Assembly (NCBI RefSeq): GCF_031127815.1
Contig: NZ_JARXHY010000018.1
Coordinates: 1 to 64,000, forward strand
Origin: Pelagicoccus sp. SDUM812003
Lineage (GTDB): Bacteria > Verrucomicrobiota > Verrucomicrobiia > Opitutales > Opitutaceae
DNA: 64,000 bases
Direction: 5' to 3'
Made by a program: the position numbers and the translations under genes
Part shown: positions 1 to 64,000 of the stretch, piece after piece
How the letters are laid out: each line of letters opens with the position of its first letter
Numbering within the stretch: the stretch's first letter is position 1
Notes under the pieces: generated by a model
What the model was told of the DNA's origin: nothing
Databases searched by the model: none
The model's input: the letters and a program-made list of their open reading frames with translations, nothing else

Positions 1-136
1 TCATCGTTGTCTTGGTCGATAGCGATGCTGCGGCAGGCCGGCTTTCCGCGCCAGCTCGAGATTTATTCCTTAGCTGTGTTAATCCGCCACGTTGCAAATA
101 TGCGTTGCGCCAATCCGCGCGGCCAGGGGTGGCATA

Positions 137-1498
137 CTAGGGCAGCGTCCGCTGGTCGAGGACCGCGTCTTCGATCGTCTCCTCGGGCAGGGATCGCTTG
201 GCCTTTGCCCCGAGATCCTTGAGGGTCTGCACCTGGTTCACCAAATTTCCGCGACCGGTTTTCAGCTTGTTCATGGCGGAATTGTATTCGCGCTGGGTGC
301 GACCGATAGCGTCGCCGATCCTTTGCATGTCCTCGAAGAACCCAACGAACTTGTCGTAGAGGGCCCCGCTGCGATCCGCAATATCGATGGCGTTTCGCGT
401 TTGCTTTTCCTGTCTCCAAATATTGGCGACCGTTCGCAAGGTCGCGAGCAAGGTGGAGGGGGTCACCAGCACCACGTTTTTGCGGAATGCGAAGTCGAAA
501 ATCGTATCGTCGCTCTGCATCGCCACGGCGAAGGCGGGCTCTATGGGGATGAACATCAGCACGAAATCCGGGGACTGGATTTCATACAGGGCGTCGTAGC
601 GCTTCTCGCTGAGGCCCTGCACGTGGGATCGAATGCTATGGACATGCTCGCGCAGGGCCACGTCCTGGTCCCCCTTGTCTTGCGCATTCACACAGCGCTC
701 GTAAGCCACTAGGCTCACCTTGGAATCGATCACCAGGTGCTTGCCTTCGGGCAGATTGACCAAGACGTCGGGCTGAAGACGCTTACCATCTTGCGCGGTC
801 AAGCTTCGCTGGGCACTGTACTCCTGACCTTCAACCAGTCCTGACTTTTCCAATACAGTGCTAAGAATGAGCTCGCCCCAGGTGCCCTGCGTCTTGACCT
901 GCCCCTTGAGAGCGGTGGTCAGGTTGCGAGCCTCTTCGCTCATGCGTTGATTGAGCTCGCCCAGAGCCTTCATCTGGGCCACCAGCTGCGCTCGGTCCTT
1001 GACGCTTTGATCGTGGGTGGCATCGACCCGTTCGCGAAAGGAGGCGATCTTCTCCGTCAGCGGCGTGAGCAGCTTGTCGATACTCTCACGGTTGCGGACC
1101 ACGAATTTCTCGCTGTTGGCATCGAGAACTCGGGTGGCTAGGGTTTCGAACTCCGCAGTGAGCCTCTTTTGCAGCTGGGCGAGCTCCTCCTTCTGTTCCT
1201 GGACTCGCGTGTCCATGGACCGGATACGCTCGTCCGCCCCAGCTAGCTTCCGGTGCAAGCTGGTATTTTCATCGCGGCTCTGGGACAGCTCGCGTCGCGC
1301 CTCCGCAAGGGCTTGCTCTTGAGAGCGCGACCGCTCCTCCAGTCGAGCCCGCTCCCGGGACTGCTCGGCGAGCTGCGCTTCAAGCTCGCCTCGTTGCGAG
1401 GCCGCCTGGCGGGACCGACCGCTCAAGCGAACGCTCTGGACAATCCACGCCACCAAAAAGCCGAGGGCCAGCGCCGGGGCCCAGATCCATTCGATCAC
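137..1498 (-). CDS. rmuC: DNA recombination protein RmuC
   Basis: The 453-residue protein has the RmuC layout. An N-terminal membrane anchor (about residues 5-22) is followed by a long Arg/Glu/Gln-rich coiled coil (about 25-120) and then the conserved RmuC domain (about 130-430), which contains VIDSKVSLVAYE and FVLMFIPIEPAF. RmuC proteins limit inversions at short repeats and carry a fold related to restriction nucleases; the activity is not proven here. The start codon overlaps the stop of the upstream regulator by 4 bases, so the two are probably cotranscribed. Family assignment is firm; the link with a metal regulator is only positional. Confidence 0.93.
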   Translation of the reverse strand: MIEWIWAPALALGFLVAWIVQSVRLSGRSRQAASQRGELEAQLAEQSRERARLEERSRSQEQALAEARRELSQSRDENTSLHRKLAGADERIRSMDTRVQEQKEELAQLQKRLTAEFETLATRVLDANSEKFVVRNRESIDKLLTPLTEKIASFRERVDATHDQSVKDRAQLVAQMKALGELNQRMSEEARNLTTALKGQVKTQGTWGELILSTVLEKSGLVEGQEYSAQRSLTAQDGKRLQPDVLVNLPEGKHLVIDSKVSLVAYERCVNAQDKGDQDVALREHVHSIRSHVQGLSEKRYDALYEIQSPDFVLMFIPIEPAFAVAMQSDDTIFDFAFRKNVVLVTPSTLLATLRTVANIWRQEKQTRNAIDIADRSGALYDKFVGFFEDMQRIGDAIGRTQREYNSAMNKLKTGRGNLVNQVQTLKDLGAKAKRSLPEETIEDAVLDQRTLP

Positions 1499-2172
1499 GG
1501 TGTGGCATCCTCCCGCTCGACCTGGATCTTGCGGGCTGCTTCCAGCCCGAGCTGGCTTTCCGATCCTCCCTCGAATCGCACGGAAATCACTCCGGCCTGT
1601 CGATCCATCAGACTGATCTCCAGATCGCGTCCCGGCGTCAGGTCATTGTTTTCCAAATACTGCAGAAACGCCTCTTCCTGATTCTCGATGCGACCGATGC
1701 GGACCTTTTGTCCAAGCTCGCAATCCGCCAAGGGGAAGAGATCGCGCTCGGCGATGGTGCCAGACGCGGTCGGGATCGGGTCGCCGTGCGGATCCAGCTT
1801 GGGCCGACCGAGCAGGGTGTCGATGCGCTCCAGCACCCGATCGGATATGACGTGCTCCAAGGCCTCCGCTTCGTCATGGATCTCGTGCCACTCCATGCCA
1901 AGCACCTTGACTAGGAAAAGCTCAACCAAGCGATGGCGGCGCAGCACCAGCAAGGCCAGCTGCTCGCCCTCCACCGTCAGCTGCACTCCCACTCGCGGCA
2001 CGTAGCTCACCAATCCGGTCTTGGCCAGCGACTTGACCATGGTGGTGGCGGTGCCGGGCGTGATCTTCAGGCAAGCGGCCAGTTCGCCCATGCCCACCGT
2101 GTCGCCTTGGCCTTGCTCGAATTGGAGGGTGTAAATGTTTTTGATGTAATTCTCTACCGTGCTCGTCGCCAT
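1495..2172 (-). CDS. DtxR/MntR-family metal-dependent transcriptional regulator
   Basis: A 225-residue, full-length DtxR-type repressor. The N-terminal winged helix (about residues 1-65) begins with STVENYIKNIYTL and has a recognition helix around TPGTATTMVKSLA. A metal-binding/dimerisation domain follows (about 66-140, His/Glu-rich around EIHDEAEALEHVISD), and then an FeoA/SH3-like C-terminal domain (about 145-220). Members sense Mn2+ or Fe2+ and repress metal uptake genes. No metal transporter is adjacent; the downstream overlapping gene is rmuC. Mn versus Fe specificity cannot be told from the sequence alone. Confidence 0.9.
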   Translation of the reverse strand: MATSTVENYIKNIYTLQFEQGQGDTVGMGELAACLKITPGTATTMVKSLAKTGLVSYVPRVGVQLTVEGEQLALLVLRRHRLVELFLVKVLGMEWHEIHDEAEALEHVISDRVLERIDTLLGRPKLDPHGDPIPTASGTIAERDLFPLADCELGQKVRIGRIENQEEAFLQYLENNDLTPGRDLEISLMDRQAGVISVRFEGGSESQLGLEAARKIQVEREDATP

Positions 2173-2339
2173 GAGGAGGGGGTTCGTCTACAGCATTGCT
2201 GCCGAAACCAGCGGGCGTTGCAAAGCCTTTTGTGGCCCAAAACCAAACGTAAAGAGAGTGTGAATCCCGAGCATCTGGGCTCATATCCCTATAGAGCAAT
2301 TCACTTAGTCAACGCGGCGTCGATGATGGAACTGATCGT

Positions 2340-2951
2340 ATGAGTAGCCAATTCAAAGTTCACATCGTCGAAGACGACAAGACCACTCGCCGCCTACTGG
2401 AAAACGTCACCAGCATGCTCGGATACGACATCCGCTCCTACGAGGACGGCCAGCAAGCCTGGGACGCGTTTCAGATCGAGCGCCCGGAGATCGTGATCAG
2501 CGATTGGATGCTGCCCCACAAGGACGGGCTGGACCTGTGTCGCGAGCTGCGCTCGAGCATGAAGGAAACCTACACCTACTTCGTGCTGGTCACCGCCCAG
2601 AAGCGCTCCCGCCCCAACCTGGAGCAGGCCATCAACGCCGGAGTGGACGACTTCCTCAAGAAGCCCATCAGCTCGGAGGAGATCTGGAACCGGCTTCGCG
2701 TGGCGGAACGCATTCTCAACTTCACCCATCAGGTCCGTCGCCTGGAGAGCCTCATCCCGATCTGCTGCTACTGCAAGAAGGTGCGCAACGACGGCGACCT
2801 CTGGGAGCAGATCGAACAGTACGTCAACGAGCGCACCGGAGCGGATTTCACCCACTCCATCTGCCCGAATTGCATGGAAACCCATGTCCGGCCCCAGATG
2901 GCCGCCTACAAGCAGTCCCTCGCCGACAAGAAAAGCGGCGCCGTCTCCTAG
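2340..2951 (+). CDS. Response regulator with Cys-rich C-terminal segment
   Basis: This 203-residue protein starts with a receiver domain (residues about 5-125) that has the acidic pair E11/D12-D13, the phospho-acceptor Asp55 in ISDWMLP and the conserved Lys in FLKKP. It has no DNA-binding output domain. Instead the last about 65 residues hold CCYCKKVRNDGDLWEQIEQY and, further on, SICPNCMETH, giving two paired-cysteine motifs that could bind a metal. The same tail is known at the C-terminus of many receiver, PAS and GAF signalling proteins and has no settled function. No partner kinase is adjacent. It is transcribed divergently from the DtxR-type gene. Confidence 0.88.
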   Translation: MSSQFKVHIVEDDKTTRRLLENVTSMLGYDIRSYEDGQQAWDAFQIERPEIVISDWMLPHKDGLDLCRELRSSMKETYTYFVLVTAQKRSRPNLEQAINAGVDDFLKKPISSEEIWNRLRVAERILNFTHQVRRLESLIPICCYCKKVRNDGDLWEQIEQYVNERTGADFTHSICPNCMETHVRPQMAAYKQSLADKKSGAVS

Positions 2952-2982
2952 GCTATCCGCGCCTTCGGCGAAACCGCCCGCT

Positions 2983-3258
2983 TCAGTCGGGTCTGAGCCT
3001 CACCCGCGTCGCTCCCCAGCCGCCGGAACTCTGGTCGCCCAGCTCGAAACGCTCCACCATCGGGGACTTGCGGAGCTGAGCGTGCACCAGCTCCCGCAGG
3101 GCGCCCGTGCCTTTTCCATGGATCACCCGCACGCTGAAAATGCCCCGCTTGCGGCACTCCTCGAAGTAGTCGGGCAGCAGCTCCTTCACTTCCTTGGGGC
3201 GAAAGGTATGCAGGTCCAATTCGTCGCTGATGGGGAATTCGATGGGCTCTTCGTCCAT
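2983..3258 (-). CDS. Small Smr-domain protein
   Basis: The 91-residue protein is essentially one Smr domain (the MutS2 C-terminal type). It has the N-terminal ELDLHTF motif, the central RVIHGKGTGALREL motif, which corresponds to HGxGxG, and the terminal GGWGATRVRL. Stand-alone Smr domains are RNA or DNA endonuclease-like domains, and the DLHxF and HGxG motifs are the putative active site. It sits between the convergent response regulator and the divergent secreted TonB-like gene. The short length is normal for a solo Smr protein. Biological substrate unknown. Confidence 0.88.
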   Translation of the reverse strand: MDEEPIEFPISDELDLHTFRPKEVKELLPDYFEECRKRGIFSVRVIHGKGTGALRELVHAQLRKSPMVERFELGDQSSGGWGATRVRLRPD

Positions 3259-3366
3259 AAAACGTTAAAAGTGAGGGCTTCAATCGCGCATTGAGCTAAA
3301 ACCGCTACGCTTGCGGTCGAAACAAAGCTTATGAAGCGCCCACCCGCTCGCTTCCAACCCAATTTC

Positions 3367-4077
3367 ATGACTCGACGACATCTCAGCTTCTTGGCCCTGG
3401 CCGGCTTTCTCGTTCTCGGACGCTGTCTCGCCCTCGGCGAGGAGTCTGGCAAGGAGGACGAAATCACCCCGCCGGTGGCCATCTACAAGGTCGACCCCAC
3501 GCATCCGACCGAGCTCTACGCCCGCGGCGTGGAGGGCGAAGCCATCATCATCGCCACCGTCGATCGCTTCGGCACGGTGCTCGACCCCATCGTCGACCGA
3601 GCTACCCACGAGGAGTTCGGATTGGCCGCCATGCTAGCCGCCTCGGAGTGGATCTTCGACCCTGCGGTCAAGAACGGCGTGCCCATCCAGCTGAAAGTGC
3701 GCATCCCCTTCGAATTCGAGATCAGCTTCGAGCACCTGCTCAACGTGGAAATGGGCCGCGAAGTCTTCCAGGAGCTGAAAGTGCCCGTCATCCCTTCCTT
3801 CGAGCTGGACCAGGCTCCGCTGCCCTCCTTCGTGCCAGCGTTCGCCGACTTCTATCCGGAAGCGTTTCGAAACAGCGGCAAATCCGCCGCGGTCAGCGTG
3901 GAGTTCATCATCGACCCGAAAGGCAACGTCATCAACCCGCGCATCATTTCCATCTCCACCCCAGGCTTCGAGGAAGCCGCCATCCGAGCCGTGGCCCACA
4001 TGCAGTACAAGACCATCCGCTTCGAAGGCCAGCCGGTCTACGTCTCCCTCATGATGCCCATCCAGTTCTCGCCGTAG
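3367..4077 (+). CDS. Secreted protein with two TonB C-terminal-like domains
   Basis: From the ATG at 3367 the 236-residue product begins with a clean signal peptide (MTRRHLSFLALAGFLVLG, then cleavage near residue 22). An upstream in-frame ATG at 3331 would spoil that signal, so 3367 is preferred. Two TonB_C-like domains follow, about residues 30-125 (core VEGEAIIIATVDRFGTVLDP) and about 140-235 (core AVSVEFIIDPKGNVINPRI). There is no proline-rich linker and no retained N-terminal anchor, so it is unlikely to be a classical energy transducer. It resembles periplasmic TonB_C proteins of unknown role. It converges on the DMT permease gene. Confidence 0.8.
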   Translation: MTRRHLSFLALAGFLVLGRCLALGEESGKEDEITPPVAIYKVDPTHPTELYARGVEGEAIIIATVDRFGTVLDPIVDRATHEEFGLAAMLAASEWIFDPAVKNGVPIQLKVRIPFEFEISFEHLLNVEMGREVFQELKVPVIPSFELDQAPLPSFVPAFADFYPEAFRNSGKSAAVSVEFIIDPKGNVINPRIISISTPGFEEAAIRAVAHMQYKTIRFEGQPVYVSLMMPIQFSP

Positions 4078-4084
4078 CCGTGGC

Positions 4085-4109
4085 GGCGCGAGACCTCCGG
4101 GCTCGCGCC
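4085..4109. terminator. GC-rich hairpin between convergent genes
   Basis: An 8-base perfect inverted repeat, GGCGCGAG (4085-4092) and CTCGCGCC (4102-4109), lies eight bases after the stop codon at 4077 and 45 bases before the end of the opposing DMT gene. There is no U-tract on either strand, so it is a weak candidate for a shared terminator or a transcript-end stabilising hairpin. Confidence 0.35.
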
Positions 4110-4153
4110 CTCAACCCAATCAGAAAAGGCATCCTCCCCAAACGGAAAACAAC

Positions 4154-5071
4154 CTAGGCCAGCGAAATCAGAACGATGCCCAGCAGGATGCCCAGGATGC
4201 ACGGCGTCTTGGCCCGGTAGTTTCGTTCCTTGAACAGGATATAGCCCGCCGCGAAACTCACCAGCACGCCTCCGCGTCGCAGACAGGACACGATGGAGAT
4301 CAGGGCCTCCTCGTCCCGCAAGGCCTCGAAATACAGGTAGTCCGCGATCAGCAGCGAAACGCCGATCATGGGGATCGACCACCGCCACACGAAGATCCCG
4401 CGCGGCCACCAACGTCTCCACCAGCCAATCATCATGGGCAGCATCACCAGCACCAGATAGATGGAAAACCATGCTTGCACGGTCGAAGCCTCGTAGCCCA
4501 CCGTGCCCATGAGGTATTTGTCGTAGAGCCCGCTCACCGTGCCCGCCAAGGTGGCCCCGATCATCAGAAACACCCAGCGATCGCGATGAAACACCAGCCC
4601 CTCGCGGCGGCCCGCGAACGAAAGGGCTACGAAGGAGATCAGGGTGATCACGATGCCCAGCCATTGCTGCCCGCTAGGCCGCTCCGCGAAGAGAACCACC
4701 GCTCCGAAGAGCGTCCAGAACGGACTGGTGGCCCGAATTCCGCCCGCGACCGAGACCGGGAGGTGCTTGAGGGCGAAATAGGAAAACACCCAGGAGATCG
4801 CCACGATGGTGGACTTCAGCAGCAGCCGGCCATGATCCAGCCAAGAGAGATCCTGCACCTGCAGCATCTTCATAGGAGCCGACTCCACCCCATTGACCGC
4901 GCACCAGATGACCCAAGGGGCCCAGATCAAAGCTCCAAAGCACACGCTGAGAAACAGCGTCGGAACCACCGCGTTGCCGTTCACCGAACGTTTCTTGAAA
5001 ACGTCGTAGAGACCGAGCACCGCAGCGCTGGCCAGAGCCTGAAACAACCAAGTCATAAACGGGCGCAGCAT
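4154..5071 (-). CDS. DMT/EamA-family permease
   Basis: A 10-helix drug/metabolite transporter-type membrane protein of about 300-305 residues. Good starts are the ATGs at 5071 (LRPFMTWLF...) or 5056 (MTWLFQALAS). The open frame extends upstream to 5212, but that part is Arg-rich, low-complexity and lacks membrane character, so I reject it. The two EamA halves are visible: VISWVFSYFALKHLPVSVA and VVLFAERPSGQQW in the first, and FEALRDEEALISIVSCLRRG and YILFKER in the second. Substrate is unknown; the family exports amino acids, sugars or nucleotides. It is divergent from the MscS gene. Confidence 0.85.
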   Translation of the reverse strand: MLRPFMTWLFQALASAAVLGLYDVFKKRSVNGNAVVPTLFLSVCFGALIWAPWVIWCAVNGVESAPMKMLQVQDLSWLDHGRLLLKSTIVAISWVFSYFALKHLPVSVAGGIRATSPFWTLFGAVVLFAERPSGQQWLGIVITLISFVALSFAGRREGLVFHRDRWVFLMIGATLAGTVSGLYDKYLMGTVGYEASTVQAWFSIYLVLVMLPMMIGWWRRWWPRGIFVWRWSIPMIGVSLLIADYLYFEALRDEEALISIVSCLRRGGVLVSFAAGYILFKERNYRAKTPCILGILLGIVLISLA

Positions 5072-5248
5072 TAGGCGGGCCGCGGAGCCAACCGCAACCA
5101 AATACCTCCGCCGCTTCCCAGCCCTCCCGACCGCCTGGCCCGTCGCCCCGCAGCGAGGGCGCCTGCGCCAAAACCGCCCATCGCTCTTTCTCCTCGATCC
5201 CGAGCCCGCCACCTCCTAACCTCGCCCCCTCTCAAAACAACTCCCTTC

Positions 5249-5845
5249 ATGCCAGACCTTCTCAAAGAGCTCTTCGAACAGCACTACCCGACGGTGCTCA
5301 AAGCAGCCCTCGCCGCCGCACTGCTCATCGTCACCTTCGTTTCCCTGCGCATCTACAAGCGCTACATCTACCGCACCGGCGAGAAGCATCGCTTCGCGGT
5401 GCAGCGCACCGACGCCATCTCCAAGCTCGGCCAAGCCCTCATCGGATTCGTGTCCATCTTCATCGTCTCAAACGTATTGGGATTCGGGATACAGGGAATC
5501 TTTCTGGCCACCAGCTCCCTTTTCGCTCTAGTGGGCATCGCCTTCTTCGCCAACTGGTCCATCCTCAGCAACATCACCGCCAGCGTGCTCATCTACTTCA
5601 CCTTCCCATTCCGCATCGGCGACCGGCTCATCGTGGAAAACGATCCGAAGTACTGCGGCATCCTCATGGACGTGACCCTCTTCTACCTCAAGATCCAAAA
5701 CGACCGCGGCTCGGACATCACCATCCCCGCCAACGTCGCAATCCAGAAAATCATCACCGTGCAAAGCGAAAAGGACTGGCAGCGCCTGAAGCAGCAGGAC
5801 GAAACAGCCGAAAAGGCGAAATTCGAAACCGCCGACGCCGTGTAG
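5249..5845 (+). CDS. Small-conductance mechanosensitive channel (MscS family)
   Basis: A 198-residue compact MscS-family protein. It has two N-terminal membrane helices (about residues 17-36 and 63-85), the pore-lining TM3 region (about 86-120, LFALVGIAFFANWSILSNITA) and a short beta domain with FPFRIGDRLIV and ITIPANVAIQKII, the counterpart of the IPN(x)xxxxxxI motif. The C-terminal alpha/beta cage of E. coli MscS is cut short and replaced by a Gln/Glu/Lys tail. It probably releases osmolytes under hypo-osmotic shock. Thirty-eight bases separate it from the next gene, so the two may be cotranscribed. Confidence 0.87.
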   Translation: MPDLLKELFEQHYPTVLKAALAAALLIVTFVSLRIYKRYIYRTGEKHRFAVQRTDAISKLGQALIGFVSIFIVSNVLGFGIQGIFLATSSLFALVGIAFFANWSILSNITASVLIYFTFPFRIGDRLIVENDPKYCGILMDVTLFYLKIQNDRGSDITIPANVAIQKIITVQSEKDWQRLKQQDETAEKAKFETADAV

Positions 5846-5883
5846 CCCATCGTCCCCATCCAAGCCGGCATCCGCTCCGACTC

Positions 5884-6993
5884 ATGGCCGAACCCTTCAA
5901 AAACCTCCTCAACGCGGAGGTGGTGGAAACGCTATCCCGCCACCTCGCTAGATCCTTCCCCGAATTTCCACGAGATCGCTTCATCGGCGGATGTCTCGAA
6001 AAGCTGGATACGCTCGAGCTAAAGGATCGAGCCCACCTCATCGCGGACATGATTCGCGAATGCTTGCCAGACGACCCGCAGGCGGCTCTGACCATCCTGC
6101 TGGAGCTCACGCGCCAGATCCCGCCGCTGGAACAAGAGAAAAGCGCCGGCGGCTGGCTGATGTTTCCGCTCAACTCCTACCTGTCCCGATACGGGCTGGA
6201 ATGCTTTCCTAGATCGCTCGAGCTGGTCTACGAAGTCACCCGGCGCTTCACTTCCGAGTTCGCCATCCGTCCCTTTCTCATCAACCAGCAGGAGGAAACG
6301 CTACGGGCATTGACGAAATGGTCGACCGACCCGGATGAAAACGTGCGCCGTCTCGTCTCGGAAGGCACGCGCCCTCGCCTTCCCTGGGCCGAGCAACTGC
6401 CCGCGTTCATCGCCGATCCGAGCCCTATCCTCCCTCTCCTGGAAACGCTAAAGGACGATCCGTCGGAATACGTTCGACGGTCGGTCGCGAACAACCTCAA
6501 CGACATTTCCAAAGACAATCCGGAGCGCATGCTCGACGTCGCCGAAGTCTGGATACGGGACGCCGACAAGAACCGAACCCGGCTGGTCAAGCACGCCTGC
6601 CGCTCGCTGATCAAAGCAGGCCATCCTCGTTGCCTGCGCATCCTTGGCTACGCTGCGCCGAAAATTTCCGTCGAGTCGTTCGAATGCTCTCCGCGCACCC
6701 TGCCCCTCGGATCGAAGGTGCAAATCGCCACCTGGATTCGTTCGGAATCAAAACGGAAGCAATCTATCATCCTCGACTACCGTTTCCATTTCGTGAAGGC
6801 CAACGGAAAAACGGCCCCTAAAGTCTTCAAGGGCTCCCTTCTTTCGCTCGCCCCGGGAGAACGCCGCGAAATCGTGAAGTCGTTCGCGATCAAGGCGGTC
6901 ACCACCCGGAGGTACTACGCCGGCCAGACCTACGTGGACCTGGTCGCGAACGGGCAATCCAGCGCCAAGAGTTCCTTCGAACTAGTGGTGTGA
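5884..6993 (+). CDS. AlkC-like DNA alkylation repair protein
   Basis: The 369-residue protein has HEAT-like repeats (about residues 60-255) with the SEGTRPRLPW motif and paired DPSEYVRRSVANNLNDI-type helices of the AlkC/AlkD superfamily. The C-terminal about 110 residues (from KISVESFEC) are beta-rich and look like the immunoglobulin-like domain that distinguishes AlkC from AlkD. AlkC-type enzymes excise 3-methyladenine and related cationic bases without base flipping. The catalytic residues were not individually verified. It lies 98 bases upstream of tamB, on the same strand. Confidence 0.85.
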   Translation: MAEPFKNLLNAEVVETLSRHLARSFPEFPRDRFIGGCLEKLDTLELKDRAHLIADMIRECLPDDPQAALTILLELTRQIPPLEQEKSAGGWLMFPLNSYLSRYGLECFPRSLELVYEVTRRFTSEFAIRPFLINQQEETLRALTKWSTDPDENVRRLVSEGTRPRLPWAEQLPAFIADPSPILPLLETLKDDPSEYVRRSVANNLNDISKDNPERMLDVAEVWIRDADKNRTRLVKHACRSLIKAGHPRCLRILGYAAPKISVESFECSPRTLPLGSKVQIATWIRSESKRKQSIILDYRFHFVKANGKTAPKVFKGSLLSLAPGERREIVKSFAIKAVTTRRYYAGQTYVDLVANGQSSAKSSFELVV

Positions 6994-7090
6994 ACGAATC
7001 CTGCAGCGTCTCCGCAGCGCATCGTTTCGAGATTCCTCGGAACCCAACCCGGCCTGCCGCCTGTCGGAAAACCCTTACCACCTGAAAACC

Positions 7091-10000
7091 TTGAAAAAAA
7101 CGGACCAAAAGAAAAGCCCCCCGAAACGCTCCCACGGCAAACGCAACGCGGCGCTCGTCGTCGGGCTTCTCTTCCTGCTGGTGTCCCTCTTTCCCTGGTG
7201 GTCCATCTACCTCGCGAAGCCCCTCCTGAGCGCCGTCGACGGACTGCAGGTGGACTCCCTAAGTCAGCGCTCCTGGAGCGAGTGGACCCTGCGACAAGCC
7301 AGTTTTCAAACCACCGGCCTATCCTTCGAGGCTCAGGAGATCTCCCTGCCATCGCCAAGCTACCTGCTGCTGGCCAAGATCGGGGCGAGCGACCCGACCG
7401 GCAGCTTGGAGCTCTCCTCCTGGCGCCTCGCCCTTTCCGAATCCGAGCAAACCAGCAGCCCCTCTCAGCCGCTCAGCCTCCCGTCCCTGCTCGAACAAGT
7501 GGAGCGATCCACTGGACTGGTCCACCAATACGTGAGCGCCGTGAAAGCCACCGACGGGCTTGTCCAGCAAAACGGCAAGGATCTGCTAAGCGTCGAGCTG
7601 ATCGAAGCCCGAGAGAAACGCCTCACCGTGAAGGCCGACTACCTCGCATCGGACCTGCCGTTCGAAGCGGACGTCGACTACTCTCGCCCCTCCGTCTGGC
7701 GCGTTCTGGCAGAAACGTCTCTGGCAGAAGCGGACTTGGAGCTGCGAGCCGACCAGGGAGCGACCTTGGAGGGCGAGCTCACCGCGCACGGAAATCGGAT
7801 CGCCCTGTCCGCCAACTGGGCTCCCGACTCCACAGGCTTCATCCCCACCCAAGCTTCCGCGTCCTCGAAGCGCTTCGCTCTCGACCAACGCTATGCCTTT
7901 TGGAAAAACGCCCAGCCAGTCACCGTGGACGCGGAGCTCGGATGGACTGGGCAGGAATATCGGTTTAGTATCCAATCAGTGGATGCGTCAGTGAAGGAGC
8001 AACCGATCGACTTGAATCTTTCAGGCTTCGGTGACTTCGCGAAGCTCACCATCGAATCCGCCGAGATTTCGCTCCCCTGGCTCGAAGCCCACAACGACGC
8101 CCCGCTGGTCATCGACTTCTCCCTGGCCAATCCGCTGGAACAAGCCGAGCTGGTGGCCCGAGCAGACCTCGCGGAGCTTCCCTGGATCGAAGCTGACGGC
8201 TCAGTGAGCGGACGCATCAAAGCGGACGCATCGGGCGAGGGATTGCCGCTGCTCACCGCGAACGTGGACGGCGAAGCGGTACGCATCCACGATACCCGGT
8301 TTTCAACCTTCACCGCGAACATCAAAGCGGTCGGCACCGACGTATCGATCAATTCGCTACGAGCGAGCACCGAAAGCGGCTCCTCCATCGACGCCAGCGG
8401 ATCGCTCGACCTCGCCGAACGCAGTTCGTCCGGGTTGAGCGTGAGCCTCGCTTTGAAAAACGAATCCGCGATGCTCAACAAACTGATCGGTTTCGAGGAC
8501 TGGCAGGAACTCTCCGCAGACCTCAGCCTCTCGGGAGCGTTGGCAAACCCTGCCCTTCAGGGCTCGCTCTCCGTTAGCGAGTTCGTGCTACCCGAACTGA
8601 AGCCGCTCACCTTGAACGCTCGCATCGACGGGACGCTGCGCGACCTCCACACCGAAGCCACCGTGAACAGCGAGGCAAACACCCTCGATCTCGCCTTCAA
8701 CCTCAAGTCGTCCTCGGCCGAGCTCGTCGCCGACCTGAAGCGGCTGAGGATCCGACCGGAACGGAAAAACGCCTTCGCGACGTCCGGTCCCGCTCAGGTC
8801 CGCTTCGATCTGACCAGCAAGCAGCTAGCGGTGAAGGACCTTTCTCTCGGCGATGGGCAAGGCAGCTTGATCGCCCTTCCGAACCTCCTGCTATCAGCCG
8901 ACCAGCTGATCGTCACCGCCCACCTCGCGGAACTCGAACCATCGTTCTTCGAGTCCTGGCTTCGCAATCCCAAACTGCCCAATCTCCATATCACGGAACT
9001 GAATACGGAGATCGCCCTCTCCGCCGACGCCAGTCAGATCCAAAACTCCGGAGAAATCTCCTGGAGCCTCGATTCCAGCAACGTCATCGAAGCGAGCTGG
9101 CGAGCCCATCAACAGGAAGAGGCCGACAAGCCCTCCTTTCGACTCGACCACCTGGAAATCGGTTCGCAAGGGAAACACATCCTACGATCGAAAGGCGACT
9201 TTCCCGTATCCTTGGGATGGAGCGACAATCGAATACGCTATCGCTTTCTTAAGGACGCACCCATCTCGCTCACCCTCAACTCCACGCCTCACCCAGACTT
9301 CTGGCGCTCGATCGAAACGCTCGTTCCGGTAGCCATCACCCGCCCGGTGATCAACGCTCGCATCGATGGCTCCCTGGCGGATCCGGAAGGACAGCTCAGC
9401 CTCCGTCTGGCATCGCTCAACTGGAAGGATCCGTCCGCGCCCGAAAAACGCATCACCCTCTCCAATATCGAACTCGAGGCTGAAGCCAACAACGGTATCC
9501 TAACTGTCACTACGCTATCCGCAAACGCAGGCGCGAACCGCCTAAAAGGACGCGCCGAGCTGCCACTGAAAGACAAATCTCTGACCGAACTTCTGGAAGC
9601 TCGCCAGCTGCCCACCTTCGATACGCTGGATGGCTCCGCGTCCCTCGAACTCACCGATTTCGCCGCGATCGATGTCTGGCTTCCTAGCTTCATGCGACGG
9701 GAGGGATCTGCCACCATCGAATCCTCCTTCAAGTCAGGTCAGCTCGAAGCGAAAGCAACCGTATCCAAACTCGCCACACGCCCCCTCCCTCCTCTCGGCT
9801 CATTCTCGCAGGTGAGCGGCACGCTACGCTACCAGAACGGCCGATTCGAAACCTCGGGCCTGGAGGGCATGGCCGAGCAAAGCCCGTTCAAGCTCGTAGG
9901 TGGCGTTCAACTACGTAAAGGGAAAACGCCTCTCTACGACCTCTCCTTCACCAGCCAGGACTTCCCCCTTCTACGAGACTCCGGGCTCATGTTTTCGGGC

Positions 10001-10810
10001 GATATCGACCTGAGCCTGACCTCCAAAGCGGGCAGCGCTCCCCAGCTCGCTGGCAACGTCAAGCTGAAGAAGGGACTGGTGCTGACCGAACCCGAGCTGC
10101 TCGCCAGTTCAACGAAAACCAACCGCCAGCGCCCGCCTTACTTCGCAGTCGAGACCGAGCCCTACTCCGCGTGGGGACTTGATATCGGAATCCGTGGCGA
10201 GCAGTTCCTCCGCGTATCCAACTCGTTTTTCGAAGGTACCTTGTCCGCAGATTTCAAACTCGACGGCACGCTGGGAAACCCGTTGCTCGTGGGCAGAGCG
10301 GAAGCCACTAGCGGCGTGGTTCGCTTTCCTGCCGCTTCGCTAAAGCTTCAAAAGGGCGAGGCCCTCATCACCCGAGAACGGCCGAACACCATACAGGTCG
10401 AAGCCAGCGCCATAGGCCGGCTTTTCGCCTACGACATCAATTTGTCAGCCACCGGCAGCATCGAGGATCTCGATATCGTCATCAACACCAACCCCGCCCT
10501 CAGCCAAGTCGACGCCCTGCTGCTGGTGACCACTGGGGCCATTCCGAACAGCGGCGGCAATCTAGCCCAGCAGTCCGCCACCTCGCTCGGTCTCTTCATC
10601 GGCAAGGGGCTCTTCCGAAAACTCGCAGGACCCGGCGACAGCGACGCCGCTAGCAAGCTCTCCCTCGAGGTCGGAAACGACATCTCCTTGCAAGGCAAGA
10701 AGACCATCGAAGCGACGTATCAGCTTACGGATACGTTGGAAATCGAAGGCGAGTACGACAAGCGCGACGAATACAACGCGAATCTCAAATGGACGTTTTT
10801 CAAAAAATAG
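7091..10810 (+). CDS. tamB: TamB-like translocation and assembly module protein (AsmA-like/DUF490)
   Basis: The 1239-residue protein has one N-terminal membrane helix (about residues 18-42), then about 850 residues of repetitive beta-strand segments typical of AsmA/TamB bridge proteins, and a C-terminal DUF490/TamB domain (about 900-1239) with SQVDALLLVTTG and LQGKKTIEATYQLTDTLEIEGEYDKR. TamB-type proteins span the periplasm and work with an Omp85 partner in outer-membrane assembly or lipid transport. The first usable start is a TTG at 7091, because no ATG or GTG precedes the membrane anchor in this frame; the ribosome-binding site is poor. It overlaps the downstream Omp85 gene by 22 bases, which supports a TamA/TamB pair. 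Confidence 0.9.
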   Translation: MKKTDQKKSPPKRSHGKRNAALVVGLLFLLVSLFPWWSIYLAKPLLSAVDGLQVDSLSQRSWSEWTLRQASFQTTGLSFEAQEISLPSPSYLLLAKIGASDPTGSLELSSWRLALSESEQTSSPSQPLSLPSLLEQVERSTGLVHQYVSAVKATDGLVQQNGKDLLSVELIEAREKRLTVKADYLASDLPFEADVDYSRPSVWRVLAETSLAEADLELRADQGATLEGELTAHGNRIALSANWAPDSTGFIPTQASASSKRFALDQRYAFWKNAQPVTVDAELGWTGQEYRFSIQSVDASVKEQPIDLNLSGFGDFAKLTIESAEISLPWLEAHNDAPLVIDFSLANPLEQAELVARADLAELPWIEADGSVSGRIKADASGEGLPLLTANVDGEAVRIHDTRFSTFTANIKAVGTDVSINSLRASTESGSSIDASGSLDLAERSSSGLSVSLALKNESAMLNKLIGFEDWQELSADLSLSGALANPALQGSLSVSEFVLPELKPLTLNARIDGTLRDLHTEATVNSEANTLDLAFNLKSSSAELVADLKRLRIRPERKNAFATSGPAQVRFDLTSKQLAVKDLSLGDGQGSLIALPNLLLSADQLIVTAHLAELEPSFFESWLRNPKLPNLHITELNTEIALSADASQIQNSGEISWSLDSSNVIEASWRAHQQEEADKPSFRLDHLEIGSQGKHILRSKGDFPVSLGWSDNRIRYRFLKDAPISLTLNSTPHPDFWRSIETLVPVAITRPVINARIDGSLADPEGQLSLRLASLNWKDPSAPEKRITLSNIELEAEANNGILTVTTLSANAGANRLKGRAELPLKDKSLTELLEARQLPTFDTLDGSASLELTDFAAIDVWLPSFMRREGSATIESSFKSGQLEAKATVSKLATRPLPPLGSFSQVSGTLRYQNGRFETSGLEGMAEQSPFKLVGGVQLRKGKTPLYDLSFTSQDFPLLRDSGLMFSGDIDLSLTSKAGSAPQLAGNVKLKKGLVLTEPELLASSTKTNRQRPPYFAVETEPYSAWGLDIGIRGEQFLRVSNSFFEGTLSADFKLDGTLGNPLLVGRAEATSGVVRFPAASLKLQKGEALITRERPNTIQVEASAIGRLFAYDINLSATGSIEDLDIVINTNPALSQVDALLLVTTGAIPNSGGNLAQQSATSLGLFIGKGLFRKLAGPGDSDAASKLSLEVGNDISLQGKKTIEATYQLTDTLEIEGEYDKRDEYNANLKWTFFKK

Positions 10811-12867
10811 GTCGCAACCTCATCTGTCTTAGCTTCGCGGTCGTCTTCACGGCGCTCAGTCAGGCCAAGCTTGTCAGCGTGGACGGCTTCGGCCTCTTCG
10901 GAAGCGCCGAACTGCGAAACGCCTTGCGCCTACTGGAAATGGAGGGAGACACCATTTCAGGGCGCCAGATCGACGACGGAGCCTTCCTCATCATCACACG
11001 CCTCAAGCAAAGCGGCTACCTCGACGCCAGGCTCTCCGCCGAGATCAAACTCGACGAAGAACGCAGCATCACCGCCAGCTGGTCGACCGACTTCGAGCCC
11101 CAGCTCGATCCAGACCTCACCGCTAGCTCCGCGAGCTACACCGTCGAAGCGGGCACCTTGCACTACTACGAAGAGGTCGAGATCACTGGACTCCACTCCA
11201 TCCCCATCGACGAAGCGCGAACCTACTTCGTACCAGACGATACGCTGTATTCACGAAAAAAGGACAGAGCCTATTCGCCCAGCCTTCTCTCCAGCCAACA
11301 AAAGCAATTGATCGGAGCCCTCTCCGCATTAGGCAAGGCGGACGCCCGCGTGGCTGAGCAAACCGTGGACATCGACTCGGAAACCGGCCAGGTCTTCGTC
11401 CAGCTAACTATCGATGAAGGCCCCCTGTACCGTATCACCGAGCAGGTCATATCGATCGATACCGAATCTTCGCCAGCTGAAGAAAGCTCCATCCCGACCG
11501 ATGCCATCTACTCCAAAATCTGGATCGAAAACCGTCTGCGCGCCCTGCGCAACGAATCCTACCAGCTCGGCTATCCGGATACGCGCATCAGCCACAGCAA
11601 CTCCGAGGTCACCAACAAGGGAGATACCATCGAGCTCGTCGTTCGCTTCGACATTCAACGCGGCTCGAAGGTCATCCTGACCGACGTGAAGCACCTCGGC
11701 GCCGACGACACCAAAACATCTCTCCTTGAACGCAAGACGGATCTCGTAGTTGGCGAACCGCTCGACATCACGGAGGTGGAGGCCGCCCGACGCCGCCTCT
11801 CCAGCTTGGGCATCTTCAAGCGAATCGACCTAGAGTATGAAGAAGTTGGAGACAACGGAAGACAAGCGATCTTCAACTATGAAAAAGGCTTGCGTCTGGA
11901 ATGGCAGCTTCTGCTCGGATACGGAAGCTACGAGGGTCTTCGCGGCGGCGTTCTCGCGAAACGAAGCAATTTCTTCGGCCGGGCCCATTCGCTCAATTTT
12001 CAAGCCGTCCAATCCATAAAATCGACCCACGGAAGAGTAAACTACACCATGCCCGAATTGCTCGGCGAATTTATCGACGTAAGAGTCGAAGCCGACTATC
12101 TCGACAGAGAGGAGCTCTACTTCGACCGTACCGAGCGCGGCGTATCGGCCGGAGTCTCGACCCATTTGAACAACTACGGCATCGACCTAGGTCTCGACTA
12201 CGCCTTCGAGAGGAAGCGCTCTAGCGACCCGCGCTTCAACGCCGATCTCCGTCTCGAGGACACAAACATCGGCAGTATTTCGGTACGAGCGACTAAAAAC
12301 GAGCTCGACAATATCCTGTACCCGACCAGCGGATACGAAATCTCTTCCTCGTTTCGATACGCATCCGAGGAGCTCGGAGGTGAAACCGAATTCATCCGGC
12401 CGGAAGTCGGAGCGAGTTTTCACCATCGTATCGACAGTCGCTGGATCCTTCACTTGTCCGGAAAGCTCGGATACACATCTAGCCCCGACGAAAACGTGGT
12501 CGCCATTCCCTACGGGGAACGTTTTCTGGTCGGCGGCGAGAACTCGCTGCGCGGCTTCCGTCGCGGCGAAGCGGGGCCGGTCGATTCTGAAGGCATTCCA
12601 ATCGGAGCGGAAGCGGTGGCCCTTTTCAACGCGGAGCTGGAGTACCCGCTCTTCAATCGAATCAACGCGGTCGTCTTTTTCGACACCGCTCGAGTCTGGG
12701 ACTCGACCGGCGATCTGGATACGTTCGAGGATTTCGCCAACGTGGGCATCGGCGTTCGCTACAAGACCATCGTCGGACCGGTGCGCCTGGAATACGGCCA
12801 CAACATCGATCCACGCCCGTCGGATCCGGAGGGCACCGTGCACCTGTCCATTGGCTTCCCGTTCTAG
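10789..12867 (+). CDS. tamA: Omp85-family outer-membrane protein (TamA-like)
   Basis: The 692-residue protein has a signal peptide (residues 1-26), N-terminal POTRA-type domains (about 60-370) and a C-terminal Omp85 beta-barrel (about 380-692). The lid-loop signature is NSLRGFRRGE with Arg588, and the last residue is Phe (IGFPF), as expected for a BamA substrate. It starts inside the end of tamB, so it is translationally coupled and presumably its partner. BamA itself usually sits beside lpxD/skp genes, which are absent here, so TamA is the better assignment. The number of POTRA repeats should be settled by modelling. Confidence 0.9.
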   Translation: MDVFQKIGRNLICLSFAVVFTALSQAKLVSVDGFGLFGSAELRNALRLLEMEGDTISGRQIDDGAFLIITRLKQSGYLDARLSAEIKLDEERSITASWSTDFEPQLDPDLTASSASYTVEAGTLHYYEEVEITGLHSIPIDEARTYFVPDDTLYSRKKDRAYSPSLLSSQQKQLIGALSALGKADARVAEQTVDIDSETGQVFVQLTIDEGPLYRITEQVISIDTESSPAEESSIPTDAIYSKIWIENRLRALRNESYQLGYPDTRISHSNSEVTNKGDTIELVVRFDIQRGSKVILTDVKHLGADDTKTSLLERKTDLVVGEPLDITEVEAARRRLSSLGIFKRIDLEYEEVGDNGRQAIFNYEKGLRLEWQLLLGYGSYEGLRGGVLAKRSNFFGRAHSLNFQAVQSIKSTHGRVNYTMPELLGEFIDVRVEADYLDREELYFDRTERGVSAGVSTHLNNYGIDLGLDYAFERKRSSDPRFNADLRLEDTNIGSISVRATKNELDNILYPTSGYEISSSFRYASEELGGETEFIRPEVGASFHHRIDSRWILHLSGKLGYTSSPDENVVAIPYGERFLVGGENSLRGFRRGEAGPVDSEGIPIGAEAVALFNAELEYPLFNRINAVVFFDTARVWDSTGDLDTFEDFANVGIGVRYKTIVGPVRLEYGHNIDPRPSDPEGTVHLSIGFPF

Positions 12868-13298
12868 GCAACGAACAAGCGGCTAGTTTTCAGTCGAAAT
12901 CGAGGCGCGCTGGGGCAAATCGCATTCGGCGCCGTCGGACTCCTCCTGCCTTCGACGCGGTCCGTTGTCCCAGAACACTTGGCTAAACAATGTACGATCG
13001 CCCGCAATGAACTTGCGGTAGTCCTGGGAGTCGCGTTTGGCGCCTTTGCTTTGATTTGGAGATTCGTATTTCATGCTATCATCTCTCCTATCGACCCTAC
13101 TCGATTTTTCTAAACGCCCTAAGAACAGTATTTCGCGCTCGAGGTTTCTGTGGATTGATCCAGTTCCGAAACGGGCTAAATCCATCACCTAAATCGAAAC
13201 CTCGACTGCCAAGCGAACTGCCAGCCGTGCATCATCTCGAAGACGGAACCGGTCGGGGCGCCGAGCGCTCATCGTCACCCGAGCAGCGAATGGCCCCA
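12868..13298. other. Intergenic stretch with one small candidate ORF
   Basis: This 431-base stretch lies between the end of the tamA-like gene and the end of the amino-sugar operon. Apart from the 63-codon minus-strand ORF listed separately I see no RNA gene, no strong terminator and no repeat. Longer overlapping open frames on both strands have no recognisable composition or ribosome-binding site. Confidence 0.5.
12883..13074 (-). CDS. Small hypothetical protein (63 aa)
   Basis: A minus-strand ATG at 13074 is preceded by ATAGGAGAGATGATAGC, a good Shine-Dalgarno sequence about 10 bases upstream. The frame runs 63 codons. The product (begins MKYESPNQSKGAKRDSQDYR) is hydrophilic and charged, with no membrane segment, no cysteine pair and no domain I recognise. 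The same frame stays open upstream to 13188, but that extension lacks a ribosome-binding site. It could be a small basic nucleic-acid-associated or stress protein, or a chance ORF; the ribosome-binding site is the only positive evidence. Confidence 0.45.
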   Translation of the reverse strand: MKYESPNQSKGAKRDSQDYRKFIAGDRTLFSQVFWDNGPRRRQEESDGAECDLPQRASISTEN

Positions 13299-14495
13299 CT
13301 ACAGCTTAATCAAAATCCCCCGACCCCAGAGGTAGCGCACCGGGAGATAAATGATGCCAACGTAGAAAAGGGCATAAAAAAGCGAGGCCAGCTTTCCGGC
13401 TAGGCCAAGCTCTAGGGCGGCGTCCATAAACCACGCGTTCAATCCCGCGAACTCTCCGTACCCTGTGTAGAAAACGGAAAGCAGCATTCCCGAAAGGGCA
13501 TAGGCGACGATCGGATTGGCCCCAAACACCAGCCCCATTTTCGCCCATCGCTTGTATCCGCAGATATCGATCAGCAAAACGCAGCTCGCGAAGCAAACCG
13601 CTGACCAGCCGCCCGAAACGAGCACGAAAGAGCTGCTCCAAAGGTTCTTGTTGAGCGGAAAGCTCCAACTCCAGATCGTGCCGAGCCCCACCGCAGCAAA
13701 TCCCACGAGATACAGCCAGCTCACCCGTCGATAGGCATCGCCAATCCTCAAGACGAGAGCGCCCACCAACAGGCCGAATATCCCCGTTCCTATCGCTGGC
13801 AAGGTCGTGAACAAACCTTCCGGATCCCAGGTTCGTTCCCAGAACCGACCGGGCAGCAAGCGACGATCCACCCAAGCCGCGACGTTCGCACCTGGCTCGT
13901 AGTTGGGCCTTAGATACGCTTCACCCCTGGCGGATACCGACACCTCCACTTGCTGTCCATAGCTTCTTTCGATGTATCCACTTTCCAACGCTAGCTCATT
14001 GACCGCGTCCAATGGTACCGGTACCCAGGCCATCACGCCCCAATAGGCCAGCAAAATGCCGACTCCTATCGAAAGTTGAGCTTTCCAGCTCACCAGCAGG
14101 AAAAGGATCGCGCATACCGCAAACACGATCGCGATGCGCTGCAGCACTCCCGCGACGCGAATCTCCGACAGATCGAAGCTCGGCCAAAGATTGAGGAACA
14201 AACCAACGGCGAAGATCTTAACGCCGCGAATGACGATCTTCCGATAGGCCGCCGCCTTCTGGCGTTCGCTCAGATCCAAGCGCCCGTACGCAAGCGCTAT
14301 CGAAATGCCCATGATGAAGAGAAAGAAAGGGAACACCAGATCGGTCAGCGTCATCCCGTGCCAAGGCGCGTGAAGCAGCGGAGGATAAACGTGGCTCCAG
14401 GAACCTGGGCTGTTCACGATGATCATGCCAATGATGGTGAAGCCTCGCAAGGCATCGAGCGACAGGAGACGCTCCTTTTTCCCTGAACGTCTCAT
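13299..14495 (-). CDS. HGSNAT-like transmembrane acetyltransferase (heparan-alpha-glucosaminide N-acetyltransferase family)
   Basis: A 398-residue polytopic membrane protein (about 10-11 helices). It opens with RLLSLDALRGFTIIGMIIVN and has the family core LHAPWHGMTLTDLVFPFFL. That core aligns with the human lysosomal enzyme HGSNAT, whose active-site His lies in the equivalent HAxWxG motif (His42 here). HGSNAT moves an acetyl group from cytosolic acetyl-CoA across the membrane to terminal glucosamine. The gene abuts the symporter gene with no spacer and is last in an operon with GH20, PIG-L and NagB. This supports a role in acetylating amino sugars outside the cytoplasm, but acceptor and direction are inferred. 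Confidence 0.82.
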   Translation of the reverse strand: MRRSGKKERLLSLDALRGFTIIGMIIVNSPGSWSHVYPPLLHAPWHGMTLTDLVFPFFLFIMGISIALAYGRLDLSERQKAAAYRKIVIRGVKIFAVGLFLNLWPSFDLSEIRVAGVLQRIAIVFAVCAILFLLVSWKAQLSIGVGILLAYWGVMAWVPVPLDAVNELALESGYIERSYGQQVEVSVSARGEAYLRPNYEPGANVAAWVDRRLLPGRFWERTWDPEGLFTTLPAIGTGIFGLLVGALVLRIGDAYRRVSWLYLVGFAAVGLGTIWSWSFPLNKNLWSSSFVLVSGGWSAVCFASCVLLIDICGYKRWAKMGLVFGANPIVAYALSGMLLSVFYTGYGEFAGLNAWFMDAALELGLAGKLASLFYALFYVGIIYLPVRYLWGRGILIKL

Positions 14496-16292
14496 CTAGA
14501 CTCCTTCCGTGTCCTTGGTTTGGATACGTTTCAGCAGAAACAAGATCCCCAGCGCCCCGAGGACGAGCATCGACACACCGAGAGCTTCAGATCCGTAAAT
14601 GACATACCCCAGGCCGAACAGCGCCGCGTAAACCGAAACGCTGCCGACGAAAAAGTTGAGCAACCCATTGGGGATGCTTTCGCTAGCTGGCCCCACCCGC
14701 AGCTCAACGCCTTCACGAGCTAAAGCGGACTGTACCTTCGACCACCCCGGCCCCGACGGGCGAATCTCACGGTAGAAACGCCTCAGCGTTTCCTCGTCCG
14801 TGGGCGGCGTCAGCAGGGTGACCGTCAGCCAGAGGACCGTGGTCACCGCCACACTGGCGATCAGTTGCCAGTGTCCTTGCAGCGGCTCGAAACCGAGACG
14901 CTCATAGCCGAACTCGAAAAACACCGCCACGAGAAAGGAAACGATCATTCCAGCGATCTCCGTCATGGCGCTGATCCGCCACCAGAACCAACGAAGGATG
15001 AAGATGAGACCGGTGCCCGCTCCGATGGAGAGCAGAATGTTGAAGCTCTGCAGGGCGTTGTCCAACACCAGGGCCACTCCGCCCGCGCACACCATGAGCA
15101 ATGCGGTGGAGAGACGCCCAACCCGGACCTGCGCCTTTTCATCCGCGCTCGGATCGATAAAGCGCTTGTAGAAGTCGTTCACGATATAGGAGGATCCCCA
15201 ATTCAAGTGAGTCGAGATGGTGGACATGAAGGCGGCCACCAAGGACGCGATCACCAAGCCCAGGACGCCGGCTGGCAAGAAGGCTAGCATGGCTGGATAT
15301 GCCAAATCGTCGCCTAGGATCGATGGATCGACATCAGGGAACGCCGCTCCCAAGTCGCCAATGCTTGGATACACGACCAAAGAAGCGAGGGCGATGATGA
15401 TCCAAGGCCAAGGACGCAGCGCATAGTGAGCAATATTGAAGAAAAACGTAGCCCCGATCGCGTGGCGTTCGTTTTTTGCCGACAGCATCCGCTGGGCCAC
15501 ATAGCCTCCACCGCCTGGCTCGGCCCCGGGATACCAGACGCTCCACCACTGCACAGCCAGCGGAACCAAGAATACGGAAAGAGCCATGCTCGAATCGCTG
15601 AAATCCGGGAGCAGTCGCAGTTTTTCGGATACATTAGGATGCGCGAGCAGCTCGCCAAGCCCGCCGATCTCCGGCTTGGATACAATCAAATAGGCCGCCC
15701 AGACCGAACCCGCCATGGCTAAGCCAAACTGAACGAAATCCGTTATCAACACGCCCCTCAGTCCCCCTAGCGAGCTGTAGACCACCGTCACCAGAGAGGC
15801 GATCAATAGCGTCTCCAGCGGCGACAGACCAAGAGCGATTCCACCTAGCTTGACTGCGGCCAAGCAAACGTTGGCCATGATCATGACGTTGAAAAAGAAT
15901 CCGAGATAAAGGGCTCGAAAGCCCCTTAGGAAGGCGGCTGGCCTGCCGCTGTAGCGCAGTTCGTAAAACTCCAGATCCGTACTTACCTTGGAACGCCTCC
16001 ACAGACGGGCGTAGACGAAAACGGTGAGCATGCCGGTCAGCAGAAACGCCCACCACACCCAATTGCCAGACACTCCATTCTTGCGAACGATATCGGTCAC
16101 CAGATTCGGTGTATCGATGGCGAAGGTGGTAGCCACCATGGATACGCCCAACAACCACCACGGCATGTTTCTGCCTGAGAGGAAAAACTCTTGGGCAGAC
16201 TTGCCCGCCCGTCTGGAAACCGCGAGGCCGATCGCCAGCGATACGATGAAGAAGGCAGCGATGATGACCCAGTCGAGATTAGAAATTGTCAT
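14496..16292 (-). CDS. Sodium:solute symporter (SSS family)
   Basis: A 598-residue SSS-family transporter with about 13-14 membrane helices. It starts directly with a first transmembrane segment (NLDWVIIAAFFIVSLAIGLAVS). Recognisable features are the GRNMPWWLLGVSMVATTFA segment, TLLIASLVTVVYSSLGGLRGV and FMSTISTHLNWGSSYIVNDFYKRF, the sodium-symporter signature region. It lies 40 bases after the GH20 gene and directly before the acetyltransferase, so the likely cargo is GlcNAc, glucosamine or a chito-oligosaccharide. Cargo is inferred from context only. Confidence 0.9.
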   Translation of the reverse strand: MTISNLDWVIIAAFFIVSLAIGLAVSRRAGKSAQEFFLSGRNMPWWLLGVSMVATTFAIDTPNLVTDIVRKNGVSGNWVWWAFLLTGMLTVFVYARLWRRSKVSTDLEFYELRYSGRPAAFLRGFRALYLGFFFNVMIMANVCLAAVKLGGIALGLSPLETLLIASLVTVVYSSLGGLRGVLITDFVQFGLAMAGSVWAAYLIVSKPEIGGLGELLAHPNVSEKLRLLPDFSDSSMALSVFLVPLAVQWWSVWYPGAEPGGGGYVAQRMLSAKNERHAIGATFFFNIAHYALRPWPWIIIALASLVVYPSIGDLGAAFPDVDPSILGDDLAYPAMLAFLPAGVLGLVIASLVAAFMSTISTHLNWGSSYIVNDFYKRFIDPSADEKAQVRVGRLSTALLMVCAGGVALVLDNALQSFNILLSIGAGTGLIFILRWFWWRISAMTEIAGMIVSFLVAVFFEFGYERLGFEPLQGHWQLIASVAVTTVLWLTVTLLTPPTDEETLRRFYREIRPSGPGWSKVQSALAREGVELRVGPASESIPNGLLNFFVGSVSVYAALFGLGYVIYGSEALGVSMLVLGALGILFLLKRIQTKDTEGV

Positions 16293-16332
16293 TTTCTTGA
16301 GGATACATGTTTGAGATGGAAGATGCTAGGCG

Positions 16333-18351
16333 CTACTGTTCCAGCGATCGAAGCAGGGCCTCGATCGGCTGGACGACCTGCAGCTCGACTTTCGCCACTG
16401 GCTGACGCGCCGCTTCGAAAAGGGCTTCGGTCGTTTCATCCCAGACAAAGGGATCTTCCCGCTCCATCGCCGCCAACGCCAACCCTGCCAGGTCGCTCAA
16501 GGCTTGGGAGATCGGCAAGGCCTCGCGAATCGCCGGGGCTTTGCGAGCGAGCGCCTCAAAGGCGTCATGGTTCTTCGCCCATCTACGCAGCTGCTTCGAG
16601 ATGGCTTGCTGGCGCCTTTCGCTCGGATTCGCCAAGTAGTCCTCCACGAGAAAGCGGAATCTCAATGCATCTCGGGCGTCCGCGGTGGCCACGTCGGGAA
16701 GCAGGGTGTAGGGCGAGAAGGAACGATAGGAGAGATCTGCGTTTCGTCGGTAGATCTTGAGCGGTTCCACGACATCGGCCAAAGCCTCCAGCGCAGAGTA
16801 GTCGTATCCCCGAGCCAAGCGCCGCATCATCATGTCCCTGTTTTTCAGATGGGCTAGACCGAGTTCCTCGAGCTGCAGGGCAATCGTATCCAATCTTCGA
16901 TACATATCCCTCACGTCGTCGACTTCCGCGGAGGACCAAAGCCGTTCCGCGATGGCCGCGGTTCGCGGCCAGATGCGGGAGTCCACCGTCTCCGGCGTCA
17001 CATGCTCGCTCCACATGGTCGCCTCTCCTCCGAGAACGCGCTCTCGCTCCGCCTCGCTCAAGTCCACGTCTTTGGGAAGCGGATCGTTTAGGTAATGCTC
17101 GCTCGCTGGCTGCATCAGGTCGATGTAGTAGCCGTTGGACAGTATGCTTTGATATCCGTCCTTCGCGGCGGCCACCATGGACTCTCGTCCTCTCCAGGAG
17201 TGGATGACGATATTCGTCGGCATCTCGGGATGCAGGATCTCGTCCCAACCGATCATCCGCTTCTCTAGTTTCGTCAGTATTTTCAGGATACGCTGATTGA
17301 AATGGGCTTGCAGGGCATGCTTGTCCGCGAGTCCGTTCTCCTCCATGAACCGTTGCACGGTCTCGCTCTGCTCCCAGTGGTGCCCTTCCACCTCGTCCCC
17401 TCCGATATGAAAGTAGGGATCGGGAAAAAGAGCTGCCATTTCGGTGAACACCGCTTCCAAGATCTCGTAGACTACCTCCTTGCTTGGATCGAGCGTTGGC
17501 TCGAAGATCCCCCAGCCACGCTCGATTTCGTAGGGCCCGGGCAGCGAAGCCATCTCCGGATGCCCCACCAGCCAAGCGGTGGCGTGACCTGGCACATCGA
17601 ATTCCGGATACACGCGAATGCCGCGATCGGCCGCGTACGCAACGATCTCGCGTATCTGCTCCTGGGTGTAGTACATGCCATCGGAACCCAATTCGTGCAG
17701 GCGCGGATAGCTCTTGGTTTCCACACGAAAGCCTTGGTCTTCCGTCAAATGCCAGTGCATGACGTTGAGCTTCACCGCCGCCATGCCGTCGAGGTTTCGC
17801 TTCAGCGCATCCATCGGCATGAAATGCCGTGCCGAATCGATCATCAAACCTCGCCAAGCGAATCGTGGAGCATCCTCGATTTCAACGGCTGGAAAATAGA
17901 AGCCGTCCTCATCCACCGAGAGCAGCTGCAGAAGCGTCTCCAGCCCATGCATCGCTCCAAGATCGGTCTCCGCAAGAATCCGTATCCGCTTTTTCTCTAC
18001 GACGAGACGATACGATTCATCCTCGCCCAGAGCGACGCTTCCCGGACGCGAAACCGTGATCAGCAGATCCGAGGCATCCGCAAGGTCGGTCGGCTTCACG
18101 TAGTCCTGAGGGAAAAAAAGCCCGGAGCGACCGTCCAGACGACGCAGGAAGCGCGACGCTGCCGAGTAGATGCGCGGGTCGGGATTTCCCTCGACCGCTA
18201 CCTGAAACGTCGCTTCCAGGCGAAAACGCCCTTGGCCTTTTTCGATGGACTGGGGAACAGGCAGCAATTGATCGGTCATCGGCTTGGCGACAGTTGAGAT
18301 GAGGGCGAAGAGTGCGAACAGGGCTGCAAGGCAGTGCTTGAGGTGGGGCAT
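16333..18351 (-). CDS. Beta-N-acetylhexosaminidase, GH20
   Basis: The 672-residue secreted enzyme has a signal peptide (residues 1-22), an N-terminal GH20b-type domain (about 30-150), the TIM-barrel catalytic domain (about 155-490) and a C-terminal helical extension. Catalytic Asp319-Glu320 lie in HIGGDEVEGHHW. Other family motifs are WRGLMIDSARHFMP and LNVMHWHLTEDQGFR. It removes terminal beta-linked GlcNAc or GalNAc from chito-oligosaccharides or glycans. It is third in the nagB operon, which suggests GlcNAc-containing substrates. The C-terminal 150 residues are longer than the minimal family and of unknown function. Confidence 0.94.
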   Translation of the reverse strand: MPHLKHCLAALFALFALISTVAKPMTDQLLPVPQSIEKGQGRFRLEATFQVAVEGNPDPRIYSAASRFLRRLDGRSGLFFPQDYVKPTDLADASDLLITVSRPGSVALGEDESYRLVVEKKRIRILAETDLGAMHGLETLLQLLSVDEDGFYFPAVEIEDAPRFAWRGLMIDSARHFMPMDALKRNLDGMAAVKLNVMHWHLTEDQGFRVETKSYPRLHELGSDGMYYTQEQIREIVAYAADRGIRVYPEFDVPGHATAWLVGHPEMASLPGPYEIERGWGIFEPTLDPSKEVVYEILEAVFTEMAALFPDPYFHIGGDEVEGHHWEQSETVQRFMEENGLADKHALQAHFNQRILKILTKLEKRMIGWDEILHPEMPTNIVIHSWRGRESMVAAAKDGYQSILSNGYYIDLMQPASEHYLNDPLPKDVDLSEAERERVLGGEATMWSEHVTPETVDSRIWPRTAAIAERLWSSAEVDDVRDMYRRLDTIALQLEELGLAHLKNRDMMMRRLARGYDYSALEALADVVEPLKIYRRNADLSYRSFSPYTLLPDVATADARDALRFRFLVEDYLANPSERRQQAISKQLRRWAKNHDAFEALARKAPAIREALPISQALSDLAGLALAAMEREDPFVWDETTEALFEAARQPVAKVELQVVQPIEALLRSLEQ

Positions 18352-18370
18352 CGTCGAGTGGGTTGTATGT

Positions 18371-19210
18371 TCATTTCGCCGCGAAGCGCTCGATGCGCTG
18401 CAGCGTATCCATTTTAAAATGATCTATGAATCCCTTCACGTAATCAGCAGGGCTGGGAGCGTGCTCCGCGAGCAACGGTTTCAGGTCCATGGCAAAGGTA
18501 AGGGCCTTGGCCGTATCCACGCTATGAGATTGGAAAAAGGTGGCGTTAGCGAAGCGCCGTCCCAATGCGGCAGCGACATAGTCCTTGCCGCCGGCCACCT
18601 GCGAATCGAAGACCTCGATCAGCTGGCGAGCCAGGTCCGGATACGCGTCTACCGGCAGAGCTATTTTCCTGCCGTCATCCAGCCAATCGAGATCGCGCCA
18701 CACTTCGCAGCCATAGACCGCCTCCGGATGGAGCGCTGGCGGCAGGCGTCTCAGAGCTTCGAGACAACGGCTCAGAACCGCGATGTGGGTATCGTGCTTG
18801 TCGGCGGGATTGTGCAGGTAGAGCACCCGGGGAGAGCAGCTTCGCAGCAAGGCCTCCAGATCATCCACCAACGCTCGCGAACTCTCGTGATCCTTGACCT
18901 GCGAGCTGGGCACGCCGAGCTGGACCTGAAGCGCGTAGCGCCCTAGTCGAGCGGCTTCGTTCTGCTCCGCCACCCGCTTGGCCTTCATTTCTTCGTCGGT
19001 AAAATCCTGATACGGTCCGACGCGGGCGCTGCCGCCGCCATCCGTCACCGTGACTCCAGCAAACCACTCGTCCTCCGATTCGTAGCAAGCGGCGATGCCG
19101 TGGTAGGCGAAAATTTCCAGATCGTCCTGATGGGCTCCGATACCCATGCGCGTCACTCGGGACATGGCTTGCGCCTCCGCGATTCCATCCGGTACATACA
19201 TTCGACTCAT
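18371..19210 (-). CDS. PIG-L/LmbE-family N-deacetylase
   Basis: The 279-residue protein is a stand-alone PIG-L family enzyme. The zinc/catalytic motif is AHQDDLE with His27, Asp29 and Asp30 intact, and the second metal motif is NPADKHDTH near residue 138. The family removes acetyl from GlcNAc-containing substrates (MshB, BshB, PIG-L). It sits between nagB and the hexosaminidase, 47 bases after nagB, with no nagA in the window. It may therefore supply the deacetylation step that NagA usually performs, but on unphosphorylated GlcNAc or its derivative. That role is inference. There is no signal peptide, so it is cytoplasmic. Confidence 0.85.
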   Translation of the reverse strand: MSRMYVPDGIAEAQAMSRVTRMGIGAHQDDLEIFAYHGIAACYESEDEWFAGVTVTDGGGSARVGPYQDFTDEEMKAKRVAEQNEAARLGRYALQVQLGVPSSQVKDHESSRALVDDLEALLRSCSPRVLYLHNPADKHDTHIAVLSRCLEALRRLPPALHPEAVYGCEVWRDLDWLDDGRKIALPVDAYPDLARQLIEVFDSQVAGGKDYVAAALGRRFANATFFQSHSVDTAKALTFAMDLKPLLAEHAPSPADYVKGFIDHFKMDTLQRIERFAAK

Positions 19211-19257
19211 TGGCTTGGTTGCGATTTGGGGTTTTCTCGTCGGTCCAAAGGATTACG

Positions 19258-21147
19258 CTAGGGACGCCACCGCACAAAACACTCGATCGCTTCGTATTCC
19301 GCCAGTCCGAAACGGTCGTAGGTCGTAGCGGTCTGCCGGTTTCGAGCGATGGCCTGTTCCCACGCTTCCGTCTGCTCCTCGTCCAGCACCGGCACCTGAC
19401 TGCGCTGCGAGCGGTGCTGATAGATGGCCTGGGCCTTGATCTTGAGCTCGTCTGGACTGCACGGCACCGACATCTCCGTCTGGTGAGCGGCCCATTCACG
19501 CCCGTCGCTGCGATAGAGCCAGACGTAGCAGTCCTCCACCCACGCCTCGCCTCGCAATCTCTCCAAAGCGCAGCGAAACACCTCAAATCCCTTGGCGGAA
19601 ACGGAGCTCGGGTCGGCGTCGGATCCGGTGGCGTAGACTTGATGGGGCATGGAGCGACGCAGCAGTTTTTCCAGTTCGCTCACGTCCGCCTCACCGACCT
19701 GAAACTGGCGGTAGCGGCCGTTTTCATAAAACGGAAGATCCAGAAAGCGGATACAGCTGAGATCGACTCCGCAGCGCTGCAGAGCGGCTCGGGCCTCGTT
19801 ACGGCGAATGTAGGCCTTGAACTCCCTGAGCTGCTTGGTGTCCTGATCGAACGCCCCCTTTTCGTCGAGCTCCAAGAGTACCCGTTTCGCCAATACAGCC
19901 TCCTCCCCGCGACTCGCTTCCACGATCAGCTCCGCCGCCCAGCGCGCTTCTTCGTCCGGGACGCCCAAGCTGCCAGATGTCTGGTAGGCCACCGTGATAT
20001 CGTGCCCGTGAGCGGCGAGACGGCTCAAGGTGCCCGCCATGGCCAGCACGTCATCCTGCGGCTCCGGACTCAGCACCAGCACTCGCTTGCGAGCGGGCTG
20101 AGCCCGTTCCGGTCGATAGGTGTCGTCGGCGTCGGGCTTGCCGCCAGGCCAGCCGGTGATGGTGTGCTGCAGCTCGTTGAAGATGCGAATGTTCAGACCG
20201 TAGGCCGGGCCTTGCTCGGTCACCAGCTCCGACAAGCCGTTTTCCTGATAGTCCTTGTCCACCAGCTTGAGCAGCGGCTTGTCCAGGCTCAGCGATAGCT
20301 CGGCGATGGCCTTGCGGCTCAGCTCAGGCGTCCAGTCGGGGAAACCGACGCGCCAGGGCTGGCGGTTTCGCGTCAGCTCGGAAGCGGACGCCTCATCCAA
20401 CACGAACCGAGCCGACGGATGGGCCTGCAGGAAACTGGCGGGCAGACTGTCGCGCGGCTCGCCTTCCACCGCCTGCTTGATCACCTCCGCCTTGGATCGT
20501 CCCCACGCAAGCAATACAAGCGAACGCGCGTCCATGATGGTGCCCACGCCCATGGTCACCGCGTAGCGCGGCACGTTGTGCTCGCCCAAAAAATCCCGCG
20601 CCGCGTCGAGCTTGGTGAGACGGTCCAGCGTCACCAGACGGGTGCGCGAACGCATGCCGGATCCCGGCTCGTTGAATCCGATGTGACCGGTGCGTCCGAT
20701 GCCGAGGATCTGCATATCGATCCCTCCCGCGGCCGCGATGGCCTCCTCGTAAGCCTGACAGGCCGCGAAAACGTCGTCGCGACCGACCTCGCCGCTAGGC
20801 ACGTGGATACGTTCCTCCGGGATGTCGATGTAGTCGAAGAGCTGCTCCTTCATGAACCGGTGATAGCTCTCGGGATGCTCGTGGCCGATGGGGAAGTATT
20901 CGTCCAGGTTGAAGGTGATCACATTGGAAAAGCTCAGCCCATCCTCCCGATGCAAGCGGATCAGCTCCTTGTAGAGCGGTACCGGCGTGGAGCCCGTAGC
21001 CAGCCCGAGCACGAAATCGCGCCCCGCCGCCTGACGCTCCCGAATGGCTGTCGCGATCTCCGCGGCCACCGTGGCCACCGCCTTGGTAGCGTCCGGATAG
21101 ATTTCGACTGGTATGCGTTCAAACGCCTGTAGTTCGCCGTTCTGCAT
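19258..21147 (-). CDS. nagB: Glucosamine-6-phosphate deaminase fused to a degenerate PIG-L-like domain
   Basis: The 629-residue protein is first in the operon, with GGGAGGG as ribosome-binding site. Residues about 10-255 are NagB: ATGSTPVPLYKELI, FNLDEYFPI, LGIGRTGHIGFNEPGS and the lid region are all present. Residues about 350-620 have the PIG-L/LmbE fold known at the C-terminus of Bacteroidota-type NagB. Here, however, the catalytic signature is SPEPQDD, with Glu362 and Gln364 in place of the usual His and Asp. The second metal site, normally ADPHGTH-like, reads DADPSSVSA (about residue 510). The domain therefore looks unable to bind zinc normally. NagB converts GlcN-6-P to fructose-6-P and ammonia. 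Confidence 0.92.
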   Translation of the reverse strand: MQNGELQAFERIPVEIYPDATKAVATVAAEIATAIRERQAAGRDFVLGLATGSTPVPLYKELIRLHREDGLSFSNVITFNLDEYFPIGHEHPESYHRFMKEQLFDYIDIPEERIHVPSGEVGRDDVFAACQAYEEAIAAAGGIDMQILGIGRTGHIGFNEPGSGMRSRTRLVTLDRLTKLDAARDFLGEHNVPRYAVTMGVGTIMDARSLVLLAWGRSKAEVIKQAVEGEPRDSLPASFLQAHPSARFVLDEASASELTRNRQPWRVGFPDWTPELSRKAIAELSLSLDKPLLKLVDKDYQENGLSELVTEQGPAYGLNIRIFNELQHTITGWPGGKPDADDTYRPERAQPARKRVLVLSPEPQDDVLAMAGTLSRLAAHGHDITVAYQTSGSLGVPDEEARWAAELIVEASRGEEAVLAKRVLLELDEKGAFDQDTKQLREFKAYIRRNEARAALQRCGVDLSCIRFLDLPFYENGRYRQFQVGEADVSELEKLLRRSMPHQVYATGSDADPSSVSAKGFEVFRCALERLRGEAWVEDCYVWLYRSDGREWAAHQTEMSVPCSPDELKIKAQAIYQHRSQRSQVPVLDEEQTEAWEQAIARNRQTATTYDRFGLAEYEAIECFVRWRP

Positions 21148-21218
21148 GCTGGGCCCTCCCGTTTCGCTTCTAGGGGTTCTCGATTTGAAGGAAACTCAGT
21201 TTACCAAAATCTCTTTGA

Positions 21219-21249
21219 GCAAATATTTGCATTTCAGATCCGATATTTG
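21219..21249. promoter_or_regulatory. Candidate AraC-type operator in the nagB/araC divergent promoter
   Basis: The 116-base divergent spacer contains a perfect 12-base palindrome GCAAATATTTGC (21219-21230). It also has two copies of ATATTTG (21223-21229 and 21243-21249) exactly 20 bases apart, i.e. two helical turns, as AraC-family half-sites usually are. The second copy is extended by a further ATATTT. The site is 15 bases before the AraC-type ATG and about 70 bases before nagB. Operator function is inferred from position and spacing. Confidence 0.5.
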
Positions 21250-21263
21250 ATATTTCTGGCGAC

Positions 21264-22166
21264 ATGATTGACCCGGCCTCGTTTGCGAAGGATCTGAGCG
21301 CCCTGCCGCACCTGGTTCCCCGCGACTACTTCCACGGCATCCGTCCGCGCTCCCTCTGCCTGGCCGACAACATCGTGGTCTTTCTGCGTCGAAACAAGCA
21401 GGCCTTGCAGCAGCGCACCTTCGAAAGCCGTCCGCATCACCGGCATGTGCTGCTGGTCACCTTTCAGACCGCAGGCTCCATCAACGTGGACGGGGCCGCC
21501 TACCCCCTGCAGCCAGGCACCGCCTTTCTCATCCGCCCCTACCAGTTCCATTTCTACATCGACCTTCAAGGGGACGAGCTTTGCTGGCTGTTCATCACCT
21601 TCGAAACGGAAAACGACCAGCCCTTCGACTCCTTCGCCAATCTGCCGCTGCAGCTGGGGCCGGAGCACCTGCGGCGCTGCCTGGAGATCGCCCAAGCCTA
21701 CAGTCGGCGGGACAGCGCCGACGCCGCCCTCGATCTGCTCACCTTATCCGCTTCGACGCTGCTCACTCAGCTGCGCCACCTCGCCCTCGAGCGCAGCGCC
21801 CCGCTGGTCAAGCAGCCGCCGCGCAGCTCCAGCGGCTACGCCCTGGTGGAGCGCGTCAACCACCTGCTGGAGTCCCACAGCGAAGCGCGAGCGGACATAC
21901 AGCGTCTCTCGCAGGGCCTCGCCATCTCGGAGAGCCACCTGCGCAAGCGCTTCAAGGCTCTCACCGGCATCAGCCTCGGTAGCTACCTGGTGCACTACAA
22001 GCTCAACCGGGCGGTGAAATTGCTGGCCCACTCCAACGCTTCGCTGACGCAGATCTCCCTGGACTGCGGCTACGAGTCCCTGCCGGCGTTTTCCCGCAGC
22101 TTCAAGGCGAAGCTCGGGGTGACGCCCTCCCAGTATCGCAAGAACGCCACCTTCGCCGGGCGCTAG
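21264..22166 (+). CDS. AraC-family transcriptional regulator (amino-sugar operon)
   Basis: The 300-residue protein has an N-terminal cupin-like sensor domain (about residues 50-130, with FLIRPYQFHFYIDL) and a C-terminal pair of helix-turn-helix motifs (about 200-295): IQRLSQGLAISESHLRKRFK and LTQISLDCGYESLPAFSRSF, ending in GVTPSQYRK. It is divergent from nagB, so it most likely activates the amino-sugar operon in response to a sugar. The ligand is not predictable. It converges on the GH10 gene 25 bases downstream. Confidence 0.9.
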   Translation: MIDPASFAKDLSALPHLVPRDYFHGIRPRSLCLADNIVVFLRRNKQALQQRTFESRPHHRHVLLVTFQTAGSINVDGAAYPLQPGTAFLIRPYQFHFYIDLQGDELCWLFITFETENDQPFDSFANLPLQLGPEHLRRCLEIAQAYSRRDSADAALDLLTLSASTLLTQLRHLALERSAPLVKQPPRSSSGYALVERVNHLLESHSEARADIQRLSQGLAISESHLRKRFKALTGISLGSYLVHYKLNRAVKLLAHSNASLTQISLDCGYESLPAFSRSFKAKLGVTPSQYRKNATFAGR

Positions 22167-22191
22167 CCGCCCCCCGTCGGACGCCCGAGCG

Positions 22192-23292
22192 CTAGTCTTC
22201 CAACTGCGAACCGAGCCCCTCTCGGAAACCGAAAAACGCCGGCTTCGGCTGCAATTCGTCGTCGAAGAGACAGGGCCAATCCTGCAAATCGAAAAAGCCG
22301 CGAATCCAGGAGTCGCCATCGTTGAAGCCCCAGAAGGTAATTCCGTACTGCTGCTCCTCCGGCACCACGCGGCGATAGATTTCCACCAGCTGGCGATACT
22401 TGTCGCCCTGCTGGGCCAACATCTCGTCGGTGACTTCGTCGTAAATCTGCTCGCCTCCCCCAAAGCTGTCATCGTGCCGGTTGAAGATGATGTCCACTTC
22501 CGAGAGATGGATCTGCAAGCCGGTGGCAGCCCCTTTGCGCAAGGCCTCCTCGATGACATCGTTGGAGATGTCCATGCGGATGTGCATCTGAAATCCGAGC
22601 CCGGAGATCGGCACCCCATCGGCTTGCAGCTCGGCGATCATCTCCAAGGCAGTGTCCAGCTTCTCCCCATCCCGTTCGATGTTAAAATCGTTGTAGAACA
22701 AGGTCGCGTCAGGATCGGCCTCATGGGCGTAGCGAAAGGCCTTGGCAATGTATTCCTTTCCTAGGGCCTGGTACCAAATGGACTCCCGATACCCCGGTCC
22801 AGAGGTGTTCATGGCTTCGTTGACCACGTCCCAGCCGTCGATCTCGCCACGGTAGCGGCCGACGTAGGTTTGAATGTAGCGCTTCATGAAGGCGTCCAGA
22901 GCCTGCGGGTCTTTCGCTCCCAGTTCCTTAACCCAGTCCGGCGTGGCGCTGTGCCAGATGAGGGCGTGGCCGAAAACGCGAAGATCATGCCTCCGGGCGA
23001 AGGACATCACCCGATCCGCCGACCTGAAGGAGAGCTTGCCCGGCCTGCGGGCGATGAAGTGCATCTTCATCTCGTTATTGGCCGTCACTCTATCGAAGTG
23101 CGTCAGCAGCAGGTCCCGCATCGCGCCGTCCTTCTGGTAGCGCTTCACCCAAATCGCGTTTCCCACGGGGAAAGGGGCCACCTCCTTGAGAGCGGCTCCA
23201 GCAGTAGCGTCTGCTTGAGCGCTGGAATCGGAAGGGGGAGTAAAAAGCGCGGTCATGGCGAGGGCGAGTAGGGCGGTCGAAGGGCGTACCAT
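22192..23292 (-). CDS. Endo-1,4-beta-xylanase, GH10
   Basis: Starting at the ATG at 23292 (or 23295; the frame opens further upstream without signal character), the product is 366 residues with a signal peptide (VRPSTALLALAMTALF, cleavage near residue 24). It is a single GH10 catalytic domain with acid/base Glu159 in DVVNEAM and nucleophile Glu265 in IHLSEVDI. HALIWHSATPDWV and ITFWGFNDGDSWI are further family motifs. It hydrolyses internal beta-1,4 bonds of xylan in the periplasm or outside the cell. There is no carbohydrate-binding module. It follows the TPR gene of the TonB operon by about 170 bases, probably under its own promoter. Confidence 0.94.
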   Translation of the reverse strand: MVRPSTALLALAMTALFTPPSDSSAQADATAGAALKEVAPFPVGNAIWVKRYQKDGAMRDLLLTHFDRVTANNEMKMHFIARRPGKLSFRSADRVMSFARRHDLRVFGHALIWHSATPDWVKELGAKDPQALDAFMKRYIQTYVGRYRGEIDGWDVVNEAMNTSGPGYRESIWYQALGKEYIAKAFRYAHEADPDATLFYNDFNIERDGEKLDTALEMIAELQADGVPISGLGFQMHIRMDISNDVIEEALRKGAATGLQIHLSEVDIIFNRHDDSFGGGEQIYDEVTDEMLAQQGDKYRQLVEIYRRVVPEEQQYGITFWGFNDGDSWIRGFFDLQDWPCLFDDELQPKPAFFGFREGLGSQLED

Positions 23293-23459
23293 CATGAGCG
23301 AAATTGGGTTGGAGAGCGTGACAGGTCTGGCCGCGAGCGGCCACCTAGGCGTACCAAACGGAAAACGGCAGGACGCACAACCCACCGTCTCAAATTTCCC
23401 GTTCTTTCTATGGACCGCCCGATGCGCGGCCCGTTTCACCAGCCCTGCTAAGAAGCCCC

Positions 23460-24824
23460 CTAGCTACGGCTCGCCGCTTCTTCCACCGCGCGCAGGTAGT
23501 CCGCCACGTTGGATCGGTACTCCAGATCGAGCGACTTGCGGATCAGCTTGGCCGCTTCGGAATAGGACTGCTGCTCGACGAGAAGCTGTCCGTGCTGCAG
23601 GTACGCCTGACTGGCCACCGTTTCGATATTTTCAGCGCGGCTGAACAAGAACTCGGCTTCTTCGATATCGCCTTGCTTCCATGAGAATCGAGCGAGCAGG
23701 AGCAAGGCGCGTCCATTCATCGGATCCTCCTCGATGATCTTCTCAAGGGTTTCCGCGGCAGCGGCGTCGTTGTTGGCTCCGAGCTGGGCCTCCGCTCGGC
23801 GGTTGAGCAGCTCGAGGTTTGCGCTCTTGTCGAGCTCGTCAGCCATCTGGGCTTCCGCGATATCCGCCAGCTCCAGGGCGTGGCGCCATTCCCCGTTCTC
23901 GATGAAGGAGCCGATGGCCCGCGAAACGCTGGCGAAACGGCGCTGCTTTTCCGGCGTTTGCTTCAAGGCGTCTCGATAGGTGCCGATCGCCAGATCGTAC
24001 ATGCCCCGATTCGCATAGATGTCCGCAAGGAGAAACAAGCTGTTCTCATCGCCCTCGCCCATGCGGCGAGCGATTTCCAGATTGGCCATGGCCCCGTTCA
24101 CGTCCTCGCGGGCCAGGCTCACGTTGGCCTGGTGCAGGTAGAGCTCGTGATTGGCCGGATCGAGCGCGATCAGTTCGGAAACCAGCCCGGCTGCGTCTTC
24201 GAAGTTCTCCAGCTCGATGAGCGCTCGCGTCTTGCCCAGCTTCCAATCCTTGGACTTCGGGTCGAAAGCGATGGCAAGGCTGTAGGCGTTGACCGCGGAG
24301 GAGTAGAGACCCAGGTTCAAATAGCTGTACCCAAGAAGCCCATACGACAGGCCATCCGCTCCACCCAGCTCCATGCCCTTGACGATGACGTCGATGCCCT
24401 CTTCCAACTGCTGGTTCTGAATGTAGGCGATGCCTAGATTCTTGTAGGCGCGCATGAAATTGGGAAACTTCTTGATGGCTCGCTCGTAGGCCGCGATCGA
24501 CTGATCGACTTGCCCCAACTGCATGCGAATGGTGCCCAGCATGAAGTCGAGCGCGGCGCTGGAATCCGCAGTGATTCGGTCCTCCAGCAGAGTCGCCCCC
24601 TGAGCGAGATCCGCCTCCAAAACCGCGATCAAGGTCTTGAAGAATTCCCCTTCCGTGTCGCTGAGCTTCGGCTCGAGTTCGCTATGGACGCCGTAGCTGC
24701 CCAAGACCCGGTTTTTGAACTCCGGATTCTTCCAGAAGTTTTCGCTGAGCGGATAGGTCTGAGCGCCTAGGCCCGAACCGATAAAAACGCACGCTAGCGC
24801 TACAATTCGTTTTGCTGCTTTCAT
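23460..24824 (-). CDS. TPR protein of the TtpC-type TonB cluster
   Basis: The 454-residue protein has a signal peptide (MKAAKRIVALACVFIGSGLG; start chosen at 24824, with an in-frame ATG at 24839 also possible). At least ten tetratricopeptide-like helical repeats follow (about residues 45-445), for example AIAAYERAIKKFPNFMRAYK and DLAIGTYRDALKQTPEKQ. It begins 30 bases after tonB and is the last gene of the operon. Periplasmic TPR proteins accompany TtpC-type TonB systems in marine gammaproteobacteria and are thought to help transduce energy to receptors. Its direct partner is unknown. Confidence 0.85.
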   Translation of the reverse strand: MKAAKRIVALACVFIGSGLGAQTYPLSENFWKNPEFKNRVLGSYGVHSELEPKLSDTEGEFFKTLIAVLEADLAQGATLLEDRITADSSAALDFMLGTIRMQLGQVDQSIAAYERAIKKFPNFMRAYKNLGIAYIQNQQLEEGIDVIVKGMELGGADGLSYGLLGYSYLNLGLYSSAVNAYSLAIAFDPKSKDWKLGKTRALIELENFEDAAGLVSELIALDPANHELYLHQANVSLAREDVNGAMANLEIARRMGEGDENSLFLLADIYANRGMYDLAIGTYRDALKQTPEKQRRFASVSRAIGSFIENGEWRHALELADIAEAQMADELDKSANLELLNRRAEAQLGANNDAAAAETLEKIIEEDPMNGRALLLLARFSWKQGDIEEAEFLFSRAENIETVASQAYLQHGQLLVEQQSYSEAAKLIRKSLDLEYRSNVADYLRAVEEAASRS

Positions 24825-24854
24825 CACAATTGTATCCAAATTCTAACTAAATGA

Positions 24855-25523
24855 TTAAGGGCGCTCCAGGGTCATCGGGAAAAGGAAGCGCGCCCGCGCT
24901 GGCTTTCCGTCCTTGGTCGGACTGGTGAAACGGAACGACTCCAGATAGTCGATCACCTCTTCGTCCACGATGTGCTCGCTGATGCTTTGGAAGCGCTGGA
25001 AATTCACATGGCCATTCTCGTCGATGATGATCAAGGCCCGCACCACCAGGTCGTCCCTCACCCTTCCGATGGCGTGACGCGGCCAAGTCCAACTAGGCTG
25101 GCGGATGGGGCTCGGACGCTCGTCGAGCTCGGCCACGCTAAAGGTCTGAATATCGTCCAATGCGTTGGTCTCGACTTCGAAGCCGCCCATTCCGAACGCG
25201 GCCCCCATGGCGTTCCCCGTGCCGGGGTTCATGGCGAGCTGCAGCTGGCTCAAGCTCATCGGCTTGGGCTGGCTCTGCAGCTCCGGCTTGGGCTGCTCCA
25301 CCTTCTCCTCTGGCGGAGGCGGAGGCTCGGGCGGCGGAGGCGGAGGCGGCGGCAGGGCCACGTCGATGCTGCGCACGGTGCGGGTTTCCTGGATCTTCAT
25401 CAGGTGCTGCGTAAACGGCAGGATGAAAACCAATACCGCCACCAAAAGCACCGAATAGACGAAGATCCGAGCGAAGCGAGCCGCTCCCTGATGCACGCCT
25501 TTGGATTGATAGTATTCGCTCAT
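24855..25523 (-). CDS. tonB: TonB energy transducer
   Basis: The 222-residue protein has one N-terminal membrane anchor (about residues 20-42), then a proline tract with PPPPPPPPEPPPPPEE and a Pro/Gln/Lys linker (about 55-90), and a C-terminal TonB domain (about 125-220) with RVRDDLVVRALIIIDENGHV and LESFRFTSPTKDGKPARARF. It is the fifth gene of the DUF3450-ttpC-exbB-exbD-tonB-TPR operon and matches TonB2-type proteins, which are shorter than E. coli TonB. It should drive TonB-dependent outer-membrane receptors; none is encoded in this window. Confidence 0.93.
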   Translation of the reverse strand: MSEYYQSKGVHQGAARFARIFVYSVLLVAVLVFILPFTQHLMKIQETRTVRSIDVALPPPPPPPPEPPPPPEEKVEQPKPELQSQPKPMSLSQLQLAMNPGTGNAMGAAFGMGGFEVETNALDDIQTFSVAELDERPSPIRQPSWTWPRHAIGRVRDDLVVRALIIIDENGHVNFQRFQSISEHIVDEEVIDYLESFRFTSPTKDGKPARARFLFPMTLERP

Positions 25524-25534
25524 CGGTTCTCTAC

Positions 25535-25936
25535 CTAGTCCTCAGTCGCCAGACTGACGGAAATCGCCCCAGCGAGCTTCGCCTCGTCGATCACACGCAC
25601 TACCGTATCCGTGATAGACTTACGATCCGCTTGTATGATCACCGGCATCTTCTCCTTTTGATACAGACGGCGGATCACCGGCCGCACCCCGCTCACGCCG
25701 ACTTCCTTGCCGCCGTAGACCACATTCCCGTTTTCGGTGATGGCGATCAAGATGCTGTTCTTCTCCAAATCCGATGCGGACGCCGCTTGCGGCTTGTTCA
25801 CCTCCACACCAGTTTCCTCCACGAAAACCGTGGTGACGATGAAGAAGATCAAGAGGATAAAGACCATGTCGATCAGCGGAGAAATATTGATTTCCTCCGT
25901 CCCCTTCTTCTCCGCGAACAATCTTCTGTTCTTCAT
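25535..25936 (-). CDS. exbD: ExbD biopolymer transport protein
   Basis: The 133-residue protein has the ExbD/TolR layout: a short cytoplasmic N-terminus, one membrane helix (about residues 20-42) with [20 protein letters not shown] carrying the essential Asp, and a periplasmic domain (about 60-130). It lies 14 bases after exbB and 11 bases before tonB in a tight operon. Together with ExbB it uses the proton motive force to energise TonB. Confidence 0.95.
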
Positions 25937-25950
25937 TTGAAATCGTTCTC

Positions 25951-26550
25951 CTAACTGATTTGTCGCGCCTTTCTGGCGACACAGGCTTCGAGACGTGTGA
26001 TTAGCGTATCCAAAGCGTTTTGACGTTTCTCGATAATCATCAGCATGACGTATCCCGGGATAGCGATGACGAGGCCGAACTGCGTCGTGATCAACGCCTC
26101 CGAAATGCCATCCGCCACCATATTCACGGTCTGTCCGCCAGTGCTGATGGCGAGCCCCTTGAAGGTGCTGAGCATGCCGATCACAGTGCCGAGCAGTCCG
26201 GTAAGCGGCGCCGCTCCCACGAAGACCGCCAGCATGATGCGGCGTCGATCGACGCGGCTCAGGTGCTCGTTGCGCACTTCGCTGAAGCGGTTGATGACGT
26301 CACGCTGGTGCGGCAGGGCATCCCTCCCGTACTCGATCATGCTGCGAATCTCCCCGTTGGCGTGACTCGGGTCGTTCACCCAATCCTCGATCGTCTTGTC
26401 GGAGGCCTGCTTGCCTTTGAGGTTATTAAGATAGACGATCATCTCCACCCCGGTGAAGAAGATCAGCATCGCCAACGCTACGAGGGGATACATGAGAGCG
26501 CCACCTGCATTCCAGATGGGCATGAAGCTCTCCTGAAAGAACCCGTTCAT
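25951..26550 (-). CDS. exbB: ExbB/TolQ/MotA-family proton channel protein
   Basis: The 199-residue protein has three membrane helices (about residues 17-38, 108-130 and 150-172) and the MotA/TolQ/ExbB signature [19 protein letters not shown], followed by [20 protein letters not shown]. Its ATG overlaps the stop of the upstream ttpC-like gene (ATGA, 26547-26550), showing translational coupling. It is the shorter of the two ExbB-like proteins of the operon, the ExbB2 equivalent. Confidence 0.94.
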
Positions 26551-27953
26551 TGGGCGTAAGCCTCTTCCTTGCGGCCCGGTAGTCCGTTCACGAATACGAC
26601 GGACAGCTTTTCCATGTTGGCCATGATGGACTGGGCCTTGCGATTGAGCATGGCATGGGCCACCAACGATGGGATCGCCACCACGAGACCAAGCTCGGTA
26701 GTGATGAGCGCTTCGGAAATACCGCCGGAAAGCGAGCTCGCGTCCCCTGTGCCAAATAGCGTGATCATCTTGAAGGTGTTGATCATACCTGTCACCGTGC
26801 CGAGCAGCCCCAGCAAGGGCGCCACCGCCGCAGTCACCGCGATGACCGAAAGGAAGCGCTCCACCTTCGGCTGAGCTTCCAGCATGCGCTCATACATGAC
26901 TTCCTCCACCAGCTCCTTCTCCTGGTCGCTGTTCTTCACCGCTTCCTGAATCATAGGACCAAACTCCCACGGCAAGTTGCCGGCGTCGGCCAAAGCCTCA
27001 TCCTTTCGGCCGTCGCGAATCTTGCGCACGATGGCCCCGAGCTCCATGGCGCTCGGCTGCTTGATGGAGTAGATTTCAACCAGCTTGTAGACCGCGAGCA
27101 AGGCCGCCATGACCGCGAAGAAGATGATGGGCCAAACCCATATCCCGCCTTTCATCACGTGTTCGGAAACCGTTTCCTTCGAACCTTCGATGGCAAGGGC
27201 CGCTCCCAAGGTCACATCCAAGGGCAAGGCTCCCTCCTTCGATTGAGCGAGCGAGGCGACCTTCTTGCTGAACTCCGGATTGAGCGGGGTCGCATTTGGC
27301 ACCGCCACCTGGTGGGTCTCGATGATGCCGCCCTGCTCGCCGGTTTGGCTGGCGAACACGCTGACCGGTCCGAGCTCGACGAAGCTGCCCGTCTGCACGT
27401 TGCCTTTCTCGTCGACCGCCTGCCCGGCGTAAACCGCTCCGCCAAACCGATCGTGAAGGCGCTGGATGCCAAGCTTGACCAAATCGATTTGGGCCGCGTA
27501 TTGATCTTTCTTGGACACGTCCGCCGACTCCAATGACTCGCGTACCGCATCGATGCGCTCGTCAAACTGCTGCTGCTCGGCGGCGGTCATCTGGGTCTGC
27601 AGCTCCTGCATGAACTGGCTCATCATGCCGCTCACATAATCGTTTTCATCTTGGATAGCCGCCACGCGCCCTTCCAAGGCTTCCAGACCGATGGTGCGCG
27701 TATCCTGAGCGCGCTGCTCGCGCTCAAGAGTGGAGCCCAGACCGCGCACTTCCGACTTGAGGGCGTTGATGCGACGCGATAGCGGTACGCTTTCCTCCCG
27801 GATCGCTTGCCTGGCATCGCTCAAACGCTGCAGGGCCGCATCGAGATCTTCTCTCGCCTGGTCGTTCACCGACTGCAAATCCGCCGCCGCGGAGAGGACC
27901 GAGGCGCATGCGAACATCGCGGCGCCAAAAATAAGTTTCTTGGATGCTTTCAT
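26547..27953 (-). CDS. TtpC-like protein: coiled coil plus ExbB/TolQ domain
   Basis: The 468-residue protein joins a signal peptide (residues 1-22), a long periplasmic coiled coil (about 25-160), a globular linker (about 165-265) and a C-terminal MotA/TolQ/ExbB domain (about 280-460) with LLGLLGTVTGMINTFKMI and [19 protein letters not shown]. This is the architecture of TtpC, which is needed for TonB2-dependent iron transport in Vibrio. The operon order DUF3450, TtpC, ExbB, ExbD, TonB, TPR also matches. No TonB-dependent receptor is adjacent, so the cargo is unknown. Confidence 0.88.
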   Translation of the reverse strand: MKASKKLIFGAAMFACASVLSAAADLQSVNDQAREDLDAALQRLSDARQAIREESVPLSRRINALKSEVRGLGSTLEREQRAQDTRTIGLEALEGRVAAIQDENDYVSGMMSQFMQELQTQMTAAEQQQFDERIDAVRESLESADVSKKDQYAAQIDLVKLGIQRLHDRFGGAVYAGQAVDEKGNVQTGSFVELGPVSVFASQTGEQGGIIETHQVAVPNATPLNPEFSKKVASLAQSKEGALPLDVTLGAALAIEGSKETVSEHVMKGGIWVWPIIFFAVMAALLAVYKLVEIYSIKQPSAMELGAIVRKIRDGRKDEALADAGNLPWEFGPMIQEAVKNSDQEKELVEEVMYERMLEAQPKVERFLSVIAVTAAVAPLLGLLGTVTGMINTFKMITLFGTGDASSLSGGISEALITTELGLVVAIPSLVAHAMLNRKAQSIMANMEKLSVVFVNGLPGRKEEAYAQ

Positions 27954-27966
27954 CTTAACCCTGTAG

Positions 27967-28734
27967 TTAGTTGATCACGACAGGCAGTTCGACGAACTCC
28001 GCCTGCTTGCCTTTCTCATACATGGAAAGCGCGTCGAGAATCGCTGCCCCGTATTCCGGAGCGCTCTTCCATTTCCAGCCTTCGGCTGTCGGATAGCCGT
28101 ACCCCGCATGCTCGCCTGTAGCGTCAGCGTAGTAGGCGATGGCGAAGCCGAAGTAGAGCGTCTTCACTTGCTTGCTGACGCCATCCCCGACTTCGCGGGT
28201 TTCCGTCTCCAGACTGATGACGTTGTCGAACTTATTGGCCTGGCTGAGGATGCCTACCACGTTTCGCATGCGCACCGACAGCGACAGCTGAGTGTCCTTG
28301 CCTTCCTTCGGCAGCTGCCGGATCAGCGGCGCGATGCTCTCGGCGTATTTGGACGGGAAATACGGCACCAAGGATCGAACGCCCGCTTCCAAAGCTTCCA
28401 GTTCGGAGCGAACCACGTCGCTGGCTTCCTCAAGAGCCTCTTTTCGGTCAACGACTTCCGAGCGACGCTTATCCGCCTCCGTGGCCGAGTCGCGAGTCTC
28501 TTCGATCTTGGCCGCTAGCGTCTCGCGCTCGCTCTCCAGCATGCGGGCCATGTCCTCTAGAATCGCCTTCTCCTTCTTCCAGTCGTTCAGCTCTTTCGAG
28601 ATCAGACTCTCCGTTTCAGCCCATTGAGTGACTGTCGACTTCGTCTCCTCGTAGAGAGCGTTCGTCGGCGCCGCCGACGCGAAACCCACACAGGTCAAAA
28701 ACCCGAGAAATGCAGCTTTTTTGAAATGTTCCAT
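27967..28734 (-). CDS. DUF3450 periplasmic coiled-coil protein
   Basis: The 255-residue protein has a signal peptide (residues 1-22), a coiled coil (about 35-120) with many Glu/Lys/Arg heptads, and a C-terminal domain (about 125-255) containing RMRNVVGILSQANKFDNVI and LYFGFAIAYYADATGEHAGYG, features of the DUF3450 family. It is first in the TonB operon, just before ttpC. DUF3450 proteins are almost always encoded beside TtpC-type systems; they are presumed periplasmic partners, with no biochemical function known. Confidence 0.88.
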   Translation of the reverse strand: MEHFKKAAFLGFLTCVGFASAAPTNALYEETKSTVTQWAETESLISKELNDWKKEKAILEDMARMLESERETLAAKIEETRDSATEADKRRSEVVDRKEALEEASDVVRSELEALEAGVRSLVPYFPSKYAESIAPLIRQLPKEGKDTQLSLSVRMRNVVGILSQANKFDNVISLETETREVGDGVSKQVKTLYFGFAIAYYADATGEHAGYGYPTAEGWKWKSAPEYGAAILDALSMYEKGKQAEFVELPVVIN

Positions 28735-28861
28735 CTTATGAATACGTTGTCAAAAACGGAAGCGATGGATTCGATTCACCCGCCTCCCATTTCGAGCGAT
28801 GTGATCCTGCACCAATTCCCCCAAGGTCAACGTCCGAGCAGACCCGTAACGGAAATGTGAC

Positions 28862-28885
28862 CCGTTCGGCGCAGAAACCGAACGG
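28862..28885. repeat. 8-base inverted repeat upstream of the TonB operon
   Basis: CCGTTCGG (28862-28869) and CCGAACGG (28878-28885) form a perfect inverted repeat with an 8-base loop, 128 bases before the DUF3450 start and about 50 bases from the end of the RRM-gene terminator. There is no U-tract. It may be an operator or a leader hairpin; nothing decides between them. Confidence 0.4.
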
Positions 28886-28931
28886 CGTAACCTGGGTGTA
28901 ACCATGCCAGACGCCCCCCTCGAAATCGTAC

Positions 28932-28971
28932 GCAAAAAAAAAGACCCACCTCGCGCCAGCGAGATGAGTCT
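28932..28971 (-). terminator. Rho-independent terminator of the RRM gene
   Basis: Read on the minus strand, 28971-28942 folds into a 13-pair stem with a 4-base loop and no mismatch once two G-U pairs are allowed. Nine T follow in the DNA (28941-28933 read on the minus strand). On the plus strand the same two positions would be A-C mismatches, so the hairpin is strand-specific. It ends the RRM transcript about 40 bases after its stop codon. Confidence 0.9.
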
Positions 28972-29010
28972 CCGAAATTTCAATACGCCGCTGCTTGCGG
29001 CGAACGGATC

Positions 29011-29442
29011 TTAGTAGCCGTCTTGATAGTCGTCGCGACGACGACCGCCTCGGCGATCGTTTCCGCCGCGTGGCTTGAAGTCGCGGCTGCCACCGCCGCC
29101 GCCTCCGCCACGGTAGTTGCCACCGCCACCTCCGCCGCGATAGCCGCCTCCTCCACGAGGACGATTGCCTCCGCGGAATCCGCCGCCACCTTGGCGGGGA
29201 GCGCGAGGAGTCGCTTCCCTAACAGTCAACTCGCGACCGTCCATCTCTTGGCCATTGAGACCTTCGATGGCCGCTCTGCCTTCATCGTCGTTGTCCATCG
29301 TGACAAAACCGAAGCCACGCGAACGACCTGTTTCCCGATCTGTTATGATCTTCAACTGAGAGATTGCGCCGAACTGCTCGAACGCATCCTGCAGGTCTCC
29401 TTCCGTTAAGCCGAAGGAGATGTTTCCTACGTATATTTCCAT
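29011..29442 (-). CDS. RRM RNA-binding protein with glycine/arginine-rich tail
   Basis: The 143-residue protein has one RNA recognition motif (residues 1-80) with RNP2 IYVGNISF and RNP1 RSRGFGFVTM. A C-terminal RGG-like tail (about 85-143) is made of Gly/Arg/Phe/Tyr repeats and ends in acidic/tyrosine residues. This is the bacterial Rbp type known from cyanobacteria, planctomycetes and verrucomicrobia, often cold-induced and abundant. The gene has its own strong terminator and a long upstream leader. RNA targets unknown. Confidence 0.95.
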   Translation of the reverse strand: MEIYVGNISFGLTEGDLQDAFEQFGAISQLKIITDRETGRSRGFGFVTMDNDDEGRAAIEGLNGQEMDGRELTVREATPRAPRQGGGGFRGGNRPRGGGGYRGGGGGGNYRGGGGGGGSRDFKPRGGNDRRGGRRRDDYQDGY

Positions 29443-29777
29443 CTAATCTTACTTTTGAAGCGTCGTATGTATACAAAAAGGCAAATTCAAACAGCGACGC
29501 TACAACCGGAATATACCTAGAACCTGACACAGGAGGCTCTACCTGAGAAAACTTGCACAATCGCGCCTTTCCGCAAATTAGCGAGCGGAAAAGAATCCCC
29601 TTTCGCGACAATACGAACTTTTGGCGTTCCATCGTCCGGCCCGCCGTTCCCTGCGAAAACCCCGCTCTTCCAAAGCTTCCATGGCCCTCTGCCGCAGCAG
29701 GACCGGCGCCCGAAAAACAATTTTCGCAACAATAGCACTTGAGATTCCGTCTCTTTTGGCCGAAGTCTGCTCTTCCC
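29443..29777. other. Divergent promoter region between the RRM gene and the metal efflux operon
   Basis: This 335-base spacer holds no convincing gene. A TGTATACA element (29468-29475) about 25 bases before the RRM start could provide a -10 box on the minus strand, but no good -35 is visible. An AGGAGG at 29531 faces rightward without a proper start codon behind it. I see no MerR-type dyad with 19/20-base spacing and no regulator gene for the efflux operon. Confidence 0.4.
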
Positions 29778-30185
29778 GTGAATCGCTTATCGACAATCCT
29801 AGGTTTGCTAATCCTCGTCTGCCAGCTGGCATTCGCCGGATCGGGCAACCTGTTTCTCTGTCTTTGCCAGGACGAGCAGCACCCACAGGCTTGCGAAGCG
29901 GAATTGGCGTCCGAAGGCGGCTGCTGCCTAGCCTTGCAAGCCGCAGCTCCCGAGGATTCCCACCATTGCATCGACCTGCTGATCGAGGCCAGCGAGCTGG
30001 ACGTCGTCACCAACGCCGCCGCAGCCCAGCTCAAGCAGCCGAACCTGATCTTCGAGCTCCCCCGGCACCCCGAACTGCCAAAGCCATGCCTGGCGCCTCT
30101 GGAACGGACCGCATACACCCGCCTCCCGCAGGATCCTGGCCTCGCCGCTCGCGGCATCCCCACCACCGTACAGCTGCTGCTTTAG
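29778..30185 (+). CDS. Secreted small Cys/His-containing protein at the head of the RND efflux operon
   Basis: From the GTG at 29778 the 135-residue product begins with a signal peptide (VNRLSTILGLLILVCQLAFA). An in-frame TTG at 29739 would extend it but hides the signal. The mature N-terminal half carries clustered cysteines and histidines: LCLCQDEQHPQACEAE, GGCCLAL and DSHHCIDLLIE. The rest is Pro/Leu-rich with no domain I recognise. It lies 117 bases before the TolC-like gene on the same strand. The likely role is periplasmic metal binding for the efflux system; that is inference from composition and position. Confidence 0.68.
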   Translation: MNRLSTILGLLILVCQLAFAGSGNLFLCLCQDEQHPQACEAELASEGGCCLALQAAAPEDSHHCIDLLIEASELDVVTNAAAAQLKQPNLIFELPRHPELPKPCLAPLERTAYTRLPQDPGLAARGIPTTVQLLL

Positions 30186-30302
30186 GGCGCTCTGATTCGC
30201 CCCACCACGCGGAGCTTTCCTTCGGAAACGCCTTCGCATCGCGCCTCGAACGCCCGGCCCGAGCCACTTCAAGCGTTCGCACAACCGAATCAGCAGCCCA
30301 TC

Positions 30303-31571
30303 ATGACCTTTCGACGTTTCGCCACGTTCCTCGCGCTGGCCCTCACCCTACTAAATAGATCCCTCACCGCCGAGACCGAGCCGGAGACCTTCACTCGATC
30401 AAGCGCCATCCGCTACGCCCTGGAGCGCAACGCGGATCTGCAGGCGGCGCGGCTCGCAGTGGCCGAGGCCGAAGCTCGCCTGCGCAACAGCGGCCGCCTC
30501 GACAACCCGCGCCTCTCGCTCGAATACGGGACCGACCAAGCGTTCAACAACGAAGGCGAGCACGCCATCAGCGTGGGCTTTCAGCAAAGCTTCCCCTTGG
30601 CCAGCCGACTGAAGAAGGAAAAGGCGGTCTCCGAGATCGGTCTGCGAATGGCCCAACTCGAAGTCAGGCAGTCGGAGCGAGAGGTCGCCGAATCCATCTG
30701 CGAGCTGGCCCTGCAAATCCAGGTCATGGAGGAGCGCATACGCCTCAGCGAAAAACTGAGCTCCAAGGCCCGCGAGCTGGCGCGATTCGCCAACGATCAG
30801 GCCGCCACCGGAGAGGTTTCCCTCATCGACGCCAACCGGGCCACCATGGAGCTCCGTCTGGCCGAGCAAGCCCTCACCCACCAGAAGCTGGAACGCGAAA
30901 AGCTGATTCATCGACTGGCCCCCCTTCTCGGGCGGCGCAGCGCCGAGCACATCCATTTCGAATCCGATGGTCCCATCACGGTGGAAGAATCCCTGCCGAG
31001 CTACGACCCGGCAGTGCTCGAGCGACACCCCGCCTTCCAGCTCGCCAGCTTGGCCGTGTCCAGCGCCGAAGCCCAGATCGCCCTGGCTCGGGCCCAGAAT
31101 TGGGAGGACGTCACCGCTACGGTTTTCTGGGAGGACGAGCGCAGCGTGGACGAGCCTGCAGGGGTGGGCACCGATCGCTTTCTCGGCGTCGGAGTGACTA
31201 TACCCCTGCCCCTGCGCAAAAAAGGCGACTTGAAGGCCCTGGAAAAGCAGGCCCTGCGCGATCGCTCCCGTCAGGAAATCGTAGCGATCAAGCTTCGCAT
31301 AGAAAACGATATCGAGCACGCCCGCCACGAAGCCCTGGCCTACCGTGACCGACTACGCAGCTATCAAAGCGAAGTGCTCGAGCTGTCGCAGCGGCAGCTC
31401 GAATCGGAGCGGGAAGCCCATCGACGCGGGCAAATCAGCTACCTGGAGCTGCTGCAATCCGAGCTCGACGCCCTAAAGCTGGAAGAAAACCGCGTCCACC
31501 TGCTGGACGCCTACGCCGACGCCCGACTGGAGCTCACGCTCGCTCGGGTCGACCTTCCGGAACTCGACTAA
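30303..31571 (+). CDS. TolC/CzcC-family outer-membrane efflux protein
   Basis: The 422-residue protein has a signal peptide (residues 1-23) and two outer-membrane-efflux-protein repeats (about 35-215 and 235-415) made of long Glu/Arg/Ala-rich helices, for example YALERNADLQAARLAVAEAE and QISYLELLQSELDALKLEE. It forms the outer-membrane duct for the RND pump encoded downstream. Eleven bases separate it from the adaptor gene. Similarity is to CzcC/CusC-type rather than multidrug TolC, judged from the operon. Confidence 0.91.
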   Translation: MTFRRFATFLALALTLLNRSLTAETEPETFTRSSAIRYALERNADLQAARLAVAEAEARLRNSGRLDNPRLSLEYGTDQAFNNEGEHAISVGFQQSFPLASRLKKEKAVSEIGLRMAQLEVRQSEREVAESICELALQIQVMEERIRLSEKLSSKARELARFANDQAATGEVSLIDANRATMELRLAEQALTHQKLEREKLIHRLAPLLGRRSAEHIHFESDGPITVEESLPSYDPAVLERHPAFQLASLAVSSAEAQIALARAQNWEDVTATVFWEDERSVDEPAGVGTDRFLGVGVTIPLPLRKKGDLKALEKQALRDRSRQEIVAIKLRIENDIEHARHEALAYRDRLRSYQSEVLELSQRQLESEREAHRRGQISYLELLQSELDALKLEENRVHLLDAYADARLELTLARVDLPELD

Positions 31572-31582
31572 CCTATTTCAAC

Positions 31583-32725
31583 ATGCCCATCCCGTACCCA
31601 TTTTCGAATACAAGAAAACGCAGCCGCAACCGCGGCTTGAAAATCGCGTGTCTGGCTGGATTGCTCCTCCCCGCCCTAGCCGATAGCGCCGAGCCGATCA
31701 TCCTCGACGATGCAGCGGTGGCTAACCTCGGTATCGAAGTCGTCGATACGGAATACCGAGACTTCGCCCAAACCCTATTCGCGGTCGGACGGATCGAACC
31801 GATCCCCTCCCGCAAGAGCTTTCTCAGCTCACGCGTGCCGGGAAGGATCAAAGCCGTCTACGCACATGAGGGCGATGTGGTTTCCGCCGGCCAAACGCTG
31901 GTGGAAATCGAAAGCCTGCAACCGGGCAACCCGCCCCCGCGCATTCGTCTCGACGCTCCGCAGGACGGCATGGTCATGCAAAGCCATACCCACCTCGGCA
32001 AACCCGTCGCACCCGACAGCGAGCTCTTCGAGATCATCGACTTGCGAGAAGTCTACGCCGTGGCTCGCCTGCCGGAAGACCAAGCGGGCGCGCTTCAGCT
32101 TGGCTCTCACGCCGAGATTCGGGTCGCCGCCCTCGGCGACCAACGCTTCGACGGCACCCTCGCTCGCTTTGGCACCACCGCCAACGCGGCAAGCGGCACC
32201 ATCGACGCCTACTTCGTCATCGAAAACCCCGACTCTCGCATCCGCCCCAGCATGCGGGCGGAGTTCTCCCTCCTCATCGGCACGAAGAGCGATACCCTAT
32301 CCGTACCCAAAGACGCGATACAGAGCGACGGCATCAATCGCTTCGTTTTCGTGGAAGACTTCAGCCTGCCAAACGCCTTCGTCAAAGCTCCCGTGAAGAT
32401 CGGGGCCCAGAACGAACAGTATGCGGAAGTGCTCAGCGGACTCTTTCCGGGCGATAGCGTGGTCACTAAAGGCTCATACGCCCTGATGTTCGCGGGCGGT
32501 GGCAGCATATCGCTCAAGGAAGCCCTCGACGCGGCCCACGGACACGAGCACAACGAGGACGGCTCCGAAATGACCGCAGCCCAGAAAGCGACTCAGCAAC
32601 ACGAGCAACAAGCGGCGGCAGGCGGCAGCGGCAGCGGCCCGCTCACCTTGTTTCTAGGCATTCTCTCCGGACTGCTGGCCACGCTACTCCTGCTCTGCGC
32701 CCTGAAGCTCAAGTCCCAACGCTAG
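31583..32725 (+). CDS. RND periplasmic adaptor subunit (CzcB-like) with C-terminal membrane helix
   Basis: The 380-residue protein has an N-terminal signal segment (about residues 16-35) and a lipoyl/beta-barrel adaptor core: VGRIEPIPSRKSFLSSRVPG, RIKAVYAHEGDVVSAGQTL and SVPKDAIQSDGINRFVFVED. Unusually, it ends with a linker containing GHEHNEDGSEMT, then QQHEQQAAAGGSGSG and a hydrophobic helix (about residues 353-375) before a basic tail. A C-terminal membrane anchor is atypical for this family. The long hairpin of multidrug adaptors is absent, as in heavy-metal adaptors. It lies 9 bases before the pump gene. Confidence 0.89.
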   Translation: MPIPYPFSNTRKRSRNRGLKIACLAGLLLPALADSAEPIILDDAAVANLGIEVVDTEYRDFAQTLFAVGRIEPIPSRKSFLSSRVPGRIKAVYAHEGDVVSAGQTLVEIESLQPGNPPPRIRLDAPQDGMVMQSHTHLGKPVAPDSELFEIIDLREVYAVARLPEDQAGALQLGSHAEIRVAALGDQRFDGTLARFGTTANAASGTIDAYFVIENPDSRIRPSMRAEFSLLIGTKSDTLSVPKDAIQSDGINRFVFVEDFSLPNAFVKAPVKIGAQNEQYAEVLSGLFPGDSVVTKGSYALMFAGGGSISLKEALDAAHGHEHNEDGSEMTAAQKATQQHEQQAAAGGSGSGPLTLFLGILSGLLATLLLLCALKLKSQR

Positions 32726-32734
32726 ACCACCGTC

Positions 32735-35700
32735 ATGCTGAACCGACTGATACGCTTTTCGTTGGGGCATCGAGCCCTGGTCATCGCCCTCGCCTTGGCA
32801 ACCTTGGCCCTAGGCATTCGCTCCGCCCAACAACTGCCGGTAGAAGTCCTGCCGGACCTGACCAAACCGACCGTCACCCTGCTCACCGAAGCCCCGGGCC
32901 TCGCTCCCGAGGAGGTGGAGACGCTCGTCACCGTGCCGATGGAAAGCGCCTTGATGGGCGTATCCGGAGTGACACGACTGCGCTCCACATCCGACGTGGC
33001 GCTTTCGTTGATCTTCGTGGAGTTCGATTGGGGAACGGATATCTACCACGCTCGCCAACTGGTGCAGGAGCGCTTGCAAAGCGCCCGCGAAACCCTCCCC
33101 GACGGTATCCAACCTTACATGACGCCGGTCGCTTCGCTCATGGGAGAGATCATGCTGATCGGCATTCGCAGCGAGGAGAATCAAATCGCTCCGGCGGATC
33201 TGCGCACCTATGCGGACTGGACCGTGAGCCGGAGATTGCAGAGCATTCCCGGCGTGGCCGAAACACTCGGCATGGGCGGCGGCATCAAGCAGGTGCACAT
33301 CCAGCCCGATCCCAATCGCATGCTAGCCCTCGGCATAACGCTTGACGAGCTACGTCAGGCCGCCTCCGAATCGGCCTCCAATACCACCGGCGGCTTCCTC
33401 GTCTCCGCTCCGCAGGAGATCATGGTGCGCAACCTCGCCATGACCACCGAACTAGACCACATCGCAGACACCGTCATCAAGCAAGTGGACGACCGCCCCA
33501 TTCGCATCGCCGACGTGGCGGACGTGGTCTGGGACATTCAGCCCATGCGCGGTGACGCAGCCATCGACGGACAAGCTGGCGTGATCCTCAGCGTCACCAA
33601 AGCTCCTGGCTTCGATACGCTCGAGCTGACGGCAAAAGTGGAGGCGGCTATCGATGAGCTGCAGGCCGCCGCTCCGGAGAGCGTGGAGCTGGTGCCTCTC
33701 TTTCGCCAAGCGGACTTCATCGAGCACGCGGTGGGAAACTTGCGCGAAGCCATTCGCGACGGAGCCATCATGGTGGCCTTGGTGCTGCTGGTTTTCCTGC
33801 TCAATCTGCGCACCACCTTCATCACCCTGACCGCGATCCCCCTCTCCTTTTCCATCACCGCCCTCATCTTCAACGGCATGGGCATCAGCGTGAATTCCAT
33901 GACCCTAGGCGGCATCGCGGTTGCCATCGGCATGGTGGTCGACGACGCCATCGTGGACGTGGAAAACGTGTTTCGTCGCTTGCGCGAAAACGCGGCCCGC
34001 GAGGAGCCCAGTCCCAAGCTGGAAGTAATCGCCTCCGCGTCAGCCGAGGTGCGCAGCTCCATCCTCTACGCCACGCTCTTCATCATTCTAGTTTTCATGC
34101 CTCTGCTCGGTCTGAGCGGCGTGGAGGGGCGCCTCTTCACTCCAATCGCCATCGCGACGATCCTTAGCATGATCGCTTCATTCATCGTATCCTTAACGGT
34201 GATACCGGTCCTTTGTTCCTTCCTTCTCAACCCGAAAAAACGCCCCGAAGCGGCACGCGACGGCTGGCTGGTTCGCGTGCTGAAAGGCGCCCTGAAACGG
34301 AGCTGGCTGCGGCTGGCGCTCGACTTTCCATTCCTCGTAATGAGCATCGCGGCTTTGCTGCTGGCTGGCGCCCTGACGCTGTATCCGCAAATGGGCAAGG
34401 ACTTCCTGCCTTCCTTCAATGAGGAGACCGCGCTCGTCGCTCTCACCGCCGCGCCGGGAACGTCGCTGCAGCAGACCAACCAGATCTCCGACATCGCCGA
34501 CGAGCTGCTCAAGGAAGTGCCGGAAATCCGCACCGTGGGGCGACGCGTCGGCCGGGCCGAACGTGGCGACCACGTGGTTCCCGTTTCTACGGTGGAGTTC
34601 GACATCGATTTTCGCAGCGATCTTCCGGACGCTCGCCCTCGAGCTGTAGTGCTGGAGGAAATACGACAGAAAATGCGAACCATCCCCGGCACCTTCACCG
34701 CCATCAGCGGCCCGCTCGCAGACCGCATCGGGCATATGCTCAGCGGCGTCTCCGCCAAGGTCGCGATCAAGATCTTCGGCTCGGACCTCGACCAGATTCG
34801 TAGGCTTGGACAGGACATCCAAAGCATCGCCAAGGACATTCCAGGGCTGGAAGGCGCTCGCGTCGAGCAGCAGGCTCCCATCCCGCAGCTGCGCTTCGAA
34901 ATCGACCGCGAGCGGGCGTTGGCCTACGGCATTACACCAGGCTCGCTCAACAATCAGCTAGCCAGCCTGCTGGGGGGAGAAACGCTGGCCGAGCTGTACG
35001 AGGGACAACGGACCATCGACCTCGTGCTGCGCCTCGGGCCGGAGTGGAGGGAAAATCCGCAACGCCTGGAGCAGCTCTATATCGACACGCAGGGCGGGGG
35101 GCGCATTCCCCTTTCCTCCATCGTGCAAATGCGCGAGGCCAAGGGACCGAACGTTATCCAAAGAGAGAATACGCTGCGTCGCTTCGTAGTCAGCATCAAC
35201 CCTTCCACCAGAGACCTCACTAGCCGCGTGCAGGAGCTGCAACGCCGAGTGGCGGAACAAGTAGAAATTCCAGACGGCTACTTCATCAGCTTCGAAGGCG
35301 AGTTCCAGGCCCAACAAGAAGCCTCGCAACGTATCGCTCTGCTATCCGCAATTGTTTTTCTCATCGTCGCCTTTCTGCTGTATGGCTTCTTCCGGACGCC
35401 TGTATTCGCCATTCAAGTACTATGCGATATCCCTCTCGCTCTCATAGGCGGTCTGATCCTCACCTGGCTGATGCTGAACAACATCAGCATAGCGACACTA
35501 GTCGGTTTCATAGCCGTGACTGGCGTGGCTGCGCGCAACAGCATCATGATGGTCTCCCACTACTTGCATCTCATGCGGCACGAAGGGGAAAGCTTCAGTC
35601 GCGAGATGGTGGAACGCGGCACCCTGGAGCGCCTGGTGCCGGTACTAATGACCGCTCTATCCGCCAGCATCGCCTTAGTGCCGCTGCTGCTGGCAGCCGA

Positions 35701-35863
35701 CCAGCCAGGCAAGGAAATCCTTCACCCGGTAGCCGTAGTCATCGTGGGCGGACTGGTCACCTCCACCCTGCTGGGATTGGGAGTCACGCCAGCGGTTTTC
35801 TACACCTTCGGAAAGAAGGCCGCCCTCAAGGCCGTGCAGCAGAAAGCGGCCGCCAGCGACTAA
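32735..35863 (+). CDS. Heavy-metal-type RND efflux pump (CzcA/CusA superfamily)
   Basis: The 1042-residue inner-membrane pump has 12 predicted helices and two large periplasmic loops. The helix-4 signature reads AIGMVVDDAIVDVEN: relative to CzcA (Asp402, Asp408, Glu415) it has Ala397, Asp403 and Glu410. One of the acidic residues used for Zn/Co export is therefore missing, and the motif resembles neither standard class exactly. C-terminal motifs include ATLVGFIAVTGVAARNSIMM. It exports metal ions or another periplasmic substrate through the TolC-type duct using the proton gradient. The substrate is not predictable from sequence; the His/Cys-rich neighbours favour a metal. Confidence 0.92.
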   Translation: MLNRLIRFSLGHRALVIALALATLALGIRSAQQLPVEVLPDLTKPTVTLLTEAPGLAPEEVETLVTVPMESALMGVSGVTRLRSTSDVALSLIFVEFDWGTDIYHARQLVQERLQSARETLPDGIQPYMTPVASLMGEIMLIGIRSEENQIAPADLRTYADWTVSRRLQSIPGVAETLGMGGGIKQVHIQPDPNRMLALGITLDELRQAASESASNTTGGFLVSAPQEIMVRNLAMTTELDHIADTVIKQVDDRPIRIADVADVVWDIQPMRGDAAIDGQAGVILSVTKAPGFDTLELTAKVEAAIDELQAAAPESVELVPLFRQADFIEHAVGNLREAIRDGAIMVALVLLVFLLNLRTTFITLTAIPLSFSITALIFNGMGISVNSMTLGGIAVAIGMVVDDAIVDVENVFRRLRENAAREEPSPKLEVIASASAEVRSSILYATLFIILVFMPLLGLSGVEGRLFTPIAIATILSMIASFIVSLTVIPVLCSFLLNPKKRPEAARDGWLVRVLKGALKRSWLRLALDFPFLVMSIAALLLAGALTLYPQMGKDFLPSFNEETALVALTAAPGTSLQQTNQISDIADELLKEVPEIRTVGRRVGRAERGDHVVPVSTVEFDIDFRSDLPDARPRAVVLEEIRQKMRTIPGTFTAISGPLADRIGHMLSGVSAKVAIKIFGSDLDQIRRLGQDIQSIAKDIPGLEGARVEQQAPIPQLRFEIDRERALAYGITPGSLNNQLASLLGGETLAELYEGQRTIDLVLRLGPEWRENPQRLEQLYIDTQGGGRIPLSSIVQMREAKGPNVIQRENTLRRFVVSINPSTRDLTSRVQELQRRVAEQVEIPDGYFISFEGEFQAQQEASQRIALLSAIVFLIVAFLLYGFFRTPVFAIQVLCDIPLALIGGLILTWLMLNNISIATLVGFIAVTGVAARNSIMMVSHYLHLMRHEGESFSREMVERGTLERLVPVLMTALSASIALVPLLLAADQPGKEILHPVAVVIVGGLVTSTLLGLGVTPAVFYTFGKKAALKAVQQKAAASD

Positions 35864-35919
35864 CTAAAATCCATTTTTCCAGTACAGATCACTAACCCTC
35901 TCAAAAACCTATCCAAAAC

Positions 35920-36471
35920 ATGAATACAGCAAAACTCCTAACCATCTCCCTTCTCAGCTACGCCGCCTTCGCCCTCACTGGCTGCGGAGGCGGGCATGAG
36001 GACGACCATGGACACAGTCACGCCAGCGATGAAAGCCACCAGCATGGCGACCATGCCCACGATGAAGGACACGACCATGATCACGGAGAAAAGACCTTTG
36101 CGAAAACGCCCGGCCCAAATGGAGGCCGTCTCATCACCAGCGTCGATCCGCGGATCGAATTGCTGGTTCTCGAAGACAAGCGCCTTCGTCTCCAAACATT
36201 GGATGCAAATCTCGAGCCATTGCCCAGCGACGCGTTCAGCTACGCCCTCATCGGAGGGGACCGGCAGAACCCCACTCGCCTGGAGTTTCAATCCGTCAGC
36301 GACAGCGTCTCCGAATCCACCGCCCCCCTACCCGCCGGCGAAGGCCTGCCGCTGATCCTGGAGATCGAAGACACGCAGACCGGCGAAGTCACCCGCGAAC
36401 GCTTCAACTACGCCAGCTACACCTGCTCCGGCTGCAAGCTGCAGGAATACGCCTGCATCTGCGGTCACTAA
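35920..36471 (+). CDS. His-rich lipoprotein with C-terminal Cys cluster
   Basis: The 183-residue protein has a lipoprotein signal with lipobox LTGC (residues 1-21). A strongly His/Asp/Glu-rich segment (about residues 25-57, more than ten His) follows, then a beta-rich domain (about 60-165) starting GPNGGRLITSVDPRIELLV. The C-terminal motif is YTCSGCKLQEYACICGH, with CxxC and CxC pairs. It is the last gene of the efflux operon, 56 bases after the pump, and is followed by a strong terminator. It probably buffers or delivers a transition metal at the membrane. No named family is recognised. Confidence 0.8.
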   Translation: MNTAKLLTISLLSYAAFALTGCGGGHEDDHGHSHASDESHQHGDHAHDEGHDHDHGEKTFAKTPGPNGGRLITSVDPRIELLVLEDKRLRLQTLDANLEPLPSDAFSYALIGGDRQNPTRLEFQSVSDSVSESTAPLPAGEGLPLILEIEDTQTGEVTRERFNYASYTCSGCKLQEYACICGH

Positions 36472-36493
36472 AGCGCCCCCAATCCCACTCGCC

Positions 36494-36525
36494 AGGCGCG
36501 TCCCGCAACGGACGCGCCTTTCTTT
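36494..36525 (+). terminator. Rho-independent terminator of the RND efflux operon
   Basis: AGGCGCGTCC (36494-36503) and GGACGCGCCT (36510-36519) form a perfect 10-pair stem with a 6-base loop, followed by TTCTTTC. It lies 22 bases after the His-rich lipoprotein stop, so it closes the operon before the Fur-like boxes. Confidence 0.85.
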
Positions 36526-36541
36526 CGCCCCTCTATTGCTA

Positions 36542-36558
36542 TTGAGACTTTTTCTCAA
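36542..36558. promoter_or_regulatory. Fur-like box 1 upstream of the porin
   Basis: TTGAGACTTTTTCTCAA is a 17-base near-palindrome (outer 6 of 8 arm positions pair). It fits the TTGAGAnT-n-nTTCTCAA shape used by Fur-family repressors in several Gram-negative groups. It lies 126 bases before the porin start and 55 bases upstream of box 2. On its own it would be weak; the pair strengthens it. Confidence 0.5.
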
Positions 36559-36612
36559 CTTAGGAATTGACTCCCGGATGGTCGGTACTTTGATTCCGAG
36601 CCGTTCGCGTTA

Positions 36613-36629
36613 TTGATACTGAGTATCAA
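36613..36629. promoter_or_regulatory. Fur-like box 2 upstream of the porin
   Basis: TTGATACTGAGTATCAA is a perfect 8-1-8 palindrome. It contains TGATACT-G-AGTATCA, which matches the 7-1-7 architecture of Fur boxes (E. coli TGATAAT-n-ATTATCA), with A-to-C/T-to-G changes at one symmetric position. It sits 54 bases before the porin ATG, in promoter position. Fur, Zur or Mur control cannot be told apart from sequence. Confidence 0.65.
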
Positions 36630-36683
36630 CAGCAACGCCACGGCTCGGGTTTCCGGAGCCGGGCTCAGCATCCATTCCGAAAA

Positions 36684-37958
36684 ATGAAATCATCCAATCC
36701 TCACTGGAAACGTCGCGCCTTAGCGGGCATCGCGACCCTTAGCGCCCTCGCGGGCAATCACTGGGCGAGCGCCCAAGAGCTGCCTTCTCGCGAAGAGATG
36801 TGGGCCATCATCCAACAGCAGCAGGCTGAGATCGAAGCCCTCAAGGAACGCGTCGGCATGACCGAGGGAACGCTGCAGGAGACGCAGCAGGCGATCTCCA
36901 TCGCCTCCGAACAGGTCGAAGCGACCGCGTCCTTCGTGGAGGAAGTGGTAGCCGACACCGGCAGCGGGGCCGCCAGCCCTCGCAGCAAGACCTCCATCGG
37001 CGGCTACGGTGAACTGCACTACAATTTCGGCAAGAAGGACCAGGCGGATTTCCATCGCTGGGTGCTCTTCTTCGGCCACGAGTTCAACGATCGCGTGCGC
37101 ATGTTTTCCGAAGTGGAGCTCGAGCACTCCATCGCCGGAGACGGACAGCCGGGCGAGGTCGAGCTGGAGCAGGCCTTCATCGAGTTCGATCTCAACGAAA
37201 CCGACAAGCTGAAGGCGGGCCTCTTCCTCCTGCCAGTGGGCATTCTCAACGAAACCCACGAGCCGGCCACCTTCTACGGCGTGGAGCGAAACAACGTTGA
37301 GAAAAACATCATCCCGACCACCTGGTGGGAAGGCGGACTGGCCTACACCCATCAGAACGCCAGCGGCTGGGCCTTCGATGCGGCGGCCCACTCCGGCCTC
37401 TACGTGCCGACCTCCGGCAGCAAGGCCTTCAACATCCGCAGCGGACGCCAGAAAGTGGGCGAAGCGGAAGCCTCCGACGGAGCCATCACCACACGGGCCA
37501 CCTACTCGGGACTGCCAGGCATGCAGTTCGGGGTGACCGCTCAATACCAGGGAGACCTGGCCCAAGGCACCTTGGCCGAAACCGCGGACGCCACTTTGCT
37601 ATCCGCCCACGCCGACATCCAGCGCGGCGGCTTCGGCCTGCGGGCCCTCTACGCTCGCTGGGACATCGGCGGAGCCCTGGCCGGCGTCAACGGAGCCGAC
37701 GAGCAGTTCGGCTACTACATCGAGCCGTCCTACCGCTTCGCCACCGAGACCGGCGACTGGGGCCTCTTCGCTCGCTACAGCGTCTACGACACCTTCGCGG
37801 GCGACGACACCGACAGCGAAGACTCGTTCTTCGATCTGGGCGTCAACTACTGGCCTATCGACAACGTGGTCTTCAAAGCGGACGTCCAGTTCACCGACTA
37901 CGCAGACTCCTCCAAAAACGAGGAAATCGTAAACCTCGGCGTCGGCTACCACTTCTAG
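36684..37958 (+). CDS. Porin with N-terminal coiled coil (OprP/OprO-like)
   Basis: The 424-residue protein has a signal peptide (about residues 1-30) and a periplasmic coiled coil (about 35-90, MWAIIQQQQAEIEALKERV). A beta-barrel domain (about 100-424) of the phosphate-selective-porin/OprO type follows, with IGGYGELHYNFGKKD, FLLPVGILNETHEP and terminal VNLGVGYHF ending in Phe. Two Fur-like boxes precede it and a terminator follows, so it is a separately terminated, probably metal-regulated porin. The solute is unknown; phosphate selectivity should not be assumed from the family name. Confidence 0.86.
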   Translation: MKSSNPHWKRRALAGIATLSALAGNHWASAQELPSREEMWAIIQQQQAEIEALKERVGMTEGTLQETQQAISIASEQVEATASFVEEVVADTGSGAASPRSKTSIGGYGELHYNFGKKDQADFHRWVLFFGHEFNDRVRMFSEVELEHSIAGDGQPGEVELEQAFIEFDLNETDKLKAGLFLLPVGILNETHEPATFYGVERNNVEKNIIPTTWWEGGLAYTHQNASGWAFDAAAHSGLYVPTSGSKAFNIRSGRQKVGEAEASDGAITTRATYSGLPGMQFGVTAQYQGDLAQGTLAETADATLLSAHADIQRGGFGLRALYARWDIGGALAGVNGADEQFGYYIEPSYRFATETGDWGLFARYSVYDTFAGDDTDSEDSFFDLGVNYWPIDNVVFKADVQFTDYADSSKNEEIVNLGVGYHF

Positions 37959-38008
37959 TCGCAGCAAATCGAAGATAGGAAACCCTTTACGGATAAAACA
38001 ACCTGCCA

Positions 38009-38044
38009 GCCGGGGAGACGATGGTTCGTCTTCCCGGCCTTTTC
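38009..38044 (+). terminator. Terminator between the porin and the FMN-binding protein gene
   Basis: GCCGGGGAGACGA (38009-38021) pairs with TCGTCTTCCCGGC (38026-38038) over 13 positions. One pair is G-U on the plus strand and would be an A-C mismatch on the minus strand; the loop is TGGT and CTTTTC follows. It lies 51 bases after the porin stop. Read-through into the reductase genes is possible because the U-tract is short. Confidence 0.75.
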
Positions 38045-38095
38045 GCGATCCAGGGCTTGCTTCCCGTTTCGCTTCAACCCTTCTTTCTGGACCAC

Positions 38096-38650
38096 ATGCC
38101 CATCCGTCTCGCCACCTGCCTCTGCTTAACGCTCATTTGCATGCTGGCCGCTCCATCGATCGAGGCGACGGACGAAGTGGCGGAAGAAACCTACCTCGCG
38201 CCGGATCAGTTTCTGGCGGACACCTTCGATCAAGCCCCTCCGAAGCCTCAGGTCCTGTGGCTGACGAAATCTCTCAAGCCACGCATTCGCGAAATTCTCG
38301 GCCACGACTATCCCGCGGTGCGCATCCGCTACTGGCGTCAGGAAAACCGCACGGCCTGGATTCTAGAAGAGATCGGTAAGACGCAGCCGATCACCGTGGG
38401 CATCGCCGTCGAAGACGAGCAGATCGCTCGCCTGAAGGTGCTGGTCTATCGCGAAAGCCATGGCTGGGAAGTCAAGTATCCATTTTTCACCGACCAGTTC
38501 CAAGACGCTTCCTTGGAAGATGACATGGAGCTTTCGAAAAACATAGACGGCATTGCAGGCGCCACCCTGTCGGTCAACGCCTTGGAGCGACTGAGTCGAT
38601 TGGCCCTGTACTTCCACCAGCAGACCAACCCGCCACCACCCGAAGCATGA
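38096..38650 (+). CDS. FMN-binding domain protein (flavinylated electron carrier)
   Basis: From the ATG at 38096 the 184-residue product has a signal peptide (IRLATCLCLTLICMLAAPSI; an upstream frame start at 38021 falls inside the terminator and is rejected). The rest is one FMN_bind domain. Its acceptor motif reads DGIAGATLSVNAL, with Thr157 as the residue that ApbE would esterify with FMN (family consensus [ST]GAT; the first position is Ala here). It overlaps the next gene by 4 bases, and ApbE is two genes downstream. It is a periplasmic one-flavin electron carrier related to NqrC/RnfG domains. Confidence 0.88.
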   Translation: MPIRLATCLCLTLICMLAAPSIEATDEVAEETYLAPDQFLADTFDQAPPKPQVLWLTKSLKPRIREILGHDYPAVRIRYWRQENRTAWILEEIGKTQPITVGIAVEDEQIARLKVLVYRESHGWEVKYPFFTDQFQDASLEDDMELSKNIDGIAGATLSVNALERLSRLALYFHQQTNPPPPEA

Positions 38651-39444
38651 GCGCTGGCCATCGACATCACAAACGGCGTCGCGGTCCCGGGAGAGCCCTG
38701 CTGCGCTGGCATCGCCGCATCGGCGTGCTGCTCTCCGCCATCTTCATCGTGATCTGCCTCACCGGCGTCCTGCTCAATCACAGTCTCGACCTAAAGCTCA
38801 ATCAGCGAATCGCCGACGCCGACTGGATCTATCGCTGGTACGGCATGACACCCGAAGGTGAGCTGCTTCACTATCCGACACCGGATGGCAGCATCTCCCA
38901 CCTCGACGGCTCGCTCTACTTCGAGGACAAGCGTATCGATCGTTCAACGACACCGGTCGCAATCGTCACCTTGGACGCGTTTCTAGCGGTCGCGTCCGAG
39001 TCAGAGGTATTCCTGCTCTCCCCCTCGGGCGATCTCATCGAAGTCCTACGCGACAACGCCCTGCCCCCGGGCGATGTTCTGGGCGCCACCACGCGCGACC
39101 GCCAGACCCTTTTGCTGCAAAGCTCCGAAGGGCTGTATCAATCCGATCCTGACATTCTCACCTGGCAAAAACGCCCGGAATCGCTCTCGCTTCCCCCGCT
39201 GTCAGCCACGGAAGCTCCTGCGGAGCTCAGGAAGGCCATATTGGAAGGCTATCGAGGCGAGGGACTTAGCTGGAACCGCATCCTGTTGGACCTGCATTCA
39301 GGGCGCTTCTTCGGCGCAGCAGGCAAATGGGTGGCCGACCTATCAGCTCTCGGCCTCATCGTGCTCACCCTCAGCGGGATTCTGTACACCGTCAAATACC
39401 TCAAAAAAGCGCGCGAACGCGCCTTCTCCCGATCCGAGTCATGA
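38647..39444 (+). CDS. PepSY-type transmembrane protein
   Basis: The 265-residue protein has an N-terminal His/Arg-rich cytoplasmic start and a first helix (about residues 25-47) framed by LRWHRRIGVL and LLNHS. A periplasmic beta-rich domain (about 50-205) follows. Near the C-terminus are the motif LLDLHSGRFFGAAGKW and a second helix (about 232-252). The paired helices with flanking His are typical of PepSY_TM membrane proteins that pass electrons across the membrane, often through heme. It overlaps both neighbours by 4 bases, so FMN-binding, PepSY and ApbE are translated as a unit. Heme binding is inferred from family. Confidence 0.82.
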   Translation: MSAGHRHHKRRRGPGRALLRWHRRIGVLLSAIFIVICLTGVLLNHSLDLKLNQRIADADWIYRWYGMTPEGELLHYPTPDGSISHLDGSLYFEDKRIDRSTTPVAIVTLDAFLAVASESEVFLLSPSGDLIEVLRDNALPPGDVLGATTRDRQTLLLQSSEGLYQSDPDILTWQKRPESLSLPPLSATEAPAELRKAILEGYRGEGLSWNRILLDLHSGRFFGAAGKWVADLSALGLIVLTLSGILYTVKYLKKARERAFSRSES

Positions 39445-40409
39445 GCGCCCCGCCGTCCAATCGCCACCCATCACGCCGCCGCTTCCTGAGCATCGTCGCC
39501 GCGGGCTCCGCCTCCCTGCTCGCTGGCGGATTTCTACCGACCACCCTCCGAGCGTCCAAAGCGCCATCGCTCGTTTCCTGGAGCGGCATCGTGCTCGGAG
39601 CGGAGGCCAGTATCCAGCTTCACCATACCGATCCGGAACAGGCTCGCGCCCTACTGCGGCAGTGCCTTGCGGAAATCCAGCGCCTGGAGTCGTTCTTCAG
39701 CCTCTACGACGATCGATCGCTACTCTCGCGACTGAACCGGCAAGGAGAGCTTATCGATCCTCCAGCAGAGTTCCTTGAGCTGCTCTCCATCGCCACCGAC
39801 TTGGGCCACCAGACCCATGGCGTATTCGACGTCACAATACATCCAGTCGTGGAGGCGACCAGACGCCATTTCGCAGTGGGCGGCAGCTCCGAAGAGCTCG
39901 ATCTGGACAAGCAGCTCTCATTGGTCGATTTTCGCAGGCTGAGCGTTCATCGCGACCGCATCAAGCTGGAGTTGCCGAGCTCGGCCGTCACTCTCAATGG
40001 CATCGCTCAAGGCTTCATCACCGATCGCATCGCCCTGCTCCTTCGGCAGAACGGGATCCACCACAGCCTGATCGATCTCGGCGAAAAACGAGCCCTCGAC
40101 TCCCACCCAAGCGGACGGCCTTGGAACCTTCTGCTGGCCGACGCAAACGAGCGCCGCACAGTCGAGCTCGACAACATGGCGCTGTCATCGTCCGGCGGAT
40201 ACGGCACGCCGTTCGACGCCACAGGGCGGCACCACCATCTCATTGACCCCCGCACGGGCATCAGCGTGAACCGCCACCGAAGCGTGCACGTGCTCGCCCC
40301 CGACGCCACCACGGCGGACGCCCTGTCCACCGCTCTAGCGACGTGCCGGGCCGAGGAGACGCAGGCCTTGCTGGACTGCTTTCCCCGCGCCAAAGCGATT
40401 TTCATCTGA
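39441..40409 (+). CDS. apbE: FAD:protein FMN transferase ApbE
   Basis: From the ATG at 39441 (overlapping the PepSY stop), the 322-residue protein begins with a Tat-type signal (SRRRFLSIVAAGSASLLAGG). It has the ApbE fold: VSWSGIVLGAEASIQLHH, then TLNGIAQGFITDRIALLL, SLIDLGEKRAL, and HHLIDPRTGIS near the C-terminus. ApbE transfers FMN from FAD to a Thr of FMN_bind domains, and its obvious substrate is the protein two genes upstream. This makes the three-gene set a self-contained flavinylated electron-transfer module. Confidence 0.92.
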   Translation: MSAPPSNRHPSRRRFLSIVAAGSASLLAGGFLPTTLRASKAPSLVSWSGIVLGAEASIQLHHTDPEQARALLRQCLAEIQRLESFFSLYDDRSLLSRLNRQGELIDPPAEFLELLSIATDLGHQTHGVFDVTIHPVVEATRRHFAVGGSSEELDLDKQLSLVDFRRLSVHRDRIKLELPSSAVTLNGIAQGFITDRIALLLRQNGIHHSLIDLGEKRALDSHPSGRPWNLLLADANERRTVELDNMALSSSGGYGTPFDATGRHHHLIDPRTGISVNRHRSVHVLAPDATTADALSTALATCRAEETQALLDCFPRAKAIFI

Positions 40410-40551
40410 ACAGATCGCTGAAAGCCTTTCCCAGCCCGTGGCCCGTCTGGTGCGAAACCTGCACCGAAAATCTTCCAGCGAGTCTTTACTTTGCTCCCAG
40501 CTTGCGAGGGAATTGACGAACTCGCGAACCATACCGCCTTACGCCTCATCC

Positions 40552-41514
40552 ATGACACTTCCCATCATCGCAGTCATCGCTGGACTACTGGTCCTGATCT
40601 GGAGCGCCGACCGTTTCATCGACGGAGCCTCGGGCATCGCCAGCCACTTGGGCATGCCGCCTTTGCTGATCGGTATCCTGATCGTCGGTTTCGGCACCTC
40701 CGCCCCCGAGCTCATCGTTTCAGGCATATCCGCCTGGCAGGGAAATCCCGGTCTGGCCTTGGGCAACGCGTTCGGTTCCAACATCGCCAACATCGCCCTC
40801 ATCCTAGGCATCACGGTGCTGGTCTGCCCCATCAAGGTCCAATCCGGCATTCTGAAGAAGGAGCTGCCCGTTCTGACCGGCGCCACCATTCTCGCAATCG
40901 GATTGCTCTTGGATCTGAAGATCGAGCGTTGGGACGGGCTCGTGATGCTGGCCGTTTTCACCGTGGTCATGGGCTGGTCCGCCTGGCAAGGCGTCAAGGG
41001 AGAGGCCGATCCCATGGCGCTCGAATTCACCCAGGAGCTCGACAGCAAGAAGCAAAGCATTGGAAACTCCATTCTCTGGCTCGTGATCGGCCTCGCGCTG
41101 CTCATCGGCAGCTCCCGAGCCATGGTCTGGGGCGCGGTGGAAATCGCTCAAACGCTGGGCGTGAACGATCTGGTCATCGGCTTGACCATCGTGGCCATCG
41201 GGACCTCGCTGCCGGAGCTCGCCTCCTCCATCGCCGCGGCGAAAAAGGGCGAGCACGACATCGTGCTGGGCAACATCATCGGCTCCAACATGTTCAACAC
41301 GCTCGCGGTGGTAGGCATCGCCGCGCTGATTCGTCCGTTCGCCACCGTGCCCGAAATCATGACCCGAGATCTGCCGGTGGTGGCCGGACTGACCCTTTCC
41401 CTTTTCATCCTTTGCTATCGCCCCGGCGGTCCCGGACAGATCAATCGCAAGGAAGGCTCGCTGCTGCTGCTGGTGTTCGCCGCCTACAACGGTTGGCTCT
41501 TCTTCCATCACTAG
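40552..41514 (+). CDS. Calcium/sodium antiporter (CaCA family)
   Basis: From the ATG at 40552 the 320-residue product has about 10-11 membrane helices and the two inverted alpha repeats of the CaCA family: LIVGFGTSAPELIVSGISAW and VAIGTSLPELASSIAAAKK, each followed by GN.IGSN-type segments (LGNAFGSNIANIALI and LGNIIGSNMFNTLAV). A frame extending back to 40438 lacks membrane character and is rejected. YrbG-like, probably Na+/Ca2+ exchange. Nothing nearby suggests special regulation. Confidence 0.93.
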   Translation: MTLPIIAVIAGLLVLIWSADRFIDGASGIASHLGMPPLLIGILIVGFGTSAPELIVSGISAWQGNPGLALGNAFGSNIANIALILGITVLVCPIKVQSGILKKELPVLTGATILAIGLLLDLKIERWDGLVMLAVFTVVMGWSAWQGVKGEADPMALEFTQELDSKKQSIGNSILWLVIGLALLIGSSRAMVWGAVEIAQTLGVNDLVIGLTIVAIGTSLPELASSIAAAKKGEHDIVLGNIIGSNMFNTLAVVGIAALIRPFATVPEIMTRDLPVVAGLTLSLFILCYRPGGPGQINRKEGSLLLLVFAAYNGWLFFHH

Positions 41515-41681
41515 TGACCATGCCGGAAGGCCTTGGAGCCATGCGCTGGGAGAAAGACCCTAGCGTCGCCTCCGAATGCTCGGCTCCCTGCCGAACTGTC
41601 AGATGAGGGACGACGAAAGGACCGGTCGGTAAAGAATGTTTAAAGAGGTTCCGACGCCAGTTAATCGCGGGGTTAGGGAGT

Positions 41682-41691
41682 CCCCTAGGGG
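41682..41691. repeat. Perfect palindrome upstream of the hybrid kinase
   Basis: CCCCTAGGGG, within TTAGGGAGTCCCCTAGGGG, lies 36 bases before the GTG start of the hybrid kinase and may be an operator. A second AGGG copy (41675-41678) lies just upstream. The neighbourhood from 41515 has no gene. Confidence 0.35.
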
Positions 41692-41726
41692 TTCATCCGT
41701 CTCTGAAAAAGCCGATAGGCTAATAC

Positions 41727-45707
<3,981 letters not shown>

Positions 45708-45759
45708 CTGTAAGGTTAAATCACCTACAACGCTAGTCGCATCGGCTTTCCCATTTAGT

Positions 45760-45777
45760 AAGCGCGCCTGAGCGCTT
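45760..45777. promoter_or_regulatory. Dyad upstream of the first GPH symporter
   Basis: AAGCGC (45760-45765) and GCGCTT (45772-45777) form a 6-6-6 inverted repeat in the 237-base spacer between the hybrid kinase and the symporter. Its size fits a LacI-type operator, and a LacI gene lies just downstream of the symporter, but the match is short. It has no U-tract and so is not a convincing terminator. Confidence 0.35.
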
Positions 45778-45944
45778 GCCTTGCAATGCGACGATTCCTC
45801 TTCTCACTTGGCTATTGCGAAGAAGCGAACCTTGCTCTTGCTACCCGTTTTCCTATCCCTTTCAACTACCCTCGCGACTCGATTGGTCCGGACAATCCAC
45901 CCGTCGGAGGCGAATCGCGAATCGGCCCCAATTTTCCAAGATCC

Positions 45945-47315
45945 ATGTCATCACCCGCTCCATTGAAGCTCAAAGAGAAGTTGGGCTACGGCCTCGGCGA
46001 CACCGCCTCCAACTTCTTCTACCAGACCTTCAACATCTTCCTGCTGTACTACTACACCGACGTGTTCGGCATTTCCGCCACCGCGGTGGGCACCATGTTT
46101 CTGGTCACCAAGTTCTGGGACGCCGCCAACGACCCCATCATGGGCATCATCGCGGATCGCACCAAAAGCCGATGGGGCTCCTTCCGGCCCTACATTCTAT
46201 GGATGGCCGTGCCGTATGGGTTTCTCGGATACCTCATGTTCATGAGCCCGGAACTCTCCCAAAACGGAAAGCTCATCTACGCCTGGGTGACCTACACCCT
46301 CATGATGACCGCCTACACCGCCATCAACGTGCCCTACTCCGCCTTGCTCGGCGTCATCTCCCCCTCCTCTCCGGAACGTACCACCACCTCCAGCTATCGG
46401 TTCGTCTGCGCCTTCGGAGGCGGCTTCCTGATCTCGCTCTGCGTTCGCCCTCTGGTGCGCTACTTCGGAGCGGAAAACGAGGCCGCGGGCTTCGCCACCA
46501 CCATGGCCATCTTCGCGGCGCTTTCCGTGGCCCTCTTCTGGTTCACCTTCGCCACCACCAAGGAACGCGTCACCAAAGACCCGAGCGCTTCCGGCCGCGT
46601 GACCGAAGACCTGCTGGACCTGATAAAAAACAAGCCCTGGCTCATCCTGGTCTTCGGCGGCGTCTTCAACCTCTCCAACGTCGCCATCAAAAACGCCGTC
46701 ACCGTGCACTACTTCAAATACTACGTGGGCGACGACAACTCTCCATTCATCTTCTTCGTGGACCGCACCAGCCTGCTGATGAGCTCCAGCATGATCGCCC
46801 TGATCATCGGAGTGGCCTTCGCCAAGCCATTGGCCAACCGCTTCGACCGTCGGCTGCTCATGATCGTGCTCTCCACCATCAACGCTGCCCTCATGATGGT
46901 CTTCTTCTTCGTTCCGCCCGAAGCCTACTGGACCATGTTCGTCATCAACTTCGCCTCCGCTCTCGCCGCCGGCCCCGGCGTGGCCTACCTCTGGTCCATG
47001 TACGCCGACGTAGCGGACTACGGGGAGTGGAGATTCGGACGGCGGGCCACCGGGCTGATCTTTTCCGCCGTGCTCTTCGCCCAGAAAATGGGCCTCACCA
47101 TCGGCAGCGGACTCTCCGGTCTGATGCTGGGACAGTTCGGGTTCGTGCCCAATGTGGATCAGACCGAGACCGCCTTGCTGGGCATTCGTCTGATGTTCAC
47201 CTTCATTCCGGGAGTCTTCGCCTTGCTCAACGTGGGAGCCTTCATCCTCTACCCGCTCACCGACGCCAAGGTGGAGGAAATCGAAGCGGATCTCGCGGCG
47301 CGAAAAGCCGCCTGA
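45945..47315 (+). CDS. GPH-family sugar:cation symporter
   Basis: From the ATG at 45945 the 456-residue product has 12 membrane helices and the glycoside-pentoside-hexuronide family core: KLGYGLGDTASNFFYQTFN, TKFWDAANDPIMGIIADRTK, VPYSALLGVISPSSPERT and YLWSMYADVADYGEWR. The upstream frame to 45786 is not hydrophobic and has no signal, so it is rejected. It imports a sugar or glycoside with Na+ or H+. The adjacent LacI gene (convergent) is its likely regulator. The cargo is not predictable. Confidence 0.91.
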   Translation: MSSPAPLKLKEKLGYGLGDTASNFFYQTFNIFLLYYYTDVFGISATAVGTMFLVTKFWDAANDPIMGIIADRTKSRWGSFRPYILWMAVPYGFLGYLMFMSPELSQNGKLIYAWVTYTLMMTAYTAINVPYSALLGVISPSSPERTTTSSYRFVCAFGGGFLISLCVRPLVRYFGAENEAAGFATTMAIFAALSVALFWFTFATTKERVTKDPSASGRVTEDLLDLIKNKPWLILVFGGVFNLSNVAIKNAVTVHYFKYYVGDDNSPFIFFVDRTSLLMSSSMIALIIGVAFAKPLANRFDRRLLMIVLSTINAALMMVFFFVPPEAYWTMFVINFASALAAGPGVAYLWSMYADVADYGEWRFGRRATGLIFSAVLFAQKMGLTIGSGLSGLMLGQFGFVPNVDQTETALLGIRLMFTFIPGVFALLNVGAFILYPLTDAKVEEIEADLAARKAA

Positions 47316-47358
47316 CCATCAACTGCCCCCCGCACGAGCTTGCGCAGGCCATCGGAGC

Positions 47359-47387
47359 CCGGAGCAGGAATCGAGCGCTCCGGCTTT
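47359..47387. terminator. Weak hairpin between the convergent symporter and LacI genes
   Basis: CCGGAGC (47359-47365) and GCTCCGG (47377-47383) form a 7-pair stem with an 11-base loop followed by CTTT on the plus strand. The loop is long and the U-tract short, so it is only a possible terminator for the symporter. Confidence 0.35.
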
Positions 47388-47402
47388 CAAAATCGCGACG
47401 GC

Positions 47403-48467
47403 CTAGCTCGCTACCAATTGGCCGCGGTGGCGCTTGCAGGCGGATTCCATGACGCTCTCGTGCAGGACGTCCGCGCTTTGCGGGCGGGTGTCCACCCACT
47501 GGCTGCCCACGGTCTCGCGCCTCGGGCTGAGCGGCAGGCCGAACGCCCGCTCGGTGACGCCGCGCACCAGCATGTCGATCGCTCGTTCGCCGATCTCGCT
47601 GGAGCGGGCCAGCATGCCTAGGCCCTGATCCTGGTGCAGGTTCATCGAAACGGCCTGCAGACCAAGCCGGCCAAGAGTCGCTTCCGGGAGCGAGAGGTCC
47701 TGCCAAGATTTACGACCAGCCCAGATCAGGATGTCCGGCTCATGCGACAGCAGCCAACGAGAGAACGCGCTCTCGTCCTCACCAGTCAGACTGAAAACGA
47801 GCTCCTTGCTCCCTTCCTCCTGCTGCTGCGCCCATTGCCACGCGCCGAAATAGCGGCTCGCCACCGTGGGATCCATGTCCGACCCAAGCACCAAAGCTGG
47901 CCGTTTAAATTCCATTTCCGCCAAGCGGCCCATCACGTTCAACATGTCGCCGAAGTAGTCCTGCGACACGCAGTTGAGACGGCCGTTGAATCCCATGCCT
48001 ACGCTGACTACGCTGCCAAAGCTCAGCTCCTCCGGAAAGTCCTGGCCTTCGCTCTGATCGCCGAAGCACAGCAACCCCTCGATTCGACGGGTGTCGAGAA
48101 TCTCACGCAAACGCGTCAGACTCATGCCCGGCTCGCGTACCCGAAACGGCTCCAGGCGATAGCCCAGACGCTCCGCTCGAGCCGTCATGGCCCGGTAAAG
48201 CTCGCGACCGCCCTCGCTCGATTCCCACGGACGCAAGCGATCGGAAAACGAAAGCACTCCGAAACACGATTCCGTGGGACGAAGACCGCGATGGCGCAGC
48301 TGAGCCATCAGTTCGTTGAGCTTGGCGTCCCTCCTGTAGCCGATGCGCTCAGCCTCCTTTTCCACGCGTTCTCGGGTGCGCGAGGATATCTTTACGTCGC
48401 CTTTGAGCGCGAGAGAGACGGTGGAAGGTGAAATGTTCAGTCGATTCGCAATCTTTCGTACGCTCAT
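47403..48467 (-). CDS. LacI-family transcriptional regulator 1
   Basis: The 354-residue repressor has an N-terminal helix-turn-helix (residues 1-50, RKIANRLNISPSTVSLALKG) and a periplasmic-binding-protein-like effector domain (about 65-345). The hinge region is RYRRD-like (GYRRDAKLNELMAQL). It is convergent with the GPH symporter and divergent from the second LacI gene. It probably senses the sugar imported by that symporter; the effector is unknown. Confidence 0.9.
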   Translation of the reverse strand: MSVRKIANRLNISPSTVSLALKGDVKISSRTRERVEKEAERIGYRRDAKLNELMAQLRHRGLRPTESCFGVLSFSDRLRPWESSEGGRELYRAMTARAERLGYRLEPFRVREPGMSLTRLREILDTRRIEGLLCFGDQSEGQDFPEELSFGSVVSVGMGFNGRLNCVSQDYFGDMLNVMGRLAEMEFKRPALVLGSDMDPTVASRYFGAWQWAQQQEEGSKELVFSLTGEDESAFSRWLLSHEPDILIWAGRKSWQDLSLPEATLGRLGLQAVSMNLHQDQGLGMLARSSEIGERAIDMLVRGVTERAFGLPLSPRRETVGSQWVDTRPQSADVLHESVMESACKRHRGQLVAS

Positions 48468-48770
48468 AGTTCTCTCCTCCAGGGTAGTACTGCCACGCCA
48501 GGCGCGGTGGGGGGTTACAGGGGCTTGGGTGCGATGGTGTGATAATATGTGAATGCAAACTCGCCCTAACCGCGCTCGCCTTCGCTCAACACAGCGATGT
48601 GAACGTTCGCTAACGAAATCGGGGCAAATCCGGTCTTCCTAGTGGAAAACGATAGAGAAAATCCCATTGTAATCACATCCCCTCAACTTTTTCCGTGCAA
48701 AAGTGTGCACAATCTTTGCACACTTTTCTGCACACTTTATTTCCATCCTCAGCTCCTCCTCATCACGATC
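48468..48770. other. Divergent promoter region between two LacI genes
   Basis: The 303-base spacer holds no ORF with a ribosome-binding site. It contains the repeat cluster listed at 48699-48739. It also contains a 19-base dyad AGCGA-N9-TCGCT (48593-48611), with GAACGTTC inside it, that could be the operator of one of the two regulators. AT content rises toward the second LacI start. Confidence 0.45.
48699..48739. promoter_or_regulatory. Triple repeat operator candidate before LacI regulator 2
   Basis: AAAAGTGTGCA (48699-48709) is the exact reverse complement of TGCACACTTTT (48717-48727). That is followed, 12 bases start to start, by a near-identical direct repeat TGCACACTTTA (48729-48739). 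The cluster ends 31 bases before the ATG at 48771, the position of a repressor-binding site overlapping the promoter or leader. Autoregulation is inferred. Confidence 0.6.
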
Positions 48771-49841
48771 ATGGCAAAAGTCAGCCAACAGCTCATCGCC
48801 GACCAGCTCAACATCTGCCGCACCACCGTGTCCCGCTGCTTCTCCAACCGCGCCAAGATCAATCCCGAAACGCGCGCGAAGGTGCTCGAGCTGGCGGCCC
48901 AGCTGGGGTATCGCTACACGCCACAGCGTACTCGCAAGGGCAAGCGCGTCAACCGAGCGACGGAGATTGGCGTGCTCATCGCCTCCAGTCAGGAAATGAT
49001 CGAGCTGCCCTTCCCCTCGCAATACCTGCTCAAGGGCGTCAGCGAACGGGCCGCCTCGCTGGACCTGTCGCTCGACGTGCGCTACGTGGATCCCGCCGAG
49101 CTGGACGTGCTGGTGGATACCAACCGCACGCCCAAGGGGCTGCGTCGGGGAAGCGGGGCCTGGGACGGCGCCGTGCTCATCTTCCCGTTCACTCCGGAAA
49201 CGGTGGCCCGACTATCCAGCCGGTTGCCGACGGTCTCCATCGCGGAGGACTACAGCGACGCGGGCATCGACAGCATCGACGTCGACCACCACGCCGGCAT
49301 TCAAAAGGTCGTCACTCATCTCGCCGAGCTCGGCCATACCCGAATCGGTTTCGTGAGCTGGCGCTACTCGGTGGAAAACCCCTGGGTGTTTCGCCGATTC
49401 GGAGCCTTCGTGGACAGCCTCTACCGCCACGGCCTGCCCTTCGACCCGCAGCTCGCCCTGAACGTGCGCAAAGGCCAGAATATCGAAACCGCCGACCTGG
49501 CGGCGGAGGTGGCGAAACGTTCCCGCGGCGGCGCCACCGCCTGGGTCTGCGCCGCGGACCATCAGGCCTACCGCCTGATCGCGGATCTTCGCAAGCACGC
49601 CATCAGCGTGCCGGAGGACTGCGCCATCACCGGCTTCGACGGCATCGCCCCTCCGCCGGGCATGCCCATGCTGACCTCCATCAAAGTGCCTCTAGAGGAA
49701 ATGGGGGCCTCCGCCGTGACGCGACTTCTCGACCGCATCAACAACCCGTCCGCCCATCGGCGCCACAACCTGGTGGAGGGTCGCATCGTGCAAGGCCACA
49801 CCACGCGCCCCTTGCCGGCATACACCGTCACCAGCGCCTAG
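48771..49841 (+). CDS. LacI-family transcriptional regulator 2
   Basis: From the ATG at 48771 the 356-residue product begins directly with a LacI helix-turn-helix (KVSQQLIADQLNICRTTVSR), has a hinge followed by RKGKRVNRATEIGVLI, and a sugar-binding effector domain (about residues 65-350) with DCAITGFDGIAPPPGMPMLT. An upstream in-frame ATG at 48642 would run through the operator repeats, so 48771 is preferred. It is convergent with the ribokinase gene, 15 bases apart. It may control ribokinase or the downstream plus-strand sugar genes. Confidence 0.9.
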   Translation: MAKVSQQLIADQLNICRTTVSRCFSNRAKINPETRAKVLELAAQLGYRYTPQRTRKGKRVNRATEIGVLIASSQEMIELPFPSQYLLKGVSERAASLDLSLDVRYVDPAELDVLVDTNRTPKGLRRGSGAWDGAVLIFPFTPETVARLSSRLPTVSIAEDYSDAGIDSIDVDHHAGIQKVVTHLAELGHTRIGFVSWRYSVENPWVFRRFGAFVDSLYRHGLPFDPQLALNVRKGQNIETADLAAEVAKRSRGGATAWVCAADHQAYRLIADLRKHAISVPEDCAITGFDGIAPPPGMPMLTSIKVPLEEMGASAVTRLLDRINNPSAHRRHNLVEGRIVQGHTTRPLPAYTVTSA

Positions 49842-49856
49842 CGAGCCGCCCCACAA

Positions 49857-50783
49857 CTAGGAGGAGATCGAAAATCCGCTCGCCTCCTCGAATGTCGGCA
49901 TGCTGGCCTGGGCCCCGTGGCGAGTGACCGATAAGGAGGCGGCGTCGCAGGCGAATCGCAGCGCAGCGGCCTCGTCCTGCCCTCGGCTCAACGCCACCGC
50001 GAACGCCGCGTTGAAACAGTCGCCCGCCGCTGTCGTATCCACGACCCGAACACTCCGCGCCTGACGTCGAACGACCAGATCGGCGCCGACCAGGCAGGCC
50101 CCCGCCTCGCCCAGCTTCACCACAACCTTGCCCACCCCTCTGGCAATGAGCGAACGAGCCATCGCGATCACCTCATCCATGGGCGGCGACTCCTCCTGCG
50201 AGCGCCCGAGCAGGGCCCGCAGTTCGCTTTGATTAGGAGTCAAGTAGTCGACCAGCGAAAGCATCGAATCGTCGAGCGCCCGAGCCGGAGCCGGATCCAG
50301 GATGGTCACGCATCCGCCCTGCCTAGCTCGACGCAGCCCCTCCGCAACGGTTTCCAATGGGGTCTCTAGCTGAAACAAGGCGAATCGGGCCGCGGAAAAG
50401 GCGTCGCGATCCCGCTCCAGCTCACCAGACGTGTAGGCCCCGTTCGCGCCCGGAACCACCACGATGCGGTTCTGCCCATCGCCATCCACCGTGATCGCCG
50501 CCACGCCAGTGCCCGTTTTCTCAATACAGCGCACGCGCTCCACGTCCACACCGACCGAGCGCAAGCCCTCCCGAAGCGCCACCCCGTATTCATCCTGCCC
50601 CACCCGGCCCAGCATCGACACGGCGCCACCGAGCCGAGCCGCCGCGAAGGCCTGATTGGCTCCCTTGCCACCATGGAAAACCTCGAACCGTTCGCCCGCG
50701 ACCGTTTCGCCCCCTTGCGGGGCTCTCGTCGCGGTCACCACCAGATCCGCGTTCAGACTCCCTAGCACCAGAATCTCGCTCAT
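49857..50783 (-). CDS. rbsK: Ribokinase
   Basis: From the ATG at 50783, preceded by GGAAGGAAAGACG, the 308-residue protein is a PfkB-family ribokinase. It has the N-terminal VLGSLNADLVV, the substrate motif GGKGANQA, and the catalytic DTTAAGDCFNAAFAVAL with its general-base Asp. It phosphorylates D-ribose to ribose-5-phosphate. It is divergent from the phosphodiesterase/oxidase/nucleoside-hydrolase-like genes, which could release ribose from nucleosides. An upstream frame to 50963 has no ribosome-binding site and is rejected. Confidence 0.9.
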   Translation of the reverse strand: MSEILVLGSLNADLVVTATRAPQGGETVAGERFEVFHGGKGANQAFAAARLGGAVSMLGRVGQDEYGVALREGLRSVGVDVERVRCIEKTGTGVAAITVDGDGQNRIVVVPGANGAYTSGELERDRDAFSAARFALFQLETPLETVAEGLRRARQGGCVTILDPAPARALDDSMLSLVDYLTPNQSELRALLGRSQEESPPMDEVIAMARSLIARGVGKVVVKLGEAGACLVGADLVVRRQARSVRVVDTTAAGDCFNAAFAVALSRGQDEAAALRFACDAASLSVTRHGAQASMPTFEEASGFSISS

Positions 50784-50897
50784 CGTCTTTCCTTCCATTT
50801 GAAAACGCCGGCCCTGCCGCCCGGCAGAGGCATCGTTTCCGCTACGCAAACCCCGCTGGAAGTTTGCGTCGAGCCTGGATTGACTCAAACTGTCCCT

Positions 50898-51764
50898 ATG
50901 CCAATCCAGCTCCCTCGCTACTGCAGACCTCTGATCCTTTGCCTGCTCGGCGTCGGCTCGCAAGCTCGAGCGGACGAACCCGCTCTATGCTTGATGAGCT
51001 ACAACATCCGGCTCGACACGGACCGCGACGGAGAAAACCGCTGGGATCTTCGAAAGGAGCAGCTGGCCGCTCAAATCGCCTCCACCGCGCCCGACGTGCT
51101 TGGCATCCAGGAAGGCCTGCCCCAACAGGTCGACTTCCTGCAAAACGCCTTGACCGAATACGCCTTCCTAGGAGTCGGTCGCGACGACGGGGCGAAGGCG
51201 GGCGAGCACAGCGCCCTGTTCTACCGGACCGATCGGGTGAGGCTGCTCGACTCTGGGACCTTCTGGCTCTCGGAAACGCCAAACGCGCCTTCCTTCGGAT
51301 GGGGAGCGGCCCACCGGCGGATCTGCACCTACGCTCGCTTCAAGGACAAGACCAGCCAAGCGACGTATTGGGTTTTCAATACGCATTTCGATCATGAAGC
51401 CGCCGAAGCGCGACTCAACGGCGCGAACCTGATTCTCGATCGCATGAAACGGCTTGCCCGAAAGGACGAGCCAGCCTTCCTGATGGGCGATCTGAACGCG
51501 ACCCCGAGCTCTCCTCCGATCGAGCGAATAAAGGAAACCCTAGCCGACGCCAGGGACCACAGCCCAGCGCCGCCTTTCGGATCCGAAGGCACCTTCAATG
51601 GATTCGATCCTTCCCGACTCGCCGAAGAGCGCATCGACTATCAGTTCTTCAAACCCGACACCGCTCGCGTGCTTTCCTATGCGGTTCGAAGCGATCTGGT
51701 AAACCAACGCTACCTATCGGATCACTTCCCCGTCGTAGTCAGGTATCAACTACTGGACCGCTAA
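50898..51764 (+). CDS. Secreted endonuclease/exonuclease/phosphatase-fold protein
   Basis: From the ATG at 50898 the 288-residue protein has a signal peptide (IQLPRYCRPLILCLLGVGSQARA) and an endonuclease/exonuclease/phosphatase domain. It has MSYNIRLDTDRDGENRW, the metal Glu in GIQEGLPQQV, FNTHFDHE, the catalytic LMGDLNATP and the terminal SDHFPVV. Members act on phosphodiesters of nucleic acids, phospholipids or inositol phosphates. The closest general type is the secreted EEP hydrolase found beside carbohydrate genes. Substrate unknown; 46 bases to the next gene suggests cotranscription. Confidence 0.86.
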   Translation: MPIQLPRYCRPLILCLLGVGSQARADEPALCLMSYNIRLDTDRDGENRWDLRKEQLAAQIASTAPDVLGIQEGLPQQVDFLQNALTEYAFLGVGRDDGAKAGEHSALFYRTDRVRLLDSGTFWLSETPNAPSFGWGAAHRRICTYARFKDKTSQATYWVFNTHFDHEAAEARLNGANLILDRMKRLARKDEPAFLMGDLNATPSSPPIERIKETLADARDHSPAPPFGSEGTFNGFDPSRLAEERIDYQFFKPDTARVLSYAVRSDLVNQRYLSDHFPVVVRYQLLDR

Positions 51765-51810
51765 CTCCAAACCGACATCGCAAAGCAAAGCCTTCGACTC
51801 TCTTCAAGCC

Positions 51811-53073
51811 ATGCGTACCGGAAATACGAATTGGGCAGGCAACCACGTCTACCACGCTTCGGAAACCATCGAGCCTGAATCCGTGGAGGAACTGCAGGAA
51901 CGAGTCAGCCGGACCTTGAAGCTCAAGGCGCTCGGCACGCGCCACTGCTTCAACGACATCGCGGACACCGACGCCGCCCATGTCTCCCTCGCCAGCCTGA
52001 ACCGCATCCTCGAGCTCGATCGCGACAAAATGACCGTGACCATCGAAGGCGGCGTTCGCTACGGCCACCTTTGCAGGTTCCTGCACGAGAGGGGCTACGC
52101 TCTCGCAAACCTCGCTTCGCTTCCCCACATCTCCGTCGCCGGAGCGATCGCCACTGCCACTCATGGCTCAGGTGTGAACAACGGAAATCTCGCCACCAGC
52201 GTGGAAAAGCTGGACCTAGTGGCCGCGAACGGAACTCTGTATCATTTTTCCAGATACAAAAACGCGAACACCCTACCGGGAGTCATCGTAAACCTAGGAG
52301 CCCTCGGCGTGGTGGCCAAGATAACCTTGTCGATCGAGCAAAGCTATCAGGTGCGGCAGGACCTCTATACGGATCTGCCGCTCTCGCAGATCGACCGATA
52401 CCTCGACGCCATCCTCTCGTCTGCCTACAGCGTGAGCCTCTTCACCGACTGGACACAGGACAGCTTTCATCAGATCTGGCTGAAGACCCGTCTCGACCAA
52501 AACCCGCATTTCGCGCCGCCGAGCAAGCTGTATGGCGCAACGCTCGCTTCGGGTAAGAAGCACCCGCTACCGAATCACGATCCTGTCAACTGCACCGAGC
52601 AACTCGGGCAGCCCGGGCCGTGGCACGAGCGCCTGCCACACTTCAGACTCGACTACACGCCAAGCAGCGGGGAGGAGCTGCAAAGCGAGTACTACGTCCC
52701 CCGCCAATACGCTAGCGATGCGGTCGAACAGCTCTTCACCCTACGCGAACGGATCGCTCCGCACGTATTCGTTTCGGAAATACGCGCCATCCGCTCCGAT
52801 AGCCTTTGGCTCAGCCCTTGCTATCAACAGGACTGCGTCGCCATCCATTTCACCTGGAAGCCGAAATGGAGCGAGGTGGCGCAACTGCTGCCGGCCATCG
52901 AATCCAAGCTCGAACCCTTCCAGGCCATTCCCCACTGGGGCAAGCTCTCGACCATGCCTGCTAAACAAATAGCCGAACGCTACGAGCGCTTCGGCGACTT
53001 CCGAACGATCCGCGGTCAGCTCGACCCGACGGACAAGTTTCAAAACCCCTTCCTCAAGCGCCTGTTCGCCTGA
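51811..53073 (+). CDS. Alditol (xylitol-type) oxidase, FAD-dependent
   Basis: The 420-residue protein is a VAO/PCMH-fold FAD oxidase. GTRHCFNDIADT contains His45, which aligns with the covalent flavin His of alditol oxidase. PHISVAGAIATATHGSGVNN is the FAD-binding loop, and a C-terminal D-arabinono-1,4-lactone-oxidase domain (about residues 180-415) ends in GQLDPTDKFQNPFLKRL. It oxidises C1 of polyols such as xylitol, sorbitol or the terminal hydroxyl of a sugar acid lactone, releasing H2O2. No signal peptide is seen, so it is cytoplasmic. It is in line with the EEP and nucleoside-hydrolase-like genes. Confidence 0.85.
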   Translation: MRTGNTNWAGNHVYHASETIEPESVEELQERVSRTLKLKALGTRHCFNDIADTDAAHVSLASLNRILELDRDKMTVTIEGGVRYGHLCRFLHERGYALANLASLPHISVAGAIATATHGSGVNNGNLATSVEKLDLVAANGTLYHFSRYKNANTLPGVIVNLGALGVVAKITLSIEQSYQVRQDLYTDLPLSQIDRYLDAILSSAYSVSLFTDWTQDSFHQIWLKTRLDQNPHFAPPSKLYGATLASGKKHPLPNHDPVNCTEQLGQPGPWHERLPHFRLDYTPSSGEELQSEYYVPRQYASDAVEQLFTLRERIAPHVFVSEIRAIRSDSLWLSPCYQQDCVAIHFTWKPKWSEVAQLLPAIESKLEPFQAIPHWGKLSTMPAKQIAERYERFGDFRTIRGQLDPTDKFQNPFLKRLFA

Positions 53074-53110
53074 CCACCGGCCTTGCCTCCACTGCCCAAC
53101 CCCTCAAGCC

Positions 53111-54109
53111 TTGCGCATCGTGAAAACCATCATCTTCAGCCTCGTCCTCCTGATCGGCCTGCCCACGCTCGACGCGGCGCCCAAGCCTACCGTGCTCTCG
53201 ACCGACATCGGCGGTGACATCGACGACACCTGGGCCCTGGCCCACCTCCTGCGCTCTCCCGAACTCAAGCTGGACCTGCTGCTCACGGAAACCGGGGAGC
53301 CCGCCTACCGAGCCAGCGTGGCTGCCAAACTGCTCGAACGCGCCGAGCGCGCGGATGTGGAAATCGCCTTGGGATCGGAAACGGGGAAAATGAAGGATCA
53401 GGATCGGCATCAGGGGCCCTGGGTAGAGGACTACCAGCTCGGCAGCTATCCAGGAGCCGTTCATCAGGACGGCGTGCAAGCCTTCATCGACTACGTGCGA
53501 AACAGCGAAGCGGACACCATCACCGTTATCGCCATCGGCCCCGCGCCGAATCTAGCGGAAGCAGTGGCCCGAGCGCCCGACGTCGCGAGAAAGTGCGAGC
53601 TGTTCGGCATGCATGGCAGCATCGACGTCGGCTACGACGGAGCGACGTCTCCGTCAGCTGAATACAATGTCGTCGCGGACGTGCCCGCCTTCCGCAAGCT
53701 GATGGCCGCGCCTTGGAAATCGGTTTCCCTCACCCCGCTCGACACCTGCGGCCTGATGCTGCTGGAGGGCTCGAACTATCAAAAGATATGGCGGTCCACC
53801 GACGATGCCCTGCTTCGCTCCGTCATCGAGAACTACTGCATCTGGGCTCCGCGAGTGCCGTGGATGGAGTGCGATTTCTTCACGCAGAAGACATCCACCT
53901 TGTTCGACGACGTCGCCGTGCTGATGGCCTACTCGAATTCGTTTCTTGAATACGAAACCATACGCTTTTCCGTCAGCGATGAAGGATACACCGTGCGCGA
54001 TCCCAACGGACCCTTCACCGCTCGCTTCGCCATCAGATGGGACGATATGAGCGGCTTCCAAGATTGGCTCACCCAGCGGCTGCTTGGCCGCCACGCCGAT
54101 GGGCCTTAG
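53111..54109 (+). CDS. Secreted nucleoside-hydrolase-like protein
   Basis: The start is TTG at 53111 (a GTG at 53120 is an equal candidate); the product is about 330 residues. A signal peptide (RIVKTIIFSLVLLIGLPTLDA) precedes an IU-nucleoside-hydrolase domain with the Ca2+-binding aspartate cluster STDIGGDIDDTWAL. However, the catalytic His of typical members (HDP-like) is absent: the segment reads TLFDDVAVLMAYSN. It may belong to a divergent secreted subfamily that hydrolyses a ribosyl bond with altered chemistry, or a different glycoside. It is 37 bases after the alditol oxidase and faces the GH5 gene. Confidence 0.8.
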   Translation: MRIVKTIIFSLVLLIGLPTLDAAPKPTVLSTDIGGDIDDTWALAHLLRSPELKLDLLLTETGEPAYRASVAAKLLERAERADVEIALGSETGKMKDQDRHQGPWVEDYQLGSYPGAVHQDGVQAFIDYVRNSEADTITVIAIGPAPNLAEAVARAPDVARKCELFGMHGSIDVGYDGATSPSAEYNVVADVPAFRKLMAAPWKSVSLTPLDTCGLMLLEGSNYQKIWRSTDDALLRSVIENYCIWAPRVPWMECDFFTQKTSTLFDDVAVLMAYSNSFLEYETIRFSVSDEGYTVRDPNGPFTARFAIRWDDMSGFQDWLTQRLLGRHADGP

Positions 54110-54127
54110 CGAGGGACACGGAACGCC

Positions 54128-55183
54128 CTACGGGTTGAGCTCCTCCATCTTGCGCTTGAAGAAACGGCCCTGACGGGAGGGCGTGTAGTCCCAATCGTCC
54201 AGCAGCTGGGGCGACCACTGAGCATCGAACACCCAAACCGTCCAGGAAATGCCTCGCTCCTCGAAGAACGCGATGATCGCCTCTCCGTACTCCTCATCGG
54301 CGATGACCGGGTTGTGAGCCCCGGGACCGTCGGCCGACATGAAGCCGAACTCGGTGCAAATCATTGGGTAGGTCTCGGCGACGTAGCCCCAATCCGTTTC
54401 CCATTTTCCCTCCCAAGGCTGAGCGCGCTTTTGCGGGTAGGGGTGAGCGACGTAGCCCACGCCTTCGAAATCGATCGGATCGTTGCGCACGCTGGTCAGA
54501 TCGTAGCCCCAGTTGAAACCAGCCACCAGCGGTATCGCGTCGGGATTGTTCTGACGGATCATGTAAATGATCTCCTCCATATACGCCTTGTAGTCCGCCC
54601 AGGGGAGCCGGCCCATCTTGCCGCCGCGATTGGTCGGCTCGTTCCAAAGCTCGTAGAACGCCACCGCGTTGTTCTCACGGTAGCGTTGGGCGATGGTGTA
54701 CCAGAAGCGCATGGTCTCGCCCCGGTCCGTGATGTAAACGTCGCGATGGTAGATATCCGTCAACGGGTTTCCGATGGAATGCCAGTCGATGATGACGTAC
54801 ATGCCGAGCTCAGCCGACCACTGGACCGCCTGGTCCAACAAGGCCAAATACGCCTCCTCGCCCGTGTCTCGCCAATCCTTGGGATGCACGCAGATCCTCA
54901 CCACATTGGCGTTCCAGCTGGCGATTTGCTCGAAATAGCCCCTTCCCCAAAGCCCTCGCTCCACCAGCGAAGCGGGATCGCTGGTGGCCACGCCGCGCAG
55001 CACAACCGTCTCCCCCTCTTCGTCGACAAACCGGTTTCCCTCCACCGAGAGCTTCGCAAGGTTCCGGCTGGCTTCGAGAGCCGCCCTTCCATCGCTAAAG
55101 GTCTGCTCGGCGCCACGCAGGGAGACGGCGGCGAGCAAAGCGGCGAAAAGAGCGAAGAGCATTCTGGGGCTGAGCGCTGTCAT
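54128..55183 (-). CDS. Secreted GH5 endoglycosidase (cellulase family)
   Basis: From the ATG at 55183 the 351-residue enzyme has a signal peptide (cleavage near residue 24) and one GH5 TIM-barrel. The acid/base is Glu182 in LWNEPT and the nucleophile is Glu278 in CTEFGF. YVIIDWHSIGNP and VGYVAHPYPQ are supporting motifs. A frame extending upstream (55207, 55297) is possible but adds no signal. There is no carbohydrate-binding module. Subfamily, hence beta-1,4-glucan versus mannan activity, is not decided. It is convergent with the nucleoside-hydrolase-like gene. Confidence 0.9.
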   Translation of the reverse strand: MTALSPRMLFALFAALLAAVSLRGAEQTFSDGRAALEASRNLAKLSVEGNRFVDEEGETVVLRGVATSDPASLVERGLWGRGYFEQIASWNANVVRICVHPKDWRDTGEEAYLALLDQAVQWSAELGMYVIIDWHSIGNPLTDIYHRDVYITDRGETMRFWYTIAQRYRENNAVAFYELWNEPTNRGGKMGRLPWADYKAYMEEIIYMIRQNNPDAIPLVAGFNWGYDLTSVRNDPIDFEGVGYVAHPYPQKRAQPWEGKWETDWGYVAETYPMICTEFGFMSADGPGAHNPVIADEEYGEAIIAFFEERGISWTVWVFDAQWSPQLLDDWDYTPSRQGRFFKRKMEELNP

Positions 55184-55363
55184 GATCAGGTTGGGTCGAA
55201 AAGTCATTTGGAAGGATCGCGCTTGAACGAAAACACGAGCTCGCGAAAACACGAATCTGATTTCCATTTTGTCGCCCCGATCCCGCCAAGAGCGCAACCC
55301 TGGCGCCGCTCATCCAATAGCGCCGAGGCGGGACGCTGCCCCGATTCACAGGGGGCTGACGCC

Positions 55364-55687
55364 CTAGGCCTTAGGCTTCACGAAATCGATCAGCTCGCCC
55401 ACCGTGCGGTGGGCCTCGATCGGGTGGCGCAAGGTCACCTGCTTGTTCACTTTGTAACGGTTGCGCCGGCCTTCCTTGGAGCGCGACACGATCTTGGCCG
55501 CCTCCAGCTCCGCCACGATCTTCTGCACCGCGCGCTCCGTGATGCCGACCTCCTGGGCCACCTCTCGGAGAACCTTGTCTTCCGAAAGAAAGAGACAGAG
55601 CAGCACGTGCGCGTGATTGGAAAAGAATGTCCAACTCGAGCGCTCCCTTCCGGGGCCCGCCTTGGAATCGTCTGAGGTACTTGCCAT
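55364..55687 (-). CDS. Winged-helix transcriptional regulator (ArsR/MarR-like)
   Basis: From the ATG at 55687 the 107-residue protein is a small winged helix. LREVAQEVGITERAVQKIVAE is the helix-turn-helix, and VSRSKEGRRNRYKVNKQVTL forms the wing. An upstream frame to 55789 has no ribosome-binding site and is Arg-rich, so it is not used. No metal-binding Cys or His is conserved, which argues against metal sensing. Its target is unknown; it lies between GH5 and GH27 but is separated from both by about 180-220 bases. Confidence 0.8.
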   Translation of the reverse strand: MASTSDDSKAGPGRERSSWTFFSNHAHVLLCLFLSEDKVLREVAQEVGITERAVQKIVAELEAAKIVSRSKEGRRNRYKVNKQVTLRHPIEAHRTVGELIDFVKPKA

Positions 55688-55906
55688 AGTGCGATCTCGT
55701 TGAAACGAAAAACTTACCGCCCGCGCCCCTCGCCTTGCAAGCTCGTTCCTACCAGCGCTTTGCCTCGCCCAGGAGACCGACAGGCCCAAGCGGCCGAGCT
55801 CCGATCAAAGAGTGACCCATCGCTACGCAATTTGTGATCTGCCAAACGGCATCGATTGACAGCGCCGCCAGCCGCCGCCCCTTTTTTGCTCGAACCCTCT
55901 ACCCGA

Positions 55907-57160
55907 ATGACTCGATTTATGAAATCGCTCCCTCACGCCCGAATCGCCCGATTCGCCACCAAAGCCATGGCCGGCCTGGCCGCCTTCACCCTGGCCATCA
56001 GCGCCAGCGCCCAGAAATTCGAAAACCTCGCCCTCACCCCGCCGATGGGCTGGAACTCCTGGAACACCTTCGAAAGCGCCATCGACGAGGACCTGATCAA
56101 GGAAACCGCCCAGGCGATGATCGACTCCGGCATGCGCGACGCAGGCTACGTCTACATCGTGATCGACGACTGCTGGTCCCTGCGCGAGCGCGACGCGGAA
56201 GGAAACCTTGTCGCCGATCCGGAAAAGTTCCCCAGCGGCATGAAGGCTCTGGCAGACTACCTGCACGAGCGCGGTTTCAAGCTCGGCATGTACGCGGACG
56301 CGGGAAAAACCACCTGCGCCGGCTACCCCGGCAGCCAAGGCCACGAGTACCAGGACGCCCGCACCTTCGCCGCCTGGGGCGTCGACTACCTCAAATACGA
56401 TTGGTGCGCCACCGGGACGCGCGACCCCATCGAAGCCTACACCACCATGCGAGACGCCCTCTACGCGGCGGGCCGACCGATCGTCTTCTCCATCTGCGAA
56501 TGGGGCGACAACGACCCCTGGCTCTGGGCCCAGGACATCGGACACCTCTGGCGCATATCCGGCGACATCTACGACTGCTGGGATTGCGAGCAAGAGTGGT
56601 CCCGCGGCTTCAAGGTCATTCTCGACCGCTACCACGAGCTGAAGCCTTCGGTCGTGGGCCGAGACGGTCTGGGCGTTTATTCCGGTCCCGACGGATGGAA
56701 CGATCTGGACATGCTGGAGGTGGGAAATCCCGGCCTCAGCGTGGCCGAGTCGCGCTCCCATTTCACTCTCTGGGCCCTCATCGGCTCCCCGCTCATGGCT
56801 GGAAACGACGTTCGCTCCATGTCTCCCGAAATCACGGAAATCCTCACCCATCCGGACGTGATCGCCATCAACCAGGACCCTGACGGCGTGGCGGCCTGGC
56901 GCTTCGGCATCGTGCCAGGCAAGCACCAGACCTGGATCAAGCCGCTGAGCGACGGCGACTGGGCCGTTTGCGTGCTCAACACCTCCGACCAGGAACAGCG
57001 CATCGAGATCGAGTGGCATCGCATGGAGCGGGCCCTCAGCGGTGAATTCGAAATCCACGACGTGTGGAACGACGTCGAGCTGGGGGACACCGACACGCCT
57101 CTCACGGCCAAGATAGGATCGCACGACGTCCTGCTCATGCGCCTTTCCCCGAAAAGATAG
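55907..57160 (+). CDS. Secreted GH27 alpha-galactosidase
   Basis: From the ATG at 55907 the 417-residue enzyme has an N-terminal signal segment (about residues 12-35, ending ISASAQ) and a GH27 TIM-barrel. TPPMGWNSWNTFE, VIDDCW and LKYDWCATG carry the nucleophile Asp165, and WRISGDIYDCW carries the acid/base Asp220. A C-terminal beta domain (about 320-415) follows. It releases terminal alpha-1,6-linked galactose from galactomannan or raffinose-type glycans. An AraC gene lies directly downstream after a strong terminator. The adjacent GH5 (opposite strand) could act on the same galactomannan; that is inference. Confidence 0.93.
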   Translation: MTRFMKSLPHARIARFATKAMAGLAAFTLAISASAQKFENLALTPPMGWNSWNTFESAIDEDLIKETAQAMIDSGMRDAGYVYIVIDDCWSLRERDAEGNLVADPEKFPSGMKALADYLHERGFKLGMYADAGKTTCAGYPGSQGHEYQDARTFAAWGVDYLKYDWCATGTRDPIEAYTTMRDALYAAGRPIVFSICEWGDNDPWLWAQDIGHLWRISGDIYDCWDCEQEWSRGFKVILDRYHELKPSVVGRDGLGVYSGPDGWNDLDMLEVGNPGLSVAESRSHFTLWALIGSPLMAGNDVRSMSPEITEILTHPDVIAINQDPDGVAAWRFGIVPGKHQTWIKPLSDGDWAVCVLNTSDQEQRIEIEWHRMERALSGEFEIHDVWNDVELGDTDTPLTAKIGSHDVLLMRLSPKR

Positions 57161-57194
57161 AGTCCGGTTTCACTCGCAGCCCCTTTGCTGTCCC

Positions 57195-57228
57195 AGCCGC
57201 CGAAGCCTCCCCTTCGGCGGCTTTTTTT
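57195..57228 (+). terminator. Rho-independent terminator of the GH27 gene
   Basis: AGCCGCCGAAG (57195-57205) and CTTCGGCGGCT (57212-57222) form a perfect 11-pair stem with a 6-base loop followed by TTTTTTT. It ends the alpha-galactosidase transcript 35 bases after its stop. Confidence 0.93.
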
Positions 57229-57306
57229 CCAGCAAACCGCCGCATGCCTCCGCGAATCGATATTCGGCCTTGCCCTCCTTGTGCAAAAACTGATCTTCGA
57301 AGGACA

Positions 57307-58110
57307 ATGAAGGAGCAGGTTTTCGCCCGCGTCGACGGAGGGGCCGAAGAAGTCAGACACGACACGCGCTACTACTGGGACAATTCGCGTCGCAGCGAGT
57401 CCAATCGCATCAATCTCCAGCGCACCCTCTCCGGCGAAGCCTTCTGGGAGGACGAAAACGGCCGCCAGAGCGTGCCAGTGGGAAAGATCATGCTCTTCAC
57501 CCAGCGCGAGAACAGCCGCTACGGGTTCCCGGCCACCGGCAGCCAGCCCTACCGCCACCGCTACCTTTCCATCGATCCCACCGCCACCGCCATCCCCATC
57601 TTCAACCGGATCCGGCAGGACTTCGGCTCGGTTCTCTCCATGCCGGCCCAATCCGAGTCCAGCGCCCTCTTCGATCAGGTCTTCCATTGCTTCTCGCAGC
57701 GCAGCTTTCGGGACCGCTATCACGAGTCGGAGCTGATCACCCGTCTGCTCACAGCCATCTACCGCCAACAGGTCGAAGAAACTCAAGACAGCGATCCGAT
57801 CGAATACGGCTACTACCTGCTGCAAAACCAGCACACTTCGCCCATCACCCTCAAGGACGTGGCCGCCCGTTGCGGGGTATCGCGCGAACACTTCATTCGC
57901 AGCTTTCACGAGCGCTACCAAGAGCCTCCTGGCAAGATCCTGCGGTCCCTGCGACTCAAGCACGCCCAATCGATCCTAGAAGCCACTCGCCTGCCGATCA
58001 AAGACGTGGCTCTAGCCTCCGGCTTCTCCTCCTCCAACGTTTTTTGCCGAGCCTTTCGCAGCGCCTTCGGCATGAGCCCAGCCGACTATCGCAAGCAGCT
58101 CGCCACTTGA
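57307..58110 (+). CDS. AraC-family transcriptional regulator 2
   Basis: From the ATG at 57307 the 267-residue protein has an N-terminal sensor domain (about residues 15-130) and two C-terminal helix-turn-helix motifs: TLKDVAARCGVSREHFIRSF and IKDVALASGFSSSNVFCRAF, ending in GMSPADYRKQL. The longer upstream frame is out of composition and includes the terminator. It probably controls the GH27 gene or the nearby GH5/GH43 genes. The sensed sugar is unknown. Confidence 0.9.
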   Translation: MKEQVFARVDGGAEEVRHDTRYYWDNSRRSESNRINLQRTLSGEAFWEDENGRQSVPVGKIMLFTQRENSRYGFPATGSQPYRHRYLSIDPTATAIPIFNRIRQDFGSVLSMPAQSESSALFDQVFHCFSQRSFRDRYHESELITRLLTAIYRQQVEETQDSDPIEYGYYLLQNQHTSPITLKDVAARCGVSREHFIRSFHERYQEPPGKILRSLRLKHAQSILEATRLPIKDVALASGFSSSNVFCRAFRSAFGMSPADYRKQLAT

Positions 58111-58123
58111 CCCTTGGAAAATT

Positions 58124-58144
58124 CGTATCGAAGCTGTCGATACG
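58124..58144. repeat. 8-base inverted repeat after the AraC gene
   Basis: CGTATCGA (58124-58131) and TCGATACG (58137-58144) pair perfectly around a 5-base loop, 14 bases after the AraC stop and 70 bases before the PqiA-like gene. No U-tract follows, so it may be an operator or transcript-end hairpin. Confidence 0.4.
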
Positions 58145-58213
58145 GAGTCCCATGGCCAACGATCGCTTTGCATTGCAAATGGCTGGCTCGGTTCACAGAT
58201 TGGGCGAAACCTC

Positions 58214-59254
58214 ATGGACGCTCGCTCGCCTAATCCTCCTTCCGATATCATAAAGGAACTCTCTCGCAGACAGCGCCTTGCCGCCGCCATCCTGCTAAGC
58301 CTGTCCTTCCTGTGCAACATACTGGCCCTGGTGCTGCCGTTCATGAAGATACGCTCAGGAGTCACTTCCACCGACTATTCATTGCCCGGGTCGGTGCTGA
58401 TGCTCTGGGAAGAGAATCTCTTCGCTCTGGCCTTTCTGGTCCTCTTCTTCTCCATCGCCTTTCCGTTCGCCAAGATCGGCACCCTCGCCTTCGTGACCGC
58501 CCGCAAGGAGCTCACTCCCGAGTCGCTGCGTTGGCTCATGCGAGTGGAGCGATTCGGCAAATGGTCCATGCTGGACGTCTTCCTTGTATCCATTATCCTC
58601 TCACTCGCCTCCCGCCAGTTTTTCGTTTCGGCCCGGCCCGAGTTGGGCCTGACCCTGTTCATCGTAGCGATCGCCCTGAGCATGATCGCAGGCGAGATTC
58701 TCGCCTACGGAGCTCATTCGGCAAAAACGCGCTTGCCGAGCGAGTCACGGAAACGGGGCGGCGCACTTCTGGCGCTCTCCACTATCGGACTGCTCGCCGC
58801 CTTGAGCCTCCCGTTTCTTCGCATCGACGATTGGCTGCTCGCGGACCGCTCCTACAGCATCCTCTCTCTCGTACCCGCTCTTTGGGGACAAGACGCTAAA
58901 CTTGCCGCGAGCCTTAGCGGGCTGTTTCTCGTCGCCACCCCACTGTGCGCCATGGGGCTTGCCTTCAAGATTTGGATACGCTCGAGAAGAGGGAACCCCA
59001 GCGAACGATCGTTTCTCTGGTTTCAAAGGCTGCAGCGCTGGAGCATGCTCGACGTCTTCGGCCTTGCCCTAGCGGTCTTCGCCTTGGAAAGCGATTCGCT
59101 GATGCAAACGGAAATCCACTGGGGCGCCCTTTTCCTCGGCTGCACCCTGGTGCTCCAGATGCTCTTCGCCGCCGCTTTCGAGATAAGGGTGAAGGCTCCG
59201 CGATCCAAGAGCAGTCCAGGCTCTCGACCGCCATCAGGCGACGATCCTGACTAG
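58214..59254 (+). CDS. PqiA-like inner-membrane protein
   Basis: The 346-residue protein contains two copies of the PqiA module, each with four membrane helices. Each has a signature after the third or fourth helix: RFGKWSMLDVFLVSIILSL near residue 115 and LQRWSMLDVFGLALAVFALE near residue 275. The zinc-ribbon cysteines of E. coli PqiA are absent. No PqiB/MCE or PqiC gene follows, so it is an orphan. PqiA proteins are implicated in envelope lipid transport. It converges on the GH43 gene with 5 bases between stops. Confidence 0.86.
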   Translation: MDARSPNPPSDIIKELSRRQRLAAAILLSLSFLCNILALVLPFMKIRSGVTSTDYSLPGSVLMLWEENLFALAFLVLFFSIAFPFAKIGTLAFVTARKELTPESLRWLMRVERFGKWSMLDVFLVSIILSLASRQFFVSARPELGLTLFIVAIALSMIAGEILAYGAHSAKTRLPSESRKRGGALLALSTIGLLAALSLPFLRIDDWLLADRSYSILSLVPALWGQDAKLAASLSGLFLVATPLCAMGLAFKIWIRSRRGNPSERSFLWFQRLQRWSMLDVFGLALAVFALESDSLMQTEIHWGALFLGCTLVLQMLFAAAFEIRVKAPRSKSSPGSRPPSGDDPD

Positions 59255-59259
59255 ACCCG

Positions 59260-60327
59260 CTACTGCGCCTCGACGAAGGGCCAGCCGTCTTGGTCCCACT
59301 GAAGCACGTCGATGCGTAGCTTGGGCAAGCCGCTCTCGGTGGAGGCATCGTAGCCGTGGTAGACGATGTAGTCCACGCCATCGAGTCGCGTCACGCCATT
59401 GTGGCCCACGCCGTTCCAGTCTTCGTCGCTTTCCAGCACCAGCGTACCCCCTCCGTTCATCATCGACAGGCCGTTTCGGTCGAGATACGGACCTTCGATC
59501 GTCTCGGAACGTCCCACCACCACGCGGTAGGTGCTGTCCAGCCCTCGACAGCAGTAGCCAGTGGAGGCGAAGAGATAGTAGTGGTCGCCGCGGCGAATGA
59601 TGAACGGAGCTTCGATGGCGCCTCGGCCCGCTTCGATCGGGTGCCCTTCCTGATCGCCCAGTTGCTCGCTCCAGCGCGAGCTGCGGCTGGCGATGCTGAT
59701 CGCGTCATCCAGCTCGACTGCGAGTCGGGTACGGTCCTCCGCAAGGGGAGCGAGCTTCAAACCGCTCCAAAACGAGCCCCAGCTCAGGTAGGGCTTGCCG
59801 TCCTGATCGTGGATCAGGTTGCCATCGATCGCGTTCCAGTTGTGCACCCCTGGAAGGGACTGGACTACGATCCCATGGTCCTGCCAGCCAAATTCCGGAC
59901 TATCCGGATCGAGCGTTTTCGCAGTGGCGACGCCGATGCAGGACTCGTTTTTCCCGAACGATGAGATCGAGTAGTAGAGATAGTAGAGCCCGTCGTGGAA
60001 ACTGATGTCCGGAGCCCAGATGTGGCCGTTGAACCCGGGAACCTCCTTCTTAGCCCAGTCCGGAGCCGTGGGGAATACCGGAGCTTCCCGCGACCAATGG
60101 GTCATGTCAGGCGACGACCAGACCGTAACGCCCGGTCCAGTGGTGAAGAGGTAGTAGACTCCGTCCTCGCGGATCATCACCGGATCGTGGGCGATGACTT
60201 CCTCTTCGAGCAGACCAGTGGCGTTCTCTTGTCGCGCGGCTTCGCTCGCCGCGTCTTCCTCCGCATGGACTGGAATCAGACAGGCAGCGGCCACAAAGAT
60301 GAAAATTCGGATAAACAGGGGTTTCAT
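59260..60327 (-). CDS. Secreted GH43 arabinan-acting glycosidase
   Basis: The 355-residue enzyme has a signal peptide (residues 1-22) and a five-bladed GH43 propeller with AHDPVMIREDGVYYLFTT (catalytic base), PGFNGHIWAPDISFHDGLYY and the general acid in GAIEAPFIIRRGDHYYLF. The closest general type is arabinan endo-1,5-alpha-L-arabinosidase, judged from motif spacing. It is 35 bases after a second, cytoplasmic GH43 and shares its operon with a GPH symporter. It would act first, on extracellular arabinan. Confidence 0.88.
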   Translation of the reverse strand: MKPLFIRIFIFVAAACLIPVHAEEDAASEAARQENATGLLEEEVIAHDPVMIREDGVYYLFTTGPGVTVWSSPDMTHWSREAPVFPTAPDWAKKEVPGFNGHIWAPDISFHDGLYYLYYSISSFGKNESCIGVATAKTLDPDSPEFGWQDHGIVVQSLPGVHNWNAIDGNLIHDQDGKPYLSWGSFWSGLKLAPLAEDRTRLAVELDDAISIASRSSRWSEQLGDQEGHPIEAGRGAIEAPFIIRRGDHYYLFASTGYCCRGLDSTYRVVVGRSETIEGPYLDRNGLSMMNGGGTLVLESDEDWNGVGHNGVTRLDGVDYIVYHGYDASTESGLPKLRIDVLQWDQDGWPFVEAQ

Positions 60328-60362
60328 TTCACTTCACAGTATCGAGTTGCAGATCGCCGGGA

Positions 60363-61334
60363 CTACCCTCTCTTTTCGGGGCCTACCCAGCCTTCGCTCA
60401 GCGGAACCGGCTTTCCAAATATCGGCATGCCATCGTCTCCCCATTCCAGCTGCTTCACGAAGGTGTGACGGTTCGGATCCCAAAGCGGATCGCCTACGAT
60501 TTCCGTGTAGGTGCGAGCGTGATACACGAGGAGGTCCTCGCCGTTTTCGCCCTTGGTGAAGCTGTTGTGCCCGGGACCAAAAACGCTTTCCTCGGGGCGG
60601 CTTCCCAAAACCGGTGTGGGAGATTTCGTCCAACTCTTCGGATCGAGCAGATCCGCGTCCTGATCCGCCCAAAGCAGGCCCATGGCGTAGTTTTCGTCCG
60701 TGGCGCTAGCCGAGTAGCTGATGAAGACCTTCCCGTTCTTCTGCAGAACGGAGGGACCTTCGTTCACCCAGAAGCCGATGATCTCCCAATCCAGTTCCGG
60801 CTTGGTCAGCATCACCGGTTCGCCGACGATACGGGTTGGCGTATCCATCTTTGCGATATACAAGTTTGAGTTCCCTCGAATGCCCGGTCCCTTCTGGGCC
60901 CAGAGGTAGTACAACTGATCCTTGTGGTAGAAGGTCGTCGCATCCAGGCAGAACGTATCGATGCCGGTGTCGATCTGCACGGGCTCGTCCCACTGGCCTT
61001 CGATGGGGTTGTCAGCCCCAGTCGAGATAGCGTACATGCGATGCTGGAAAAGGTCGTACTTGATCTCGCGACTCGGCGCCGCCGCGAAATAAACGTACCA
61101 GCGGCCGTCGTTGAAATGAATCTCGGGAGCCCAGATCAGATCCGAGATCGGCCCTTCACTTGGCTTTCGCCAAACCATCTTGGTCTCCGCCTCGGCTAAG
61201 CCTTCGATCGTCTTCGATCGACGAAGCTCGATGCCGTCGTAGGCTGGCACGGAAGCTGTGAAATAGTAGTAGCCATCCGTGTGTTTGTAAATGAACGGAT
61301 CGGCCCGCTGTTCGATAAGGGGTGCTTTGTACAT
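60363..61334 (-). CDS. Cytoplasmic GH43 glycosidase
   Basis: The 323-residue enzyme lacks a signal peptide and is a single GH43 propeller: QRADPFIYKHTDGYYYFTAS (catalytic base), SDLIWAPEIHFNDGRWYVYF, WVNEGPSVLQKNGKVFISYS (general acid) and GPGHNSFTKGENGEDLLVYH. It resembles the exo-acting alpha-L-arabinofuranosidase subfamilies (GH43_26/27-like). It follows the symporter gene by about 30 bases. It probably splits imported arabino-oligosaccharides produced by the secreted GH43. Confidence 0.87.
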   Translation of the reverse strand: MYKAPLIEQRADPFIYKHTDGYYYFTASVPAYDGIELRRSKTIEGLAEAETKMVWRKPSEGPISDLIWAPEIHFNDGRWYVYFAAAPSREIKYDLFQHRMYAISTGADNPIEGQWDEPVQIDTGIDTFCLDATTFYHKDQLYYLWAQKGPGIRGNSNLYIAKMDTPTRIVGEPVMLTKPELDWEIIGFWVNEGPSVLQKNGKVFISYSASATDENYAMGLLWADQDADLLDPKSWTKSPTPVLGSRPEESVFGPGHNSFTKGENGEDLLVYHARTYTEIVGDPLWDPNRHTFVKQLEWGDDGMPIFGKPVPLSEGWVGPEKRG

Positions 61335-61365
61335 CTCTGGTTTCCTCGTATTGACAGTTTCGATA

Positions 61366-62727
61366 CTAGGCGACGTCAGGGCTTTTGGTTTGAATGACGG
61401 AGCTCTCCGCTACCATCTTCTGGTAGAAGCGGTCCGTGATCTTGTACTTGAAAAGTAGGAATCCAAGGGCGGCATGGAAGGCGCCCGGGATGATGGTGAG
61501 CATCAGAGCCAGACCGGTTAGGGTGAATTCGGTCTGTTGCACGTTAGGCTGGTAGTCGAAGAAGGTCAGCAGCAAGCCACCCGCCAAACCGGCCAGCCCT
61601 CCGCCCGCCTTCTGGCAGAACGAGATTCCGCCGAAGGAAAGACCCGACACCCGCTGGCCATCCTTGATGTGGCCGTAGTCCACCGCTTCGGCGATGGCCG
61701 ACCAGAACACCGGAGCATGCAAATCGACGACAAAGGAAAGCAGCACGTAGAGCGTGAAGGCCATCACCACGTCTCCGGGGCCCACCAGGAAGAACATCCC
61801 CAAGCTCATCAAGCCCACTAGGATCTGCGACCAGCTGAAGAGCTTGATCTTGCAGAAGCGCTTGGTGATCCAAGTGGACGCGACCATCGAAACGATGGAT
61901 GCCGCGATGCCGGAGCTGGTGAACATCGACGCCATGGCGGCATCGCCGCCGAGGTAGTACTTCGCGTAATAAAGCGCCACGCTGCCTCTGATAGCGTAGC
62001 CAAAGGTGCCGAGCAAGCAGCAGCCTGCCAGCACCAGCCACTGGTCGTTCTTGAGCAAGTACTTGATCTGGGTGCCCAGCGGCTGAGGGTTCACCTTGTG
62101 CTCCACGCGCTCGCGGGTCGTGCCGTAGCAGAACCAGAGCAGCAGCACGCCGATGCCCGACATCAAGCCCATGGCGAACATGTAGCCTTCCTGCAGATCC
62201 TCTCCGCCCCACCACTCGGCCAGCACCGGCACCGACGCCACGATGACCACGTTGGCGATCTTGGCGAAAAACATGCGGTAGCCGTTGGCGGACAAGCGCT
62301 CCTGAGGATCCGAGGTCAAAACGCCGATGTAGGAAATGTAGGGGATGGCGACGCCGGTGAACATCAAGGTGGCGAAAAGGTACGTCGCATAGGCCCAGAT
62401 CAGCTTGGCGTTGTAGTCCATGTCCGGCGTGGTGAAGAGCAGGGCCATGGACAAGCCGTAAGGCAGCGCGAGGTAGGCGAAGTAAGGGCGGAAGCGGCCC
62501 TTCTTCGATTTGAAGCGGTCCGTGATCAGCCCCATCATCGGATCGGTGAAGGCGTCGACGAATCTGGCCACCAAGAACAGGATACCCATGTGAGTCGGAT
62601 TCAGCCCGAAAATGTCCGTGTAGAAAAAGGAGATCAGGTAGAAAAGGGCGGCGACCATGACATTGATCGACATGTCGCCGGCGCCGAAACCGACCTTTTC
62701 CAATACGCTAAGCTTACGAGTATTCAT
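61366..62727 (-). CDS. GPH-family sugar:cation symporter (arabinan cluster)
   Basis: The 453-residue protein has 12 membrane helices and the GPH core: EKVGFGAGDMSINVMVAALF, VARFVDAFTDPMMGLITDRF, TGVAIPYISYIGVLTSDPQE and AIAEAVDYGHIKDGQRVSGL. It heads a three-gene unit with the two GH43 enzymes (32 and 36 bases apart), so its cargo is probably an arabino-oligosaccharide or arabinose. The 216-base spacer to the kinase gene carries its promoter region, in which I see no clear operator. Confidence 0.92.
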   Translation of the reverse strand: MNTRKLSVLEKVGFGAGDMSINVMVAALFYLISFFYTDIFGLNPTHMGILFLVARFVDAFTDPMMGLITDRFKSKKGRFRPYFAYLALPYGLSMALLFTTPDMDYNAKLIWAYATYLFATLMFTGVAIPYISYIGVLTSDPQERLSANGYRMFFAKIANVVIVASVPVLAEWWGGEDLQEGYMFAMGLMSGIGVLLLWFCYGTTRERVEHKVNPQPLGTQIKYLLKNDQWLVLAGCCLLGTFGYAIRGSVALYYAKYYLGGDAAMASMFTSSGIAASIVSMVASTWITKRFCKIKLFSWSQILVGLMSLGMFFLVGPGDVVMAFTLYVLLSFVVDLHAPVFWSAIAEAVDYGHIKDGQRVSGLSFGGISFCQKAGGGLAGLAGGLLLTFFDYQPNVQQTEFTLTGLALMLTIIPGAFHAALGFLLFKYKITDRFYQKMVAESSVIQTKSPDVA

Positions 62728-62862
62728 CTGTTATGGGGTACGCGGGTGAGCAAATCCGTCTCGGATTCGGACCCGGGTCTAAAACTAATTTGGGAGGGAG
62801 CAAGAGCGTAGGCTCTCGTGAGAGGTTATGCGCCTTCCTCACGTCAAAACCCGCCAAAGATT

Positions 62863-62882
62863 CTACCCGCCCAGCGGGGTAG
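62863..62882. repeat. Imperfect hairpin between the kinase tail and the symporter
   Basis: CTACCCGC and GCGGGGTAG (62863-62882) pair over 8 positions with one bulged base and a 3-base loop. On the minus strand it lies about 60 bases after the kinase stop, but only CTTT-like bases follow, so termination is uncertain. Confidence 0.3.
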
Positions 62883-62943
62883 ACGTTGAAGCGCAGCCTT
62901 TCTCCCCGCGATTCGCGGAAACGCCAACCAAGCGGGGCGCCGC

Positions 62944-64000
62944 CTATCGCACCGGGTGTCGAACCCCTACGTCGAGCAAGGCCTGGGCTTCGGTGAGCAG
63001 CACCTTGGCGAACGCCCAGTCGAACCAGAAGCCCATCACCGGGGAGCCTCGGCCCACGATCGAGCTCGCCTTGTCCTCGAACAGGTTTTCCGCCTGGCTG
63101 AGCGTCAGCAGCGCCTCGTCGAAACGCCCCATTCGATGAAGGGCCATGGCCAAGGTCGCTTGAGCAGTCGTGGTGCGCGGGGCGTTGTCCTGGGTATACT
63201 CCAGACACATGCGGGCGTACTCCGCGGCCCCGGCGAAATTGCCTTGTCGATACTGGTAGATGGCGAGCGACATGGACCGCCACGCCGCCTGAAACCAGTC
63301 CCCGGCGGCATCCGCCTCCAGACGGGCCTCCTCGGTCAGACGGGCCAACGGCTCCAAGGAGCGGATCAGCTCCTCGTTGGCCGGCGTCAGCAAGGCTACC
63401 TTCACGATGCGGTCGGCGAAGGGGCTTTTCATGCTAACGAAGCGCTCGATGGCTTGCCGACGAAAGCGTTCGTAGCCTTGAAAATCGGCGGCCTCGATGA
63501 ACGCCGGACCGATTTCCAGATAATCCAGACTGGAGACGTCCGGCCCTTCGAAGGTGTTGACCTCCAACAAAACCTCGAAGCGCTGCACCGCTTTCTTCCA
63601 GCGTTCGTTGAGAGCGTGCCACTCGCCGAGGGCTCGAAACACCGCCGCGCCCTCCACCGAGGCGTCGGTCAGCTCCACGTCCTGCAGCAAGGTGTCCGCC
63701 TCGGCGAACCGCTCCTGGCTGATCAGAAACGCCGCTTGCGTCAGGCGCTCGCGCAGCTCCGCTTCATGGCGCAAGCGCACCTGCTGCTGCTCGGCCTCCA
63801 CCGCTCGCTCGCGGGCGTCGCGCTCCTTTACGAAGAGCCAGGTCGAGAGACCGATGCCGAACAGCAAGACCGCCGCCACCGCCCCGCCTGCGGCGAAAGC
63901 TCCGCGGTTGCGGCGCACCAACTTGCGAAAACGGTATAGCGGGCCGGGCGTGTGGGCGATCACCGGCTCGCTCGCCAAGTGCCGCTGCACGTCCATGGCC
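62944..64000 (-). CDS. C-terminal part of a TPR-containing Ser/Thr protein kinase (5' end outside the window)
   Basis: The frame runs off the window edge: the last whole codons visible read A-M-D-V-Q-R-H-L, so 350 residues are seen and the start is missing. MDVQRHLASEPVIAHTPGPL matches the end of the kinase domain in planctomycete/verrucomicrobial Pkn-type kinases. A juxtamembrane YRFRKLVRRNRG, one membrane helix (visible residues about 35-55), a coiled coil and TPR-like repeats (about 80-345) follow. The kinase domain itself lies beyond 64000, so catalytic status cannot be judged. The partial boundary is artificial. Confidence 0.85.
   Translation of the reverse strand, partial: AMDVQRHLASEPVIAHTPGPLYRFRKLVRRNRGAFAAGGAVAAVLLFGIGLSTWLFVKERDARERAVEAEQQQVRLRHEAELRERLTQAAFLISQERFAEADTLLQDVELTDASVEGAAVFRALGEWHALNERWKKAVQRFEVLLEVNTFEGPDVSSLDYLEIGPAFIEAADFQGYERFRRQAIERFVSMKSPFADRIVKVALLTPANEELIRSLEPLARLTEEARLEADAAGDWFQAAWRSMSLAIYQYRQGNFAGAAEYARMCLEYTQDNAPRTTTAQATLAMALHRMGRFDEALLTLSQAENLFEDKASSIVGRGSPVMGFWFDWAFAKVLLTEAQALLDVGVRHPVR

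Follow-up and report, generated by a model that had tools for sequence, protein, structure and literature searches.

A putative NagX-type amino-sugar operon in Pelagicoccus that pairs an intact stand-alone PIG-L protein with a NagB-fused PIG-L domain lacking metal ligands

Gene content of the operon

The window, that is, the whole stretch of 64,000 nucleotides from Pelagicoccus sp. SDUM812003 that was analysed, contains a minus-strand operon of five tightly packed open reading frames, separated by gaps of 47, 19, 40, and 0 bases, and a regulator-like gene that diverges from it:

19258..21147, minus strand: NagB-PIG-L fusion, 629 aa (NF002557, 809 bits, cut-off 384; TIGR00502, 270 bits, cut-off 236.9)
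19258..20127, minus strand: C-terminal PIG-L domain of the fusion (PF02585, 45.5 bits, residues 357-510), metal motif lost
18371..19210, minus strand: stand-alone PIG-L deacetylase, 279 aa (PF02585, 46.6 bits), metal motif intact
16333..18351, minus strand: GH20 beta-N-acetylhexosaminidase, 672 aa (PF00728, 332 bits; HIGGDE motif, residue 315)
14496..16292, minus strand: sodium:solute symporter, 598 aa, probable amino-sugar importer (PF00474, 90.3 bits)
13299..14495, minus strand: HGSNAT/NagX-like membrane acetyltransferase, 398 aa (PF07786, 38.6 bits, cut-off 22; PF16401, 28.2 bits, cut-off 25)
21264..22166, plus strand: AraC-type regulator, divergent from the operon (PF12833, PF02311)

The NagB, PIG-L, GH20, SSF symporter, and HGSNAT_cat families each scored above their own Pfam cut-offs. 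The tight five-gene unit described in an earlier sequence-only reading stands, except that its first gene is not a plain nagB: it encodes NagB fused to a PIG-L domain, and the operon therefore has two PIG-L domains. The GH20 protein presumably begins with a signal peptide, as judged by eye. The AraC-type gene is a probable regulator of the operon, and an AraC gene adjoining the NagB-PIG-L fusion was seen again in many of the relatives fetched. The operon partners were found again in two relatives' loci (L031 and L032), where a homologue of the symporter adjoins the HGSNAT-like gene. A promoter scan gave matches at chance level and a terminator scan slightly above it; Rfam and tRNA scans returned no matches. 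The comparisons below draw on 130 genomes in the order search and 387 in the phylum search, both samples of larger groups.

Loss of the metal ligands in the NagB-fused PIG-L domain

The first gene product belongs to the PRK02122/NF002557 fusion family, whose profile it matches at positions 22-651 of 653 with the score listed above, and it has the same architecture as the Bacteroidota NagB-PIG-L fusion (PRK02122). However, the metal motif of the Bacteroidota fusion, HPDD ... HGTH, which is present in all five fetched rows, is lost here. According to the available part of the source, an active LmbE-like/PIG-L deacetylase is marked by HXDD and a third histidine (PMC4101496); the fused domain reads E362-P-Q364-D365 (E362 codon at 20062-20064) and has serines, S515 and S518, at both of the later expected histidine positions. 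The solved structure that scores highest with fused-domain profiles is the archaeal diacetylchitobiose deacetylase (TkDAC, PH0499), which the same part of the source describes as a PIG-L enzyme of chitin catabolism (PMC4101496); the glutamate of the profile is aligned with its histidine, and the fused domain here is without its histidine ligands.

In this lineage the fused PIG-L domain has lost its metal ligands, whereas the domain itself has been kept. The motif is degenerate in 51 of the 68 rows of the motif table, which includes L009 and three contig-end fragments, L045-L047 (L046 without the second motif); the three fragments were left out of the tree, and all four sequences were left out of the conservation counts. 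Ten plasmid records have 80% or more coverage of the fused query, and five of these were fetched. All but one of the 48 full-length degenerate rows fall on one side of a single branch of the tree (support 100/99), and the replacement of histidine by glutamate at ligand 1 is fixed in that branch (47/47 full-length rows). Such fixation could mean that the domain is still an enzyme, one with altered metal chemistry in which glutamate serves as a ligand, and the aspartate ligand, retained in 36 of the 51 degenerate rows, agrees with this. However, of the 50 degenerate rows long enough to cover the third histidine ligand, 48 lack it, and the general-base aspartate is substituted in 43 of the 51; we regard continued catalysis of this kind as very unlikely.

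An intact stand-alone PIG-L protein in a genome with no NagA match

The stand-alone PIG-L protein has both HXDD and the third histidine: its metal motif, H27-Q-D29-D30 ... H139/H142, is intact, and H27, D29, D30, H139, and H142 are invariant in all 27 aligned stand-alone rows. Whereas the fused-domain profiles point to the archaeal deacetylase, the stand-alone profile scores best, although weakly, with a BshB (E=0.0006). A single-sequence structure prediction of the stand-alone protein (mean pLDDT 41.5, pTM 0.40) was too poor to use.

Searching the whole genome (97.5% complete) with a NagA model gave no matches at E<=0.001; the same search gave matches at this threshold in 14 of 14 control genomes, seven of them above the cut-off. 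This genome thus falls outside the classical nagA-nagB pathway, which has NagA in the genome. The earlier observation that the window has neither nagA nor a sugar kinase holds for the ten open reading frames scanned with Pfam. A normal nagA/nagK pair elsewhere had been named as an alternative route for GlcNAc; its NagA half finds no match genome-wide at the threshold above, and a BadF-family kinase is encoded elsewhere in the genome. With no NagA match and an intact motif in the stand-alone protein, the suggested role of PIG-L as the deacetylase is likely.

The operon itself has no kinase gene. A single ROK match in this genome reads by eye as acetate kinase, and the divergent ROK-like kinase of relatives (ROKx) was not found here in a search run without a positive control. 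In many relatives the stand-alone PIG-L gene lies beside NagB, often together with a divergent ROK-like kinase; five loci (L073-L077) have a NagB-ROKx-PIG-L cassette. Four others (L078-L081) have NagB-ROKx without PIG-L, and their genomes hold an above-cut-off NagA elsewhere; in L084, ROKx adjoins NagA.

Across the order, none of the six genomes with above-cut-off NagA has either form of PIG-L, compared with 63 of the remaining 124 genomes that do, although the six represent two families only and the contrast was picked post hoc. The rule that NagA and PIG-L simply exclude each other is true for these six genomes but breaks down for weaker NagA-like genes: 24 of the 57 genomes of the order with stand-alone PIG-L also have a sub-cut-off NagA-like gene (E<1e-20). 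Two of the five genomes with the NagB-ROKx-PIG-L cassette (G061 and G115) are of this kind, their NagA-like genes scoring 206.6 and 195.8 bits, below the cut-off, which lies at 225.65. Nor does the presence of stand-alone PIG-L track the loss of the fused motif, because it is also found in 10 of the 11 genomes whose fused domain is intact (G448 has a fragment only); a simple rule tying one to the other was rejected.

The stand-alone protein may have another job, because 15 genomes carry it without any NagB-domain gene above 230 bits, and four fetched stretches (L087-L090) have no relative of NagB or ROKx. Deacetylation would then be carried out by an unrecognised enzyme. Against this, about half of the stand-alone PIG-L matches in the order (31/61) lie within 3 kb of a NagB-domain gene on the same strand, this genome has no NagA match, and what we take by eye to be its BshB-like gene stands separately. 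We consider work in another pathway rather unlikely, and prefer GlcNAc deacetylation.

The HGSNAT-like acetyltransferase resembles NagX

The membrane protein belongs to the HGSNAT_cat family (PF07786) and aligns with human HGSNAT at E=3e-19. As first claimed, His42 in LHAPWHG (codon 14370-14372) lines up with the active-site histidine, His297 (His269 of the short isoform), and all six alignable site residues are kept (N28, H42, D52, R113, D224, and E226). It scores 191.7 bits with the NagX equivalog NF046061, far under the cut-off of 480. Scanning the named genome collection with this protein returned one relative only.

Periplasmic glucosamine acetylation by an HGSNAT-like protein is already known, having been in print by 2022 (PMC9007349). 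In the part of that report available, NagX is proposed to acetylate periplasmic glucosamine before import, the acceptor being free glucosamine; mutant fitness data from five bacteria involve it in glucosamine use, and growth on free glucosamine requires it, whereas growth on GlcNAc does not, with one possible exception (PMC9007349). The systems described there (Shewanella, Caulobacter, Echinicola, and others) share with the present operon an HGSNAT-like membrane protein with the conserved histidine, amino-sugar use, and a transporter; compared with what that part of the report describes, the operon differs in the missing NagA match, the stand-alone PIG-L beside a NagB-PIG-L fusion, and the score below the NagX cut-off (PMC9007349). 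That score, the distant kinship of NagX with a putative N-acetylmuramate transporter mentioned in the same part of the report (PMC9007349), and a Sphingopyxis homologue adjoining an N-acetylmuramate-6-phosphate etherase gene would fit a protein that merely shares the operon and acts on another acceptor (an envelope glycan or muropeptide sugar) or as a transporter. Yet the catalytic residues are retained, and the linkage of the HGSNAT-like gene with NagB and GH20 was found again in L031, L032, and Spirosoma; we think another acceptor or a transporter improbable, and favor a NagX-like role.

The sequence-only reading had the enzyme re-acetylate polymer ends ahead of GH20, as at the lysosomal step where HGSNAT was said to serve hexosaminidases. 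For chitosan-like oligosaccharides, acetylation of the non-reducing-end glucosamine would allow cleavage by GH20, which needs a 2-acetamido group. On the one hand, a window-like GH20 is present here and in L008, L031, L032, and L052, this genome has a second HGSNAT-like gene, which likewise adjoins a GH20-like gene, and Asticcacaulis, another organism, couples an HGSNAT-like gene with an alpha-N-acetylglucosaminidase, a pair not seen here. On the other hand, these GH20 loci, the window counted, are 5 of the 14 fused-NagB loci that also have an HGSNAT-like gene, the fetched stretches of the other nine having no window-like GH20 (E<1e-10), and the defect of NagX mutants is on the free sugar in the part of the report available (PMC9007349). 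Re-acetylation of polymer ends is accordingly unsupported, and we judge it unlikely.

A heparan-like substrate was not borne out. In lysosomal heparan sulfate breakdown, HGSNAT is followed by the alpha-specific alpha-N-acetylglucosaminidase NAGLU (GH89), and GH20 is a beta family; the earlier wording had mixed up beta-hexosaminidase with NAGLU. What is shared with the lysosomal step is the family and the six aligned site residues; the analogy fails, and a lysosome-like heparan step was rejected, because the operon partner of the HGSNAT-like gene is a beta-type GH20 and not GH89.

Proposed pathway and its significance

On balance, the operon probably serves NagX-type utilisation of glucosamine and GlcNAc, a scheme in which we infer every substrate, the direction in which transport runs, the kinase, the deacetylase role, and what the dead domain does. 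Cytoplasmic acetyl-CoA would donate an acetyl group that passes via His42 of the HGSNAT-like protein to periplasmic glucosamine, while the exported GH20 would free terminal beta-GlcNAc from oligosaccharides, and GlcNAc would enter the cell through the symporter. The stand-alone PIG-L would then act in the cytoplasm and deacetylate GlcNAc, or GlcNAc-6-P after the action of a kinase encoded elsewhere, a job that most bacteria leave to NagA; the fusion's NagB half would convert GlcN-6-P to fructose-6-P, and the fused PIG-L half may be a pseudo-deacetylase retained for a structural or regulatory role. The low NagX score and the lack of a kinase in the operon count against this pathway.

The HGSNAT-like part agrees with the NagX model, here in another lineage, and alone adds no new principle; what looks new is the combination of no NagA match, an intact stand-alone PIG-L beside NagB, and a fused PIG-L without metal ligands. 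Chitin and cell walls supply GlcNAc, a sugar that is very common in nature. Pathway prediction relies on nagA, and PIG-L in the role of NagA, if true, would close a gap in this order. More tentatively, it is possible that in this order PIG-L took the place of NagA in deacetylating GlcNAc(-6-P), and that the NagB-fused PIG-L, once the deacetylase for this step, is now a conserved pseudo-enzyme (histidine to glutamate, with new fixed residues) that controls NagB by sensing an amino-sugar ligand or scaffolding the stand-alone enzyme. The conserved fused half without a metal site offers a clean test case of a lost catalytic domain turned into a structural or regulatory part.

Operon organization

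The operon consists of five minus-strand genes running from 21147 to 13299, with intergenic gaps of 47, 19, 40, and 0 bases.

Genes of the operon, in order of transcription (assigned by profile matches)
First gene (19258..21147), minus strand: NagB-PIG-L fusion, 629 aa
Second gene, minus strand: stand-alone PIG-L, 279 aa
Third gene, minus strand: GH20 glycosidase, 672 aa
Fourth gene, minus strand: sodium:solute symporter, 598 aa
Fifth gene, minus strand: HGSNAT-like membrane protein, 398 aa

Divergently oriented, an AraC-type gene begins 116 bases from the operon. The observation in the sequence-only reading was correct for the most part: all of the families that it named are present, but its "nagB" is a NagB-PIG-L fusion, which it overlooked. 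The NF002557 model covers both halves of this protein (809 bits versus a cut-off of 384). Adjoining the operon, also on the minus strand (22192-28734), are genes for a GH10 xylanase and a TPR protein identified by Pfam, and then ORFs that appear TonB/ExbB-like by eye.

Loss of the metal site in the fused PIG-L domain

Metal binding in LmbE-like enzymes is described in an excerpt of PMC4101496 as involving an HXDD motif and a distant histidine. We compared 68 fused sequences: 62 loci from sampled genomes, 5 Bacteroidota plasmid records, and the window. Only 17 are canonical at all five checked positions, including all five from Bacteroidota, whereas the window's fused domain is degenerate. In the 51 degenerate sequences, the first histidine is replaced by glutamate (49), leucine (1), or aspartate (1). 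Fifty of them extend as far as the second motif, and 48 of these lack both histidine ligands. Among all 51, the general-base aspartate is substituted in 43, and the aspartate ligand is retained in 36. In a midpoint-rooted tree of 65 sequences, 47 of the 48 full-length degenerate ones lie together to the same side of a branch supported at 100/99; locus L009, off this side, is a second, partial case of degeneration. The glutamate is fixed in 47/47 sequences of the degenerate side, as are further residues that vary among the intact set. This domain is less constrained than the NagB half (identity ratio of 0.77, versus 0.96 in intact proteins), yet its mean identity is still near 50%, which suggests that it is retained for a non-catalytic role. 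By profile comparison it is closest to archaeal diacetylchitobiose deacetylase, which has histidine at the metal site where the fused domain has glutamate.

The stand-alone PIG-L proteins, on the other hand, have their metal residues in 27 of 27 cases. Genomes have this second gene whether or not the fusion has lost its motif: it is found in 44/50 genomes with a degenerate fusion and 10/11 with an intact one (genome G071 falls in both groups, and the stand-alone gene of G448 is a fragment). It is this pair of PIG-L proteins that merits a bench test.

PIG-L and the absence of NagA

The sequence-only reading reported no nagA in the window, and in the whole genome (97.5% complete) the NagA model had no match at E<=0.001; the same search matched 14/14 control genomes, 7 of them over the cut-off. 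Known replacements for NagB and NagK, and none for NagA, appear in the portion of PMC5583593 consulted. No open-access paper was found with both "glucosamine-6-phosphate deaminase" and "PIG-L", and the titles and abstract openings of the open-access papers listed in related searches yielded no account of PIG-L replacing NagA; these negatives faintly hint that such a replacement might be new.

Among 130 sampled genomes of the order, the fusion exceeds the cut-off in 40, stand-alone PIG-L is present at E<=1e-20 in 57, and both occur together in 34. A NagB-domain gene lies within 3 kb on the same strand for 31 of 61 stand-alone matches. On the one hand, fused or stand-alone PIG-L is found in 0/6 genomes with over-cut-off NagA versus 63/124 others, a contrast chosen post hoc in which the six genomes represent two families. 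On the other hand, evidence against a clean swap of NagA for PIG-L is provided by weaker NagA-like genes (E<1e-20), several adjoining a divergent NagB-like gene, in 24 of the 57 genomes with stand-alone PIG-L, and by 15 such genomes that have no NagB-domain gene above 230 bits.

ROKx, a divergent ROK-like kinase of about 460-490 aa, is encoded in the stretch of 21 of 33 fusions with a local stand-alone PIG-L. Its relationship to ROK kinases is weak (2/8 proteins scanned reach the Pfam ROK cut-off). One family has the order NagB-ROKx-PIG-L in five loci (L073-L077), two of whose genomes carry weaker NagA-like genes; four other loci of this family (L078-L081) have NagB-ROKx but lack PIG-L, and their genomes all encode an over-cut-off NagA elsewhere. 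In another genome (L084), ROKx adjoins NagA. Across L073-L086, this ROKx-type family is barely detected by Pfam and is linked to NagB, PIG-L, or NagA.

ROKx is absent from the window operon and was not found in the window's own genome by a search run without a positive control. The sole ROK match there is weak and reads as acetate kinase; a BadF-family kinase encoded elsewhere might, judging from its family, phosphorylate GlcNAc or glucosamine. This genome has four PIG-L matches: two in the operon, one in an apparent bacillithiol cluster, and one in an 857-aa protein near that cluster. The probable cluster (L105:9502-16586, C4) includes a BshC match below the cut-off, with PIG-L and glycosyltransferase genes recognized by eye.

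A NagX-like acetyltransferase

The proposed membership of the HGSNAT-like family, with a conserved active-site histidine, was borne out. Human HGSNAT aligns with the window protein at E=3e-19, and, of the acetyl-CoA site residues named in the consulted part of a structural study (PMC11357348), all that are alignable are conserved (short-isoform numbering: N258=N28, H269=H42, D279=D52, R344=R113, D469=D224, and E471=E226); H586 and E587 lie beyond the alignment. We refer to the protein as NagX-like because its score with the NCBI NagX model, 191.7 bits, is below the cut-off of 480. A tree built from 22 homologues groups it (support 96/98) with those of L031 and L032, loci from two families of the order that both have the fusion, stand-alone PIG-L, GH20, and symporter as in the window, with a kinase-like gene interposed in L032. 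Fusion-adjacent HGSNAT-like genes do not form a single group, as three changes are needed on this tree.

The lysosomal, heparan-like analogy did not hold: alpha-N-acetylglucosaminidase (GH89) acts after HGSNAT in the lysosome, whereas the operon encodes GH20, a beta family. Bacterial genes that resemble the lysosomal step more closely occur on a plasmid of Asticcacaulis excentricus (L098:5695-10064), where those for an annotated alpha-N-acetylglucosaminidase, an HGSNAT-like protein, and a BadF kinase are consecutive. This pairing speaks for re-acetylation of glycan ends before GH20 cleavage; such a scheme is possible but not favoured, because a GH20 similar to that of the window occurs in 5 of the 14 loci (window counted) that combine a fused NagB with an HGSNAT-like gene, and the published NagX mutant phenotype (PMC9007349) concerns free glucosamine. 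That study drew on mutant fitness data for five bacteria to propose that NagX adds an acetyl group to glucosamine in the periplasm and that the product enters the cell as GlcNAc. The acetylate-then-use interpretation stands in spirit but was already in print for free glucosamine. In the excerpts consulted, other papers list nagX among newly assigned auxiliary genes (PMC2996990), label NagX a transporter (PMC6252331), or group DUF5009 with HGSNAT and state that no DUF5009 protein has yet been tested (PMC12423673).

The window's own genome has a second HGSNAT-like gene (L001:613-2898, C3), which follows a same-strand GH20-like gene (45.4 bits) after 15 bases; the product of the HGSNAT-like gene, when aligned, keeps the site histidine, and the arginine, aspartate, and glutamate of the site are replaced.
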